In this document: one piece after another, positions 1 to 42,614 of the stretch
Layout: each line of letters starts with the position of its first letter
Numbering within the stretch: the stretch's first letter is position 1
From: Bacteroidota bacterium
GTDB taxonomy: Bacteria > Bacteroidota > Bacteroidia > Palsa-948
DNA length: 42,614 nt
Assembly (NCBI GenBank): GCA_016213435.1
Contig: JACRAL010000188.1
Location: forward strand, 1 to 42,614
Reading direction: 5' to 3'
Made by a program: the position numbers and the translations under genes
Notes under the pieces: generated by a model
Told to the model about the DNA's origin: nothing
Seen by the model: only the letters and a program-made list of their open reading frames with translations
Database searches by the model: none

Positions 1-120
1 ATGAGCCGTCAACCGAGATACATTATGACTGCCATACCTTGGGGTATTACTCATTCCGCAAACTTACAAAATTGTGTAGCAACTGAAAGTCTTGCGCTGA
101 AAGCGCATAGTTTCAACTAA
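1..120 (+). other. Open segment foreign to polX at the left edge (possible end of an upstream gene or mobile element)
   Basis: Frame 1 is open from the first base to a TAA at 118-120 and would encode 39 residues beginning MSRQPRYIMTAIPWG. I do not recognise it. It does not resemble the N-terminal part of PolX that should lie here. A hairpin (TGCGCT-GAA-AGCGCA at 93-107, with a weaker outer TGAAA/TTTCA pairing at 84-115) sits just before the point where PolX homology starts. It could be the tail of a gene beginning outside the window, the end of an inserted element, or a contig-end artefact. Confidence 0.3.
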
Positions 121-1718
121 CGAACTGTAACAATGAAAAACTGCAAGGCATAGGCGAAAGCATTTCCGAAAAGATCAAGGAATATCTTAATACCGGAAAG
201 ATCAGCAAGTTTGAAAAACTAAAAGAAAAATTCCCAGATGAACTTTTAGATTTGCTCGAAGTAAAAGGATTTGGTCCTCAATCACTCAAAAAAATTCATG
301 ATCACTTAGGAATAAAAACAAAAGAGCAGCTTGTGAAAGCGCTGGAGGAAGGGCAACTATCCAAACTCAAAGGATTCGGAGAAAAGAAAACGGAACAGAT
401 GAAACGCGAACTCAAAGTTCATAAAGTAACAAAAGAACGCATGTTGCTATGGGAAGCGCTTCAGTTGGGAGAAACAATCGTTGCGGAAATGAAAAAATGT
501 TCAGAGGTAAAAAATATCAAACAGGCAGGCAGTTTAAGGCGCAGAAAAGAAACCATCGGAGATATTGACCTGCTGGCGACATGCTCCGCAAAAGACAGGA
601 AAAATGTAGTCAGTTATTTTACATCTATGAAAAATGTAAAAGAAGTTCTTGCAAAGGGAGATACGAAATCAAGCATCATCCTAGTAAATAATAATCGCCA
701 GGTTGATCTACGCCTAGTGGATCCTTTGCAATTGGGAGCTGCATTGCAATATTTCACAGGATCAAAAGAACACAATGTGCATCTGCGTGAGATCGCAAAA
801 GAAAAAGGACTTAAAATAAATGAATACGGTGTCTTCCGCTTGAAAGACAATAAGTGCATTGCAGGCAAAACAGAAGAAGAAGTTTACCGCACGCTTGGTT
901 TCACAATGATGCCTCCTGAAATGCGCGAAGACCGTGGAGAAATTGAACTTGCAAAAGAGAAAAAAATCCCTAAACTCGTAACACTAAAAGATATCCGTGG
1001 TGATATGCAGGTGCATTCTGATTGGTCAGACGGATACGGAAGCATTCAGGAAATTTCACATTATATAAGAATGAATTATCCACACTATGATTACATCACA
1101 ATAACAGATCATTCAAAATTTATGCGCGTGGCAAGAGAAATTGATGAGAAAAAATTCTCAAAACAAATGCATGAGATACGCGAGATGAACAAGAAACTGG
1201 GAGTTGACTTTGTCAAAACAGGAGCAGAAGTGGATATTCTTGCTGATGGAAAATTAGATCTGGATGATGAACTGCTGGAGCAATTGGATTGGGTAACTGC
1301 TTCCATTCACAGCGGATTTAATCACGACAATACGGAACGAATCATCCGCGCATGCGAGAATCCATTTGTGAATTGCATCGGGCATCCTACAGGGCGGCTA
1401 ATCGGCATGAGGGAGAAATATGAAGTGGATATGCAAAAAGTGATTGCTGCGGCTGCCGATACACGAACCGCTCTTGAAATAAACGCTCAGCCCGAACGCA
1501 TGGACCTGAACGAACAATGGGCAAGAGAGGCAAAAGAAAAAGGTGTGAAACTGGTAATCAGCACCGACAGTCATCAGTTAACAAATTTTGCTTTTATGAA
1601 ACTGGGAGTGTTTATTGCACGAAGGGCATGGTGCAGTGCCGCTGATATTTTAAACACACATTCATGGAAAGAAGTTCATGCCTTTACACAAAAGAAGAAG
1701 GAATTGGTGACGGTTTAA
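111..1718 (+). CDS. polX: DNA polymerase/3'-5' exonuclease PolX, N-terminus missing
   Basis: PolX is a repair polymerase that fills short gaps and also carries a PHP-type nuclease. The frame opens after a TAG at 108-110 and PolX-like sequence starts near 132 ([12 protein letters not shown], first HhH motif). The first permitted start, TTG at 252, lies inside the domain. Counting from that TTG, the polymerase aspartates are in GDIDLL (103-108) and VDLR (151-154). PHP metal motifs are HSDWSDG (255-261), TDHS (285-288), GAEVDI, SIHSGF, GHPTGR (377-382) and STDSHQ (437-442). About 528 residues remain against about 570 usually, so roughly the first 45 residues (the pol X 8-kDa start) are gone and replaced by unrelated sequence. 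No proper start codon or promoter is visible. It is probably a 5'-truncated gene; the catalytic parts look intact. Confidence 0.85.
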
Positions 1719-1739
1719 TTGTTTTAAACTTAGTTCAAA

Positions 1740-1760
1740 GAAGAATCTTTCTTCGCTTTT
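1740..1760. terminator. Candidate bidirectional terminator between polX and the ompA paralog
   Basis: A short inverted repeat, GAAGAA-TCT-TTCTTC (1740-1754), flanked by A and T runs, lies in the 68-bp gap between the convergent polX and ompA-like genes. The stem is A/T-rich and the T tract is short, so it would be a weak terminator, but the position fits. Confidence 0.4.
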
Positions 1761-1786
1761 GAGGGAAATGAAAAATTTCTACATCC

Positions 1787-3679
1787 TCATTTTGTGCCAA
1801 AAACCATCGGCTCTTCAACTCTCAGCACTTTGAACTCCATTCTGTAGTTCAGTCGGTGTGCTTCCTCGCTGCATGCAACTCCGTTTGAGCACTTGTGCAG
1901 CAACATGCTTGCTCCGTATCCTTTCCATGTGAGACGGTTGGAAGCAATTCCTCTTGAGATTAAATAACTTACCGTTGCCTGAGCTCTTTTATCGGAGAGA
2001 ATGAGATTGTATTGATCTCCGGCACGTGAATCTGTATGAGAACCGATTTCTATTTTAATGGTTGGGTTATCATTCAGCAATTTCACCAACTTATTAAGTT
2101 CTCTGGCTGCATCGGCAGTTATTTCCCATTTGTCAGGATCGTAATAAATATTTTCCAGTACAATAGATTTTTCAACTGCCTTCTCAGCTAATTCAAAAAA
2201 CACAATGTATATTTTAGAATATTTTTCTTTTATTGTATTTATTTCTTCCGAACGACTGAAATATCCATTCATGAAAGCCAGTACTGTATAATCACCTCCT
2301 GCCACAAGTTCTGTTTTGTATCTGCCGTTTGCGTCTGTGGTTAATTCTATTTTCTCTAATTTTTCTTTTTCAAATAATATAACAACAGAATTTGCCAACG
2401 GATGTCTTGTATTTTTGTCCAGTACAATCCCCTCAATAGAAAATGTTGATGAATTTTCAGTAAATCTGTTTACTTTATCAGATCCAGATCGATTGGAAGG
2501 AACATATATAGTAGTATTATCACTTTTCATTATAAATTTTCCGGGATTGAAAGGATGATTAAGTTTTTCCGGTCTCAGCCATTTATCTTTCTGATAAGAA
2601 GTGATGGATACATCCAACCCTCCCATGTTGTTGCAAGCATCCGATGCAAAGTAAAAACTTCCTTCATCGGATGCAAACGGAAAAACTTCGTTACCATACG
2701 TGTTGATGTCATTACCAAGATTCACTGGCGCGGACCATTTTTTACCGTCAAAACTGGAAGAATAGATATCTGTTCCTCCATATCCTCCAGGCATATCAGA
2801 AACAAAGTAAAGTGTTTCTTTATCGGATGAGAGGCAGGGGTGACCAACAGAATACTCATCGCTGTTGAAGGGCATGTCTTCAAGGTTTGTCCATTTGCCG
2901 TTTACAAATTCAGCTTTAAAAATTTTAAGATTGTTTTCGTTTTTTCTGCTAATTCTAAATTTATATTTGAAAGAGTTGCTTCGTGTGAAATAAACTACAT
3001 TGCCTGCTTTATTGAAAGTAGCTGGTCCTTCCTGATACTGCCCGTTCACATCTCCTTTCAAAAATTTAGGAAACAGCCATTTCCCGTTTCTGTCCTTTGG
3101 AGAAAAATAAAGATTACGGTAGTACTCAAGCCAAGACTTCTTTTTGCAATCCAGCAATACATTTTTTTCTGCAGTAAAGATTGTGCCATTTTTGTATTCT
3201 ACATTGCAGAAAGAAAAGACCACGTTATCAGCATTAACAGTTGACCAGCAGAAAGAAGTATCGCATTTAAAATATCTCAGGGAGTTGCAGGAAGCCAAAA
3301 GTATTTTTGCTACAATATCATTCGGTTCTTCCTGCAGGTAATAGATAAGTGCGTATCGCGCCTCATTGTATTTTTCCTGATCCATCAAAGATTTTGCATA
3401 GTAAAAGATATTTATCGGATCAAAGTTTGGAGAAGCCAGCACGCGCTCGTATTCCTTTTCAGCTTTTTTAATATCGTTTGTTAAACGATAAGCATGAGCA
3501 AGATTTACACGTGCTTCCTGAATTTCTTTTCTGCTCAGACATCGTTTGTAATTTTTTATTGCCCTGAAGTAAGAAAAATTTTCAAATTCTTTGTTTGCTA
3601 TACTCAGATAATAATTTGTACAACCTGAAGCGATAAGGATTGCACTTGAAAGCAGAATTAATGAGAGATGCTTTTTCAT
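1787..3679 (-). CDS. OmpA family lipoprotein with TPR and PD40 repeats (paralog B)
   Basis: 630 residues. The N-terminus is a lipoprotein signal with lipobox IASGC, so Cys20 would be lipidated. Then follow helical TPR-like repeats (about 25-130), a PD40/WD40-like beta-propeller region (about 205-410, with SSDKETLYFVSDMPGGYGG), a carboxypeptidase-regulatory-like beta-sandwich (about 430-500) and a C-terminal OmpA-like domain from about 506. The peptidoglycan-binding Asp and Arg are present (GSHTDSRAGD at 546-555, then SDKRAQ). Proteins of this architecture tether outer-membrane machinery to the cell wall in Bacteroidota and often sit beside PorP/SprF and T9SS adhesins, as here. The last PD40 blade (around FIMKSDNTTIYVPSNRSG) is shorter than in the upstream paralog. 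It is last in the minus-strand cassette but has its own promoter candidate at 3750-3780. The exact role is unproven. Confidence 0.88.
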   Translation of the reverse strand: MKKHLSLILLSSAILIASGCTNYYLSIANKEFENFSYFRAIKNYKRCLSRKEIQEARVNLAHAYRLTNDIKKAEKEYERVLASPNFDPINIFYYAKSLMDQEKYNEARYALIYYLQEEPNDIVAKILLASCNSLRYFKCDTSFCWSTVNADNVVFSFCNVEYKNGTIFTAEKNVLLDCKKKSWLEYYRNLYFSPKDRNGKWLFPKFLKGDVNGQYQEGPATFNKAGNVVYFTRSNSFKYKFRISRKNENNLKIFKAEFVNGKWTNLEDMPFNSDEYSVGHPCLSSDKETLYFVSDMPGGYGGTDIYSSSFDGKKWSAPVNLGNDINTYGNEVFPFASDEGSFYFASDACNNMGGLDVSITSYQKDKWLRPEKLNHPFNPGKFIMKSDNTTIYVPSNRSGSDKVNRFTENSSTFSIEGIVLDKNTRHPLANSVVILFEKEKLEKIELTTDANGRYKTELVAGGDYTVLAFMNGYFSRSEEINTIKEKYSKIYIVFFELAEKAVEKSIVLENIYYDPDKWEITADAARELNKLVKLLNDNPTIKIEIGSHTDSRAGDQYNLILSDKRAQATVSYLISRGIASNRLTWKGYGASMLLHKCSNGVACSEEAHRLNYRMEFKVLRVEEPMVFGTK

Positions 3680-3749
3680 AAACTTTAGGTTTTAAAATTG
3701 TGGAGGTTCCATTTTATCTTTTTTTAATCACCAAAATTTTTTTACAAAG

Positions 3750-3780
3750 CAAATTTATTACATAGAAGAGTAAAATGCAA
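3750..3780 (-). promoter_or_regulatory. Bacteroidota-type promoter for ompA paralog B
   Basis: Read on the minus strand, TAAATTTG (3750-3757) fits the Bacteroidota -7 element TAnnTTTG exactly. A TTG (3778-3780) lies 20 bp upstream, matching the -33 element spacing. Transcription would start around 3743, about 64 bases before the ATG at 3679. It suggests the second paralog can be expressed independently of the upstream cassette. Confidence 0.6.
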
Positions 3781-3909
3781 TGCCCCCAATCAAAACAACC
3801 AATGATTGTTGTTAACGGTTTTTTCTTTAAGTGATAATAAAAAATCGGGTGAGATGGAAAGACAAATAGAAACATTCACAACTCAAAAACAGAATTTATG
3901 CCTTACTGC

Positions 3910-5823
3910 TTATTTTGTACTCAAAGCGACCGGATGCTGCCCGATCTTCAGCACTTTGAATTCTGTTCTCCTGTTCTGCTGGTGTTCTTCCTCCGAGCAT
4001 TGTACTCCATTGCTGCATTTATTTACCAGTCGGGTTTCTCCGTATCCTTTCCACGTGAGACGTTTGGAATCAATTCCTCTTGAGATCAGATAATTTACTG
4101 CTGCTTTCGCTCTTTTATCAGAGAGAACGAGATTGTATTGATCTCCCGCACGCGAATCCGTATGAGAACTGAGTTCTATCTTAATGGTTGGATTATCATT
4201 CAATATTTTCACGAGTTTGTCGAGTTCTTTAGAAGCATCGGCACGTATTTCACATTGATCCAAATCGTAATAAATGTTTTCCAGCACTATTGATTTTCCA
4301 ATCACCATCTCGTTCAAATCAAAATTTACGATAAATGTTTTGGAATATTTTTCGCTTCTTGTATCCACATCTTCCGAGAGGATGAAATATCCTTTCATCG
4401 ATGCCAGCACTGTGTAATTCCCATCTGCCTCCAGCTCTGTTTTGTATCTGCCATTTACATCGGAAGTCAACTGTATGTTATCGAACTTATTATTTTCTAA
4501 TACTACAACAGCCGCATTTTCCAGCGGCTGTCTTGTTTTTTTATCCAGCACTATTCCCTCAATAGAAAATGTCGGTGGATTTTTTGTAAAAGCGTATACT
4601 CTATCCGTATCAGATCGACTGGAAGAAATATACCCGGTTGAACCATCGCTGTTCAGCACGAATGCAAAATCATCTTTACTAGTATTGAGTGGATAGTTGA
4701 GGTTTTCCGGTCTCAGCCATTTATTTCCTTGGTAGGAACTAACAAATACATCCAGTCCGCCCATACTGTTATGCGCATCTGATGAGAAATAAAAACTTCC
4801 GTCTTCGGATGCAAATGGAAACATTTCATTTCCTGGCGTGTTGATTATATTGCCGAGATTCATAGGGGGCAGCCATTTCCCTCCGTCAAAATAGGAAAGA
4901 TAAATATCCGTTCCTCCATAACCTCCGAGCATATCAGAAACAAAATAGAGTGTCTTTTCGTCCGGAGCGAGGCATGGATGACCGACCGAATATTCATCGC
5001 TACAAAAGAACAGCTCTTCAAGATTTGTCCATTTACTGTTTACAAGGTCCGCTCTGAAAATTTTCAGATTATTTTCATTTTTGCTACTTTTTCTCAATTT
5101 GTATTTGTAATAATTGCTTCTCGTGAAATAAACCACATCACCTGATTTGTTGAAGGTTGCTGGTCCTTCATGATATTCTCCGTTAATCTCACCTTTCAGC
5201 AATTGTGGAGAGAGCCATTTCCCGTTTTTATCTTTTTGTGAAAAATAAAGATCGAGATATGATTTTCCTGTCCACGGATTTTTTTTCGAATTCAGTTTTA
5301 CTTCTTTTTCTGCAGTGCACACTATTCCATCTTTATATGAAACACATCCGAATATTGAAGCGACATTTTTTACATCAATCATATCTACGGTATATAATGT
5401 CGTATCTCTTTTAAACAAGCTGACTGAATTACAAGAGGCTAAAAGCATTTTTGCTACGATATCAGTTGGTTTCTTTTTCAAGTATAAATTAAATTGCTCC
5501 TTTGCCTTCTCATATCTTTGCTCCTCCATCAATAGCTTTGCATAATAGAAGGTATTTATCGATTCACTGTTCGGCATCTGAATGACAGATTCGTATTCTT
5601 GCTCCGCATTTTTCACATCGTTCACAAGACGACAAGCATGGGCAAGATTGGTGCGAGCTTCGGCACTTTCTTTCCGAACAAGAGATTTTTTGTAATGTTT
5701 GATCGCCTTTATGTAAGATGCTGTTTCAAACTCTTTGTTCCCCTTGCTCAGATAATAACTTACACAGCCCGAAAAAAGAACCGGAATAGATACCAGCAGA
5801 AAAATCGAATACTTTTTTTTCAT
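3910..5823 (-). CDS. OmpA family lipoprotein with TPR and PD40 repeats (paralog A)
   Basis: 637 residues, with the same domain order as the neighbour at 1787-3679 and close similarity along the whole length, so the two arose by tandem duplication. Lipobox LFSGC puts the lipidated Cys at position 20. TPR-like helices cover about 25-135, the PD40 propeller about 205-415, a CarboxypepD_reg-like sandwich about 435-505, and the OmpA-like domain starts near 512 (SSHTDSRAGD at 552-561, SDKRAK, then NRRTEF). The usual Gly before HTD is Ser here. It starts 11 bp after the PorP/SprF gene, so it is almost certainly cotranscribed with the adhesin and PorP/SprF genes. Likely role: periplasmic/outer-membrane lipoprotein anchoring the secretion or adhesin-attachment complex to peptidoglycan. 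Family assignment is firm; function is inferred. Confidence 0.9.
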   Translation of the reverse strand: MKKKYSIFLLVSIPVLFSGCVSYYLSKGNKEFETASYIKAIKHYKKSLVRKESAEARTNLAHACRLVNDVKNAEQEYESVIQMPNSESINTFYYAKLLMEEQRYEKAKEQFNLYLKKKPTDIVAKMLLASCNSVSLFKRDTTLYTVDMIDVKNVASIFGCVSYKDGIVCTAEKEVKLNSKKNPWTGKSYLDLYFSQKDKNGKWLSPQLLKGEINGEYHEGPATFNKSGDVVYFTRSNYYKYKLRKSSKNENNLKIFRADLVNSKWTNLEELFFCSDEYSVGHPCLAPDEKTLYFVSDMLGGYGGTDIYLSYFDGGKWLPPMNLGNIINTPGNEMFPFASEDGSFYFSSDAHNSMGGLDVFVSSYQGNKWLRPENLNYPLNTSKDDFAFVLNSDGSTGYISSSRSDTDRVYAFTKNPPTFSIEGIVLDKKTRQPLENAAVVVLENNKFDNIQLTSDVNGRYKTELEADGNYTVLASMKGYFILSEDVDTRSEKYSKTFIVNFDLNEMVIGKSIVLENIYYDLDQCEIRADASKELDKLVKILNDNPTIKIELSSHTDSRAGDQYNLVLSDKRAKAAVNYLISRGIDSKRLTWKGYGETRLVNKCSNGVQCSEEEHQQNRRTEFKVLKIGQHPVALSTK

Positions 5824-5834
5824 ATAAGTGGGTA

Positions 5835-6755
5835 TTAAAAAAATCTTGGAGTTGCTATTTTGATTTTTTCTTTACCTAAGTCATAAGCAACCATAATTTC
5901 ATGACTTCCGTTAGAATATTTCTGAAGGTTAGATATTGTATAATCAAATGCATATCCGATTCGAATACGATTGCTGGTTTGATATTCTACAAGAAAAACT
6001 ACTGCGTCTCCTGTTCTAAAGGAAGTTCCGAACCAAATTCTTTCTTTATACAAAATACTCACGTTAATGTCTGCCTGAAGAGGAACTGTCGGGCTATATT
6101 TAATCAGAATAGACGGTTTCAATTTCAATAATTCATTTAAGGTAAATATGTAACCACCGTTGAAATAATAATGTCTGCGCAGGTAAGATGATTTTTCCAA
6201 ATCAATCGAAAATCTATAATCCTTATCGTATGCGATGAGTGTTGGGATTGAAAGTCCTGTATAATATTTTTCACTGTAGTAATATATGCCGAATCCGAAT
6301 TTTGGCACGAGGGCTGATTTAATATCATTCCTAAAAACCACATCATTTGCATCCCAATAAGTAAGCGAGGCGAGATGAGCTCTGCAATCCGACACACCAG
6401 CTCTCAATCCAAATGAAAGTTTATCTTTTCCTAATTGAATTTTATAAGAATAGGTTGCAAAGAAATCGGTTTGTTCCGTCACTCCTATTTTATCATGAGA
6501 AATAATGCAGCCAACTCCCATTTTTTCCTTTGCGATCGGACCATCTAACTCAAAGAGCTGTGTTTTAGGCGCACCTGAAAGTCCAGTCCACTGTGTCCGG
6601 TATAATAAACTGGTGGTGAAGTAAGGATGTGTTCCTCCATAGGCAGGATTTAGGAATAATCCGTTAAACATATATTTGCTGACCATCATGTCCTGCTGTG
6701 CATAGGCTCCAAGGAAAAATCCCTGAAGAATGAGCACTGATAGGGTATTTTTCAT
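5835..6755 (-). CDS. PorP/SprF family type IX secretion system outer-membrane protein
   Basis: 306 residues with a signal peptide ending in GAYAQQ. The mature start contains the family hallmarks MVSKYMFNGLFLNPAYGG and LLYRTQWTGLSGAP. The rest alternates amphipathic strands, as expected for an outer-membrane beta-barrel of about 14 strands. SprF of Flavobacterium is needed for secretion or surface delivery of the SprB adhesin, and PorP/SprF paralogs are typically encoded directly after the type B adhesin they serve. That is the arrangement here: the adhesin gene ends 21 bp upstream and the OmpA lipoprotein starts 11 bp downstream. Length and motifs are normal for the family. Confidence 0.92.
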   Translation of the reverse strand: MKNTLSVLILQGFFLGAYAQQDMMVSKYMFNGLFLNPAYGGTHPYFTTSLLYRTQWTGLSGAPKTQLFELDGPIAKEKMGVGCIISHDKIGVTEQTDFFATYSYKIQLGKDKLSFGLRAGVSDCRAHLASLTYWDANDVVFRNDIKSALVPKFGFGIYYYSEKYYTGLSIPTLIAYDKDYRFSIDLEKSSYLRRHYYFNGGYIFTLNELLKLKPSILIKYSPTVPLQADINVSILYKERIWFGTSFRTGDAVVFLVEYQTSNRIRIGYAFDYTISNLQKYSNGSHEIMVAYDLGKEKIKIATPRFF

Positions 6756-6776
6756 GGCGTTTAATATTAAAATAGT

Positions 6777-9700
6777 TTACCTTCTAAGATCAACGTATCC
6801 TGTCAATCTTATTTCTCTATTGTTGATGGTGAGGACAACAAAATATGTTGCATCAGGCAGATCATCTCCGTTGTTGTTATGCCCGTTCCATTCGTTCATG
6901 TAATTCTCTTTTAAGAATACAATGTTTCCCCATCGGTTATATACCTCAATGTTATTGATAGGATATATTTCCAGTCCGTGCACTACGAAGTAGTCATTCA
7001 TCCCGTCTCCATTAGGAGAATAGCCCGTAGGCATTTCAAGAACAAGTGGTTCGGTGAGAGTCATTGAAACAATGTAAGTGCAACCGTGATTGTCTGAAAC
7101 AAGTACTGAATAATGCATTGCAGGAATGTTTTCCAGATTCTGCGTGGTGCTTTTGTTTGACCAGAGATAAGTATAAGGACTTGTTCCGCCTGTTACTTCC
7201 AATGTAATACTTCCATCAGCACTTCCGTGAGGATTTATATTATAGCCCGAAGGATAAACATGAGCGGAGATTACTACATGGAGTGAATCTGGCTGAGTAA
7301 TTATAATCGTATCTACCCTTGCGCAACGATTGCCATCCAGAACATTTACAATATAAATTCCGGCATTCAGGTCAGAAATATTTTGCGTTGTTGCTCCGTT
7401 TGACCAGAGATAAGTGTAAGGTGCAACTCCTCCGCTTGCGCTCAGGTTGATGGATCCGTTATTATCTCCATAACAATTTGGATTCGTGCTACTGAATAGA
7501 AGCTGAATCGGAGATTGCTCATTTATATTTACACTTGCAGACTGACTACAGCCGTTTGCATCAGTTACCGTAACGGAATAACTATTTTCATTCAGTCCTG
7601 TAATATCTTCCGTTGTTTGAGAATTCGACCATAAGAATACATACGGAGAAGTTCCTCCGATTGGAGAAAGGTTAATCGCACCATCGGATAGTCCATGACA
7701 GGAAACATTGGTGGTTGAAGCCGATAAGTCAAGTACTGTTGGTTGAGTGAGAGTAACTGAACTTGTTGTTTGACAATTGTTGACATCAGTAACTGTCACG
7801 AAATATGTTCCGCCTCCAAGACCGGAAATATTCTGCGTAGTTTGTGAATTGTTCCAGAGATACATATAAGCGGTGGTTCCACCTGTTACTGTTACATCAA
7901 TCACTCCGTCTGCTGAACCATTGCAACTCACAGAATTACCATTGTAATTTGTAGTAATAGAAGCTGTAGCGACAAGTACTGCCGGCTGAGTGATCGGAAC
8001 AAATAAAACTTTTGTACATGAATTTGTATCGGCAACGGTTACAAAATAATTTCCAGCAGTGATATTTGATATATTTTTAGTTGTATGCCCGCTATTCCAT
8101 AAATAAGAATACGCAGTTGTTCCTCCTGATGCTGTGAGATTAATGTTTCCATCTGATAATCCATTACAACTAATATTGTATCCTCCCGCATAAGCAGATG
8201 AAACTGCACTCAGCGAAATACTATCAGGAATAGTTATTGACGAAACAGAGGAAATACATCCAAGAGAATCTTGCACTATCACGCTGTAAGAATTAGCAAT
8301 AGATAAAATACCTATGTAGTTTCCTGCTACACCAAAAGTTGTTCCGTTGTCAAATGAAATCTGGTACAATCCTCCGTTTCCTCCGGAAGGCGTTACAATC
8401 ACTTCCGAAACTCCTGAAAGAGGAACAGGGCAGATTTTTGTAATTGAACTTGCACTTGCAATCTCAGGTTCATCCACAAGAAAACTTAAAGGCAAGGAAT
8501 TGTGGCATCCGTTAGCATCTGTAATCGTAAGAACATATTGCCCTTTAGAAAGCCCGGAAATATTTTGTGTTGTCGCACCATTTGACCATAAGAATGCATA
8601 AGGAAAGACTCCACCGCTTATTGTGGTTATGGTAACGCTTCCATCCGATCCGCCATAACAGGTAACATCTGTTTTTGTTCCGCTCGTGGAAATCTGGATC
8701 GGGCGCGTGATGGATGTGCTTGCCGATGATGTACATAAGTTCGCATCGGTTACTGTTACAGAATAATTTCCATTACTTAAATAATATTGATCTTCCACCG
8801 TAACTCCATTTGACCAATTGAAGTTGTAAGGGAATGCACCTCCACTTACAGTCAAATCAATTGTTCCATCATTAACAGATGCACAACTAATATCTGTTGG
8901 CGCTATACCAAGGCTGAGAATAGAAGGTTCGGCAATTGTCACGTTTGCAAAGTGAGTACAGAGTAGTGTTCCCCATCCCGTTACCGAATAAACTCCTGCG
9001 GATAATCCTGTAATAGTGGAAGTGGTTGCTCCATTGCTCCACTGATAATAATATGGAGGAACTCCAAATAATATTTGTGCAGTTGCAGTTCCGTCTGATG
9101 CACCTATGCAAGAAACATTTGTTTTGTAAGTATTCATAATAATTTTGCTGCAGGGCGGATCATAAATCTGTACATTGTCTAAAAGTGAACATCCGTTGTT
9201 ATCGCTGATAGTTACTGAATAAATTCCCGCTACGAGATTTGAAATAGCCGAACTAGTTCTCCCATTACTCCATGAGTAGGTATATGGAGAAGTTCCACCG
9301 GAAGCATTTGCCGTGGCAGTTCCGTCTGATGCACCTACAAATGATGCGTTTGTTCGATTCATCGTGGCAATCAATTTTTCCGGTTGAGAAATCACAATGT
9401 TTGAAACATCTATACACCCATTTTCTTCAGTAACAGTAGCCATATATGTTCCTGCGCCAAGGTTTGAAACAGAAACAGTAGTTTGCTCTGGAAACGTATT
9501 CCAGGAATAAGTATATGGAGCAGTTCCACCGGAAACTGTTGAGAGGGCAGTTCCTGTCAAATCTCCATTACATAAAATGTCTGTTTCCGAAATAATGTTT
9601 TGAAAACCGAAACAACGCGGTTCATTAACAACTGTGCTTAAACTGATGGAACATCCGTTTGCATCTGCCACAACCGCAGAATAAACTCCGTACAACAATC

Positions 9701-10376
9701 CTGTTGCAGTTTGTGTGGTTTGTCCGCTATGTGACCAGAGATAAGTATAAAGGGGGGTTCCTCCGGAAGGAGTTGCCGTTGCGCTTCCATCACTTCCACC
9801 ATTGGTGGTTGCATCGGCACTGCTCATGGACAATGCAAGTGCAGGTGGAACGGTTATATTAGAACATGTAGAAGAGGAACACCCTATCACATCTGTAATA
9901 TTTACGCAATAATTTCCTGCCCCAACATTTATGGAAGAAGAAGTTGAACCGTTATTCCATAAAAATTTATATGGAGTTACTCCTCCTGAAACTGTTGGGA
10001 AAAGTGAAGCTGTAGAATTGTTGCATGAGAGCAATTGTGAGCCGAGAGAAACAGAAAGCAGTGGTGGATAATAAATTGTGACAGAATCATGTGCATTCAC
10101 ACATCCTCCTCCGGCTCCTGTTGAAGTAAAGGTTAGCGTTACTGAACCCAAGGAAATTTCCGCAGCAGTTGGAGTATAAGCCAAAGTTAAACTTGTATTG
10201 CTAGGATTAAATGTTCCGTTTCCTCCGCTCCAGATTCCATCCGTTGCATTTTGAATGGTTGAGGATAAATACGCAATCGGGGAAGAAGTGCAGATGGTTT
10301 GATCAGAGCCCGAATTCACAATTGGCGGCTGCCCTACAACTACCGGAATGCTTACCAAAACCGGAGCGGAGGACAC
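6777..10376 (-). CDS. SprB-repeat T9SS type B adhesin, main C-terminal part (separated from its signal peptide by a frameshift)
   Basis: 1199 residues from a GTG that is probably not a real start. The frame continues the ORF at 10352-11284. After a linker there are about 12-13 SprB-type repeats of 65-80 residues with the core pattern SC.G.SDG...SGGT.PYTYLWSNG.TTQNISGL.AG.Y.VTVTDANGC. The eighth repeat is degenerate. The last 90 residues are a gliding-motility-associated C-terminal domain (TGYSPNGDGMNDYF, VYNRWGNIVF, DATYFVV), the signal used for type B T9SS sorting. SprB is the mobile gliding adhesin of Flavobacterium; related proteins also act in attachment. The following PorP/SprF gene is its expected partner. 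Whether this cell glides cannot be told from this window. Confidence 0.9.
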   Translation of the reverse strand: MSSAPVLVSIPVVVGQPPIVNSGSDQTICTSSPIAYLSSTIQNATDGIWSGGNGTFNPSNTSLTLAYTPTAAEISLGSVTLTFTSTGAGGGCVNAHDSVTIYYPPLLSVSLGSQLLSCNNSTASLFPTVSGGVTPYKFLWNNGSTSSSINVGAGNYCVNITDVIGCSSSTCSNITVPPALALSMSSADATTNGGSDGSATATPSGGTPLYTYLWSHSGQTTQTATGLLYGVYSAVVADANGCSISLSTVVNEPRCFGFQNIISETDILCNGDLTGTALSTVSGGTAPYTYSWNTFPEQTTVSVSNLGAGTYMATVTEENGCIDVSNIVISQPEKLIATMNRTNASFVGASDGTATANASGGTSPYTYSWSNGRTSSAISNLVAGIYSVTISDNNGCSLLDNVQIYDPPCSKIIMNTYKTNVSCIGASDGTATAQILFGVPPYYYQWSNGATTSTITGLSAGVYSVTGWGTLLCTHFANVTIAEPSILSLGIAPTDISCASVNDGTIDLTVSGGAFPYNFNWSNGVTVEDQYYLSNGNYSVTVTDANLCTSSASTSITRPIQISTSGTKTDVTCYGGSDGSVTITTISGGVFPYAFLWSNGATTQNISGLSKGQYVLTITDANGCHNSLPLSFLVDEPEIASASSITKICPVPLSGVSEVIVTPSGGNGGLYQISFDNGTTFGVAGNYIGILSIANSYSVIVQDSLGCISSVSSITIPDSISLSAVSSAYAGGYNISCNGLSDGNINLTASGGTTAYSYLWNSGHTTKNISNITAGNYFVTVADTNSCTKVLFVPITQPAVLVATASITTNYNGNSVSCNGSADGVIDVTVTGGTTAYMYLWNNSQTTQNISGLGGGTYFVTVTDVNNCQTTSSVTLTQPTVLDLSASTTNVSCHGLSDGAINLSPIGGTSPYVFLWSNSQTTEDITGLNENSYSVTVTDANGCSQSASVNINEQSPIQLLFSSTNPNCYGDNNGSINLSASGGVAPYTYLWSNGATTQNISDLNAGIYIVNVLDGNRCARVDTIIITQPDSLHVVISAHVYPSGYNINPHGSADGSITLEVTGGTSPYTYLWSNKSTTQNLENIPAMHYSVLVSDNHGCTYIVSMTLTEPLVLEMPTGYSPNGDGMNDYFVVHGLEIYPINNIEVYNRWGNIVFLKENYMNEWNGHNNNGDDLPDATYFVVLTINNREIRLTGYVDLRR

Positions 10377-11284
10377 AGTAAAGGATCGTATAATTCATCA
10401 CGTACTTCCACTGCGTAAATTCCTTCTACTGTTGTCTGATAAGTCGAATCCGTTCCGACAGTATTTCCACTTTGATCTTTCCATGTATATGTATAAGCTC
10501 CTGCTCCTCCGCTTGCGCTTGCATTTAATTGAACGCATCCTCCACTGGAACAAAATTGCGCTGGATTTGGAGTAACAGAGACTGAGAGTGCACTTACATT
10601 ATATATTCTCACTGTATCGCATACTGCAACATATCCGCATTCATTCGCAATTGGAGAACCGCATATTTTATAATCTACATAGGCAGGCGCTCCGGCTAAA
10701 GCTGTATAAATCGGATTAGGACAATTTGAAGTACAACTCAAATAGGAATTATATTGTCCCGGTATTCCCGGATAAACGGAAGTCCATGTAACCGAAGATA
10801 TTTCCATTCCAAGTGTCTTAAGTTGCTTGCTGCAACCTAATCGCACAGTTGCATCTACAGGAAAAATTGGTTTCGGAATAGACGTAACTATATAAGTATT
10901 CTGATTATTGCCGGGTTTACAGAATGTGATGTGATGTGGACCTGCACCAACAATGCATATTGGCTGACCAACAGGGATCTGATATCCGCAATCAATTTGA
11001 TAGAACATGGAGCCAGAAGGTGTAGCACCTGAGGCAATGTTGAAACTAACCATTGCGGCCTGTGTATCAAGCACAATGTCAAACGAAGTGCAACGATTTG
11101 GCGAAGTTGTTCCACAGCAATTTCCCTTGCGCGAATGTCCTGGCGAAGTCCACTTGCCTGCTGGCTGTCCAATCAGATTAACATAAAAACATGGAACATC
11201 AGGACTGCAAATAGGAATCTGTGCCTGTATTGGTAAATTTGCTGATAAAATTGCTACTGTAAGTATTGCAAAAAACCTTTTCAT
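10352..11284 (-). CDS. N-terminal part of the SprB-repeat adhesin (signal peptide, then frameshift)
   Basis: 310 residues starting with a clear Sec signal peptide (MKRFFAILTVAILSANLPIQA) and continuing as a cysteine-rich secreted region (many Cys between 20 and 230), ending in a PKD/SprB-like segment (LNASASGGAGAYTYTWKD). The last nine residues after VRDELYDP look like nonsense. In the -1 frame the text resumes as FTVSSAPVLVSIPVVVG and runs into the 1199-residue ORF. One extra T at the AAA run at 10380-10382 (plus strand) would join the two into a single protein of about 1502 residues. Neither half alone would be both exported through Sec and sorted by T9SS. A sequencing or assembly indel is the simplest explanation; a true pseudogene or phase variation is possible. 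Confidence 0.8.
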   Translation of the reverse strand: MKRFFAILTVAILSANLPIQAQIPICSPDVPCFYVNLIGQPAGKWTSPGHSRKGNCCGTTSPNRCTSFDIVLDTQAAMVSFNIASGATPSGSMFYQIDCGYQIPVGQPICIVGAGPHHITFCKPGNNQNTYIVTSIPKPIFPVDATVRLGCSKQLKTLGMEISSVTWTSVYPGIPGQYNSYLSCTSNCPNPIYTALAGAPAYVDYKICGSPIANECGYVAVCDTVRIYNVSALSVSVTPNPAQFCSSGGCVQLNASASGGAGAYTYTWKDQSGNTVGTDSTYQTTVEGIYAVEVRDELYDPLLCPPLRFW

Positions 11285-11312
11285 AAAGATATTTTTTTAA
11301 ACATCCCCTGTA

Positions 11313-11343
11313 CAAAATAACACTCGCACGAAAACAACCACAA
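11313..11343 (-). promoter_or_regulatory. Possible promoter of the adhesin cassette
   Basis: Read on the minus strand, TATTTTG (11313-11319) resembles the TAnnTTTG element but is one base short, with a TTG at 11341-11343 about 21 bp upstream. It lies about 30 bases before the adhesin ATG at 11284, in the 185-bp gap that separates the cassette from the next gene. Weak match. Confidence 0.3.
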
Positions 11344-11469
11344 TGAAGTTGATCAAAATGTTAGATGAAACTCGTCATATGGCGGGAAAGCAGAAACATA
11401 AATCACAATTACAAAAGCAAGTAGAATATTTTTTAACGTGAAAATAAAAATGGAAGTGGATGCTATACT

Positions 11470-12063
11470 TTAACTCTTAAGCAAATCGATTTCTTCTTTT
11501 TGACCGGAGTTTTTCAAAATACTTACGAAAGCAATTTTGCTTTTTGCTATTTTATTATAGAAATCTAGTTCCGGAGCTTCATCCCTTGACGAGCTGATAA
11601 GATGATCAAGTCCTCGCCATATAAAAAACCATCCTGAAGGCTCTAAGAGTACAAGAAGCGTGTGCAATATTATATTTTCTGATTTGAGTGATGAAATATA
11701 ACTTGCTGCAATTAACAGAAAAACAGAAATGAGTACAAATGAAAATCCTTTTTCCCTTAACTGTTTTACTTGTTCTTGGTACGCATGAGCGTTTTTTCTG
11801 AAAAATGCATGCAAATGCTTTGAGATGATATTTTCGCTTTCCTGATTACGGCTTGTTTCAGGTACAAGCAACCGCAGTTCATTGATATGAAAACTATCTT
11901 CATGTGAAACTTTTCTCAGTTCATTTAAAAAATCATCTGAAATATTTCGTTCCGAAAATGATCTTGGATCAAAATCAGAAAAAATATCATCATACGTATC
12001 AATCCAAATGCTGATGTTTCGGGAAAAATCAGGTTGTTTATTTTTTTCCTCACTTGTTTCCAT
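11470..12063 (-). CDS. Two-helix membrane protein of unknown function
   Basis: 197 residues. The N-terminal half is soluble and acidic, with a motif DTYDDIFSDFDPRSFSER. It is followed by two hydrophobic segments at about 105-125 (FSFVLISVFLLIAASYIS) and 132-150 (IILHTLLVLLEPSGWFFIW), then a short basic tail. I have a general memory of similar uncharacterised proteins in bacteria and archaea with the same D-S-D-F-D-P-R motif before two helices, but no function. It lies 18 bp after the beta-CASP MBL gene on the same strand, so it is probably the last gene of the mla-trx-MBL operon. The region after its stop (11285-11469) holds no gene. Confidence 0.75.
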   Translation of the reverse strand: METSEEKNKQPDFSRNISIWIDTYDDIFSDFDPRSFSERNISDDFLNELRKVSHEDSFHINELRLLVPETSRNQESENIISKHLHAFFRKNAHAYQEQVKQLREKGFSFVLISVFLLIAASYISSLKSENIILHTLLVLLEPSGWFFIWRGLDHLISSSRDEAPELDFYNKIAKSKIAFVSILKNSGQKEEIDLLKS

Positions 12064-12081
12064 GAGTCATTTTAAAATTTC

Positions 12082-13467
12082 TTATATAGAAAATAAAATG
12101 TGCTCTTCATTTTGTTTAGGCAAAACAGATTGAATATTTAATTCATCATTAATTTTTACCCTGAAAACTTCCTGCGCCTGCGGTTCGCCATGAACAAGAA
12201 ATATTTTTCCCGGCCTCTTTTTGATTTGCTTCATCCATTCGATCATTTCTTGCTGGTCGGCATGGGCGGAAAGCGATGTTATTTCCCTGACTTTTGCTTG
12301 CACAGAATAATATCTTCCAAATATTTTTATTTCACCACTACCTTCTTTCAGCGCCCTGCCTCTTGTTCCTGCCGCCTGAAAACCTGCAAGAAGTATCGTG
12401 TTTTTCTTCTCTTTAACATAGCGTTTCATATATTCCAGCACACGGCCTCCCGTGAGCATTCCGCTCGCGGCAATAACAATTTTGCTTCCTTTCAGAAGAA
12501 CTATTTTTTGCGTATCCTGAATATCCCTGATAATGGAAATATCACGACAGACAGCATCACATTCTTCTTTTGAAAGTTTATGCCAATCCGGGTATTTATG
12601 CAGAACCTTTGTAGCATCCGCTCCCATCGGGCTGTCCATGTAAACCGGAATATTCGGTATACGGATCTCTTGTTTCAGGTCGTTTATAATATGCATCAAC
12701 TCCTGAGCTCGTCCAACTGCAAAACTTGGTATCAGAAGATTTCCTTTACTATGAATAGTTTCATTTATAATATCTGCAAGTTCATCCTTAACAGGAGTGG
12801 TTGGATGCAAACGATCTCCATAGGTACTTTCCATTACAAGAAAATCTGCTTCTTCCAATTGTACGGGGTCATTTAATATTTCAGAATTCTTTCTTCCAAT
12901 ATCTCCTGAAAATATAATTCTCTTTCCAAAACAATCTAAATCTACGAACGCAGAACCGAGGATGTGTCCGTTTTTCATAAAGCGGAACCGGATGTTATCA
13001 GAAATTTTTATCCAATCATGATCCATGCACGTTTCAAAATATTTCAATGTAAGTTCTACATCCTTCACCGTATAAAGAGGCAAGGAAGGTTTGTGCTTTG
13101 AAATGCCGTAACGATTTTCACGCTCCGCATCTTCTTCCTGGATTTTTGCGCTGTCGCGCAGAATAATTTCTGCCAGATCGCGGGTGGGCGGTGTCATTAG
13201 TATTTTCCCATTATATCCGGCCTTCACAAGCAATGGAAGATGCCCGCAATGATCAAGATGGGCATGTGTAAGAATTACAAGATGAATGTCCCTTACATCT
13301 ACAGGCAAATGCTCTCTGTTTTTCAATCTTAAAGATTTTAATCCCTGGAAAAGCCCGCAGTCAATTAAGAGATTTCGTTCCGGTGTTTTAAGCAGATGTT
13401 TAGAACCTGTTACAGTGCCTGCTGCGCCAAGAAATTGTATGGAAATATTTTGAGAACTCATATTCAA
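12082..13467 (-). CDS. MBL-fold beta-CASP metallohydrolase with RNA specificity domain
   Basis: 461 residues. The metallo-beta-lactamase motif HAHLDH is at 68-73, with GDIGRKN and the beta-CASP hallmarks MESTYGDR, AVGRAQEL and SAHADQQEM plus the final VHGEP of the RMMBL domain. Members of this family (CPSF73/Ysh1-like) are zinc-dependent endo- or 5'-exoribonucleases, so a role in RNA processing or decay is likely; the substrate is unknown. The gene overlaps the thioredoxin stop by four bases (start at 13467; a second in-frame ATG at 13461 gives MSSQN). In many bacteria such proteins are encoded near universal stress proteins. Here those lie about 3 kb away on the other strand. Confidence 0.9.
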   Translation of the reverse strand: MNMSSQNISIQFLGAAGTVTGSKHLLKTPERNLLIDCGLFQGLKSLRLKNREHLPVDVRDIHLVILTHAHLDHCGHLPLLVKAGYNGKILMTPPTRDLAEIILRDSAKIQEEDAERENRYGISKHKPSLPLYTVKDVELTLKYFETCMDHDWIKISDNIRFRFMKNGHILGSAFVDLDCFGKRIIFSGDIGRKNSEILNDPVQLEEADFLVMESTYGDRLHPTTPVKDELADIINETIHSKGNLLIPSFAVGRAQELMHIINDLKQEIRIPNIPVYMDSPMGADATKVLHKYPDWHKLSKEECDAVCRDISIIRDIQDTQKIVLLKGSKIVIAASGMLTGGRVLEYMKRYVKEKKNTILLAGFQAAGTRGRALKEGSGEIKIFGRYYSVQAKVREITSLSAHADQQEMIEWMKQIKKRPGKIFLVHGEPQAQEVFRVKINDELNIQSVLPKQNEEHILFSI

Positions 13468-13760
13468 GTATATTGTGAAACTATGTCGGCAAGTTGTGAT
13501 GCATTAGCTGTGCCGGATTGTCTCCATTTTATTTCTCCCTTCTTAAAAAGGATCAGCGTTGGAACCGACCGCACCCCGTACTGTGAAGCAGCAGCGGGAT
13601 TTTTATCTATGTCTACTTTCAGAATTCTAGCCTTGCCGTTTAATTTTGATGCGAGTTCTTTGAGTATAGGAGCCATCATTTTGCAGGGACCGCACCACTC
13701 GGCAGAAAAATCAATCAGCACGGGTTCGTTTGAATTTATCAACTCGTTAAATTTTGACAT
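13464..13760 (-). CDS. trxA: Thioredoxin
   Basis: 98 residues, a compact single-domain thioredoxin. The redox motif WCGPC is at 22-26 in SAEWCGPCKMMAPIL, and the cis-Pro loop (VRSVPTLILF) is present. No signal peptide, so it is cytoplasmic and would reduce protein disulfides using thioredoxin reductase. It is sandwiched between mlaD (2 bp upstream) and the MBL gene (4-bp overlap), so translation is probably coupled. Whether it serves as the housekeeping thioredoxin or a specialised copy cannot be decided here. Confidence 0.93.
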   Translation of the reverse strand: MSKFNELINSNEPVLIDFSAEWCGPCKMMAPILKELASKLNGKARILKVDIDKNPAAASQYGVRSVPTLILFKKGEIKWRQSGTANASQLADIVSQYT

Positions 13761-13762
13761 AC

Positions 13763-14740
13763 TTATTTATTTTTTTGATTTCTTTTTTCCTGCTTTTTGA
13801 AATATCTTTTCAACAGAAAACTGTGCTTAAGTGCTTCTAGGTCTTCGTTCAACGTGATTGAACCCTTATTAATATTATTCATGCTAGTGTTCAGGTTGTG
13901 AACGAATGTGGTATCCTTGAGAAGCACTCCAACCGAACCTTGTCCTTTTTCTAATCTGCCTGATATTTTAGAAAAATCTCCGAAGATAATTGCCATCGTA
14001 TCACTTACCTTTTCAAGTTTAACAATTACCTGATTGATCTTTCCTGAAAGAGTTGTGTCAGTAAGGAGAGCTCCTATGCTTCCCTTTCCTTTCATAATAT
14101 TTTCAGAAACATTTTTCAGGTTTCCCGTAAGCACAGCGCTTGAATTGCTTGCCATTTTAATATTCACTATAGATGATTTCACATTTTCAGCCATAACGGT
14201 ATCTGAGAACAAACTCCAAAGCGAATTGCTGTTATTTATTTTATGAGTAATGTTCTTCAAATCACTCGTGATAAATTCAAGATTACTACTGGTTTTGCTT
14301 AATGTTCTCAACGCATTATCCATTTGAAGGGAATGAAGCGTGATAAAAACACTCCCTTCTTGCACAGTTCCACCCTTTCCTTTGCCAGGTTCAATATTGA
14401 CCAATTTATTTCCAAGCAATCCATCAGTGCCGATTGAAATAATTGCATCCATTGAAATATATTGGGTCACATCTTCATCAATAGTAAAGTCCACTTTTAT
14501 AATTGTGTCAGCAATTGCATAGACTTCGGATACGGTCCCTACATTTATTCCATTAAAACGAACATTGTTTCCAGATAAAAGCCCGTTTACATTATTAAAA
14601 GTGGCGCTCACATTAATAGTTGTGTGGAAAATATTCTTCTTGCTTCCGATATAATACAAGGCAAGGATGAACAAAACAATTGCTGTCGTCACAAAAATTC
14701 CCAATTTGAGTTTATAATTGGACTGGTTGCTCATGTTCAA
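13763..14740 (-). CDS. mlaD: MlaD family protein (MCE domain), lipid transport
   Basis: 325 residues. One N-terminal transmembrane helix (LGIFVTTAIVLFILALYYIG, about 13-32) anchors a periplasmic MCE/MlaD domain (about 40-120; VNGLLSGNNVRFNGINVGTV and GLLGNKLVNIEPG). A long helical tail with two related segments follows (GKGSIGALLTDTTL and GQGSVGVLLKDTTF). MlaD forms a hexameric ring that binds phospholipids moving between inner and outer membranes. Its start overlaps the mlaF stop by four bases, so the order mlaE-mlaF-mlaD is the standard minimal Mla/MCE transporter of this phylum. Confidence 0.9.
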   Translation of the reverse strand: MNMSNQSNYKLKLGIFVTTAIVLFILALYYIGSKKNIFHTTINVSATFNNVNGLLSGNNVRFNGINVGTVSEVYAIADTIIKVDFTIDEDVTQYISMDAIISIGTDGLLGNKLVNIEPGKGKGGTVQEGSVFITLHSLQMDNALRTLSKTSSNLEFITSDLKNITHKINNSNSLWSLFSDTVMAENVKSSIVNIKMASNSSAVLTGNLKNVSENIMKGKGSIGALLTDTTLSGKINQVIVKLEKVSDTMAIIFGDFSKISGRLEKGQGSVGVLLKDTTFVHNLNTSMNNINKGSITLNEDLEALKHSFLLKRYFKKQEKRNQKNK

Positions 14741-15483
14741 TCAAAAAATTGTTTGATGTTTTTGTCGTTACTATTTTTCAACTCATCGTACGTTCCCTCT
14801 GCGTAACATTTCCCGTTAATGAGAACCACCACTCGGTTTGCTGTTCTGCGAACACAATTCATGTCGTGAGAAATAATAATGGAAGAGGTATTGAATTTTC
14901 TCTGAACTTCCAGCATGAGATGATTGATTTCTCTTCCTGTAATCGGATCAAGTCCTGTGGTGGGCTCATCGTATAACATCACTTCTGGGTTAAGGATGAG
15001 CATGCGTGCAATGCCGATGCGTTTTTTCATCCCACCCGAAAGTTCAGCAGGCATCATTGCTTCTGTACCTGCAAGCGCCACATTTTCCAAAGCTGTTTTT
15101 ATTAAAGCATCAACTTCCTGCTTGGAAATTTTATGTTTGTGCCTTCTTAATGGAAATTCCAGATTCTCTCTCACCGTCATGGAATCATACAAAGCGCTGC
15201 TCTGAAACAAGAAACCGATTTTTGCACGGATATCATCCAGTTCCTTATGTTTCAAATCAGTGATACTCATTCCAAAAACTTTCATCTCTCCTTCATCAGC
15301 ATCCAGCAATCTCACTAAACATTTTATCAATACTGACTTTCCTGTTCCAGATCTCCCAAGCACCACTACATTCTCACCCTTATATACATTCAGATTAAAA
15401 TCATTAAGCACATGATTATCTCCAAAAGATTTTTTTAAGTTTTGGATGATAACAACCGGCTCTCTAGTTTCTGTTGTATTCAT
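14737..15483 (-). CDS. mlaF: ABC transporter ATP-binding protein, MlaF type
   Basis: 248 residues. Walker A GRSGTGKS (43-50), Q-loop around Gln94 (GFLFQSSALYDS), signature LSGGMKKR (148-155) with the family-typical GGMKKR form, and Walker B YDEPTTGLDP (171-180). It would power the MlaE permease for phospholipid trafficking. It overlaps both neighbours by four bases (mlaE before, mlaD after), which indicates tight translational coupling. Confidence 0.93.
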   Translation of the reverse strand: MNTTETREPVVIIQNLKKSFGDNHVLNDFNLNVYKGENVVVLGRSGTGKSVLIKCLVRLLDADEGEMKVFGMSITDLKHKELDDIRAKIGFLFQSSALYDSMTVRENLEFPLRRHKHKISKQEVDALIKTALENVALAGTEAMMPAELSGGMKKRIGIARMLILNPEVMLYDEPTTGLDPITGREINHLMLEVQRKFNTSSIIISHDMNCVRRTANRVVVLINGKCYAEGTYDELKNSNDKNIKQFFD

Positions 15484-16253
15484 GTGAAATGAAGTATATC
15501 TGCAATTTGCGCTGCCAGCAAATCAATAATAAAAACCACAAAAGTGGAAACCACCACGGATGAATTTGCTGCTCTCCCCACGCCTTCTGTTCCATTCCGG
15601 GTGTAATATCCTTTGTAACATCCTATTACGGCAATGCCAAAACCAAAGAAAAAAGATTTAATGATGGAAGGAAGCACATCACTGAAAGAAAGTTTTTCAA
15701 AAATCTGGTTGGTATAAAGGTTAAAACTTATTACCTGTTTCATATTCACACCTATGAAAGCTCCATAAAGCGAAATCGTATCTGCAAGAATGACAAGAAT
15801 CGGCAGCATCAGCGTGGTCGCAATTACCCTTGTTACAATAAGATATTTGAATGGATTTGTTCCTGAGACTTCCATTGCATCTATTTGTTCTGTTACATTC
15901 ATTGAGCCAAGTTCTGCACCGATACCCGAACCAATTTTTCCGGCACATATCAAAGCGGTGATTACCGGAACTATTTCACGCACGAGGGAAACGGATACTA
16001 CTGAAGGCAGCCATGATTCCGTTCCGAATGCTTCCATAGAAGGATGAGATTGAATCGTGATGACCAATCCCATAATAAATCCGGTAACACCAACAAGAGT
16101 AAGGGTGCGATAACCGATTTCGAATGACTGCCGGAGTAACTCATTAAATTCATAAGGCGGCAAAAATCCTTCCCGAAAAAAACGTCCCGCAAAAATTGAA
16201 ATGCCTCCAACTTCTGAAAAAAAACTTTTTAATGGTTCAAATGTTTTAGTCAT
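15480..16253 (-). CDS. mlaE: ABC transporter permease, MlaE family
   Basis: 257 residues with about five to six hydrophobic segments. The MlaE signature LVREIVPVITALICAGKIGSGIGAE is recognisable in the middle (in parts: LVREIVPVIT, GKIGSGIGAELG, EQIDAMEVSG). It forms the inner-membrane channel of the Mla phospholipid transporter with MlaF and MlaD. It is the first gene of the minus-strand operon. The 120-bp gap before it is shared with the divergent plus-strand cluster, where I see no convincing TAnnTTTG box for this strand. Confidence 0.92.
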   Translation of the reverse strand: MTKTFEPLKSFFSEVGGISIFAGRFFREGFLPPYEFNELLRQSFEIGYRTLTLVGVTGFIMGLVITIQSHPSMEAFGTESWLPSVVSVSLVREIVPVITALICAGKIGSGIGAELGSMNVTEQIDAMEVSGTNPFKYLIVTRVIATTLMLPILVILADTISLYGAFIGVNMKQVISFNLYTNQIFEKLSFSDVLPSIIKSFFFGFGIAVIGCYKGYYTRNGTEGVGRAANSSVVVSTFVVFIIDLLAAQIADILHFT

Positions 16254-16373
16254 AATTTTCTAATTGCAAAAGTCATTATAATTAAAAACAATAGAAATGA
16301 AGATAATCAGCAAAGCATGTGATACTAATCAATCCTCTTATTGACCACAATCATATAAATTGAGATTCATTAC

Positions 16374-16763
16374 ATGCATCTTTGTTCATCAATTTTTATT
16401 CGCATGCAACTAACGCTTATTCAAACACGAACTTCTCCTGTAATGGATGAGTTTGCAGAAAAAATGGCAACACTCAATCTGCTTTATTACGCATCGGAAG
16501 CAGCAACCGAAATGGAGTTTGATTCTCCGGAAGAATTACAAGATTCCGTAAAACGCGCGATCGAATTTTGTTTGTCTGCCGGAATTCCCATCAAAGGAAA
16601 TTTTCAGCGTGTGTATAAATGTTTTGATGATGGGATTTTGTATGATTGGAAAGTATCTCAACTGGGCTATAAGTTAGTATGCCTCAGCGGAAAACCGTCC
16701 AATCCAATCGTAGCGCGATCATTCATACAACTTATTAAAGACAATCATTTAAATCATTTTTAA
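16374..16763 (+). CDS. Conserved-looking protein of unknown function
   Basis: 129 residues from the ATG at 16374. The ATGs at 16404 (MQLTLIQTRTSP) and 16443 (MDEFAEKMATLN) are also plausible, and the 16404 start is my preference because the first ten residues look non-coding. The protein is mixed alpha/beta with no signal peptide or membrane segment. A stretch NFQRVYKCFDDGILYDWKVS is compact and likely a folded core. I do not recognise a family. It begins a run of four closely spaced genes ending in a GyrI-like protein; the next gene starts one base after its stop. Confidence 0.65.
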   Translation: MHLCSSIFIRMQLTLIQTRTSPVMDEFAEKMATLNLLYYASEAATEMEFDSPEELQDSVKRAIEFCLSAGIPIKGNFQRVYKCFDDGILYDWKVSQLGYKLVCLSGKPSNPIVARSFIQLIKDNHLNHF

Positions 16764-16764
16764 C

Positions 16765-17202
16765 ATGAAAAAAACATCTTCTGAAAAACATGCTTTCCTT
16801 CTGGAAGCTCCACTCGAAGTTCTTCATGCGGAAAGTTTAGAATGGCTGGAAGAAATAGAATTCTGGAAAGATGAATCTGCTTTTTTCTATACTTTAGTTA
16901 TCGAAAAAACAAAACAAAATCTGGAGACATTTAAAACAAAAGAATCAAAAGACATAGAGAAACATCTTGTTTATATTTCGGCAGAAAAATTGGACGACTT
17001 AAGAATTGAGGTACAGGCACATGAACAATTTCTTGCCCGATTAATAGGCAACATAAAACTAGACGATCAATTATACCGAAGAAGGCACAAAGCTATTGCC
17101 GAAAAAATTCATTCGTTTGAAAGTGAATTTAAAGAAATGAAGAAAAAAGTTTTTCTTTCAGCTAAACAAGCAGTTGTAAAGAAGAAATCAATCAGTGTCT
17201 GA
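16765..17202 (+). CDS. Small helical (coiled-coil) protein of unknown function
   Basis: 145 residues, strongly charged and predicted almost entirely helical, with heptad-like patterning at about 30-60 and 75-130. The N-terminal part has LEWLEEIEFWKDESAFF. It has no signal peptide, no cysteines and no recognised domain. It starts one base after the previous stop, so it is likely translationally coupled, and is followed 24 bp later by the DUF2267 gene. The company of Usp and DUF2267 genes suggests a stress-response role, but that is inference. Confidence 0.7.
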   Translation: MKKTSSEKHAFLLEAPLEVLHAESLEWLEEIEFWKDESAFFYTLVIEKTKQNLETFKTKESKDIEKHLVYISAEKLDDLRIEVQAHEQFLARLIGNIKLDDQLYRRRHKAIAEKIHSFESEFKEMKKKVFLSAKQAVVKKKSISV

Positions 17203-17226
17203 ACGGAAAATTAATGCCTACCTGCC

Positions 17227-17709
17227 ATGTCACTTAATTTTGAAAAACACGCGCAAAAAGGAAACAAGTTTTTAAATGAACTTGCTGAAAACCTTGGCAA
17301 TAAGACGGATACAGCCAAAGCAGAACGGATACTGCGTGCTTTATTTCAAGCGCTTAGAAATCACCTTACTATAGAGGAAATTTTTCAACTTCTTTCGCAA
17401 TTACCAATTGCGTTGAAAGGTGTTTATATACACGGATGGATGCCAACTAAAGAAAAGGAAGTTAGCCGAAAGAAAATTGATTTCATTGAGGAAGTTCTCA
17501 AATATGCAGATGGCACATCGATACATGGCATTTCAGATATTGAGAAAGGAACAAAAGAGGTTCACGTAGTTTTTAAAACCCTTAAACAATATATTTCGAA
17601 AGGCGAGTTCAAAGATATTGAAGCTGTACTTCCCCGCCAGTTAAAAAAACTTTTAAGAGAAAGTCTTTACACCAAAACACTAACCTTAAATCTTATTCCT
17701 GAAAAATGA
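17227..17709 (+). CDS. DUF2267 domain-containing protein
   Basis: 160 residues. The sequence has the DUF2267 pattern: paired helical halves, AERILRALFQALRNHLTIEE and then a central QLPIALKGVYIHGWMP, followed by an acidic second half (DIEAVLPRQLKKLL). DUF2267 proteins have no established biochemical role but are frequent beside universal stress proteins and in stress-induced islands. The stop overlaps the next gene by four bases. Cytoplasmic, no cofactor motif seen. Confidence 0.8.
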   Translation: MSLNFEKHAQKGNKFLNELAENLGNKTDTAKAERILRALFQALRNHLTIEEIFQLLSQLPIALKGVYIHGWMPTKEKEVSRKKIDFIEEVLKYADGTSIHGISDIEKGTKEVHVVFKTLKQYISKGEFKDIEAVLPRQLKKLLRESLYTKTLTLNLIPEK

Positions 17710-18251
17710 AAACCATCCTTACTATTGTTGCTTCACTTTTAATTATAGTTCTCGCCTTTCTATGGTATAGTGGTGCTTTCACCTCTGTTAATGTAGAAGA
17801 AACTCTGGCGGGAGGATATAAGGTGGCTGGACTTGAGTTTACGGGGTCCTATTCAAAAGCCGGAGAGTATATTGAGAAGGTTGATAAAAAGTTAAAGAAA
17901 CTGGGGTTTAATTGTTCAAAAGGATTTGGAATTTACTACGATGATCCTAAAACAACATCACAGGAAAAATGCAGAGGATTTGTTGGAAATATTCTTGAAG
18001 AAAAAGACCTTAACAAGCTCTTGGAAATAAAATCGATAGGATTAAAAATAGATTCTATACCAAAATCGAAAGCGGTAGCTGTCCAATTTAAAGCAAACAC
18101 GTTTCTATCTTATGCGATTGGACCCATGAAAACTTATCCTGTAATCTCCAAATATATAAATGAAAACAAATACAAAGTACTCTATTCGTTAGAGGTGTAT
18201 GATATGCCTAAAAAAAGAATAACTTATATGATGCTGATATCAGCCCAGTAA
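17706..18251 (+). CDS. Membrane-anchored GyrI-like (SOUL-fold) small-molecule-binding protein
   Basis: 181 residues. A single N-terminal transmembrane helix (about 4-22, ILTIVASLLIIVLAFLWYS) is followed by a domain that resembles the GyrI/SOUL fold (AGGYKVAGLEFTGSYSKAGE, GIYYDDPKTT, CRGFVGNIL, then a C-terminal strand pair YSLEVYDMPKKRITYMMLIS). Proteins of this layout have a GyrI-like domain tethered to a membrane. The ligand is unknown. The gene overlaps the DUF2267 stop by four bases. Family call is moderate because it rests on pattern only. Confidence 0.65.
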   Translation: MKTILTIVASLLIIVLAFLWYSGAFTSVNVEETLAGGYKVAGLEFTGSYSKAGEYIEKVDKKLKKLGFNCSKGFGIYYDDPKTTSQEKCRGFVGNILEEKDLNKLLEIKSIGLKIDSIPKSKAVAVQFKANTFLSYAIGPMKTYPVISKYINENKYKVLYSLEVYDMPKKRITYMMLISAQ

Positions 18252-18287
18252 AAATAGTAATGTGCTATCAGAATAAAAATCATCCAA

Positions 18288-19142
18288 ATGAAAACAATTC
18301 TTGTTCCAACAGATTTCTCTGGAGCCTCAGAAAATGCGATTGATTTTGCTATCGCATTTGCAAAAAAAGAGAATGCAATGATAATTCTCCTTCATGCGTA
18401 TCATATCACTTATCCTGCATCTGATTTTTCAGGGGAAATTATTTCTAAAGAAGTTTCAGAACTAAAAAATATATCTGAAGAAAAACTTAGGAACCTATGT
18501 TTGAAAATAATGCAAACCGATAAGGTAAAATGCGAACGCGTTTGTAAAGAAGGGCTTGCGGTGGATATCATACTTGAAGCATCAAGAAGAATGCATCCCG
18601 ATTTTATTATAATGGGCACAAAAGGATCGAGCGGTATTAAAGAAATATTTTTGGGGAGCAACACAACAAAAGTTATTGAGAAGGCACAACACCCCGTTAT
18701 TGCAGTACCTGATGGCACCTTGTTCCATGGAATTAAGAAAATCACCTACGCGACTAATTACTATGAGAGTGACGTTGATGCGATAAAAACACTATGTGAA
18801 ATTGCAGAACCCTTTAAAGCGGTAATTAATATTCTTCATATCTCGGAGGGAGAATATGTTCCAGAAATTGAAAATGAATTACTGAAGCAATTTGTATCTA
18901 AAGTTTCAAAACAAGTTAATTACAACAATTTTTCTTTTCAGTTGATAATAGGAAAAGATATCGAGAAAGAGTTAAGTAATTATTTAATGAGTAGCTCTGC
19001 CGATTTGTTTTCCATGTCAATATTTCATCGCAATCTATTTGAAAAAATATTTGGGAAAAGTATTACAAAAAAACTTGCTTATCATACGCATGTACCATTG
19101 CTGGCATTTCATCACAAAAAAGAATCTGTGGTGTTTACTTAA
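18288..19142 (+). CDS. Universal stress protein, tandem UspA domains
   Basis: 284 residues with two Usp domains. The first (1-145) begins MKTILVPTDFSG and keeps the ATP-binding signature G-2x-G-9x-G-S (GTKGSSGIKEIFLGS). The second (about 150-280) lacks the glycine signature and ends in THVPLLAFHH, so it is probably a non-binding, dimer-like partner. Usp proteins help cells survive starvation, redox and envelope stress. The next gene is a homologous Usp 10 bp downstream. Expression with the preceding four-gene run is likely: the gap of 36 bp holds no promoter or terminator that I can see. Confidence 0.92.
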   Translation: MKTILVPTDFSGASENAIDFAIAFAKKENAMIILLHAYHITYPASDFSGEIISKEVSELKNISEEKLRNLCLKIMQTDKVKCERVCKEGLAVDIILEASRRMHPDFIIMGTKGSSGIKEIFLGSNTTKVIEKAQHPVIAVPDGTLFHGIKKITYATNYYESDVDAIKTLCEIAEPFKAVINILHISEGEYVPEIENELLKQFVSKVSKQVNYNNFSFQLIIGKDIEKELSNYLMSSSADLFSMSIFHRNLFEKIFGKSITKKLAYHTHVPLLAFHHKKESVVFT

Positions 19143-19152
19143 GACTTAATAC

Positions 19153-20010
19153 ATGAGAAAATACTACAAAATTCTGCTCGCTACTGATTATTCAGATGCC
19201 GTTATAAATGCTGAACGCTATGCGGTTCAGTTTGCAAAAAACATAAATGCAATTATTACATTCTTTCACGCATATAATTCGCCTCTTCCTCCTCCCAAGA
19301 TTACTATGAGCTATGAAGAAACACTTCAAAAGTTCAAGACTGAAGAAATGAAAAAACTTATTCAACACCGCAATGATCTTTTTCGTTCGTTGAATATTAA
19401 TCATGATAAATTAATCAGCGAGTGTGTTGTTAAAGATGGAAGTGCAGGAAATAAAATTTGCAAATACGCCAAAGAATCGAATGCTGATTTCATTATTATT
19501 GGAAGTCATGGAGAAAGCGGGTTTCGGGATGTATTATTTGGAAGTCATACATGGAACGTGATAAAAAAATCACTTATACCGGTCATTATTGTTCCAAAAG
19601 ATGCTTTGTTTACTGGAATTAAAAATATTGTTTTCGGCACAGAATACCGCGAAGGAGAAATCTCCGCACTTAATTTTCTTGCGCAATTTTCAAAACAACT
19701 CGAAGCTGAACTTATTGTGCTTCATGTTACAAACTACGTTCTGTCAAAAGCGTTTGAAAAAGAAATGTTTGAAAAATTCAAAAATGATATTGAAGGAAAG
19801 ATTTCGTATAAAAAATTAAAGATGCGGTTGATAAAAAACGACAACTTAATCGATGGATTGAACAAATTCTGTGAAAATGAAAGGGCAGATCTTCTTGTAA
19901 TGGCTCCTGAAAAACAAATCTTATTCGAAAAAATATTTTTGCCTTCAGCAAGTAGTACCCGAAAGATGAGTTTTCACTCTACTATTCCACTCATGACTAT
20001 TCCTGATTGA
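19153..20010 (+). CDS. Universal stress protein, tandem UspA domains (paralog)
   Basis: 285 residues, a paralog of the preceding Usp. Domain one starts YKILLATDYSDA and has the nucleotide signature GSHGESGFRDVLFGS. Domain two starts at about 150 (IKNIVFGTEYREGE) and lacks the glycine loop. The start MRKYYKI is 10 bp after the previous stop, so the pair is probably cotranscribed. Last gene before the 444-bp gap leading to the ribosomal cluster. Confidence 0.92.
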   Translation: MRKYYKILLATDYSDAVINAERYAVQFAKNINAIITFFHAYNSPLPPPKITMSYEETLQKFKTEEMKKLIQHRNDLFRSLNINHDKLISECVVKDGSAGNKICKYAKESNADFIIIGSHGESGFRDVLFGSHTWNVIKKSLIPVIIVPKDALFTGIKNIVFGTEYREGEISALNFLAQFSKQLEAELIVLHVTNYVLSKAFEKEMFEKFKNDIEGKISYKKLKMRLIKNDNLIDGLNKFCENERADLLVMAPEKQILFEKIFLPSASSTRKMSFHSTIPLMTIPD

Positions 20011-20304
20011 TACAATTTTGTTTATGTACTTCTTCTATGCGCTCCCAATATGAATTGGTTTCTTTAATAAGTTCATCAAAAACTTCATTAGGATATTTAT
20101 AACCTTCATTTTTTTATCAAAAATTAATTGTTAATTGTCTCGTGTGTAAGTCCTAAAATACTTATTAACAATATTTTTGTTTTATCATCAAAAATAAGAA
20201 AAAACATCATTTTTTATTATTATTGTCTATCCTCCTACAAAAACAACGATTAAAAGAATTGTTGAAAACTATTAAAAAAAAGACTCTTCGTATTGAAAAT
20301 AATG

Positions 20305-20312
20305 TATCTTTG
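20305..20312 (+). promoter_or_regulatory. -7 promoter element of the ribosomal cluster
   Basis: TATCTTTG matches the Bacteroidota -7 consensus TAnnTTTG exactly and is followed by GC, as is common for strong promoters. No TTTG lies at the canonical 19-21 bp upstream; an AT-rich tract is there instead, and a TTG lies only 9 bp upstream. The start would fall near 20319, giving a leader of about 135 bases before rpsL. Confidence 0.65.
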
Positions 20313-20321
20313 CGCCCCTTC

Positions 20322-20363
20322 TGAAGTTCATCCCACACATATATAGTGTGTGAGGATTCTTCA
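20322..20363 (+). promoter_or_regulatory. Extended hairpin at the 5' end of the rpsL leader
   Basis: Two stacked stems: TGAAG (322-326) pairs with CTTCA (359-363), then an internal loop, then TCCCACACAT (331-340) pairs with GTGTGTG-A-GGA (346-356) with one bulged A and an ATATA loop. It begins within a few bases of the predicted transcription start. It may stabilise the messenger or be a ribosomal-protein target; it is not followed by a U tract, so it is unlikely to be a terminator. Confidence 0.55.
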
Positions 20364-20454
20364 TCGAAGGAGAATTTATTTTGCTAAAACTGGAAAAATC
20401 ATAGACAAAACGAACGAAATTTCAGATATTAAACTTTTGATTTTAAACTAAACA

Positions 20455-20871
20455 ATGCCAACAATTCAACAACTGATCAGACACGGCCGCAAAAAGTTTA
20501 CGCGCAAGAGCAAGTCTATCGCGTTAAACCGCAGTCCGCAAAGAAGAGGCGTATGCATTAAAGTATACACCACTACTCCTAAAAAACCAAATTCAGCTTT
20601 AAGAAAAGTTGCGAAAGTCCGTCTCTCCAACGGAAACGAGATCATCGCATACATTCCCGGAGAAGGACATAATTTACAGGAACACTCTATTGTTCTGGTT
20701 CGCGGTGGAAGGGTAAAAGATCTTCCTGGGGTTCGTTACCACATTGTTCGCGGAACATTGGATACAGCAGGTGTTGATGCTATGCGTCAATCACGTTCTA
20801 AATACGGAGCAAAAAGACCTAAAGCAGGTGCAGCAGCGGCTCCTAAAGCAGCAGCAGAACCTAAAAAATAA
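20455..20871 (+). CDS. rpsL: 30S ribosomal protein S12
   Basis: 138 residues. The start [12 protein letters not shown] and the decoding-centre loops [12 protein letters not shown] and [10 protein letters not shown] are typical. The lysine of the KPNSA loop is wild type, so the streptomycin-sensitive form is expected. The last 15 residues are a low-complexity Ala/Pro/Lys tail ([13 protein letters not shown]) beyond the usual end. S12 lines the decoding site of the small subunit. First gene of the cluster; rpsG follows 9 bp later. Confidence 0.98.
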
Positions 20872-20880
20872 TTAAACAGA

Positions 20881-21351
20881 ATGAGAAAAGAAAAAGCAAA
20901 AAAACGTTATCTGCTTCCTGACCCAAAGTTTCAGGATGCATTGGTTACCCGTTTCGTAAACAACCTTATGCTGAGTGGAAAAAAGAACAAAGCATATGGT
21001 ATTTTTTACAACACACTTGAAATAGTTGCTGAAAAAACAAAAGAAGATGGTTTAGCAACATGGAAAAAAGCATTATCTAATGTGACTCCTTCTGTAGAAG
21101 TAAAATCACGCAGGATTGGAGGAGCAAATTATCAGATCCCTCAGGAAGTACGTCCTGAAAGAAAGATTGCTCTTGCAATGAAATGGCTTATTCAATATGC
21201 AAAGGACAGAAAAGAAAATAGAATGAGCAGCGGTCTGGCCTCTGAAATCATTGCAGCGGCAAAGATGGAAGGCGGAGCATATAAAAAGAAGGAAGATACA
21301 CACCGCATGGCGGAAGCGAACAAAGCATATTCACACTTTAAGATCAGGTAA
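20881..21351 (+). CDS. rpsG: 30S ribosomal protein S7
   Basis: 156 residues, normal length. [17 protein letters not shown] and [18 protein letters not shown] are diagnostic. S7 nucleates assembly of the 30S head and contacts the E-site tRNA; in some bacteria it represses its own operon by binding the mRNA near rpsL-rpsG. The spacer here is only 9 bp, too short for that site, so any such control would have to use another place such as the leader. Confidence 0.98.
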
Positions 21352-21356
21352 ATAGA

Positions 21357-23483
21357 ATGAGCGATTTACATTTCACGCGGAACATCGGCATAGCGGCACA
21401 TATTGACGCAGGCAAAACCACTTGCACTGAGCGTATACTTTATTATACTGGTGTTAATCATAAGATCGGAGAAGTTCATGATGGCGCTGCAACAATGGAC
21501 TGGATGGTTCAGGAGCAGGAACGCGGAATTACCATTACTTCGGCCGCTACTACTTGTTTCTGGAATTATCGTGGCAATAAATATAAGGTAAACATTATTG
21601 ACACTCCCGGTCACGTTGACTTTACTGTCGAGGTGAATCGTTCACTTCGTGTATTAGACGGCCTTGTATTCCTCTTCTCTGCAGTTGATGGAGTTGAACC
21701 ACAATCTGAAACTAACTGGCGTCTTGCTAACAATTATAATGTAACACGTATCTGTTTTGTAAATAAAATGGATCGTGCTGGAGCAGACTTCCTTAATGTA
21801 TGTAAACAGGTAAAGGAAATGCTTGGCGGAAACGCTGTGCCGCTTCAATTACCTCTTGGTGCAGAAGGAAATTTCCGTGGAGTTGTTGACCTAATTAATA
21901 ATCGCGCTATCGAATGGAACGAAGAAGATAAAGGTATGACTTTCAAGGTAGTTGAGATTCCATCTGACATGAAAGATGAAGTATACCACTGGAGAGAAAA
22001 ATTACTCGAATCGGTTTCTGAATTTGATGATAAGATCATGGAAAAATTCTTCAACAATCAGTCTACGATTACGGAAGATGAAGTGCTGACTGCACTTCGC
22101 AAAGCTACCATTGCAGGAAAAATTATTCCTATGGTTTGCGGCTCAGCATTCAAAAACAAAGGAGTTCAAACCATGCTTGATTTGGTTATGGCAATTATGC
22201 CATCTCCTATGGATAAAGATAATATTCACGGAATCAACCCGGATACAGAACAAGAAGTTACACGCAAACCTGACGTGAAAGATCCTTTCACTGCTCTTGC
22301 ATTCAAAATCGCAACCGATCCTTTCGTAGGACGTTTGGCTTTCTTCCGCGCATATTCAGGAAGATTGGATTCTGGTTCTTATGTATTGAACACTCGTTCT
22401 GGACAGAAAGAACGTATATCGCGTATTTTCCAGATGCACGCTAACAAACAAAATCAGGTTCCGTTTATTGAAGCCGGTGATATTGGTGCAGCCGTTGGAT
22501 TTAAAGATATTAAAACTGGAGATACTCTTTGCGATGAAAAAAATCCTATTGTCCTAGAAGCAATGAACTTCCCTGAGCCTGTTATCGGTATTGCTGTTGA
22601 ACCAAAAACTCAAGCAGACCTTGACAAACTTGGAAACTCTTTGGCTAAACTTGCCGAAGAAGATCCCACCTTCAGAGTAAGAACAGATGAAGATTCCAGC
22701 CAAACCATTATCAGTGGCATGGGAGAGCTTCACCTGGAAATTATTGTAGATCGTTTGAAACGCGAATTTAAAGTAGAAGTGAACCAAGGCGCTCCACAGG
22801 TTAATTATAAGGAAGCCATTAACGCAACGATCGAACATCGCGAAGTATATAAGAAACAAACCGGTGGTCGCGGAAAATTCGCTGACATTGAGTTTACTGT
22901 ATCTCCAGTTGACGCTGATTTTGTAACTACAGAGAAAAATGGCGGATTACAGTTTGAAAACGAAGTAACAGGCGGTAACATTCCGCGTGAGTTTATTCCT
23001 GCCATTGAAAAAGGATTCCGTGCAGCAATGACGAATGGTGTTCTTGCCGGATTCCAGATGCAAACGATGAAAATAGTTGTTACAGACGGTTCTTACCACG
23101 ATGTGGATTCTGATGCCCTTTCATTTGAAATCTGCGCACGTACCGCTTTCCGCGAAGCATTGCCAAAAGCAAAACCTGTTCTGCTTGAGCCGATCATGAA
23201 AATGGAAGTTATCACTCCGGAACAATACATGGGAGACGTTGTAGGTGACCTGAACCGCAGACGCGGTATCATCGAAGGCATGGACAGCAAAGGAAATGCC
23301 CAGGTGATTAAAGCAAAAGTTCCTCTTGGAGAAATGTTCGGATATGTAACACAATTGCGCACACTCACCTCAGGACGTGCAACTTCTACAATGGAATTTT
23401 CGCACTACGCTGAAACTCCAAGAAATATTTCTGAAGAAGTAATAGCAAAAGCAAAAGGTAAAAAAGCAGCAGAAAAAGTTTAA
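21357..23483 (+). CDS. fusA: Elongation factor G
   Basis: 708 residues. GTPase motifs: G1 AHIDAGKTT (14-22), G3 DTPGH, G4 NKMD (about 136-139), G5 GSAFKN. Domains II-V follow, with the domain IV stretch [14 protein letters not shown] drives translocation of tRNAs and mRNA with GTP hydrolysis. It starts 5 bp after rpsG. Bacteroidota usually lack tuf directly after fusA; here rpsJ follows. Confidence 0.98.
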
Positions 23484-23498
23484 TACTATAAATTGACT

Positions 23499-23807
23499 AT
23501 GAGCCAGCAAAAGATCCGCATCAAATTAAAATCTTACGACCACCACCTCGTGGATAAGTCGGCAGAGAAAATTGTGAAGACTGCAAAGTCGACAGGCGCT
23601 GTGGTGAGCGGGCCAATCCCGCTTCCTACCAACAAACGCATTTATACTGTTCTGCGTTCCCCTCACGTGAATAAAAAAGCGAGAGAGCAGTTTCAGCTTT
23701 GCACCTACAAACGCTTGCTTGATATTTACAGCACCAGTCCAAAAACAATTGATGCGCTAAGCAAATTGGAATTACCAAGTGGCGTTGAAGTAGAAATAAA
23801 AGTATAA
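23499..23807 (+). CDS. rpsJ: 30S ribosomal protein S10
   Basis: 102 residues from the ATG at 23499 ([16 protein letters not shown]). An in-frame TTG six bases earlier is not needed. [14 protein letters not shown] and the C-terminal VEVEIKV are standard. S10 belongs to the 30S head and, as NusE, to antitermination complexes. It opens the S10 segment, joined directly to the str segment with a 15-bp spacer. Confidence 0.97.
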
Positions 23808-23863
23808 CGGATATTTTTTAAAAAATAGAAACTTTAGATTTTAGAATAAAAAAAATAAATAAA

Positions 23864-24484
23864 ATGTCAGGAATTCTCGGAAAAAAAATAGGAATGACAA
23901 ATATGTTCGATGTATCAGGTCGATACATTGCATGTACTGTCATTGAAGCCGGACCTTGTGTTGTTACTCAGGTGAAAACAACGGATAAGGACGGATACAA
24001 TTCTGTTCAGCTCGGATTTGGCGAGAGAAAAGAAAAACACACAACTTCTCCGCAGATGGGGCATTTCAAAAAAGCAGGAACCACTCCCAAGAAAAAAGTA
24101 GTGGAGTTCCGCGATTTTGAAGGAGAGGAAAAGAAAGCAGGTGATGTTGTAACCATCGATATTTTCACTGAAGGAGAATACGTGGATGTGATAGGAACTT
24201 CCAAAGGAAAAGGTTTCCAAGGAGTTGTGAAAAGACATCACTTTAGCGGAGTTGGCGGAAGTACACACGGTCAGCACGATCGTCAGCGCGCAGGAGGTTC
24301 CATGGGAGCTTCTTCTTATCCATCACGAGTTTTCAAAGGAAAACGCATGCCAGGAAGAATGGGTGGCGACAGAGTAAAAGCGCGCAATCTTGAAGTATTG
24401 AAACTTATTAAGGATAAAAATATTTTAGTAGTAAAAGGTTCTGTGCCGGGGGCAAGCGGAAGTTTTGTAATCATTCATAAATAA
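23864..24484 (+). CDS. rplC: 50S ribosomal protein L3
   Basis: 206 residues, usual length. [15 protein letters not shown] at the start and the central loop [18 protein letters not shown] with the [12 protein letters not shown] extension are diagnostic. L3 is an early assembly protein whose loop approaches the peptidyl-transferase centre. A 56-bp A-rich spacer separates it from rpsJ; no promoter is evident in it. Confidence 0.97.
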
Positions 24485-24506
24485 TTCAGTGTAAATAATA
24501 ATTGCA

Positions 24507-25154
24507 ATGGAAATAGCAGTATATAATTCAAAAGGAAATAAAACGAAGCGCACGGTTTCTCTCGATGATTCCATTTTCAACGTAGAGCCAAACGATCACG
24601 CTATTTACCTTGACGTGAAGCAATACCTGGCGAATCAAAGACAGGGATCGCACAAGTCAAAACAAAGAAATGAAATCCACGGCAGCACACGCAAACTGGT
24701 GAAGCAGAAAGGTTCTGGCGGTGCACGTAAAGGAAGCATCAAGAATCCTCTCTTCCGTGGCGGAGGAAGAATTTTTGGTCCGGAACCAAGAGATTATTCT
24801 TTCAAATTAAACAAGAAAGCAAAGAGAGTTGCACGTATCAGCGCACTTTCTCAAAAGGCAAAAGCTAATTCCATAACTGTTCTTGAGGATTTTAATTTTG
24901 AAAATCCAAGAACAAAGAACTATGTTGAATTACTTGGTAATTTTGAAATGACCGGAAAAAAAACTCTACTTGTAACAAGTAATGATAATAAGAACATCGT
25001 TCTTTCTGCAAGAAATCTGAAAGGGGCAAGAGTTACTTCAGTTAATTCGCTGAACACGTATGATATTATGAACGCAACCAATTTGCTTTTATCTGAAAGT
25101 TCTATCAAAGCAATTGAATCAATATTATTGAACACTAACACATCTGAAGCATGA
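24507..25154 (+). CDS. rplD: 50S ribosomal protein L4
   Basis: 215 residues. It carries the long exit-tunnel loop ([19 protein letters not shown]) and the globular L4 fold with [21 protein letters not shown]4 lines the peptide exit tunnel, the area targeted by macrolides. Its stop overlaps the rplW start by four bases (ATGA), indicating coupled translation. Confidence 0.97.
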
Positions 25155-25438
25155 GCATCTACGTAAAACCGATTATCACCGAAAAATTTTCTGCAATGGC
25201 AGACAAAGGTCGCTACGCTTTTGTGGTTGAAAAAACAGCCAACAAAGTGGAGATAAAAAAGGCCATTGAAAAAGCCTATGGAGTTACTGTGCAATCAGTA
25301 AACACAATGAATTACATCGGGAAAGTAAAAATGAGATATACTACAACAAAAATAATGTCCGGCTTAGTTAAAAAAGCAAAAAAAGCTGTTGTAACACTCA
25401 AGAAAGGAGAAACAATTGATCTTTACGGAAATATTTAA
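25151..25438 (+). CDS. rplW: 50S ribosomal protein L23
   Basis: 95 residues, normal. [19 protein letters not shown] is the typical start and KGETIDLYG the end. L23 sits at the tunnel exit and docks trigger factor and SRP. Overlaps rplD by four bases and precedes rplB by 12 bp. Confidence 0.96.
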
Positions 25439-25450
25439 TAAAGAATAACA

Positions 25451-26293
25451 ATGGGAGTAAAAAGATTCAGGCCGCTTACACCAGGGCAAAGACATAAAAC
25501 AGCAAACGATAACAAGGATATCACTACTAATGTTCCTGAAAAATCATTGCTACGCCCGCACAAAAGCAGTGGAGGCCGTAACCGCACTGGTAAAATGACC
25601 ATGCGTTACATTGGTGGCGGTCACAAAAGACGTTACCGTGTGATTGATTTTAAAAGAGACAAACATGATATTCCAGCGCTTGTAAAAACGATTGAATATG
25701 ATCCTATGCGCACAGGTCGTATTGCTCTTCTTCAGTACAGTGACGGAGAAAAAAGATACATTCTTGCTCCTCAGGGATTGCAGGTTGGCCAAACAATCAT
25801 ATCAGGAAAAAATGTTGCTCCTAACGTTGGAAACGCAATGCCGCTTTCAAATATTCCGCTTGGAACAATTGTACATAACATTGAATTGAATCCAGGTCAA
25901 GGAGGAAAATTTATCCGCAGTGCAGGAACATATGCACAGCTCACTTCTAAAGAAGGTGCATACGTTACATTAAAAATGCCTTCCGGAGAGATTCGCATGG
26001 TGTTGGGCACTTGCATGGGAGTTGTGGGTTCTGTTTCAAATACTGACCATAGTCTGGAAAGACACGGAAAAGCAGGACGTATCCGCTGGTTCGGAAGACG
26101 TCCACGCACACGTGCTGTAGTAATGAATCCTGTTGACCACCCGATGGGAGGTGGTGAAGGAAGAGCATCCGGAGGTCAGCCTCGTTCGCGCAAGGGTAAA
26201 GGATTAAGAGGACAAAAAACAAGAAATAAAACAAAAGCTTCTAATCGCTATATAATCGAAAGAAGAACTAAAGGATACGGTTCTAAAAAATAA
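25451..26293 (+). CDS. rplB: 50S ribosomal protein L2
   Basis: 280 residues. [29 protein letters not shown] and the C-terminal [13 protein letters not shown] carry the conserved residues, including the histidine loop near the peptidyl-transferase centre. L2 is needed for subunit joining. Length is normal. Confidence 0.98.
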
Positions 26294-26314
26294 TTAACAC
26301 ATTAAACTAAAGAC

Positions 26315-26620
26315 ATGGCTCGTTCGCTAAAAAAAGGTTTTTTTATAGACTTTAAACTCGACAAAAGAGTGAAAGAAGTTGTAGAAGGGAAAAAAAAATA
26401 TGTGATTAAAACATGGTCACGCAGATCAATGATCTCTCCTGACTTTGTAGGAATGACCTTCGCAGTTCATAACGGGAATAAATTCATTCCAGTTTATGTA
26501 ACAGAAAACATGGTGGGTCATCGTTTGGGAGAATTTGCTCCTACACGTACTTTCCGTGGTCACACAGGACACGTAAAAGCTGATGCAAATCCAGCACCTG
26601 CAGCAAAAGAAAACAAATAA
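26315..26620 (+). CDS. rpsS: 30S ribosomal protein S19
   Basis: 101 residues. [15 protein letters not shown] and [17 protein letters not shown] are diagnostic. The C-terminus has a short added tail rich in Ala, Pro and Lys after GHVKADA. S19 sits in the 30S head next to S13. Confidence 0.96.
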
Positions 26621-26645
26621 TTAATATTATTAATAAGAAAATAAA

Positions 26646-27050
26646 ATGGGAGTTCGTAAACGTGAAATGGCAGACGCAAGAAAGGAAGCAAATAAAAGCT
26701 CTTATTTCGCAAAGTTGAATAACTATCCGACTTCTCCAAGAAAGATGCGCCTTCTTGCAGACCTTATCCGAAATAAACCAGTTGAACATGCATTGAATGT
26801 TCTTCGTTTTCATGCACAACATGCTTCAACACCTCTTTCAAAGCTTCTTGTTTCGGCTGTAAAAAATTACGAAGCTAAAACAGGATTACGCGCTGAAGAC
26901 AGCAATTTATTTATAAAAGAGATTAGAGTGGATGAAGGAGCCATGCTCAAGCGCTTCCGCCCTGCCCCTCAAGGAAGGGCCTACAGAATCCGTAAACGTT
27001 CAAATCATGTAACCGTAGTATTAGATACAAAAAAAGAAGAACAACAATAA
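26646..27050 (+). CDS. rplV: 50S ribosomal protein L22
   Basis: 134 residues from [19 protein letters not shown]; the family core starts at [24 protein letters not shown]. The hairpin that reaches the exit tunnel ([18 protein letters not shown]) is intact. Slightly longer N-terminus than in E. coli, as usual for this phylum. rpsC follows 7 bp later. Confidence 0.96.
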
Positions 27051-27057
27051 AAGAATA

Positions 27058-27852
27058 ATGGGACAAAAAGCAAATCCAATTGGTAATCGCCTCGGAATCA
27101 TCCGCGGATGGGACTCTGCATGGTACGGTGGAAAACACTATGCTGAAAAACTTATTGAAGACGAAACCATTCGAAAATATCTGAATGCTCGTTTACAAAA
27201 AAGCAGCATCTCTCGCATTGTTATTGAGAGAACACAAAAGCTTGTTACAGTTACGATCCATACTGCTCGTCCTGGAATTATTATTGGAAAAGGTGGTTCG
27301 GAAGTAGACAAATTGAAAGAAGAATTAAAAAAGATCACTAGCAAAGACATTCAGATAAATATTTTTGAAGTAAAGCGCCCTGAAGTTGACGCACGCATTG
27401 TTGCCGATGGTATCGCACGCCAGATCGAAGCACGTATTTCGCACAAGCGATGCATTAAAATGGCAATTGCTTCTGCTATGAGAATGGGTGCTGAAGGAAT
27501 TAAAGTTCGTGCCGGAGGTCGTTTGGGAGGAGTGGAAATTGCACGCAGTGAGGAATTTAAAGAAGGAAGAACACCTCTTCATACCTTCCGCGCTGATATT
27601 GATTTTGCAATTGCCGAAGCACACACGTCCATGGGAAGAATTGGAATTAAAGTTTGGATATGCAGAGGAGAAGTTTTTGGAAAACGTGACCTCTCCCCTA
27701 ACATTACCGACAGACGCGATAAGAAAAAAGGGAAACATAAAGAAGGCGGAGAACACAGAGAACACAGAGGAGGAGATCGGAGAGATAACCGAGGTGGTGG
27801 CGGAGGAAGAGATAATAGAGGCGGTGGCGGAGGAAGAGATAATAGAAGATAA
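27058..27852 (+). CDS. rpsC: 30S ribosomal protein S3 with a Gly/Arg-rich repeat tail
   Basis: 264 residues. The KH domain ([18 protein letters not shown]) and the C-terminal S3 domain ([24 protein letters not shown]) are intact. S3 lines the mRNA entry channel. The last 45 residues form a tail of RGG-like repeats (RDNRGGGGG) coded by a 27-bp unit repeated about 2.5 times at 27781-27849. Such tails are not needed for the fold and may bind RNA. Confidence 0.97.
27781..27849 (+). repeat. 27-bp tandem repeat coding the S3 tail
   Basis: Units 27781-27807 and 27808-27834 differ at only a few positions and are followed by a partial copy to 27849. Each codes RDNRGGGGG. The repeat keeps frame, so copy number change would only alter tail length. 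Confidence 0.85.
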
Positions 27853-27893
27853 AATAATGCAGAGTACAACGTATTAAATACAAAGAAAAAGAT

Positions 27894-27918
27894 TTAATAC
27901 TTAATACATAATACTTAA
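27894..27918. repeat. Degenerate TTAATAC-type repeat in the rpsC-rplP spacer
   Basis: The 72-bp spacer after rpsC contains TTAATAC, TTAATACATAATACTTAA and related steps, a short degenerate tandem array. It is one of several such low-complexity spacers in this cluster. Confidence 0.6.
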
Positions 27919-27924
27919 ATTACA

Positions 27925-28353
27925 ATGTTACAACCAAAGAAAACAAAATTCAGAAAAATGCACAAGATGATTCCAAGCGGAAATTCCCGCAGAGGAAACA
28001 CCTTGGCTTTTGGTTCTTTCGGCATTAAAGCCATGGAAACTGCATGGATTACTTCACGTCAGATTGAAGCCGCACGTGTTGCCCTTACTCGTCATTTGGG
28101 AAGAGAAGCAAAAGTGTGGATACGCATTTTCCCTGACAAACCAATCACTATCAAATCTCCCGGCACACGTATGGGAAAAGGAAAAGGAAACCCTGAATAC
28201 TGGGTGGCTGTTGTGAAAGCAGGACGAGTAATGTTTGAAACCGAAGGTGTTAAATTGACTGACGCAAAAGAAGCATTTCGCCTTACCGGAGATAAACTTC
28301 CTTGCTTGTCGAAGTTCTTGGTTAGAAATGATTATACAGAAAACAAAGATTAA
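27925..28353 (+). CDS. rplP: 50S ribosomal protein L16
   Basis: 142 residues. [29 protein letters not shown]-type motif ([17 protein letters not shown]) and [10 protein letters not shown]-type ending are diagnostic. L16 shapes the A-site of the 50S subunit. Usual length. The 72-bp spacer upstream is longer than most in the cluster. Confidence 0.97.
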
Positions 28354-28372
28354 GTTTTAACAGCTATATAAA

Positions 28373-28618
28373 ATGAAAAAAGCGGATTTATCGCAGACAT
28401 CAACAGCCGATCTTCAGGAGAAACTGAAGGAAGAAAGGAACACATTGGATAGAATGTTCTTCACACATTCCATTTCTCCTGTAGAAAACCCAATGAAGAT
28501 ACCACACACAAAAAAAATCATTGCACGTGTAATGACTGAACTTCGCAAACGCGAATTAGCCGAAACAAAAAATAAAAAACAGAGAAGAGGCCGAAAGATC
28601 TCCTATCTCAAATCTTGA
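28373..28618 (+). CDS. rpmC: 50S ribosomal protein L29
   Basis: 81 residues, a helical hairpin with the motif SISPVENPMKIPHTKKIIARVMTEL (core NPMKIPHTKK). Slightly longer than E. coli L29 (63), with a basic C-terminal extension (KKQRRGRKISYLKS). L29 lies at the tunnel exit near L23. rpsQ follows 5 bp later. Confidence 0.93.
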   Translation: MKKADLSQTSTADLQEKLKEERNTLDRMFFTHSISPVENPMKIPHTKKIIARVMTELRKRELAETKNKKQRRGRKISYLKS

Positions 28619-28623
28619 AATAA

Positions 28624-28881
28624 ATGGAAAGGGAAACTAACAGAAAAGAAAAAATAGGTCTTGTTACCAGCAACAAGATGACAAAGAGCATCGTTGTTTC
28701 TGTGCAGCGCCAGATAAAACATCCTAAATATGGAAAGTTCATCAAGCGCACAAGCAAGTTCATGGCTCACGATGAAAAAAACGAATCGAATATTGGAGAT
28801 ACTGTTCGCATAGTTGAAACACGCCCTCTCAGCAAAAACAAATGTTGGAGATTAGTTGAGGTAGTAGAAAAAGCAAAATAA
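28624..28881 (+). CDS. rpsQ: 30S ribosomal protein S17
   Basis: 85 residues, an OB fold with [20 protein letters not shown] at the start and the [20 protein letters not shown] ending. S17 is an early 16S rRNA binding protein in the 30S body. Normal length. Confidence 0.96.
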
Positions 28882-28904
28882 TATAATTATAAAAAAGCAC
28901 AGTT

Positions 28905-29270
28905 ATGGTACAACAGGAATCAAGATTAGCATGCGCAGATAACAGCGGAGCAAAAGATGTGCTTTGTATTCGCATTTTAGGCAGCACACGCGGCTCTGCA
29001 ACTGTTGGTGATACAATAGTGGTGGCTGTAAAAAAAGCATTGCCTGCTGGAGGAGTTAAAGAACATTCTATCTCCAAAGCAGTTATTGTACGCACTAAAA
29101 AAGAAATTCGCAGAAAAGATGGCTCTTACATCCGCTTTGACGATAACGCAGTTGTTCTTCTGACAGAAACAGATGAATTAAGAGGTACACGTATTTTCGG
29201 TCCTGTAGCAAGAGAACTTCGCGAAAAACAATACATGAAAATAATTTCATTAGCACCGGAAGTGCTTTAA
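28905..29270 (+). CDS. rplN: 50S ribosomal protein L14
   Basis: 121 residues. [19 protein letters not shown] and the ending [12 protein letters not shown] are typical. L14 forms part of the bridge to the 30S subunit and the binding site of the silencing factor RsfS. Normal length. Confidence 0.97.
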
Positions 29271-29307
29271 GAAATTAAGAATAATAGATTTTTAAAATTA
29301 AATTGAA

Positions 29308-29637
29308 ATGGCAAAACTTAGAATAAAAAAAGGCGATACTGTAAAAGTGATTGCCGGTGATGACAAAGGAAAACAAGGGCGCGTTCTTTCTGTTAACAAA
29401 GAAACTCTTCGTGCTTTTGTGGAAGGCATCAATATGGCAACCAAGCACACCAAGCCCACGGCAAAGAATACAAAAGGCGGAATTATTCATCAGGAAGCAT
29501 CGGTGCACATTTCAAACCTGATGTTTGTAGATGCACAAGGCAACACTACAAAAGTTGGAAGACGTATTGATGAAGCAACAAACAAATTAGTTCGTTACTC
29601 TAAGAAATCAGGAGAGACGATTAAAGCAATCAAGTAA
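29308..29637 (+). CDS. rplX: 50S ribosomal protein L24
   Basis: 109 residues. The KOW motif ([21 protein letters not shown]) is at the N-terminus, and [19 protein letters not shown] is conserved. L24 initiates 50S assembly by binding the 5' end of 23S rRNA. Normal length. Confidence 0.96.
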
Positions 29638-29659
29638 TAACTGAAAAATATATTTTGTA

Positions 29660-30376
29660 ATGGCAAAACAAGAAGGAAAAAAAGAAAGAAAAGCAAGTTC
29701 TAAGGACTCTGCTTCGGAAGTAATTCAGAAAGAAACAATAGTTAATAAAAATTACGTTCCCCGTCTAAAAACAAAATACCAGAAAGAAATTGTTTCTGCG
29801 TTGATGAAGGAATTCAGCTTTAAAAGTCCCATGCGTGTTCCGCGTCTGACAAAAATTGCCATTAACCAAGGAGTTGGAGATGCAGTTGCTGACAGAAAAA
29901 TAATTGACAGTGCTTTGAGCGAAATGACCACCATTACCGGCCAGAAACCAATGCCTACTCTTTCCAAAAAAGATATTTCAAACTTTAAATTAAGAAAAGG
30001 TGTAGCTGTTGGAGTAAAAGTAACGTTGAGATCAAATAAAATGTATGAGTTTCTTGATCGATTTATTTCCACTGCCCTGCCCCGCATTCGTGATTTCAAA
30101 GGCATCAGTAAAAAAGGTTTTGACGGCAGAGGAAATTACACACTCGGCATCACAGAGCAAATTATTTTTCCTGAAATAAATATTGACAAAGTGAACAAAG
30201 TGCGCGGAATGGATATTACATTTGTTACTTCTGCAAGAAATAATTCTGAAGCACATGCGCTTCTCAAAGAGTTTGGAGTACCTTTCAAGAAAGAAGAAGA
30301 CGATAAAAAAGGAAACAAAAAGGATGAGATTTTCAGCAGTGTAGCAAAAAAAGACACAAAGGACTCTAAAAAATAA
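29660..30376 (+). CDS. rplE: 50S ribosomal protein L5 with lysine-rich extensions at both ends
   Basis: 238 residues against about 180-190 usually. The L5 core runs from [12 protein letters not shown] (about 32) to LLKEFGVPF (about 210), with the conserved [22 protein letters not shown] and [19 protein letters not shown]. Added are an N-terminal tail of about 30 residues ([14 protein letters not shown]) and a C-terminal tail of about 27 ([20 protein letters not shown]). L5 binds 5S rRNA and contacts P-site tRNA. An internal start could remove the N-terminal tail, but no ATG lies at the core boundary. Confidence 0.95.
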
Positions 30377-30385
30377 TTCATCACT

Positions 30386-30655
30386 ATGGCAAAAGAATGC
30401 ATTAAAGCAAGACAACGAAAACGCGAAAAGCTGGTAGAAAAATTCGCAGAGAAACGTGCTGCACTTAAAAAAGCAGGAAACTACGTTGCACTTAGCAAAC
30501 TTCCACGTAATTCTTCTAAAGTAAGACTTCGCAACCGCTGTAAAATGACAGGAAGATCACGTGCTTACTCCCGTCAGTTTGGAGTTTCGCGTCTTGTTTT
30601 CAGAGAATGGGCGCTTAACGGAAAGATTCCTGGAGTAACAAAATCAAGTTGGTAA
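30386..30655 (+). CDS. rpsN: 30S ribosomal protein S14 (zinc-free form)
   Basis: 89 residues, the long form without the CxxC...CxxC zinc knuckle; only isolated cysteines are present. [18 protein letters not shown] is the family core and [13 protein letters not shown] the end. S14 sits in the 30S head near S3 and S10. It starts 9 bp after rplE. Confidence 0.96.
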
Positions 30656-30677
30656 TAATTTAAACTATCAATATATA

Positions 30678-31070
30678 ATGGATACAATTGGAGACTATTT
30701 AACAAGAGTTCGAAACGCAATCAAAGCGAATCATAAAATCGTGGAGATTCCGGCTTCTGGTTTGAAAAAGGAAATTACAAAGATCCTCAAAGAAAAAGGA
30801 TATATACTTGATTATAAGATCGAGGAAAATAAAGTGCAGGATAACATTAAGATCGCGCTTAAATATCATCCTACAACCAAACAATCCGCCATCAGAAAGA
30901 TTCAGCGCATCAGCAGACCCGGCTTGAGAAAGTTTGTACCTCTTGAAAAAATGCCACGCGTTCTCAGCGGACTTGGAATTGCCATCATTTCAACTTCAAA
31001 AGGCGTAATGACTGATAAAGAAGCAACAAAAATGAATGTTGGCGGAGAAGTAATTTGTTACGTTTATTAA
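30678..31070 (+). CDS. rpsH: 30S ribosomal protein S8
   Basis: 130 residues. DTIGDYLTRVRNAIKA at the start and the end STSKGVMTDKEATKMNVGGE are diagnostic. S8 is a core 16S rRNA binder and in E. coli represses the spc operon through the rplE region; no such site is evident here. Normal length. Confidence 0.97.
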   Translation: MDTIGDYLTRVRNAIKANHKIVEIPASGLKKEITKILKEKGYILDYKIEENKVQDNIKIALKYHPTTKQSAIRKIQRISRPGLRKFVPLEKMPRVLSGLGIAIISTSKGVMTDKEATKMNVGGEVICYVY

Positions 31071-31088
31071 TTAAAAACTGAAAGAGAC

Positions 31089-31649
31089 ATGTCACGAATA
31101 GGAAAACAACCGATAACAATTCCGCAGGGAGTTACAATAACTGTAAACAAAAGTACTGTTACAGTAAAAGGAAAAATGGGAGAGCTTACTCAAGCTATTG
31201 ATCCTGATATTAAAGTTAAAGTGGAGGGAACTCTGGTTATACTTGAACGCCCAACCGATCAAAAACGCCACAAAGCAATGCATGGTATGTACCGATCGTT
31301 GCTGGCTAATATGGTCAAAGGCACAAACGAAGGATATAAATTACAACAGGAAGTGGTAGGTGTTGGTTACAAGGCATCACACAAAGGTCAAACGCTCGAC
31401 CTCGTTGTTGGATTCTCTCATCACATTGTGTTTGAGCTTCCCAAAGAAATAAAACTTGAAACAAAAACTGAAAAAGGAAGCAACCCTACTATCATACTGC
31501 AAAGTGCAGATAAACAATTGATAGGACAAGTTGCCGCAAAAATACGTTCTATCAGAGCTCCTGAACCTTATAAAGGAAAAGGTATCAAATTCACCGGAGA
31601 ACAATTAAGACGAAAAGCAGGAAAAACAGCAGCTACTGCAGCAAAATAA
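31089..31649 (+). CDS. rplF: 50S ribosomal protein L6
   Basis: 186 residues. MSRIGKQPITIPQGVT and the C-terminal PEPYKGKGIKFTGEQLRRKAGK are characteristic; two L6 repeats make up the body. The last seven residues (TAATAAK) are a short extra tail. L6 lies near the factor-binding site of the 50S subunit. Confidence 0.97.
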   Translation: MSRIGKQPITIPQGVTITVNKSTVTVKGKMGELTQAIDPDIKVKVEGTLVILERPTDQKRHKAMHGMYRSLLANMVKGTNEGYKLQQEVVGVGYKASHKGQTLDLVVGFSHHIVFELPKEIKLETKTEKGSNPTIILQSADKQLIGQVAAKIRSIRAPEPYKGKGIKFTGEQLRRKAGKTAATAAK

Positions 31650-31666
31650 TTTAAACTGAATCTGTC

Positions 31667-32023
31667 ATGAACAGGAAAGAAGAAAAAAGAAACAAAATCA
31701 AACGAAGGATCCGCAGTAAAGTAAGCGGGAACACGGAAAGACCACGTCTTACCGTATTTAGAAGCAATAATGAGATATACGCTCAATTGATTGACGATAC
31801 AACCTGCAAAACTATTCTTGCTGTTTCCAGTACCGAAAAGACACTGGCAAAAGAAAAAGGTAAATCAAAAGTTGAAAAAGCAAAATCAGTAGGTATTGCC
31901 ATCGGAAAAAAAGCTATTGAAAAAGGAATTAAAGCTGTTGTATTTGACAGAAACGGATTTCTTTATCATGGAAGAGTTAAAGCCGTGGCTGACGGAGCAA
32001 GAGAAAGCGGATTAAAATTTTAA
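31667..32023 (+). CDS. rplR: 50S ribosomal protein L18
   Basis: 118 residues. The basic N-terminus RIRSKVSGNTERPRLTVFRS and the end FDRNGFLYHGRVKAVADGARE are typical. L18 binds 5S rRNA together with L5. Normal length. Confidence 0.97.
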   Translation: MNRKEEKRNKIKRRIRSKVSGNTERPRLTVFRSNNEIYAQLIDDTTCKTILAVSSTEKTLAKEKGKSKVEKAKSVGIAIGKKAIEKGIKAVVFDRNGFLYHGRVKAVADGARESGLKF

Positions 32024-32038
32024 TTAAAAAAAATACTA

Positions 32039-32557
32039 ATGGCAAAAGAAACAGTAAAACGCGTTAAGTCAAGCGAAATAGAATTGAAAGATCGTCTCGT
32101 TGGCATTCAGCGTGTAGTTAAAACTACAAAAGGAGGACGTACATTCAGCTTCTCTGCAATTGTGGTTGTAGGAAACAGCAAAGGTGTTGTAGGATACGGT
32201 CTCGGAAAATCCCGTGAAGTAACTGCAGCCATTGCTAAAGGCGTTGACGATGCAAAGAAAAATCTGGTAAAAGTTCCTCTTCTAAAAGGAACTATTCCTC
32301 ATATTCAATATGGAAAATTTGGCGGATCGCGTGTTTTTTTAAAACCCGCTTCTCACGGAACAGGAGTTATTGCAGGTGGTGCCATGCGTGCTGTGCTTGA
32401 GAGCGCTGGCGTAACTGACGTGCTTGCAAAATCACAAGGTTCATCCAATCCACACAATGTGGTGAAAGCTACTATGGACGCTCTTTTGAAATTGAGAGAC
32501 CCTATTACTGTTGCACAGAATCGAGGCATATCACTTAAAAAAGTTTTTGAAGGGTAA
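32039..32557 (+). CDS. rpsE: 30S ribosomal protein S5
   Basis: 172 residues. The double-stranded-RNA-binding-like domain carries [19 protein letters not shown] and [17 protein letters not shown]; the C-terminal domain has [16 protein letters not shown]5 acts at the mRNA entry site and in decoding fidelity. Only 29 bp separate it from rplO, so the rpmD gene that normally lies here is absent. Confidence 0.97.
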
Positions 32558-32586
32558 TTAATTAACGAATAATACGAAACAAGAAA

Positions 32587-33042
32587 ATGGAACTACATAG
32601 TTTAAAACCAGCAAGAGGATCTGTAAAAGGAAAGGTTAAACGTGTCGGGCGCGGACAAGGAACCGGAAGAGGCGGGACTTCTACTCGCGGTCATAAAGGA
32701 CAACAATCTAACAGCGGTTATAATCGCAGAAGAGCTCACGAAGGCGGACAAATGCCTTTGCAAAGACGTCTTCCTAAATTCGGATTCACAAATATTTTCA
32801 GAAGAGAATATCAGGGAATAAATATTTTCACTCTTCAGAAGCTTGTTGATGAGAAAAAAGTTAAATCATTTGATATTGCTACTTTCGTTGCACACGGATT
32901 AATGAGAAAAAATGAACGTGTTAAAATTCTTGGCAAAGGAGAATTAAAAGCAAAATTAGAGGTGAAAGCACACGCCTTCACTGCTTCTGCAAAAGCAGCG
33001 ATTGAAGCAAACGGAGGAAAAACAGAAATCGTTAAATCATAA
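32587..33042 (+). CDS. rplO: 50S ribosomal protein L15
   Basis: 151 residues. The glycine/arginine-rich N-terminus (RVGRGQGTGRGGTSTRGHKG) and the conserved GGQMPLQRRLPKFGF are diagnostic. L15 is a late-assembly protein of the 50S subunit. Normal length. secY starts 8 bp later. Confidence 0.97.
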   Translation: MELHSLKPARGSVKGKVKRVGRGQGTGRGGTSTRGHKGQQSNSGYNRRRAHEGGQMPLQRRLPKFGFTNIFRREYQGINIFTLQKLVDEKKVKSFDIATFVAHGLMRKNERVKILGKGELKAKLEVKAHAFTASAKAAIEANGGKTEIVKS

Positions 33043-33050
33043 TTTCCGGC

Positions 33051-34388
33051 ATGAGGAATCTGATCCAGACCATAAAAAATATTTTCGCGATTGAAGATCT
33101 GCGTTTTAGGATTTTCTATACGCTGGGATTTGTTCTTATGTATCGCCTTGGCTCTTTCGTCGCTCTTCCTGGCGTTAACGTACAGGCGCTTCACGCAAAA
33201 GGACAAGCCGAAGGGTTAGCAGGACTGATCAATATGTTTGCAGGCGGAGCATTTTCGCGCGCATCTATTTTCGCACTTGGTATCATGCCTTACATTTCGG
33301 CTTCCATCGTTGTGCAGCTTTTAAGCATGGCATTCCCCTACTTCCAGCGTATGCAGAAAGAAGGAGAAAGCGGAAGAAGAAAAATAAATCAGTACACACG
33401 TTTTCTGACAGTAATTATCACCGTTCTTCAGGCACCCGGATTCATTTCTTCTCAATTAACAAGCTACGGTGGTGTTGTCCCCGATCCAACACGTTTATGG
33501 TGGATTACAACAGTGATTATTCTTGTTGCAGGAACAATTTTTGTAATGTGGTTGGGAGAAAGAATCACTGATCGCGGACTTGGAAATGGAATTTCCATCC
33601 TTATCATGATTGGAATTGTGGCAGACCTCCCCTTCGCTTTTATTTCTGAATTTGCATCACGCATGGAAGCAAAAGGCGGTGGACTTATTATGCTGCTTCT
33701 AGAACTGGTGTTCTTGCTTTTTGTCATCATTGCCTCTATCCTACTCGTTCAGGGAACCCGGAAAATTCCCGTTCAGTTTGCAAAAAAGATTGTTGGCAAC
33801 AGGCAGTATGGAGGAGTTCGTCAATACATCCCCTTAAAAGTAAATGCTGCCGGTGTTATGCCAATCATTTTCGCACAAGCTATTATGTTTATACCAATTA
33901 CTCTTGCAGGTTTTGCTTCTTCTGATAAACTCAGCGGAGTTATCGGTGCACTTTCCAATCACAATGGATTGACATATAACCTGATCTTTGCCTTTTTAAT
34001 TATTGTTTTCACCTATTTTTATACTGCCATCATGGTGAATCCAACCCAAATGGCGGATGATATGAAACGAAACGGAGGATTTATTCCCGGTGTAAAACCA
34101 GGAAAACAAACTGCAAATTTTATTGACGATGTGATGTCGAAAATAACATTGCCTGGTTCTATTTTCTTGGCACTCGTTGCTATTATGCCTGCTATTGCAA
34201 GAAATTTCTTAGGTGTGAGCGATCAGTTTGCAAGATTCTTTGGGGGAACATCGCTGTTGATTCTTGTAGGCGTTATGCTTGACACACTACAGCAGATAGA
34301 AAGTCATTTATTGATGCGCCACTATGATGGCTTGATGAAATCAGGAAGAATAAAAGGAAGAACTTCAATGAGCATGGCTACTGCATGA
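33051..34388 (+). CDS. secY: Protein translocase subunit SecY
   Basis: 445 residues with ten hydrophobic segments. Family motifs include YRLGSFVALPGVN near the first helix, GIMPYISASIVVQLL in the plug/gate region, the RQYGGVRQYIPLKVNAAGVMP stretch (core YIPLKVNAAGVMP), and NPTQMADDMKRNGGFIPG in the ribosome-binding loop. SecY is the channel for Sec export and membrane insertion. Its stop overlaps the map start by four bases. Confidence 0.98.
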   Translation: MRNLIQTIKNIFAIEDLRFRIFYTLGFVLMYRLGSFVALPGVNVQALHAKGQAEGLAGLINMFAGGAFSRASIFALGIMPYISASIVVQLLSMAFPYFQRMQKEGESGRRKINQYTRFLTVIITVLQAPGFISSQLTSYGGVVPDPTRLWWITTVIILVAGTIFVMWLGERITDRGLGNGISILIMIGIVADLPFAFISEFASRMEAKGGGLIMLLLELVFLLFVIIASILLVQGTRKIPVQFAKKIVGNRQYGGVRQYIPLKVNAAGVMPIIFAQAIMFIPITLAGFASSDKLSGVIGALSNHNGLTYNLIFAFLIIVFTYFYTAIMVNPTQMADDMKRNGGFIPGVKPGKQTANFIDDVMSKITLPGSIFLALVAIMPAIARNFLGVSDQFARFFGGTSLLILVGVMLDTLQQIESHLLMRHYDGLMKSGRIKGRTSMSMATA

Positions 34389-35191
34389 GCAAGATATATT
34401 TAAAGACGAATGAAGAAATAGAACTGATTCGCGAAAGTTGTTTACTGGTTTCAAGAACCATAGCGGAAACAGCAAAACATATAAAAGAAGGAGTCAGCAC
34501 GATAGAGTTAGATAGAATTGCAGAAGAGTTCATAAGAGATAATGGTGCAGTGCCCGCTTTTAAGGGCTACCGAAAAGAAAGAAGTGTATTTGATTATACG
34601 CTTTGTGTTTCGGTAAATGAGCAAGTGGTACATGGAATGCCGGGCACTTACGTTCTTAAAAATAGTGATATAGTTTCGGTTGACTGCGGAGTTCTAAAAA
34701 ACGGGTTCTACGGAGACTCAGCTTACACCTTTGCAGTTGGAGAGATCAGCGATGAAGTAAAACAATTGCTGAAAGTAACCAAAGAGTCTCTCTACAAAGG
34801 AATTGAAATTGCATCTGCAGGTAAAAGGATCGGAGATATCAGCAATGCAGTTGAAGAACATGTAAGCAAATATGGATACGGGATCGTTCGCGAACTGGTT
34901 GGACACGGAATAGGAAGAAGTCTTCATGAAGCTCCTGAAGTTCCAAACTACGGAAAGCGAGGAAGCGGAGTGAGAATGGAAGAAGGATTGGTAATTGCAA
35001 TTGAGCCGATGATAAATTTAGGAAAGCGTGAGGTTAGAGTTGAAAAAGATGGATGGACAGTATCAGCAGTTGATAAAAAACCATCCGCACATTTTGAACA
35101 TACAATTGCAGTAAAAAAAAACAAAGTGGATATTTTAACAACATTTGAATATATAGAACAAGAAGTTAAACTAAAAAAAGAAATAGTATAA
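34385..35191 (+). CDS. map: Type I methionine aminopeptidase
   Basis: 268 residues. The metal ligands of the pita-bread fold are all visible: Asp in [16 protein letters not shown] (two Asp), His in [13 protein letters not shown], Glu in AIEPM, and Glu in HFEHTIAV; the substrate His is in VVHGMPG. It removes the initiator methionine from new proteins. It overlaps secY by four bases; no adk lies between secY and map, as is usual in Bacteroidota. Confidence 0.98.
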
Positions 35192-35195
35192 AAGC

Positions 35196-35414
35196 ATGGC
35201 AAAGCAATCGTTAATTGAGCAGGATGGAACAATTACAGAAGCGCTTTCAAATGCCATGTTTCGTGTTAAACTTGAAAATGGACACATCATCACGGCTCAC
35301 ATTTCCGGAAAGATGCGGATGCACTACATCAAGCTTCTGCCAGGAGATAAAGTAAAGCTGGAAATGTCGCCATACGATTTGACAAAAGGAAGAATAACTT
35401 TTAGATATAAATAA
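35196..35414 (+). CDS. infA: Translation initiation factor IF-1
   Basis: 72 residues, full length. [19 protein letters not shown] and the S1-like OB core (VLENGH-type [43 protein letters not shown]) are typical. IF-1 occupies the A-site during initiation. It begins 4 bp after map and is followed 2 bp later by rpmJ. Confidence 0.98.
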
Positions 35415-35416
35415 AT

Positions 35417-35533
35417 ATGAAAATCAGAACATCGGTAAAAAAGCGCAGCATTGACTGCAAAATTGTCCGCAGAAAAGGACGCATTTATGTCATTAATAAA
35501 AAAGTTCCTAAACACAAACAACGTCAAGGATAA
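35417..35533 (+). CDS. rpmJ: 50S ribosomal protein L36 (zinc-free form)
   Basis: 38 residues, [20 protein letters not shown] at the start and VPKHKQRQG at the end. It is too short for most ORF callers but unmistakable. Of the usual zinc ligands Cys11, Cys14, Cys27 and His33, only Cys14 and His33 remain (Ser11, Asn27), so the zinc-free form is expected. L36 is the smallest 50S protein. It starts 2 bp after infA. Confidence 0.96.
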
Positions 35534-35553
35534 TTAATCTTAATCTATAAACA

Positions 35554-35937
35554 ATGGCACGTATATCAGGAGTTGATCTTCCAAAAAACAAACGCGGTGA
35601 AATCGGTCTTACCTACATTTATGGTATTGGCGCAAGTTCTGCACGCAGAATCCTCAAAGAAGCAAGGGTGGATAAAAACAAAAAAGTTCAGGATTGGGAC
35701 GATTCCGACCTCAACAAGATTCGTGGAATTCTTACAGATAAATATAAAGTGGAAGGTGCTCTCCGCTCTGAAACACAATTAAACATCAAGCGTTTAATCG
35801 ATATCGGCAGTTACCGAGGCATGCGTCACAAATCTGGCGCTCCTGTTCGCGGACAACGTACTCGAAGCAATGCACGTACAAGAAAAGGAAGACGTAAAAC
35901 AATTGCAGGAAAAAAACTAGCTCCTTCAAAAGGATAA
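35554..35937 (+). CDS. rpsM: 30S ribosomal protein S13
   Basis: 127 residues. [34 protein letters not shown] and the basic end [18 protein letters not shown] are diagnostic. S13 bridges the 30S head to the 50S subunit and the P-site tRNA. Normal length. It opens the alpha segment. Confidence 0.98.
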
Positions 35938-35969
35938 AATTTATAATTCATAGTTTACAATTTATAATT
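35938..35969. repeat. Degenerate AATTTATAATTCATA-type repeat in the rpsM-rpsK spacer
   Basis: The 40-bp spacer is nearly all made of imperfect copies of AATTTATAATT and TTCATAGTTTACAA. It does not look like a promoter or terminator. Confidence 0.55.
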
Positions 35970-35977
35970 TCTAATAA

Positions 35978-36412
35978 ATGGCTGAAGAAAAAACAACACA
36001 AGCACAAGGACAAAGCGCTGAGCTGGCAGCAAAACCTGCTAAAGCGAAAAAAAGAACCGTAAAGGTTGATGCTATTGGCGAAGCCCATATTCATGCAGCT
36101 TTCAACAACATCATTATCACGCTTACGAACATGAAAGGGCAAACCGTTGCATGGTCATCAGCAGGAAAAATGGGATTCCGCGGTTCCAAAAAAAACACCC
36201 CATATGCTGCAACAGTGGCCGCATCGGATGCAGCACGTGTAGCTTACGAAGCAGGGCTAAGAAAAGTAAAAGTATATATCAAAGGACCAGGCGGAGGAAG
36301 AGAAACTGCTTTGCGCGCCTTGTACACAAATAAGATTGAGATCACTGAAATTATTGATCTTACGCCTATTCCACACAATGGATGCCGTCCTCCCAAAAAA
36401 CGAAGAGTATAA
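35978..36412 (+). CDS. rpsK: 30S ribosomal protein S11
   Basis: 144 residues. The family core starts at [20 protein letters not shown], with [13 protein letters not shown] and the end [20 protein letters not shown]-type (here [20 protein letters not shown]). The N-terminus carries about 27 extra Ala/Lys-rich residues ([17 protein letters not shown]). S11 lines the 30S platform at the exit site. Confidence 0.97.
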
Positions 36413-36428
36413 AATCAATTAGCAATGT

Positions 36429-36532
36429 ACAGTTGAGTGGGCAGTTGGCAAAACAAATACAAAAGAAAAACAGTAAATAAAAAACAAGAAAACAAACCCT
36501 GATTGGTACATTAGTACTGATTAGTAATTTAG
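36429..36532. repeat. Degenerate repeats in the rpsK-rpsD spacer
   Basis: The 128-bp spacer has two low-complexity motifs: ACAGTTGAGTGGGCAGTTGGCA (36429-36450, GTTGGCA-type) and CTGATTGGTACATTAGTACTGATTAGTAATTTAG (36499-36532, CTGATTAGTA-type). They are of different types from those in other spacers. No promoter box was found. Confidence 0.5.
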
Positions 36533-36540
36533 CAGATACA

Positions 36541-37149
36541 ATGGCAAGATACACAGGACCCAAACAAAGGATTAACAGAAAATTTTTAGAACCTATTCTT
36601 GGCGGAAACGGAAAAACGTTGGAGAAAAAAGCATATCCTCCGGGAATGCATGGCATGACAAAAAAACGCACCAAGAAGTCGGAGTATGCAATTCAGCTGG
36701 CTGAAAAGCAAAAAGCAAAATACACCTACGGAATTCTTGAGCGTCAGTTTGAAAATATATTTGAGCGTGCCACTCGTCTTAAAGGTGCTACAGGCGAAGT
36801 ACTTCTGCAGCTTCTGGAAGCGCGCCTTGACAATGTGGTTTACCGCATGGGCATCGCCCCTACCCGCAGAGCAGCACGTCAGTTTGTTTCGCATAAACAC
36901 ATTACTGTAAATGGAGATGTGATTAACATTCCATCGTATACTCTTAAATCAGGAGACATTGTTGGTATAAGAGAACGTTCAAAAGATATTGATCCTATAA
37001 GAAGGTCGCTTGCGTCCTCCACTGTGAAATACCAATGGCTCGAATTCGACCAGAATCTTTTACAGGGAAGATTTCTTACTGTGCCTGAACGCACTCAAAT
37101 TCCGGAAAATATCAAAGAACAATTAATTGTCGAATTGTACTCTAAATAA
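36541..37149 (+). CDS. rpsD: 30S ribosomal protein S4
   Basis: 202 residues. [20 protein letters not shown] and the S4 RNA-binding domain ([31 protein letters not shown] in parts: [23 protein letters not shown]) are typical. No N-terminal zinc cysteines. S4 starts 30S assembly by binding 16S rRNA and in other bacteria represses its own operon. Normal length. Confidence 0.98.
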
Positions 37150-37209
37150 TAAATACATCCACCCATAAACTACGAATGAATACTAATTTATTAATCAAAT
37201 ACTAAACGG

Positions 37210-37229
37210 TTGCTCATTAAGTACATTTG
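37210..37229 (+). promoter_or_regulatory. Candidate internal promoter upstream of rpoA
   Basis: TACATTTG (37222-37229) fits TAnnTTTG exactly, in the 136-bp gap before rpoA, the widest in the alpha segment. A TTG lies 9 bp upstream (37210-37212), the same spacing as at the rpsL promoter; no canonical -33 element is at 19-21 bp. It could give extra rpoA and rplQ transcripts. Confidence 0.5.
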
Positions 37230-37285
37230 TACAGATTGATAATAACTCTTGAAAAATTAAACTTAAACTCTAAACTCTATATAAC

Positions 37286-38290
37286 ATGGCAATATTAGCA
37301 TTCCAGAAACCCGACAAAGTGATCATGATTCACTCTACTGACACAGAAGGGCAGTTTGAATTTCGCCCTCTTGAGCCGGGATACGGTGTTACTGTCGGAA
37401 ACGCACTCCGCAGAATTCTCTTATCTTCCCTCGAAGGTCATGCCATTACCGGCATCCGCATCGAAGGAGTTGATCATGAATTCTCCACAATAAAAGGAAT
37501 TGTTGAAGATGTAACAGAGATTGTTCTCAATCTTAAACAAGTTCGTTTCAAAAAACAAATTGAAGGAGTTGATACTGAAAAAGTAACCATTTCCCTCAGC
37601 GGAAAAGACCAATTCACTGCCGGTGATATTGGAAAAGGAACGTCTGCATTCCAAATTCTGAATCCAGACCATGTTATCTGTACGATGGAAGGAAACGTGA
37701 AGGCTAAATTTGAAATTACAATAGACAAAGGACGCGGATACGTTCCTGCTGAAGAGAATAAACCAATCAACAGTCCTGTGGGATACATTCCGATTGATTC
37801 CATATTTACACCTATTCGTCACGTGAAATATACTGTGGAGAATTTCCGTGTAGAACAGAAAACCGATTATGAAAAACTCATCCTCGATATCAAGAGTGAT
37901 GGAAGTATTCATCCAAAAGAAGCATTGAAAGAAGCGGCTAAGATTCTTATTCACCACTTCATGCTATTCTCAGACGAGAAAATAACCCTTGACACCGAAG
38001 ACAAGGCAAAAGAACAAGACTTTGACGAGCATTCACTTCACATCCGTCAGTTGCTCAAGACAAAACTTGTGGACATGGATCTGTCTGTGCGCGCACTGAA
38101 TTGCTTGAAAGCAGCAGACGTTGAAACACTTGCTGACCTCGTTTCTTATAACAAAATGGACCTTTTGAAGTTCCGTAACTTCGGAAAGAAATCTCTTGCC
38201 GAGCTGGAAGAACTGGTAAATGTAAAAGGTCTCCATTTCGGAATGGACGTTGCCAAATATGGTTTCATGAAAGAAAAATCGTTGAACTAA
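37286..38290 (+). CDS. rpoA: DNA-directed RNA polymerase subunit alpha
   Basis: 334 residues. The N-terminal assembly domain (about 1-240; [31 protein letters not shown]) and the C-terminal DNA-binding domain (about 255-330; [35 protein letters not shown]) are both intact. It dimerises to nucleate RNA polymerase assembly. rplQ follows 36 bp later. Confidence 0.98.
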
Positions 38291-38296
38291 TAAAAA

Positions 38297-38320
38297 AGTA
38301 CAAGGCACCAAGTACCTTGA
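38297..38320. repeat. Short inverted and direct repeat in the rpoA-rplQ spacer
   Basis: AGTACAAGGCACCAAGTACCTTGA contains direct copies of AGTAC and an inverted CAAGG/CCTTG with a 9-base loop. It is another AAGTACAAGG-type low-complexity spacer motif. Possibly a weak hairpin. Confidence 0.5.
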
Positions 38321-38326
38321 ATTAAT

Positions 38327-38842
38327 ATGAAACACGGAAAAAAAATAAATCACCTTAGTCGCAAATCTCAGCACAGACATGCTACGCTTTCAAACATGGC
38401 TGCTTCGCTGATCATGCACAAGAAGATAAACACCACGCTTGCAAAAGCAAAAGCGCTGAGGGTATATGTAGAACCTATTATCTCCCGCTCTAAAAGCGAT
38501 ACTACTCATTCACGCAGAATGGTGTTCCGCTATTTACAGAATAAAGATGCTGTGATTACACTCTTTCGTGACATCGCTCCAAAAGTGGGCGAACGACACG
38601 GAGGATATACGCGCATACTAAAAACAGGTTTCCGCATTGGAGATAATGCAAACACCTGTTTGATAGAACTTGTTGACTTTAACGAGAGCATGCTTTCCGC
38701 TAAAACAGATAAAGCTGCTCCGGCAAAGAAAACACGAAGAAGTCGCGGTGGAAAAAAGGCAGAAGTTACAAGTCAGAAGGCAGAAAACGAACAGACTTCA
38801 ACCGAAGATGCAATTAAAACAGAAGAGCCAAAGAGCGAATAA
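38327..38842 (+). CDS. rplQ: 50S ribosomal protein L17 with a C-terminal extension
   Basis: 171 residues; the L17 core is about 120 ([19 protein letters not shown] to [14 protein letters not shown]). About 48 extra residues follow: an Ala/Lys/Arg-rich part ([15 protein letters not shown]) and an acidic part ([17 protein letters not shown]). The DNA at 38757-38791 coding part of the tail looks like AAGGCAGAAGT/AAGTCAGAAGGCAG repeats. L17 sits at the tunnel exit. It is the last gene of the cluster. Confidence 0.96.
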
Positions 38843-38857
38843 CCTTTAGAATAATTA

Positions 38858-39058
38858 TTAAACCGAAAAGGGATAAACAATTTTGTTTGTCCCTTTTTTT
38901 ATGGTAAAAACACCTCCACCCTGCCCTCTCGTCATATTTCTGACTTTCTCCACAGTCAAAACGTCATCTTCAAATATTCTCTCCTGCCATAGTCGCCTGA
39001 TTAAGATCATTTGAGGGGTTGGATATGTTTTTGACATTCGAACTCGCACAATAAACAA
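38858..39058 (-). CDS. Possible small protein between rplQ and clpB (doubtful)
   Basis: 66 residues from 39058, or 59 from an internal Met ([10 protein letters not shown]...). The sequence is protein-like ([29 protein letters not shown]) and the frame is fully open, but its last 15 codons are the rplQ terminator and its start lies 5 bp from the clpB start, leaving no room for a clpB promoter outside it. I do not recognise a family. It may instead be an intergenic repeat with an incidental open frame. Confidence 0.3.
38866..38900 (+). terminator. Intrinsic terminator after rplQ
   Basis: AAAAGGGATAAAC (38866-38878) pairs with GTTTGTCCCTTTT (38885-38897) around an AATTTT loop, with one T-G wobble, and continues as a T run to 38900. 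It lies 24 bp after the rplQ stop and is the best intrinsic terminator in the window. The symmetric A/T flanks mean it could also work in the other direction. Confidence 0.85.
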
Positions 39059-39063
39059 AAAAA

Positions 39064-41748
39064 ATGAACCTAGAAAAATTCACCCTGAAATCTCAAGAAG
39101 CCATTCAGCAGGCACAGCAGATTGCTATGAGCAATGAGCACCAAGCGATTGAAAACGGGCATATCCTCAAAGGAATTCTTTCTGTGGATGAATCCGTAAC
39201 ACCTTTTCTTCTCAAGAAGCTGAATATAAATACGAACATCTTTACCAAGGCATTGGATAAAATAATTGAATCTTATCCTAAAGTTTCGGGAGGAAATAGT
39301 CAGCAGCATCTTTCCCATTCTGCAAATCAAACGGTGAGCAAAGCGGAGAGTTATATGAAAGAGTTCAGCGATGAATATGTAAGCATTGAACTTCTGCTCC
39401 TTGGAATTATTTCTGCCAAAGACTCTGTTTCGCAAATGATGAAGGACATCGGCATCACTGAAAAAGATTTGAAAGCAGCCATCAAGGAACTCCGCAAGGG
39501 AGAACGCGTCACCTCAAATTCCCAAGAAGAAACTTACAACGCACTAAAAAAATATGCCATCAACTTTAATGAGCAGGCGAAAAGCGGGAAGTTGGATCCT
39601 GTCATCGGACGCGATGAAGAAATACGCAGAGTGCTGCAAATTCTCACACGCAGAACGAAGAACAATCCCATTCTTGTAGGTGAACCCGGTGTCGGAAAAA
39701 CTGCCATTGCAGAAGGTATTGCACACCGCATTGTGGATGGCGATGTGCCGGATAATCTAAAAACAAAACAACTATTCTCTCTCGACATGGCTGCGCTTAT
39801 TGCCGGAGCAAAATACAAAGGCGAGTTTGAAGAAAGATTAAAATCTGTGGTGAAAGAAGTAACGAGTTCGAATGGAGAAATAATTCTTTTCATAGATGAG
39901 ATTCACACACTCATTGGCGCAGGCGGTGGCGAAGGTGCCATGGATGCAGCAAATATTTTAAAACCCGCCCTCGCACGCGGAGAATTACGCGCCATCGGGG
40001 CAACAACACTTGGAGAGTTTCAAAAGTATTTTGAAAAAGACAAAGCACTGGAAAGACGTTTTCAGAAAGTGATGATAGATGAACCAAGCACGGAAGATGC
40101 GATCTCCATGCTTCGCGGCATCAAAGAAAAATATGAAGCGCACCACAAAGTGAGAATTAAAGACGAAGCTATTATCGCATCGGTGGAATTATCTCAGCGA
40201 TACATTACAGAACGTTTTCTTCCCGACAAAGCCATTGATCTTATTGACGAAGCTGCATCTAAACTTAGAATGGAAATGAATTCCATGCCGATTGAATTAG
40301 ATGAAGTGGAAAGAAAAATCCGTCAGTTGGAAATTGAACGCGAAGCTATCAAGCGAGAGAACGATAAATCAAAATTAGAAAATCTCAATAAAGAAATTTC
40401 TGAACTAAATGACAAACGCAGCAATCTGCGCGCTCAATGGAAATCAGAAAAAGAAATTGTTGAAGGGATCCAGAAAGCAAAAGAAAGCATTGAACATCTA
40501 AAACTAGAAGCCACCCAAGCAGAACGTGAAGGAAATTACGGGAAAGTTGCTGAAATCCGATATGGAAAAATGAAAGAAGCGGAACAAAAACTGGAGGAAT
40601 TCAAAACAAAACTCGCCAAGATGCAGTTGAGCGGAAGCAATATGCTCAAAGAAGAAGTGGACGCAGAAGATATTGCAGATGTAATTTCCCGTTGGACTGG
40701 AATTCCGGTAAGCAAAATGCTGCAAAGCGATAAAGAAAAACTTTTACATCTGGAAGAAGAACTTCATAAAAGAATTATCGGACAGGAAGAAGCCGTTTCT
40801 GCCGTTGCAAATGCCATCCGCAGAAGTCGTGCGGGATTGCAGGACATGAAACGCCCGATAGGTTCATTCATCTTTCTCGGAACAACGGGAGTCGGAAAAA
40901 CCGAACTCGCAAAGGTGCTTGCAGATTATTTATTCAATAACGAAAATTCAATCACACGAATTGATATGAGCGAATATCAGGAGCGTCACGCAGTTTCTCG
41001 TTTGGTGGGGGCACCTCCGGGGTATGTTGGATATGAAGAGGGTGGGCAGCTTACTGAAGCCGTTCGCAGGAAACCGTATTCCGTGGTATTACTCGATGAA
41101 ATTGAAAAAGCGCACCCGGATGTTTTCAATATTCTTTTACAGGTGTTAGATGACGGCAGACTAACCGATAACAAAGGACGTGTTGCTAGTTTCAAGAACA
41201 CCATTATTATTATGACCTCAAACATCGGTTCGCATCTCATTCAGGAGAATATGGAAAAGATGGATGAGTTCAACCGTGATAATGTATTAGACGCAACAAA
41301 AATCGCTGTGATGGAACTCTTGAGAAAAACTGTTCGTCCTGAATTTCTCAACCGAGTGGATGAAACCATTATGTTCAGTCCGCTGACGAAAAAAGACGTA
41401 CGGAAAATTGCAGTGCTGCAGCTTGGTGCACTCGAGAAAAAATTAGCAGAACTCGGCATACAACTCACCGCAAGCGAATTCGCTTTGGACTGGCTTGCAC
41501 AGCAGGGATATGATCCCCAGTTTGGCGCACGGCCCATCAAGCGCGTGATCCAGAAAAATGTGCTGGACGAATTATCCAAACAACTGCTGATGGGAACGGT
41601 AGAGAAAAATTCAGAGATCGTGATGGATGTATTTGATGATCCTGATGTAAAAGGAAGAGCCAGCAAAATCGTTTTCAGAAAACCGATTAAAGAATCAGAA
41701 AAAATTTCTCGAGAAAACGGGGAGAGTAAGAAGAAGGTAAAAGTTTAA
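39064..41748 (+). CDS. clpB: ATP-dependent disaggregase ClpB
   Basis: 894 residues. N-terminal Clp_N repeats (1-150), first AAA+ domain with Walker A GEPGVGKT (206-213) and Walker [15 protein letters not shown], the coiled-coil middle domain (about 400-540) that defines ClpB, second AAA+ domain with Walker A GTTGVGKT (606-613; Thr where Pro is usual) and [14 protein letters not shown], and the C-terminal sensor region ([14 protein letters not shown]). There is no ClpP-binding IGF/L loop evident. With DnaK it rescues aggregated proteins after heat stress. About 30 residues longer than E. coli ClpB, mainly a charged tail. Confidence 0.96.
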
Positions 41749-41809
41749 GAATGAAAAACAAAAATATTTAAGCCCAAAGCAAGTCTATTTATCATACGTT
41801 TAAAAAAAA

Positions 41810-42145
41810 TCATTTTTTATTTTTTTTTGCTTTTTCCAGTTTTTTTTCGTTGTCCCATTTCTCCTGTTCCATGCGGATGCGTTGCATCAGTGACTCTTCC
41901 TTCCAATCGCCTTCTCCGTGCCATGCATGGTTTAAAAGATTGGAAACTGCTTCAACGCCAAACACATCTTCTAGTTTCATGATAGTGGCAATAGAAATAG
42001 GTCTTTTTCCACTTTCTATCAAGTAGAAATTAACTCCGTTATTTTCCGTAATCTCATTAGCAGTTAACCTATTGGCTATCCGGTAATATTTCAGGGCTAA
42101 TACAAGGCGTTTCTGAATCTCTTTCAGTCTATTTGGCACAATCAT
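41810..42145 (-). CDS. XRE-family helix-turn-helix regulator
   Basis: 111 residues. The N-terminal half fits an HTH_3/Xre fold: RLVLALKYYRIANRLTANEI as the first helices, then the recognition region FYLIESGKRPISIATIMKLEDVFGV. The C-terminal part is a charged helix (RMEQEKWDNEKKLEKAKKNKK). Probable DNA-binding repressor. A palindrome, ATTTAC-N6-GTAAAT, overlaps its own start codon, suggesting autoregulation. No toxin partner is recognised, although small XRE proteins are often antitoxins. Convergent with clpB, with a T/A-rich 61-bp gap between the stops. Confidence 0.8.
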   Translation of the reverse strand: MIVPNRLKEIQKRLVLALKYYRIANRLTANEITENNGVNFYLIESGKRPISIATIMKLEDVFGVEAVSNLLNHAWHGEGDWKEESLMQRIRMEQEKWDNEKKLEKAKKNKK

Positions 42146-42161
42146 TTACTATTCCGTAAAT
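42144..42161. promoter_or_regulatory. Perfect inverted repeat at the XRE start (candidate operator)
   Basis: ATTTAC-TATTCC-GTAAAT is a perfect 6-bp inverted repeat with a 6-bp spacer that covers the first bases of the XRE coding sequence and the start region. HTH dimers commonly bind such sites. No promoter box was identified around it. Confidence 0.5.
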
Positions 42162-42285
42162 ATAGCTATTAAAACAGGTGAAAATAAACAACATCTTTCG
42201 GAAACTGTCCTACACTTTTGTATGCCTGGCAATCAACAACATTGGAGATCAAGTCTTGAGGTAATGTTATAGTAAAGGGGGCTTT

Positions 42286-42483
42286 TTAGTCGTCTATCCC
42301 TTTAAATATATCCGGATAATTGATCTTTATCCATTCAATCGTATTCTTGTCTTTCTGAATTCTTTTTACAATGCCCCTCAATACTTCATCCGTGTAATAA
42401 GAGGTTTTAAAATCAAAATCAGCATACATGCTGTCGTGAAACTTTATGTATTTCACTAATTCCAACCTATTCATTAGTCGCAC
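42286..42483 (-). CDS. Small protein of unknown function
   Basis: 65 residues, MRLMNRLELVKYIKFHDSMY at the start (a second start MNRLEL at +4 is possible), mixed charged and aromatic, ending YPDIFKGIDD. No signal peptide or membrane segment. I recognise no family. It lies 140 bp upstream of the XRE gene on the same strand and 19 bp after the stop of a partial ORF, so it may be cotranscribed with that ORF. Confidence 0.55.
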   Translation of the reverse strand: MRLMNRLELVKYIKFHDSMYADFDFKTSYYTDEVLRGIVKRIQKDKNTIEWIKINYPDIFKGIDD

Positions 42484-42502
42484 CTCAAAAAGTAATTTTC
42501 AG

Positions 42503-42614
42503 TTAAATTTTTACTGATAACTCGTTTAATGGATATAAAAACCGAAATATCCATCGGAGAAAAATAAAAAGTGTAGGATTCTTCTTCCACTTGTTCATCA
42601 TTCGCTTAAAGTTC
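42503..42614 (-). CDS. Possible C-terminal end of an ORF entering from the right edge
   Basis: The minus-strand frame is open from the window edge to a TAA at 42503-42505. It reads NFKRMMNKWKKNPTLFIFL and ends FLYPLNELSVKI. A start at one of the two adjacent ATGs would give a 31-32 residue hydrophobic peptide, but the frame may continue outside the window. Too short to assign. Confidence 0.25.
   Translation of the reverse strand, partial: NFKRMMNKWKKNPTLFIFLRWIFRFLYPLNELSVKI

Follow-up and report, generated by a model that had tools for sequence, protein, structure and literature searches.

Among Actinobacteria, regulons of the dormancy type are well known, and the DevR-type regulator belongs to the NarL family. 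In the CRP/FNR group, TGA-N6-TCA forms the core of the boxes, and class II promoters carry the box at -41.5. How survival genes are switched in uncultured Bacteroidota is much less clear than it is for the dormancy regulons of Actinobacteria. The regulon of OsdR in Streptomyces includes Usp, pyruvate phosphate dikinase (PPDK) and nitroreductase genes, and the DevR/DosR-OsdR-type site resembles AGGGCCGATCGGCCCT (PMC5069765). Here we describe a run of six genes in a window of 42,614 nucleotides (the whole stretch of DNA that was analysed) from an environmental Bacteroidota bacterium, whose own genome is coded G000. We think it reasonably likely, judging from sequence, that the six genes are transcribed as a single unit and belong to a survival regulon of the dormancy type, which would be controlled by paired boxes and driven by receiver-Crp (REC-Crp) proteins. 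Taken separately, membership of the operon in a survival regulon of the DevR/DosR-like kind is the most likely reading, and we infer that receiver-Crp two-component regulators are probably its drivers.

An ORF check of the window placed all six genes on the forward strand, at the positions given in the earlier note except for the start of the first. They encode gene 1 (P1, 16404..16763, 119 aa), a predicted three-helix protein termed gene 2 (P2, 16765..17202, 145 aa), a DUF2267 protein (17227..17709; Pfam 77.8 bits, cut-off 29.8), a GyrI-like protein with a hydrophobic N-terminus (17706..18251; 29.5 bits, cut-off 26) and two Usp proteins (18288..19142 and 19153..20010; 97.7 and 111.7 bits, cut-off 24). 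As had been claimed, the gaps between genes 1 to 4 are 1, 24 and -4 bp, and the remaining two (genes 4-5 and 5-6) are 36 and 10 bp. The Pfam scan agrees with the earlier assignment of DUF2267 and Usp as the known members, and it gave no family above cut-off for genes 1 and 2. On the reverse strand, the divergent operon begins with an MlaE-like permease (15480..16253) and continues with an MlaF-like ATPase (14737..15483), an MlaD-like protein (13763..14740), a thioredoxin (13464..13760), a beta-CASP metallo-beta-lactamase-fold protein (12082..13467; Pfam Beta-Casp, 113.6 bits) and a 197-aa protein with no family assigned (11470..12063), which is present in the relative L035 as well. The link to the beta-CASP protein that the earlier note had drawn is better founded than that note knew, with both operons flanking one intergenic region that holds a pair of CRP/FNR-type boxes.

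These boxes follow the consensus TGAYN4RTCA. Box 1 (TGATACTAATCA, 16320..16331, no strand assigned) is the far box for the gene-1 operon and the near box for the Mla operon, and box 2 (TGACCACAATCA, 16342..16353, likewise), 22 bp from box 1, is the near box for the gene-1 operon. A predicted -7 element for the gene-1 operon (CATCTTTG, 16377..16384, forward strand) stands 23 bp after box 2, and a weakly matching one for the Mla operon (TTCTATTG, 16289..16296, reverse strand) 23 bp after box 1; the predicted transcription starts are ~16389 and ~16284, respectively. Neither -7 element of the window matches the consensus perfectly. We moved the start of gene 1 from 16374 to 16404, since sequence conservation begins at 16404 and, in the relative L031, an in-frame stop closely precedes this position; the ATG at 16374 is rejected because the predicted -7 element follows it closely, which places it upstream of the predicted transcription start.

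Pairing is the only unusual feature of the boxes in the window, where single boxes are not in excess (3 found vs 3.95 expected) and where no good -7 element was found for the single box at 38998, before a clpB-like gene. The 56 neighbourhood loci hold 29 box pairs within 150 bp, of which 17 are spaced by exactly 22 bp and three by 23 bp. Five control-region pairs in this survey match five G219:C56 pairs inside the L207 stretch, a control region (G219:C56:70-90 kb) that proved to be part of that genome's own island. Six genomes of the genus (G000-G005) hold 54 pairs with a gap of 0-25 (10, 11, 4, 11, 16 and 2), 46 of them with the exact 22-bp spacing, compared with one and none for the reversed-pattern control; eight of the exact pairs are in G000. 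G006 belongs to this genus too and lacks any pair with a gap of 0-25. Such pairs occur also where the genome yielded no match for gene 1 or DUF2267 (for example, 11 in G009 and 12 in G020). The distinct pairs that were inspected are intergenic in 58 of 60 cases, and for 55 of 60 a start codon lies at a distance of -20 to 250 bp (median 53); boxes are intergenic for 104 of 136 in 22 island loci of our own choosing vs 16 of 48 in controls. Reading 39 one-sided promoters and 18 belonging to divergent pairs, 57 in all, gave 24 matches to TAnnTT[TGA]G, 17 at offset 23 and four at offset 22 or 24. The related TAnnTTTG element spans -12 to -5 (PMC9723704). From the constant distance of the recurrent -7 element, the near box is predicted to lie at -41.5 and the far one at -63.5, the layout expected of an activator. 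The two-fold box, its TGA-N6-TCA core and the predicted near-box centre are thus as in CRP/FNR class II promoters, whereas the second box fixed at -63.5 and the Bacteroidota -7 element are not.

The gene set itself recurs in relatives. The combination of genes 1 and 2 with Usp occurs in the window and in L031, L033 and L035; gene 2, DUF2267 and Usp are combined in L032 as well. These relatives confirm that genes 1 and 2 keep company with DUF2267 and Usp, the check that the earlier note had proposed. Genes 1 and 2 together near Usp account for 4 of 18 gene-1 loci vs 0 of 20 control regions, counts that are not independent because the window, L031 and L033, three of the four, come from one genus. 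The 18 loci include a truncated one (L038, 90 aa, internal stop) and leave out DinD-length rows, the degenerate G103 copy (L122) and weaker rows such as G392, G125, G013 and G305. Gene order is fluid among relatives, in which DUF2267, gene 1, beta-CASP and J-protein genes are variably present; in L033 a beta-CASP gene lies inside the run of gene 1, gene 2, DUF2267 and Usp. Of 60 relatives, own genome counted, two have the GyrI-like gene, the one outside the window at an unrelated locus, and it is absent where L031, L032, L033 and L035 have the corresponding runs. It appears to be a local addition to the operon, outside the conserved set, and we reject it on these counts as the conserved membrane sensor of small molecules that had been proposed to feed the Usp proteins. 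The 'undescribed stress module' of the earlier note thus survives as a stress module, not as a self-contained sensor module, the visible logic being that of a genome-wide regulon.

Gene 1 aligns with residues 1-118 of DinD (hhalign 99.0%, E 2.1e-17), and its relative in L039 shows profile-level homology to the DinD N-terminal domain (E 1.5e-8). Pfam Bro-N (PF02498) matches the DinD of the same genome (34 bits, cut-off 25.6) and neither gene 1 nor the four relatives scanned. These alignments argue that gene 1 is a stand-alone Bro-N/DinD-N domain, a small relative of the DNA-damage protein DinD, from which it differs by lacking the C-terminal half (own-genome DinD 273 aa, full-length proteins about 270-300 aa). 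Searches of PDB gave gene 1 no clear fold assignment, with no fold match at E < 0.001 and a best VIA-align Z of 4.0 among mostly winged-helix rows. In the tally of gene-1 neighbourhoods, 'DinD' matches are gene 1 itself, and a PPDK match in L039, 272 bp from gene 1, was left out because it overlaps the place of gene 1.

In 8 of the 18 loci gene 1 lies directly downstream of a J-protein gene, and a J-protein is encoded within 8 kb in 10 of 18 vs 0 of 20 controls. This arrangement, in part of the family, resembles CbpA-CbpM, and by analogy gene 1 could bind the J-domain of a CbpA-like protein and tune DnaK, a possibility that we hold tentatively and do not favour. The J-protein tree splits (100/100) into clade A, with all 10 gene-1-linked proteins, and clade B, with all 30 CbpM-linked ones, a division that fits such a parallel system even as it sets the partner J-proteins apart from those of CbpM. 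The window's gene 1 has no adjoining J-protein, however, and no clade-A J-protein is among the matches of G000, G001, G004, G042 and G219, all of which have gene 1; moreover, island gene 1 forms its own clade (support 95/91), and its role may therefore have changed. Homology to CbpM was rejected, with no MerR_2 (PF13591) homology and an hhalign probability of 0.1%. Mutual exclusion of the two genes was likewise set aside as not informative, CbpM being present in 1 of 18 gene-1 genomes (a tally of 20, less two without gene 1) vs 64 of 395 overall. The J-protein of L035, the only one scanned, has a J-domain and DnaJ_C and no zinc-finger match. Boxes lie within 300 bp upstream of J-protein genes in 3 of 11 loci (L125, L035 and L143), so the J-linked forms of gene 1 would be mostly outside the box regulon. 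We picture gene 1 as a Bro-N/DinD-N domain that may have been recruited from a lineage where the J-protein adjoins, and our guess is that it most likely regulates a partner protein, with the J-protein as first candidate.

As to the regulon, paired promoters in G000 precede genes for DoxX-Usp, a TerB-like protein, a baeRF-type hibernation factor, a CDP-alcohol transferase, REC-Crp, S30AE/HPF and an SDR, and the PhaC operon. Usp and survival genes (HPF/S30AE, the baeRF-type factor and PHA synthesis) thus share one box, as under DevR/DosR in Mycobacterium, and control would be of the two-component kind, as in that regulon and that of OsdR. L036 holds Usp, PPDK and nitroreductase genes, which are part of the OsdR set (PMC5069765), and an Hsp20 gene. 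Regulator and site differ from DevR/DosR: the candidate regulators are fusions of receiver, cNMP and HTH_Crp_2 domains (Pfam, 8 of 8 scanned), and the site is TGAYN4RTCA in 22-bp pairs instead of a AGGGCCGATCGGCCCT-like one. The paired-box regulon may work like the DevR regulon, and we do not file it as a member. In favour of REC-Crp, an exact pair lies upstream of 4 of 20 distinct REC-Crp genes (three at 47-48 bp), and none of 20 control regions holds a REC-Crp gene; against it, the other 16 genes lack such a pair, and a REC-Crp gene is present in only 8 of 22 island loci. The pair might instead be read by a classic FNR-type oxygen/NO sensor, a one-component Crp/Fnr protein, which would put the operon in an anaerobic-respiration regulon. 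The core shared with FNR/CRP boxes is consistent with this, and in G001 a cytochrome c gene stands behind a pair, with three Crp/Fnr genes and one of the COX1 family (NorB-like) following it; these three Crp/Fnr proteins and a G003 homolog carry an N-terminal CxxC...C motif and are possible alternative binders, the G003 pair being near a Crp/Fnr gene that adjoins a HemN-like radical-SAM gene. We nevertheless consider this sensor an unlikely reader of the pair, as five of the eight G000 pairs cluster round two REC-Crp genes on contig C66. The open-licence literature searched yielded no receiver-Crp survival regulon in Bacteroidota and no match for DUF2267 together with Usp, though DUF2267 alone is mentioned in one paper.

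It is more improbable still that gene 1 is itself a local transcription regulator of the divergent operons, with Bro-N as its DNA-binding domain. Its divergent placement in the window and L033, and its leading position before MlaE in L120 and L121, would suit such a role, and its predicted fold resembles phage antirepressors. However, most members have a negative net charge (pI 5.3 for the window protein), the conserved intergenic element is the Crp/Fnr-type pair, which is found also at many promoters far from gene 1, and relatives linked to a J-protein stand second, downstream, in their gene pair. That the cluster is a loose run of stress genes without shared control, as the fluid gene order might suggest, is hardly credible and already disfavoured by the fixed 22-bp pairing and the -7 element at a fixed offset.

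Under control by REC-Crp, histidine kinases would phosphorylate the REC-cNMP-HTH response regulators, which would bind the box pair as two dimers on a single DNA face and turn on both divergent operons under slow-growth or low-oxygen stress, with Usp, DUF2267, Mla lipid transport, thioredoxin and the beta-CASP protein as the joint output. A broader proposition, rather doubtful when both its halves are taken jointly, is that many Bacteroidia have an unrecognised DevR-like regulon, in which REC-Crp dimers on 22-bp-phased boxes would control Usp, two kinds of ribosome hibernation factor, storage polymer and lipid transport, and that a DinD/Bro-N-derived family constitutes a second J-protein modulator, unrelated to CbpM. 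With its 34 bp and fixed promoter offset, the paired box could make the regulon readable from sequence across many genomes, and it places DUF2267 and two unnamed protein families in a context. It also raises the question of why one J-protein branch is accompanied by CbpM and another by a Bro-N-like domain.

For gene 2, a sequence search in PDB returned no convincing relative and a fold search no match with E < 0.001, just generic helix bundles. Its conserved residues are H21, W27, E37, H86, E87 and H108, and the helix register suggests, as an idea, a putative metal site at H21/H86/H108.

The strongest new fact to come out of the sequence comparison is a predicted promoter, built on a pair of CRP/FNR-type boxes 22 bp apart (16320 and 16342), that is common to both divergent operons. 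The window itself is contig C140 of G000, an environmental genome of Bacteroidia type. On one side of the promoter lies the six-gene cluster reported in the earlier note (16374-20010), and we find the same six ORFs: gene 1 (119 aa, 16404-16763, +; its start should be 16404), gene 2 (145 aa, 16765-17202, +), DUF2267, a GyrI-like protein whose N-terminus is hydrophobic, and two Usp genes, with intergenic gaps of 1, 24, -4, 36 and 10 bp. The divergent run upstream reads MlaE-MlaF-MlaD-thioredoxin-beta-CASP-197-aa protein; against the type VII CRISPR Cas14 model, its beta-CASP protein (12082-13467) reaches 404 bits, below the cut-off of 800.

TGAYN4RTCA inverted repeats occur upstream of gene 1, gene 2, DUF2267, a TerB-like gene and other genes of the stress islands, and are paired at exactly 22 bp in the window's genus and several other families. 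This spacing was found in 17 of 29 box pairs no more than 150 bp apart (56 loci). Exact pairs number 8, 9, 4, 9, 14 and 2 in genomes G000 (the window's own) to G005, respectively, while the reversed-pattern control gave no match across all six; when any gap from 0 to 25 was allowed, 46 of the 54 pairs in these genomes had the same gap. Eight genomes yielded 60 distinct pairs, of which 58 fall between genes; for 55, a start codon is found at -20 to 250 bp, with a median distance of 53 bp. On the downstream side of the near box there is a recurrent TAnnTTTG-like -7 element, with an offset of 23 in 17 of 24 matches. Since this element is placed at -12 to -5 in Flavobacterium (PMC9723704; the consensus is given too in PMC7366714), the centre of the near box would fall at -41.5 and that of the far box at -63.5, an arrangement expected of an activator. 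In the window, a -7-like element lies 23 bp from each box, so that a single pair could drive both operons, with the box at 16342 serving gene 1 and that at 16320 serving MlaE. A ClpB-like gene (39064-41748) has a lone box (38998-39009) 55 bp ahead of it; at the usual distance from this box there is no convincing -7 element, and the box may be there by chance.

In G000, seven further pairs lie ahead of DoxX-Usp, a TerB-like gene, a baeRF-type protein (CDP-alcohol transferase divergent), a receiver-Crp regulator, an S30AE protein above the HPF/YfiA cut-off (SDR divergent), a 205-aa protein without family, and a 232-aa protein followed by PhaC. The baeRF-type protein comes near the NCBIfam ribosome hibernation factor (232 bits, under the cut-off of 330). 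Judged by predicted function, such a set is what a slow-growth survival programme would contain, and it recalls the DevR/OsdR regulons as described in PMC5069765 and PMC2914252. Comparable gene sets stand behind pairs in G001, G003, G004 and G219. Three proteins of 204-207 aa, each with a box pair ahead, are alike (L281:5527-6144, L291:2306-2920 and L297:2999-3622), and the first has no Pfam or NCBIfam match. A RIFCSPLOWO2 Bacteroidetes genome carries a long stress island with about twelve 22-bp pairs (G219:C56, 44-92 kb; L207, L299-L301), a good place for studying the regulon.

CRP and FNR read TGA with an E-x-x-x-R core, and sequence inspection indicated that a similar core is retained in the HTH of the receiver-cNMP-Crp proteins, 20 distinct members of which occur in the loci examined; receiver, cNMP and HTH_Crp_2 domains were all above cut-off in the eight scanned. 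An exact pair lies upstream of 4 of the 20 genes, at a distance of 47-48 bp to the start in three cases, which suggests autoregulation. Because the other 16 lack an exact pair and because box pairs also precede genes for one-component Crp/Fnr proteins with N-terminal cysteines, we regard receiver-Crp only as the more likely candidate regulator of the pairs, and the cysteine-type proteins as the less likely one. At locus L285 (G001:C51), three Crp/Fnr genes occur together with cytochrome c genes and a COX1-family (NorB-like) gene, and a cytochrome gene there has a 22-bp pair ahead of it.

The co-occurrence of genes 1 and 2 with DUF2267 and Usp genes recurs elsewhere. All four are present in L033 (gene 1-gene 2-beta-CASP-DUF2267-Usp-Usp, with Mla running the opposite way, as it does in the window) and in L035, where DUF2267, Usp, a J-protein and beta-CASP lie in the vicinity of both genes; L031 reads gene 1-gene 2-Usp and L032 gene 2-DUF2267-Usp-Usp. 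Within 8 kb of gene 1 (18 loci versus 20 control regions), we counted J-proteins in 10 versus 0, Usp in 6 versus 0, Mla in 6 versus 1, and DUF2267 and gene 2 each in 4 versus 0. In the window's own genome and its relatives, 60 genomes in all, we found gene 1 in 8, gene 2 in 18, DUF2267 in 7 and a GyrI-like protein in 2. The proposal of a stress module was right in kind, but its membrane small-molecule sensor finds no support, the GyrI-like protein being present in so few genomes. Across the class (395 genomes), gene 2 is frequent (150), DUF2267 rare (18 above cut-off) and CbpM (PF13591) present in 64.

Profile comparison relates gene 1 to the Bro-N-like domain at the N-terminus of DinD (hhalign 99.0%, E 2.1e-17; its relative in L039, E 1.5e-8). 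For its AlphaFold2 model (pLDDT 88.3), phage antirepressors are the best matches among viral models (best E 0.004), and it superposes on G9BW56 with TM 0.65 (95 columns, rmsd 2.7). Named relatives come from MAGs of uncultured Bacteroidetes and Flavobacteriales. At eight loci from eight families, gene 1 lies directly downstream of a J-protein. CbpM, which has a MerR-like fold and binds the CbpA J-domain (PMC4063869), differs from gene 1 in showing no sequence kinship with it by hhalign. A tree of 46 J-proteins splits into two clades (100/100), one with all ten gene-1-linked proteins and four others (L143, L210, L211, L212), the second with all thirty CbpM-linked proteins and those from G000 and G001. 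The island gene-1 proteins group in a single clade (95/91), distinct from those linked to J-proteins, which suggests that a companion of J-proteins entered the stress islands on one occasion. Locus L210 of G003, a genome from the window's genus, reads MlaF-MlaD-J-thioredoxin-two small genes-beta-CASP, resembling the window's divergent operon save for a gene-1-clade J-protein between MlaD and thioredoxin. No J-protein of this clade was among the hits of G000, G001, G004, G042 and G219, all of which have gene 1, which makes a J-protein role for gene 1 in G000 doubtful. A DinD homolog (L042:9498-10319, G000:C24) adjoins groES-groEL-like genes, recognised by eye from sequence starts, a further link of the DinD/Bro-N domain family to chaperone genes.

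Gene 2, widespread across Bacteroidia, is predicted to form three long helices (pLDDT 83.7). Among 30 aligned sequences, W27 is conserved in 30, E37 and H108 in 29, H86 in 28, E87 in 27 and H21 in 26; by helix register, H21, H86 and H108 would share one level, where a metal site is possible.
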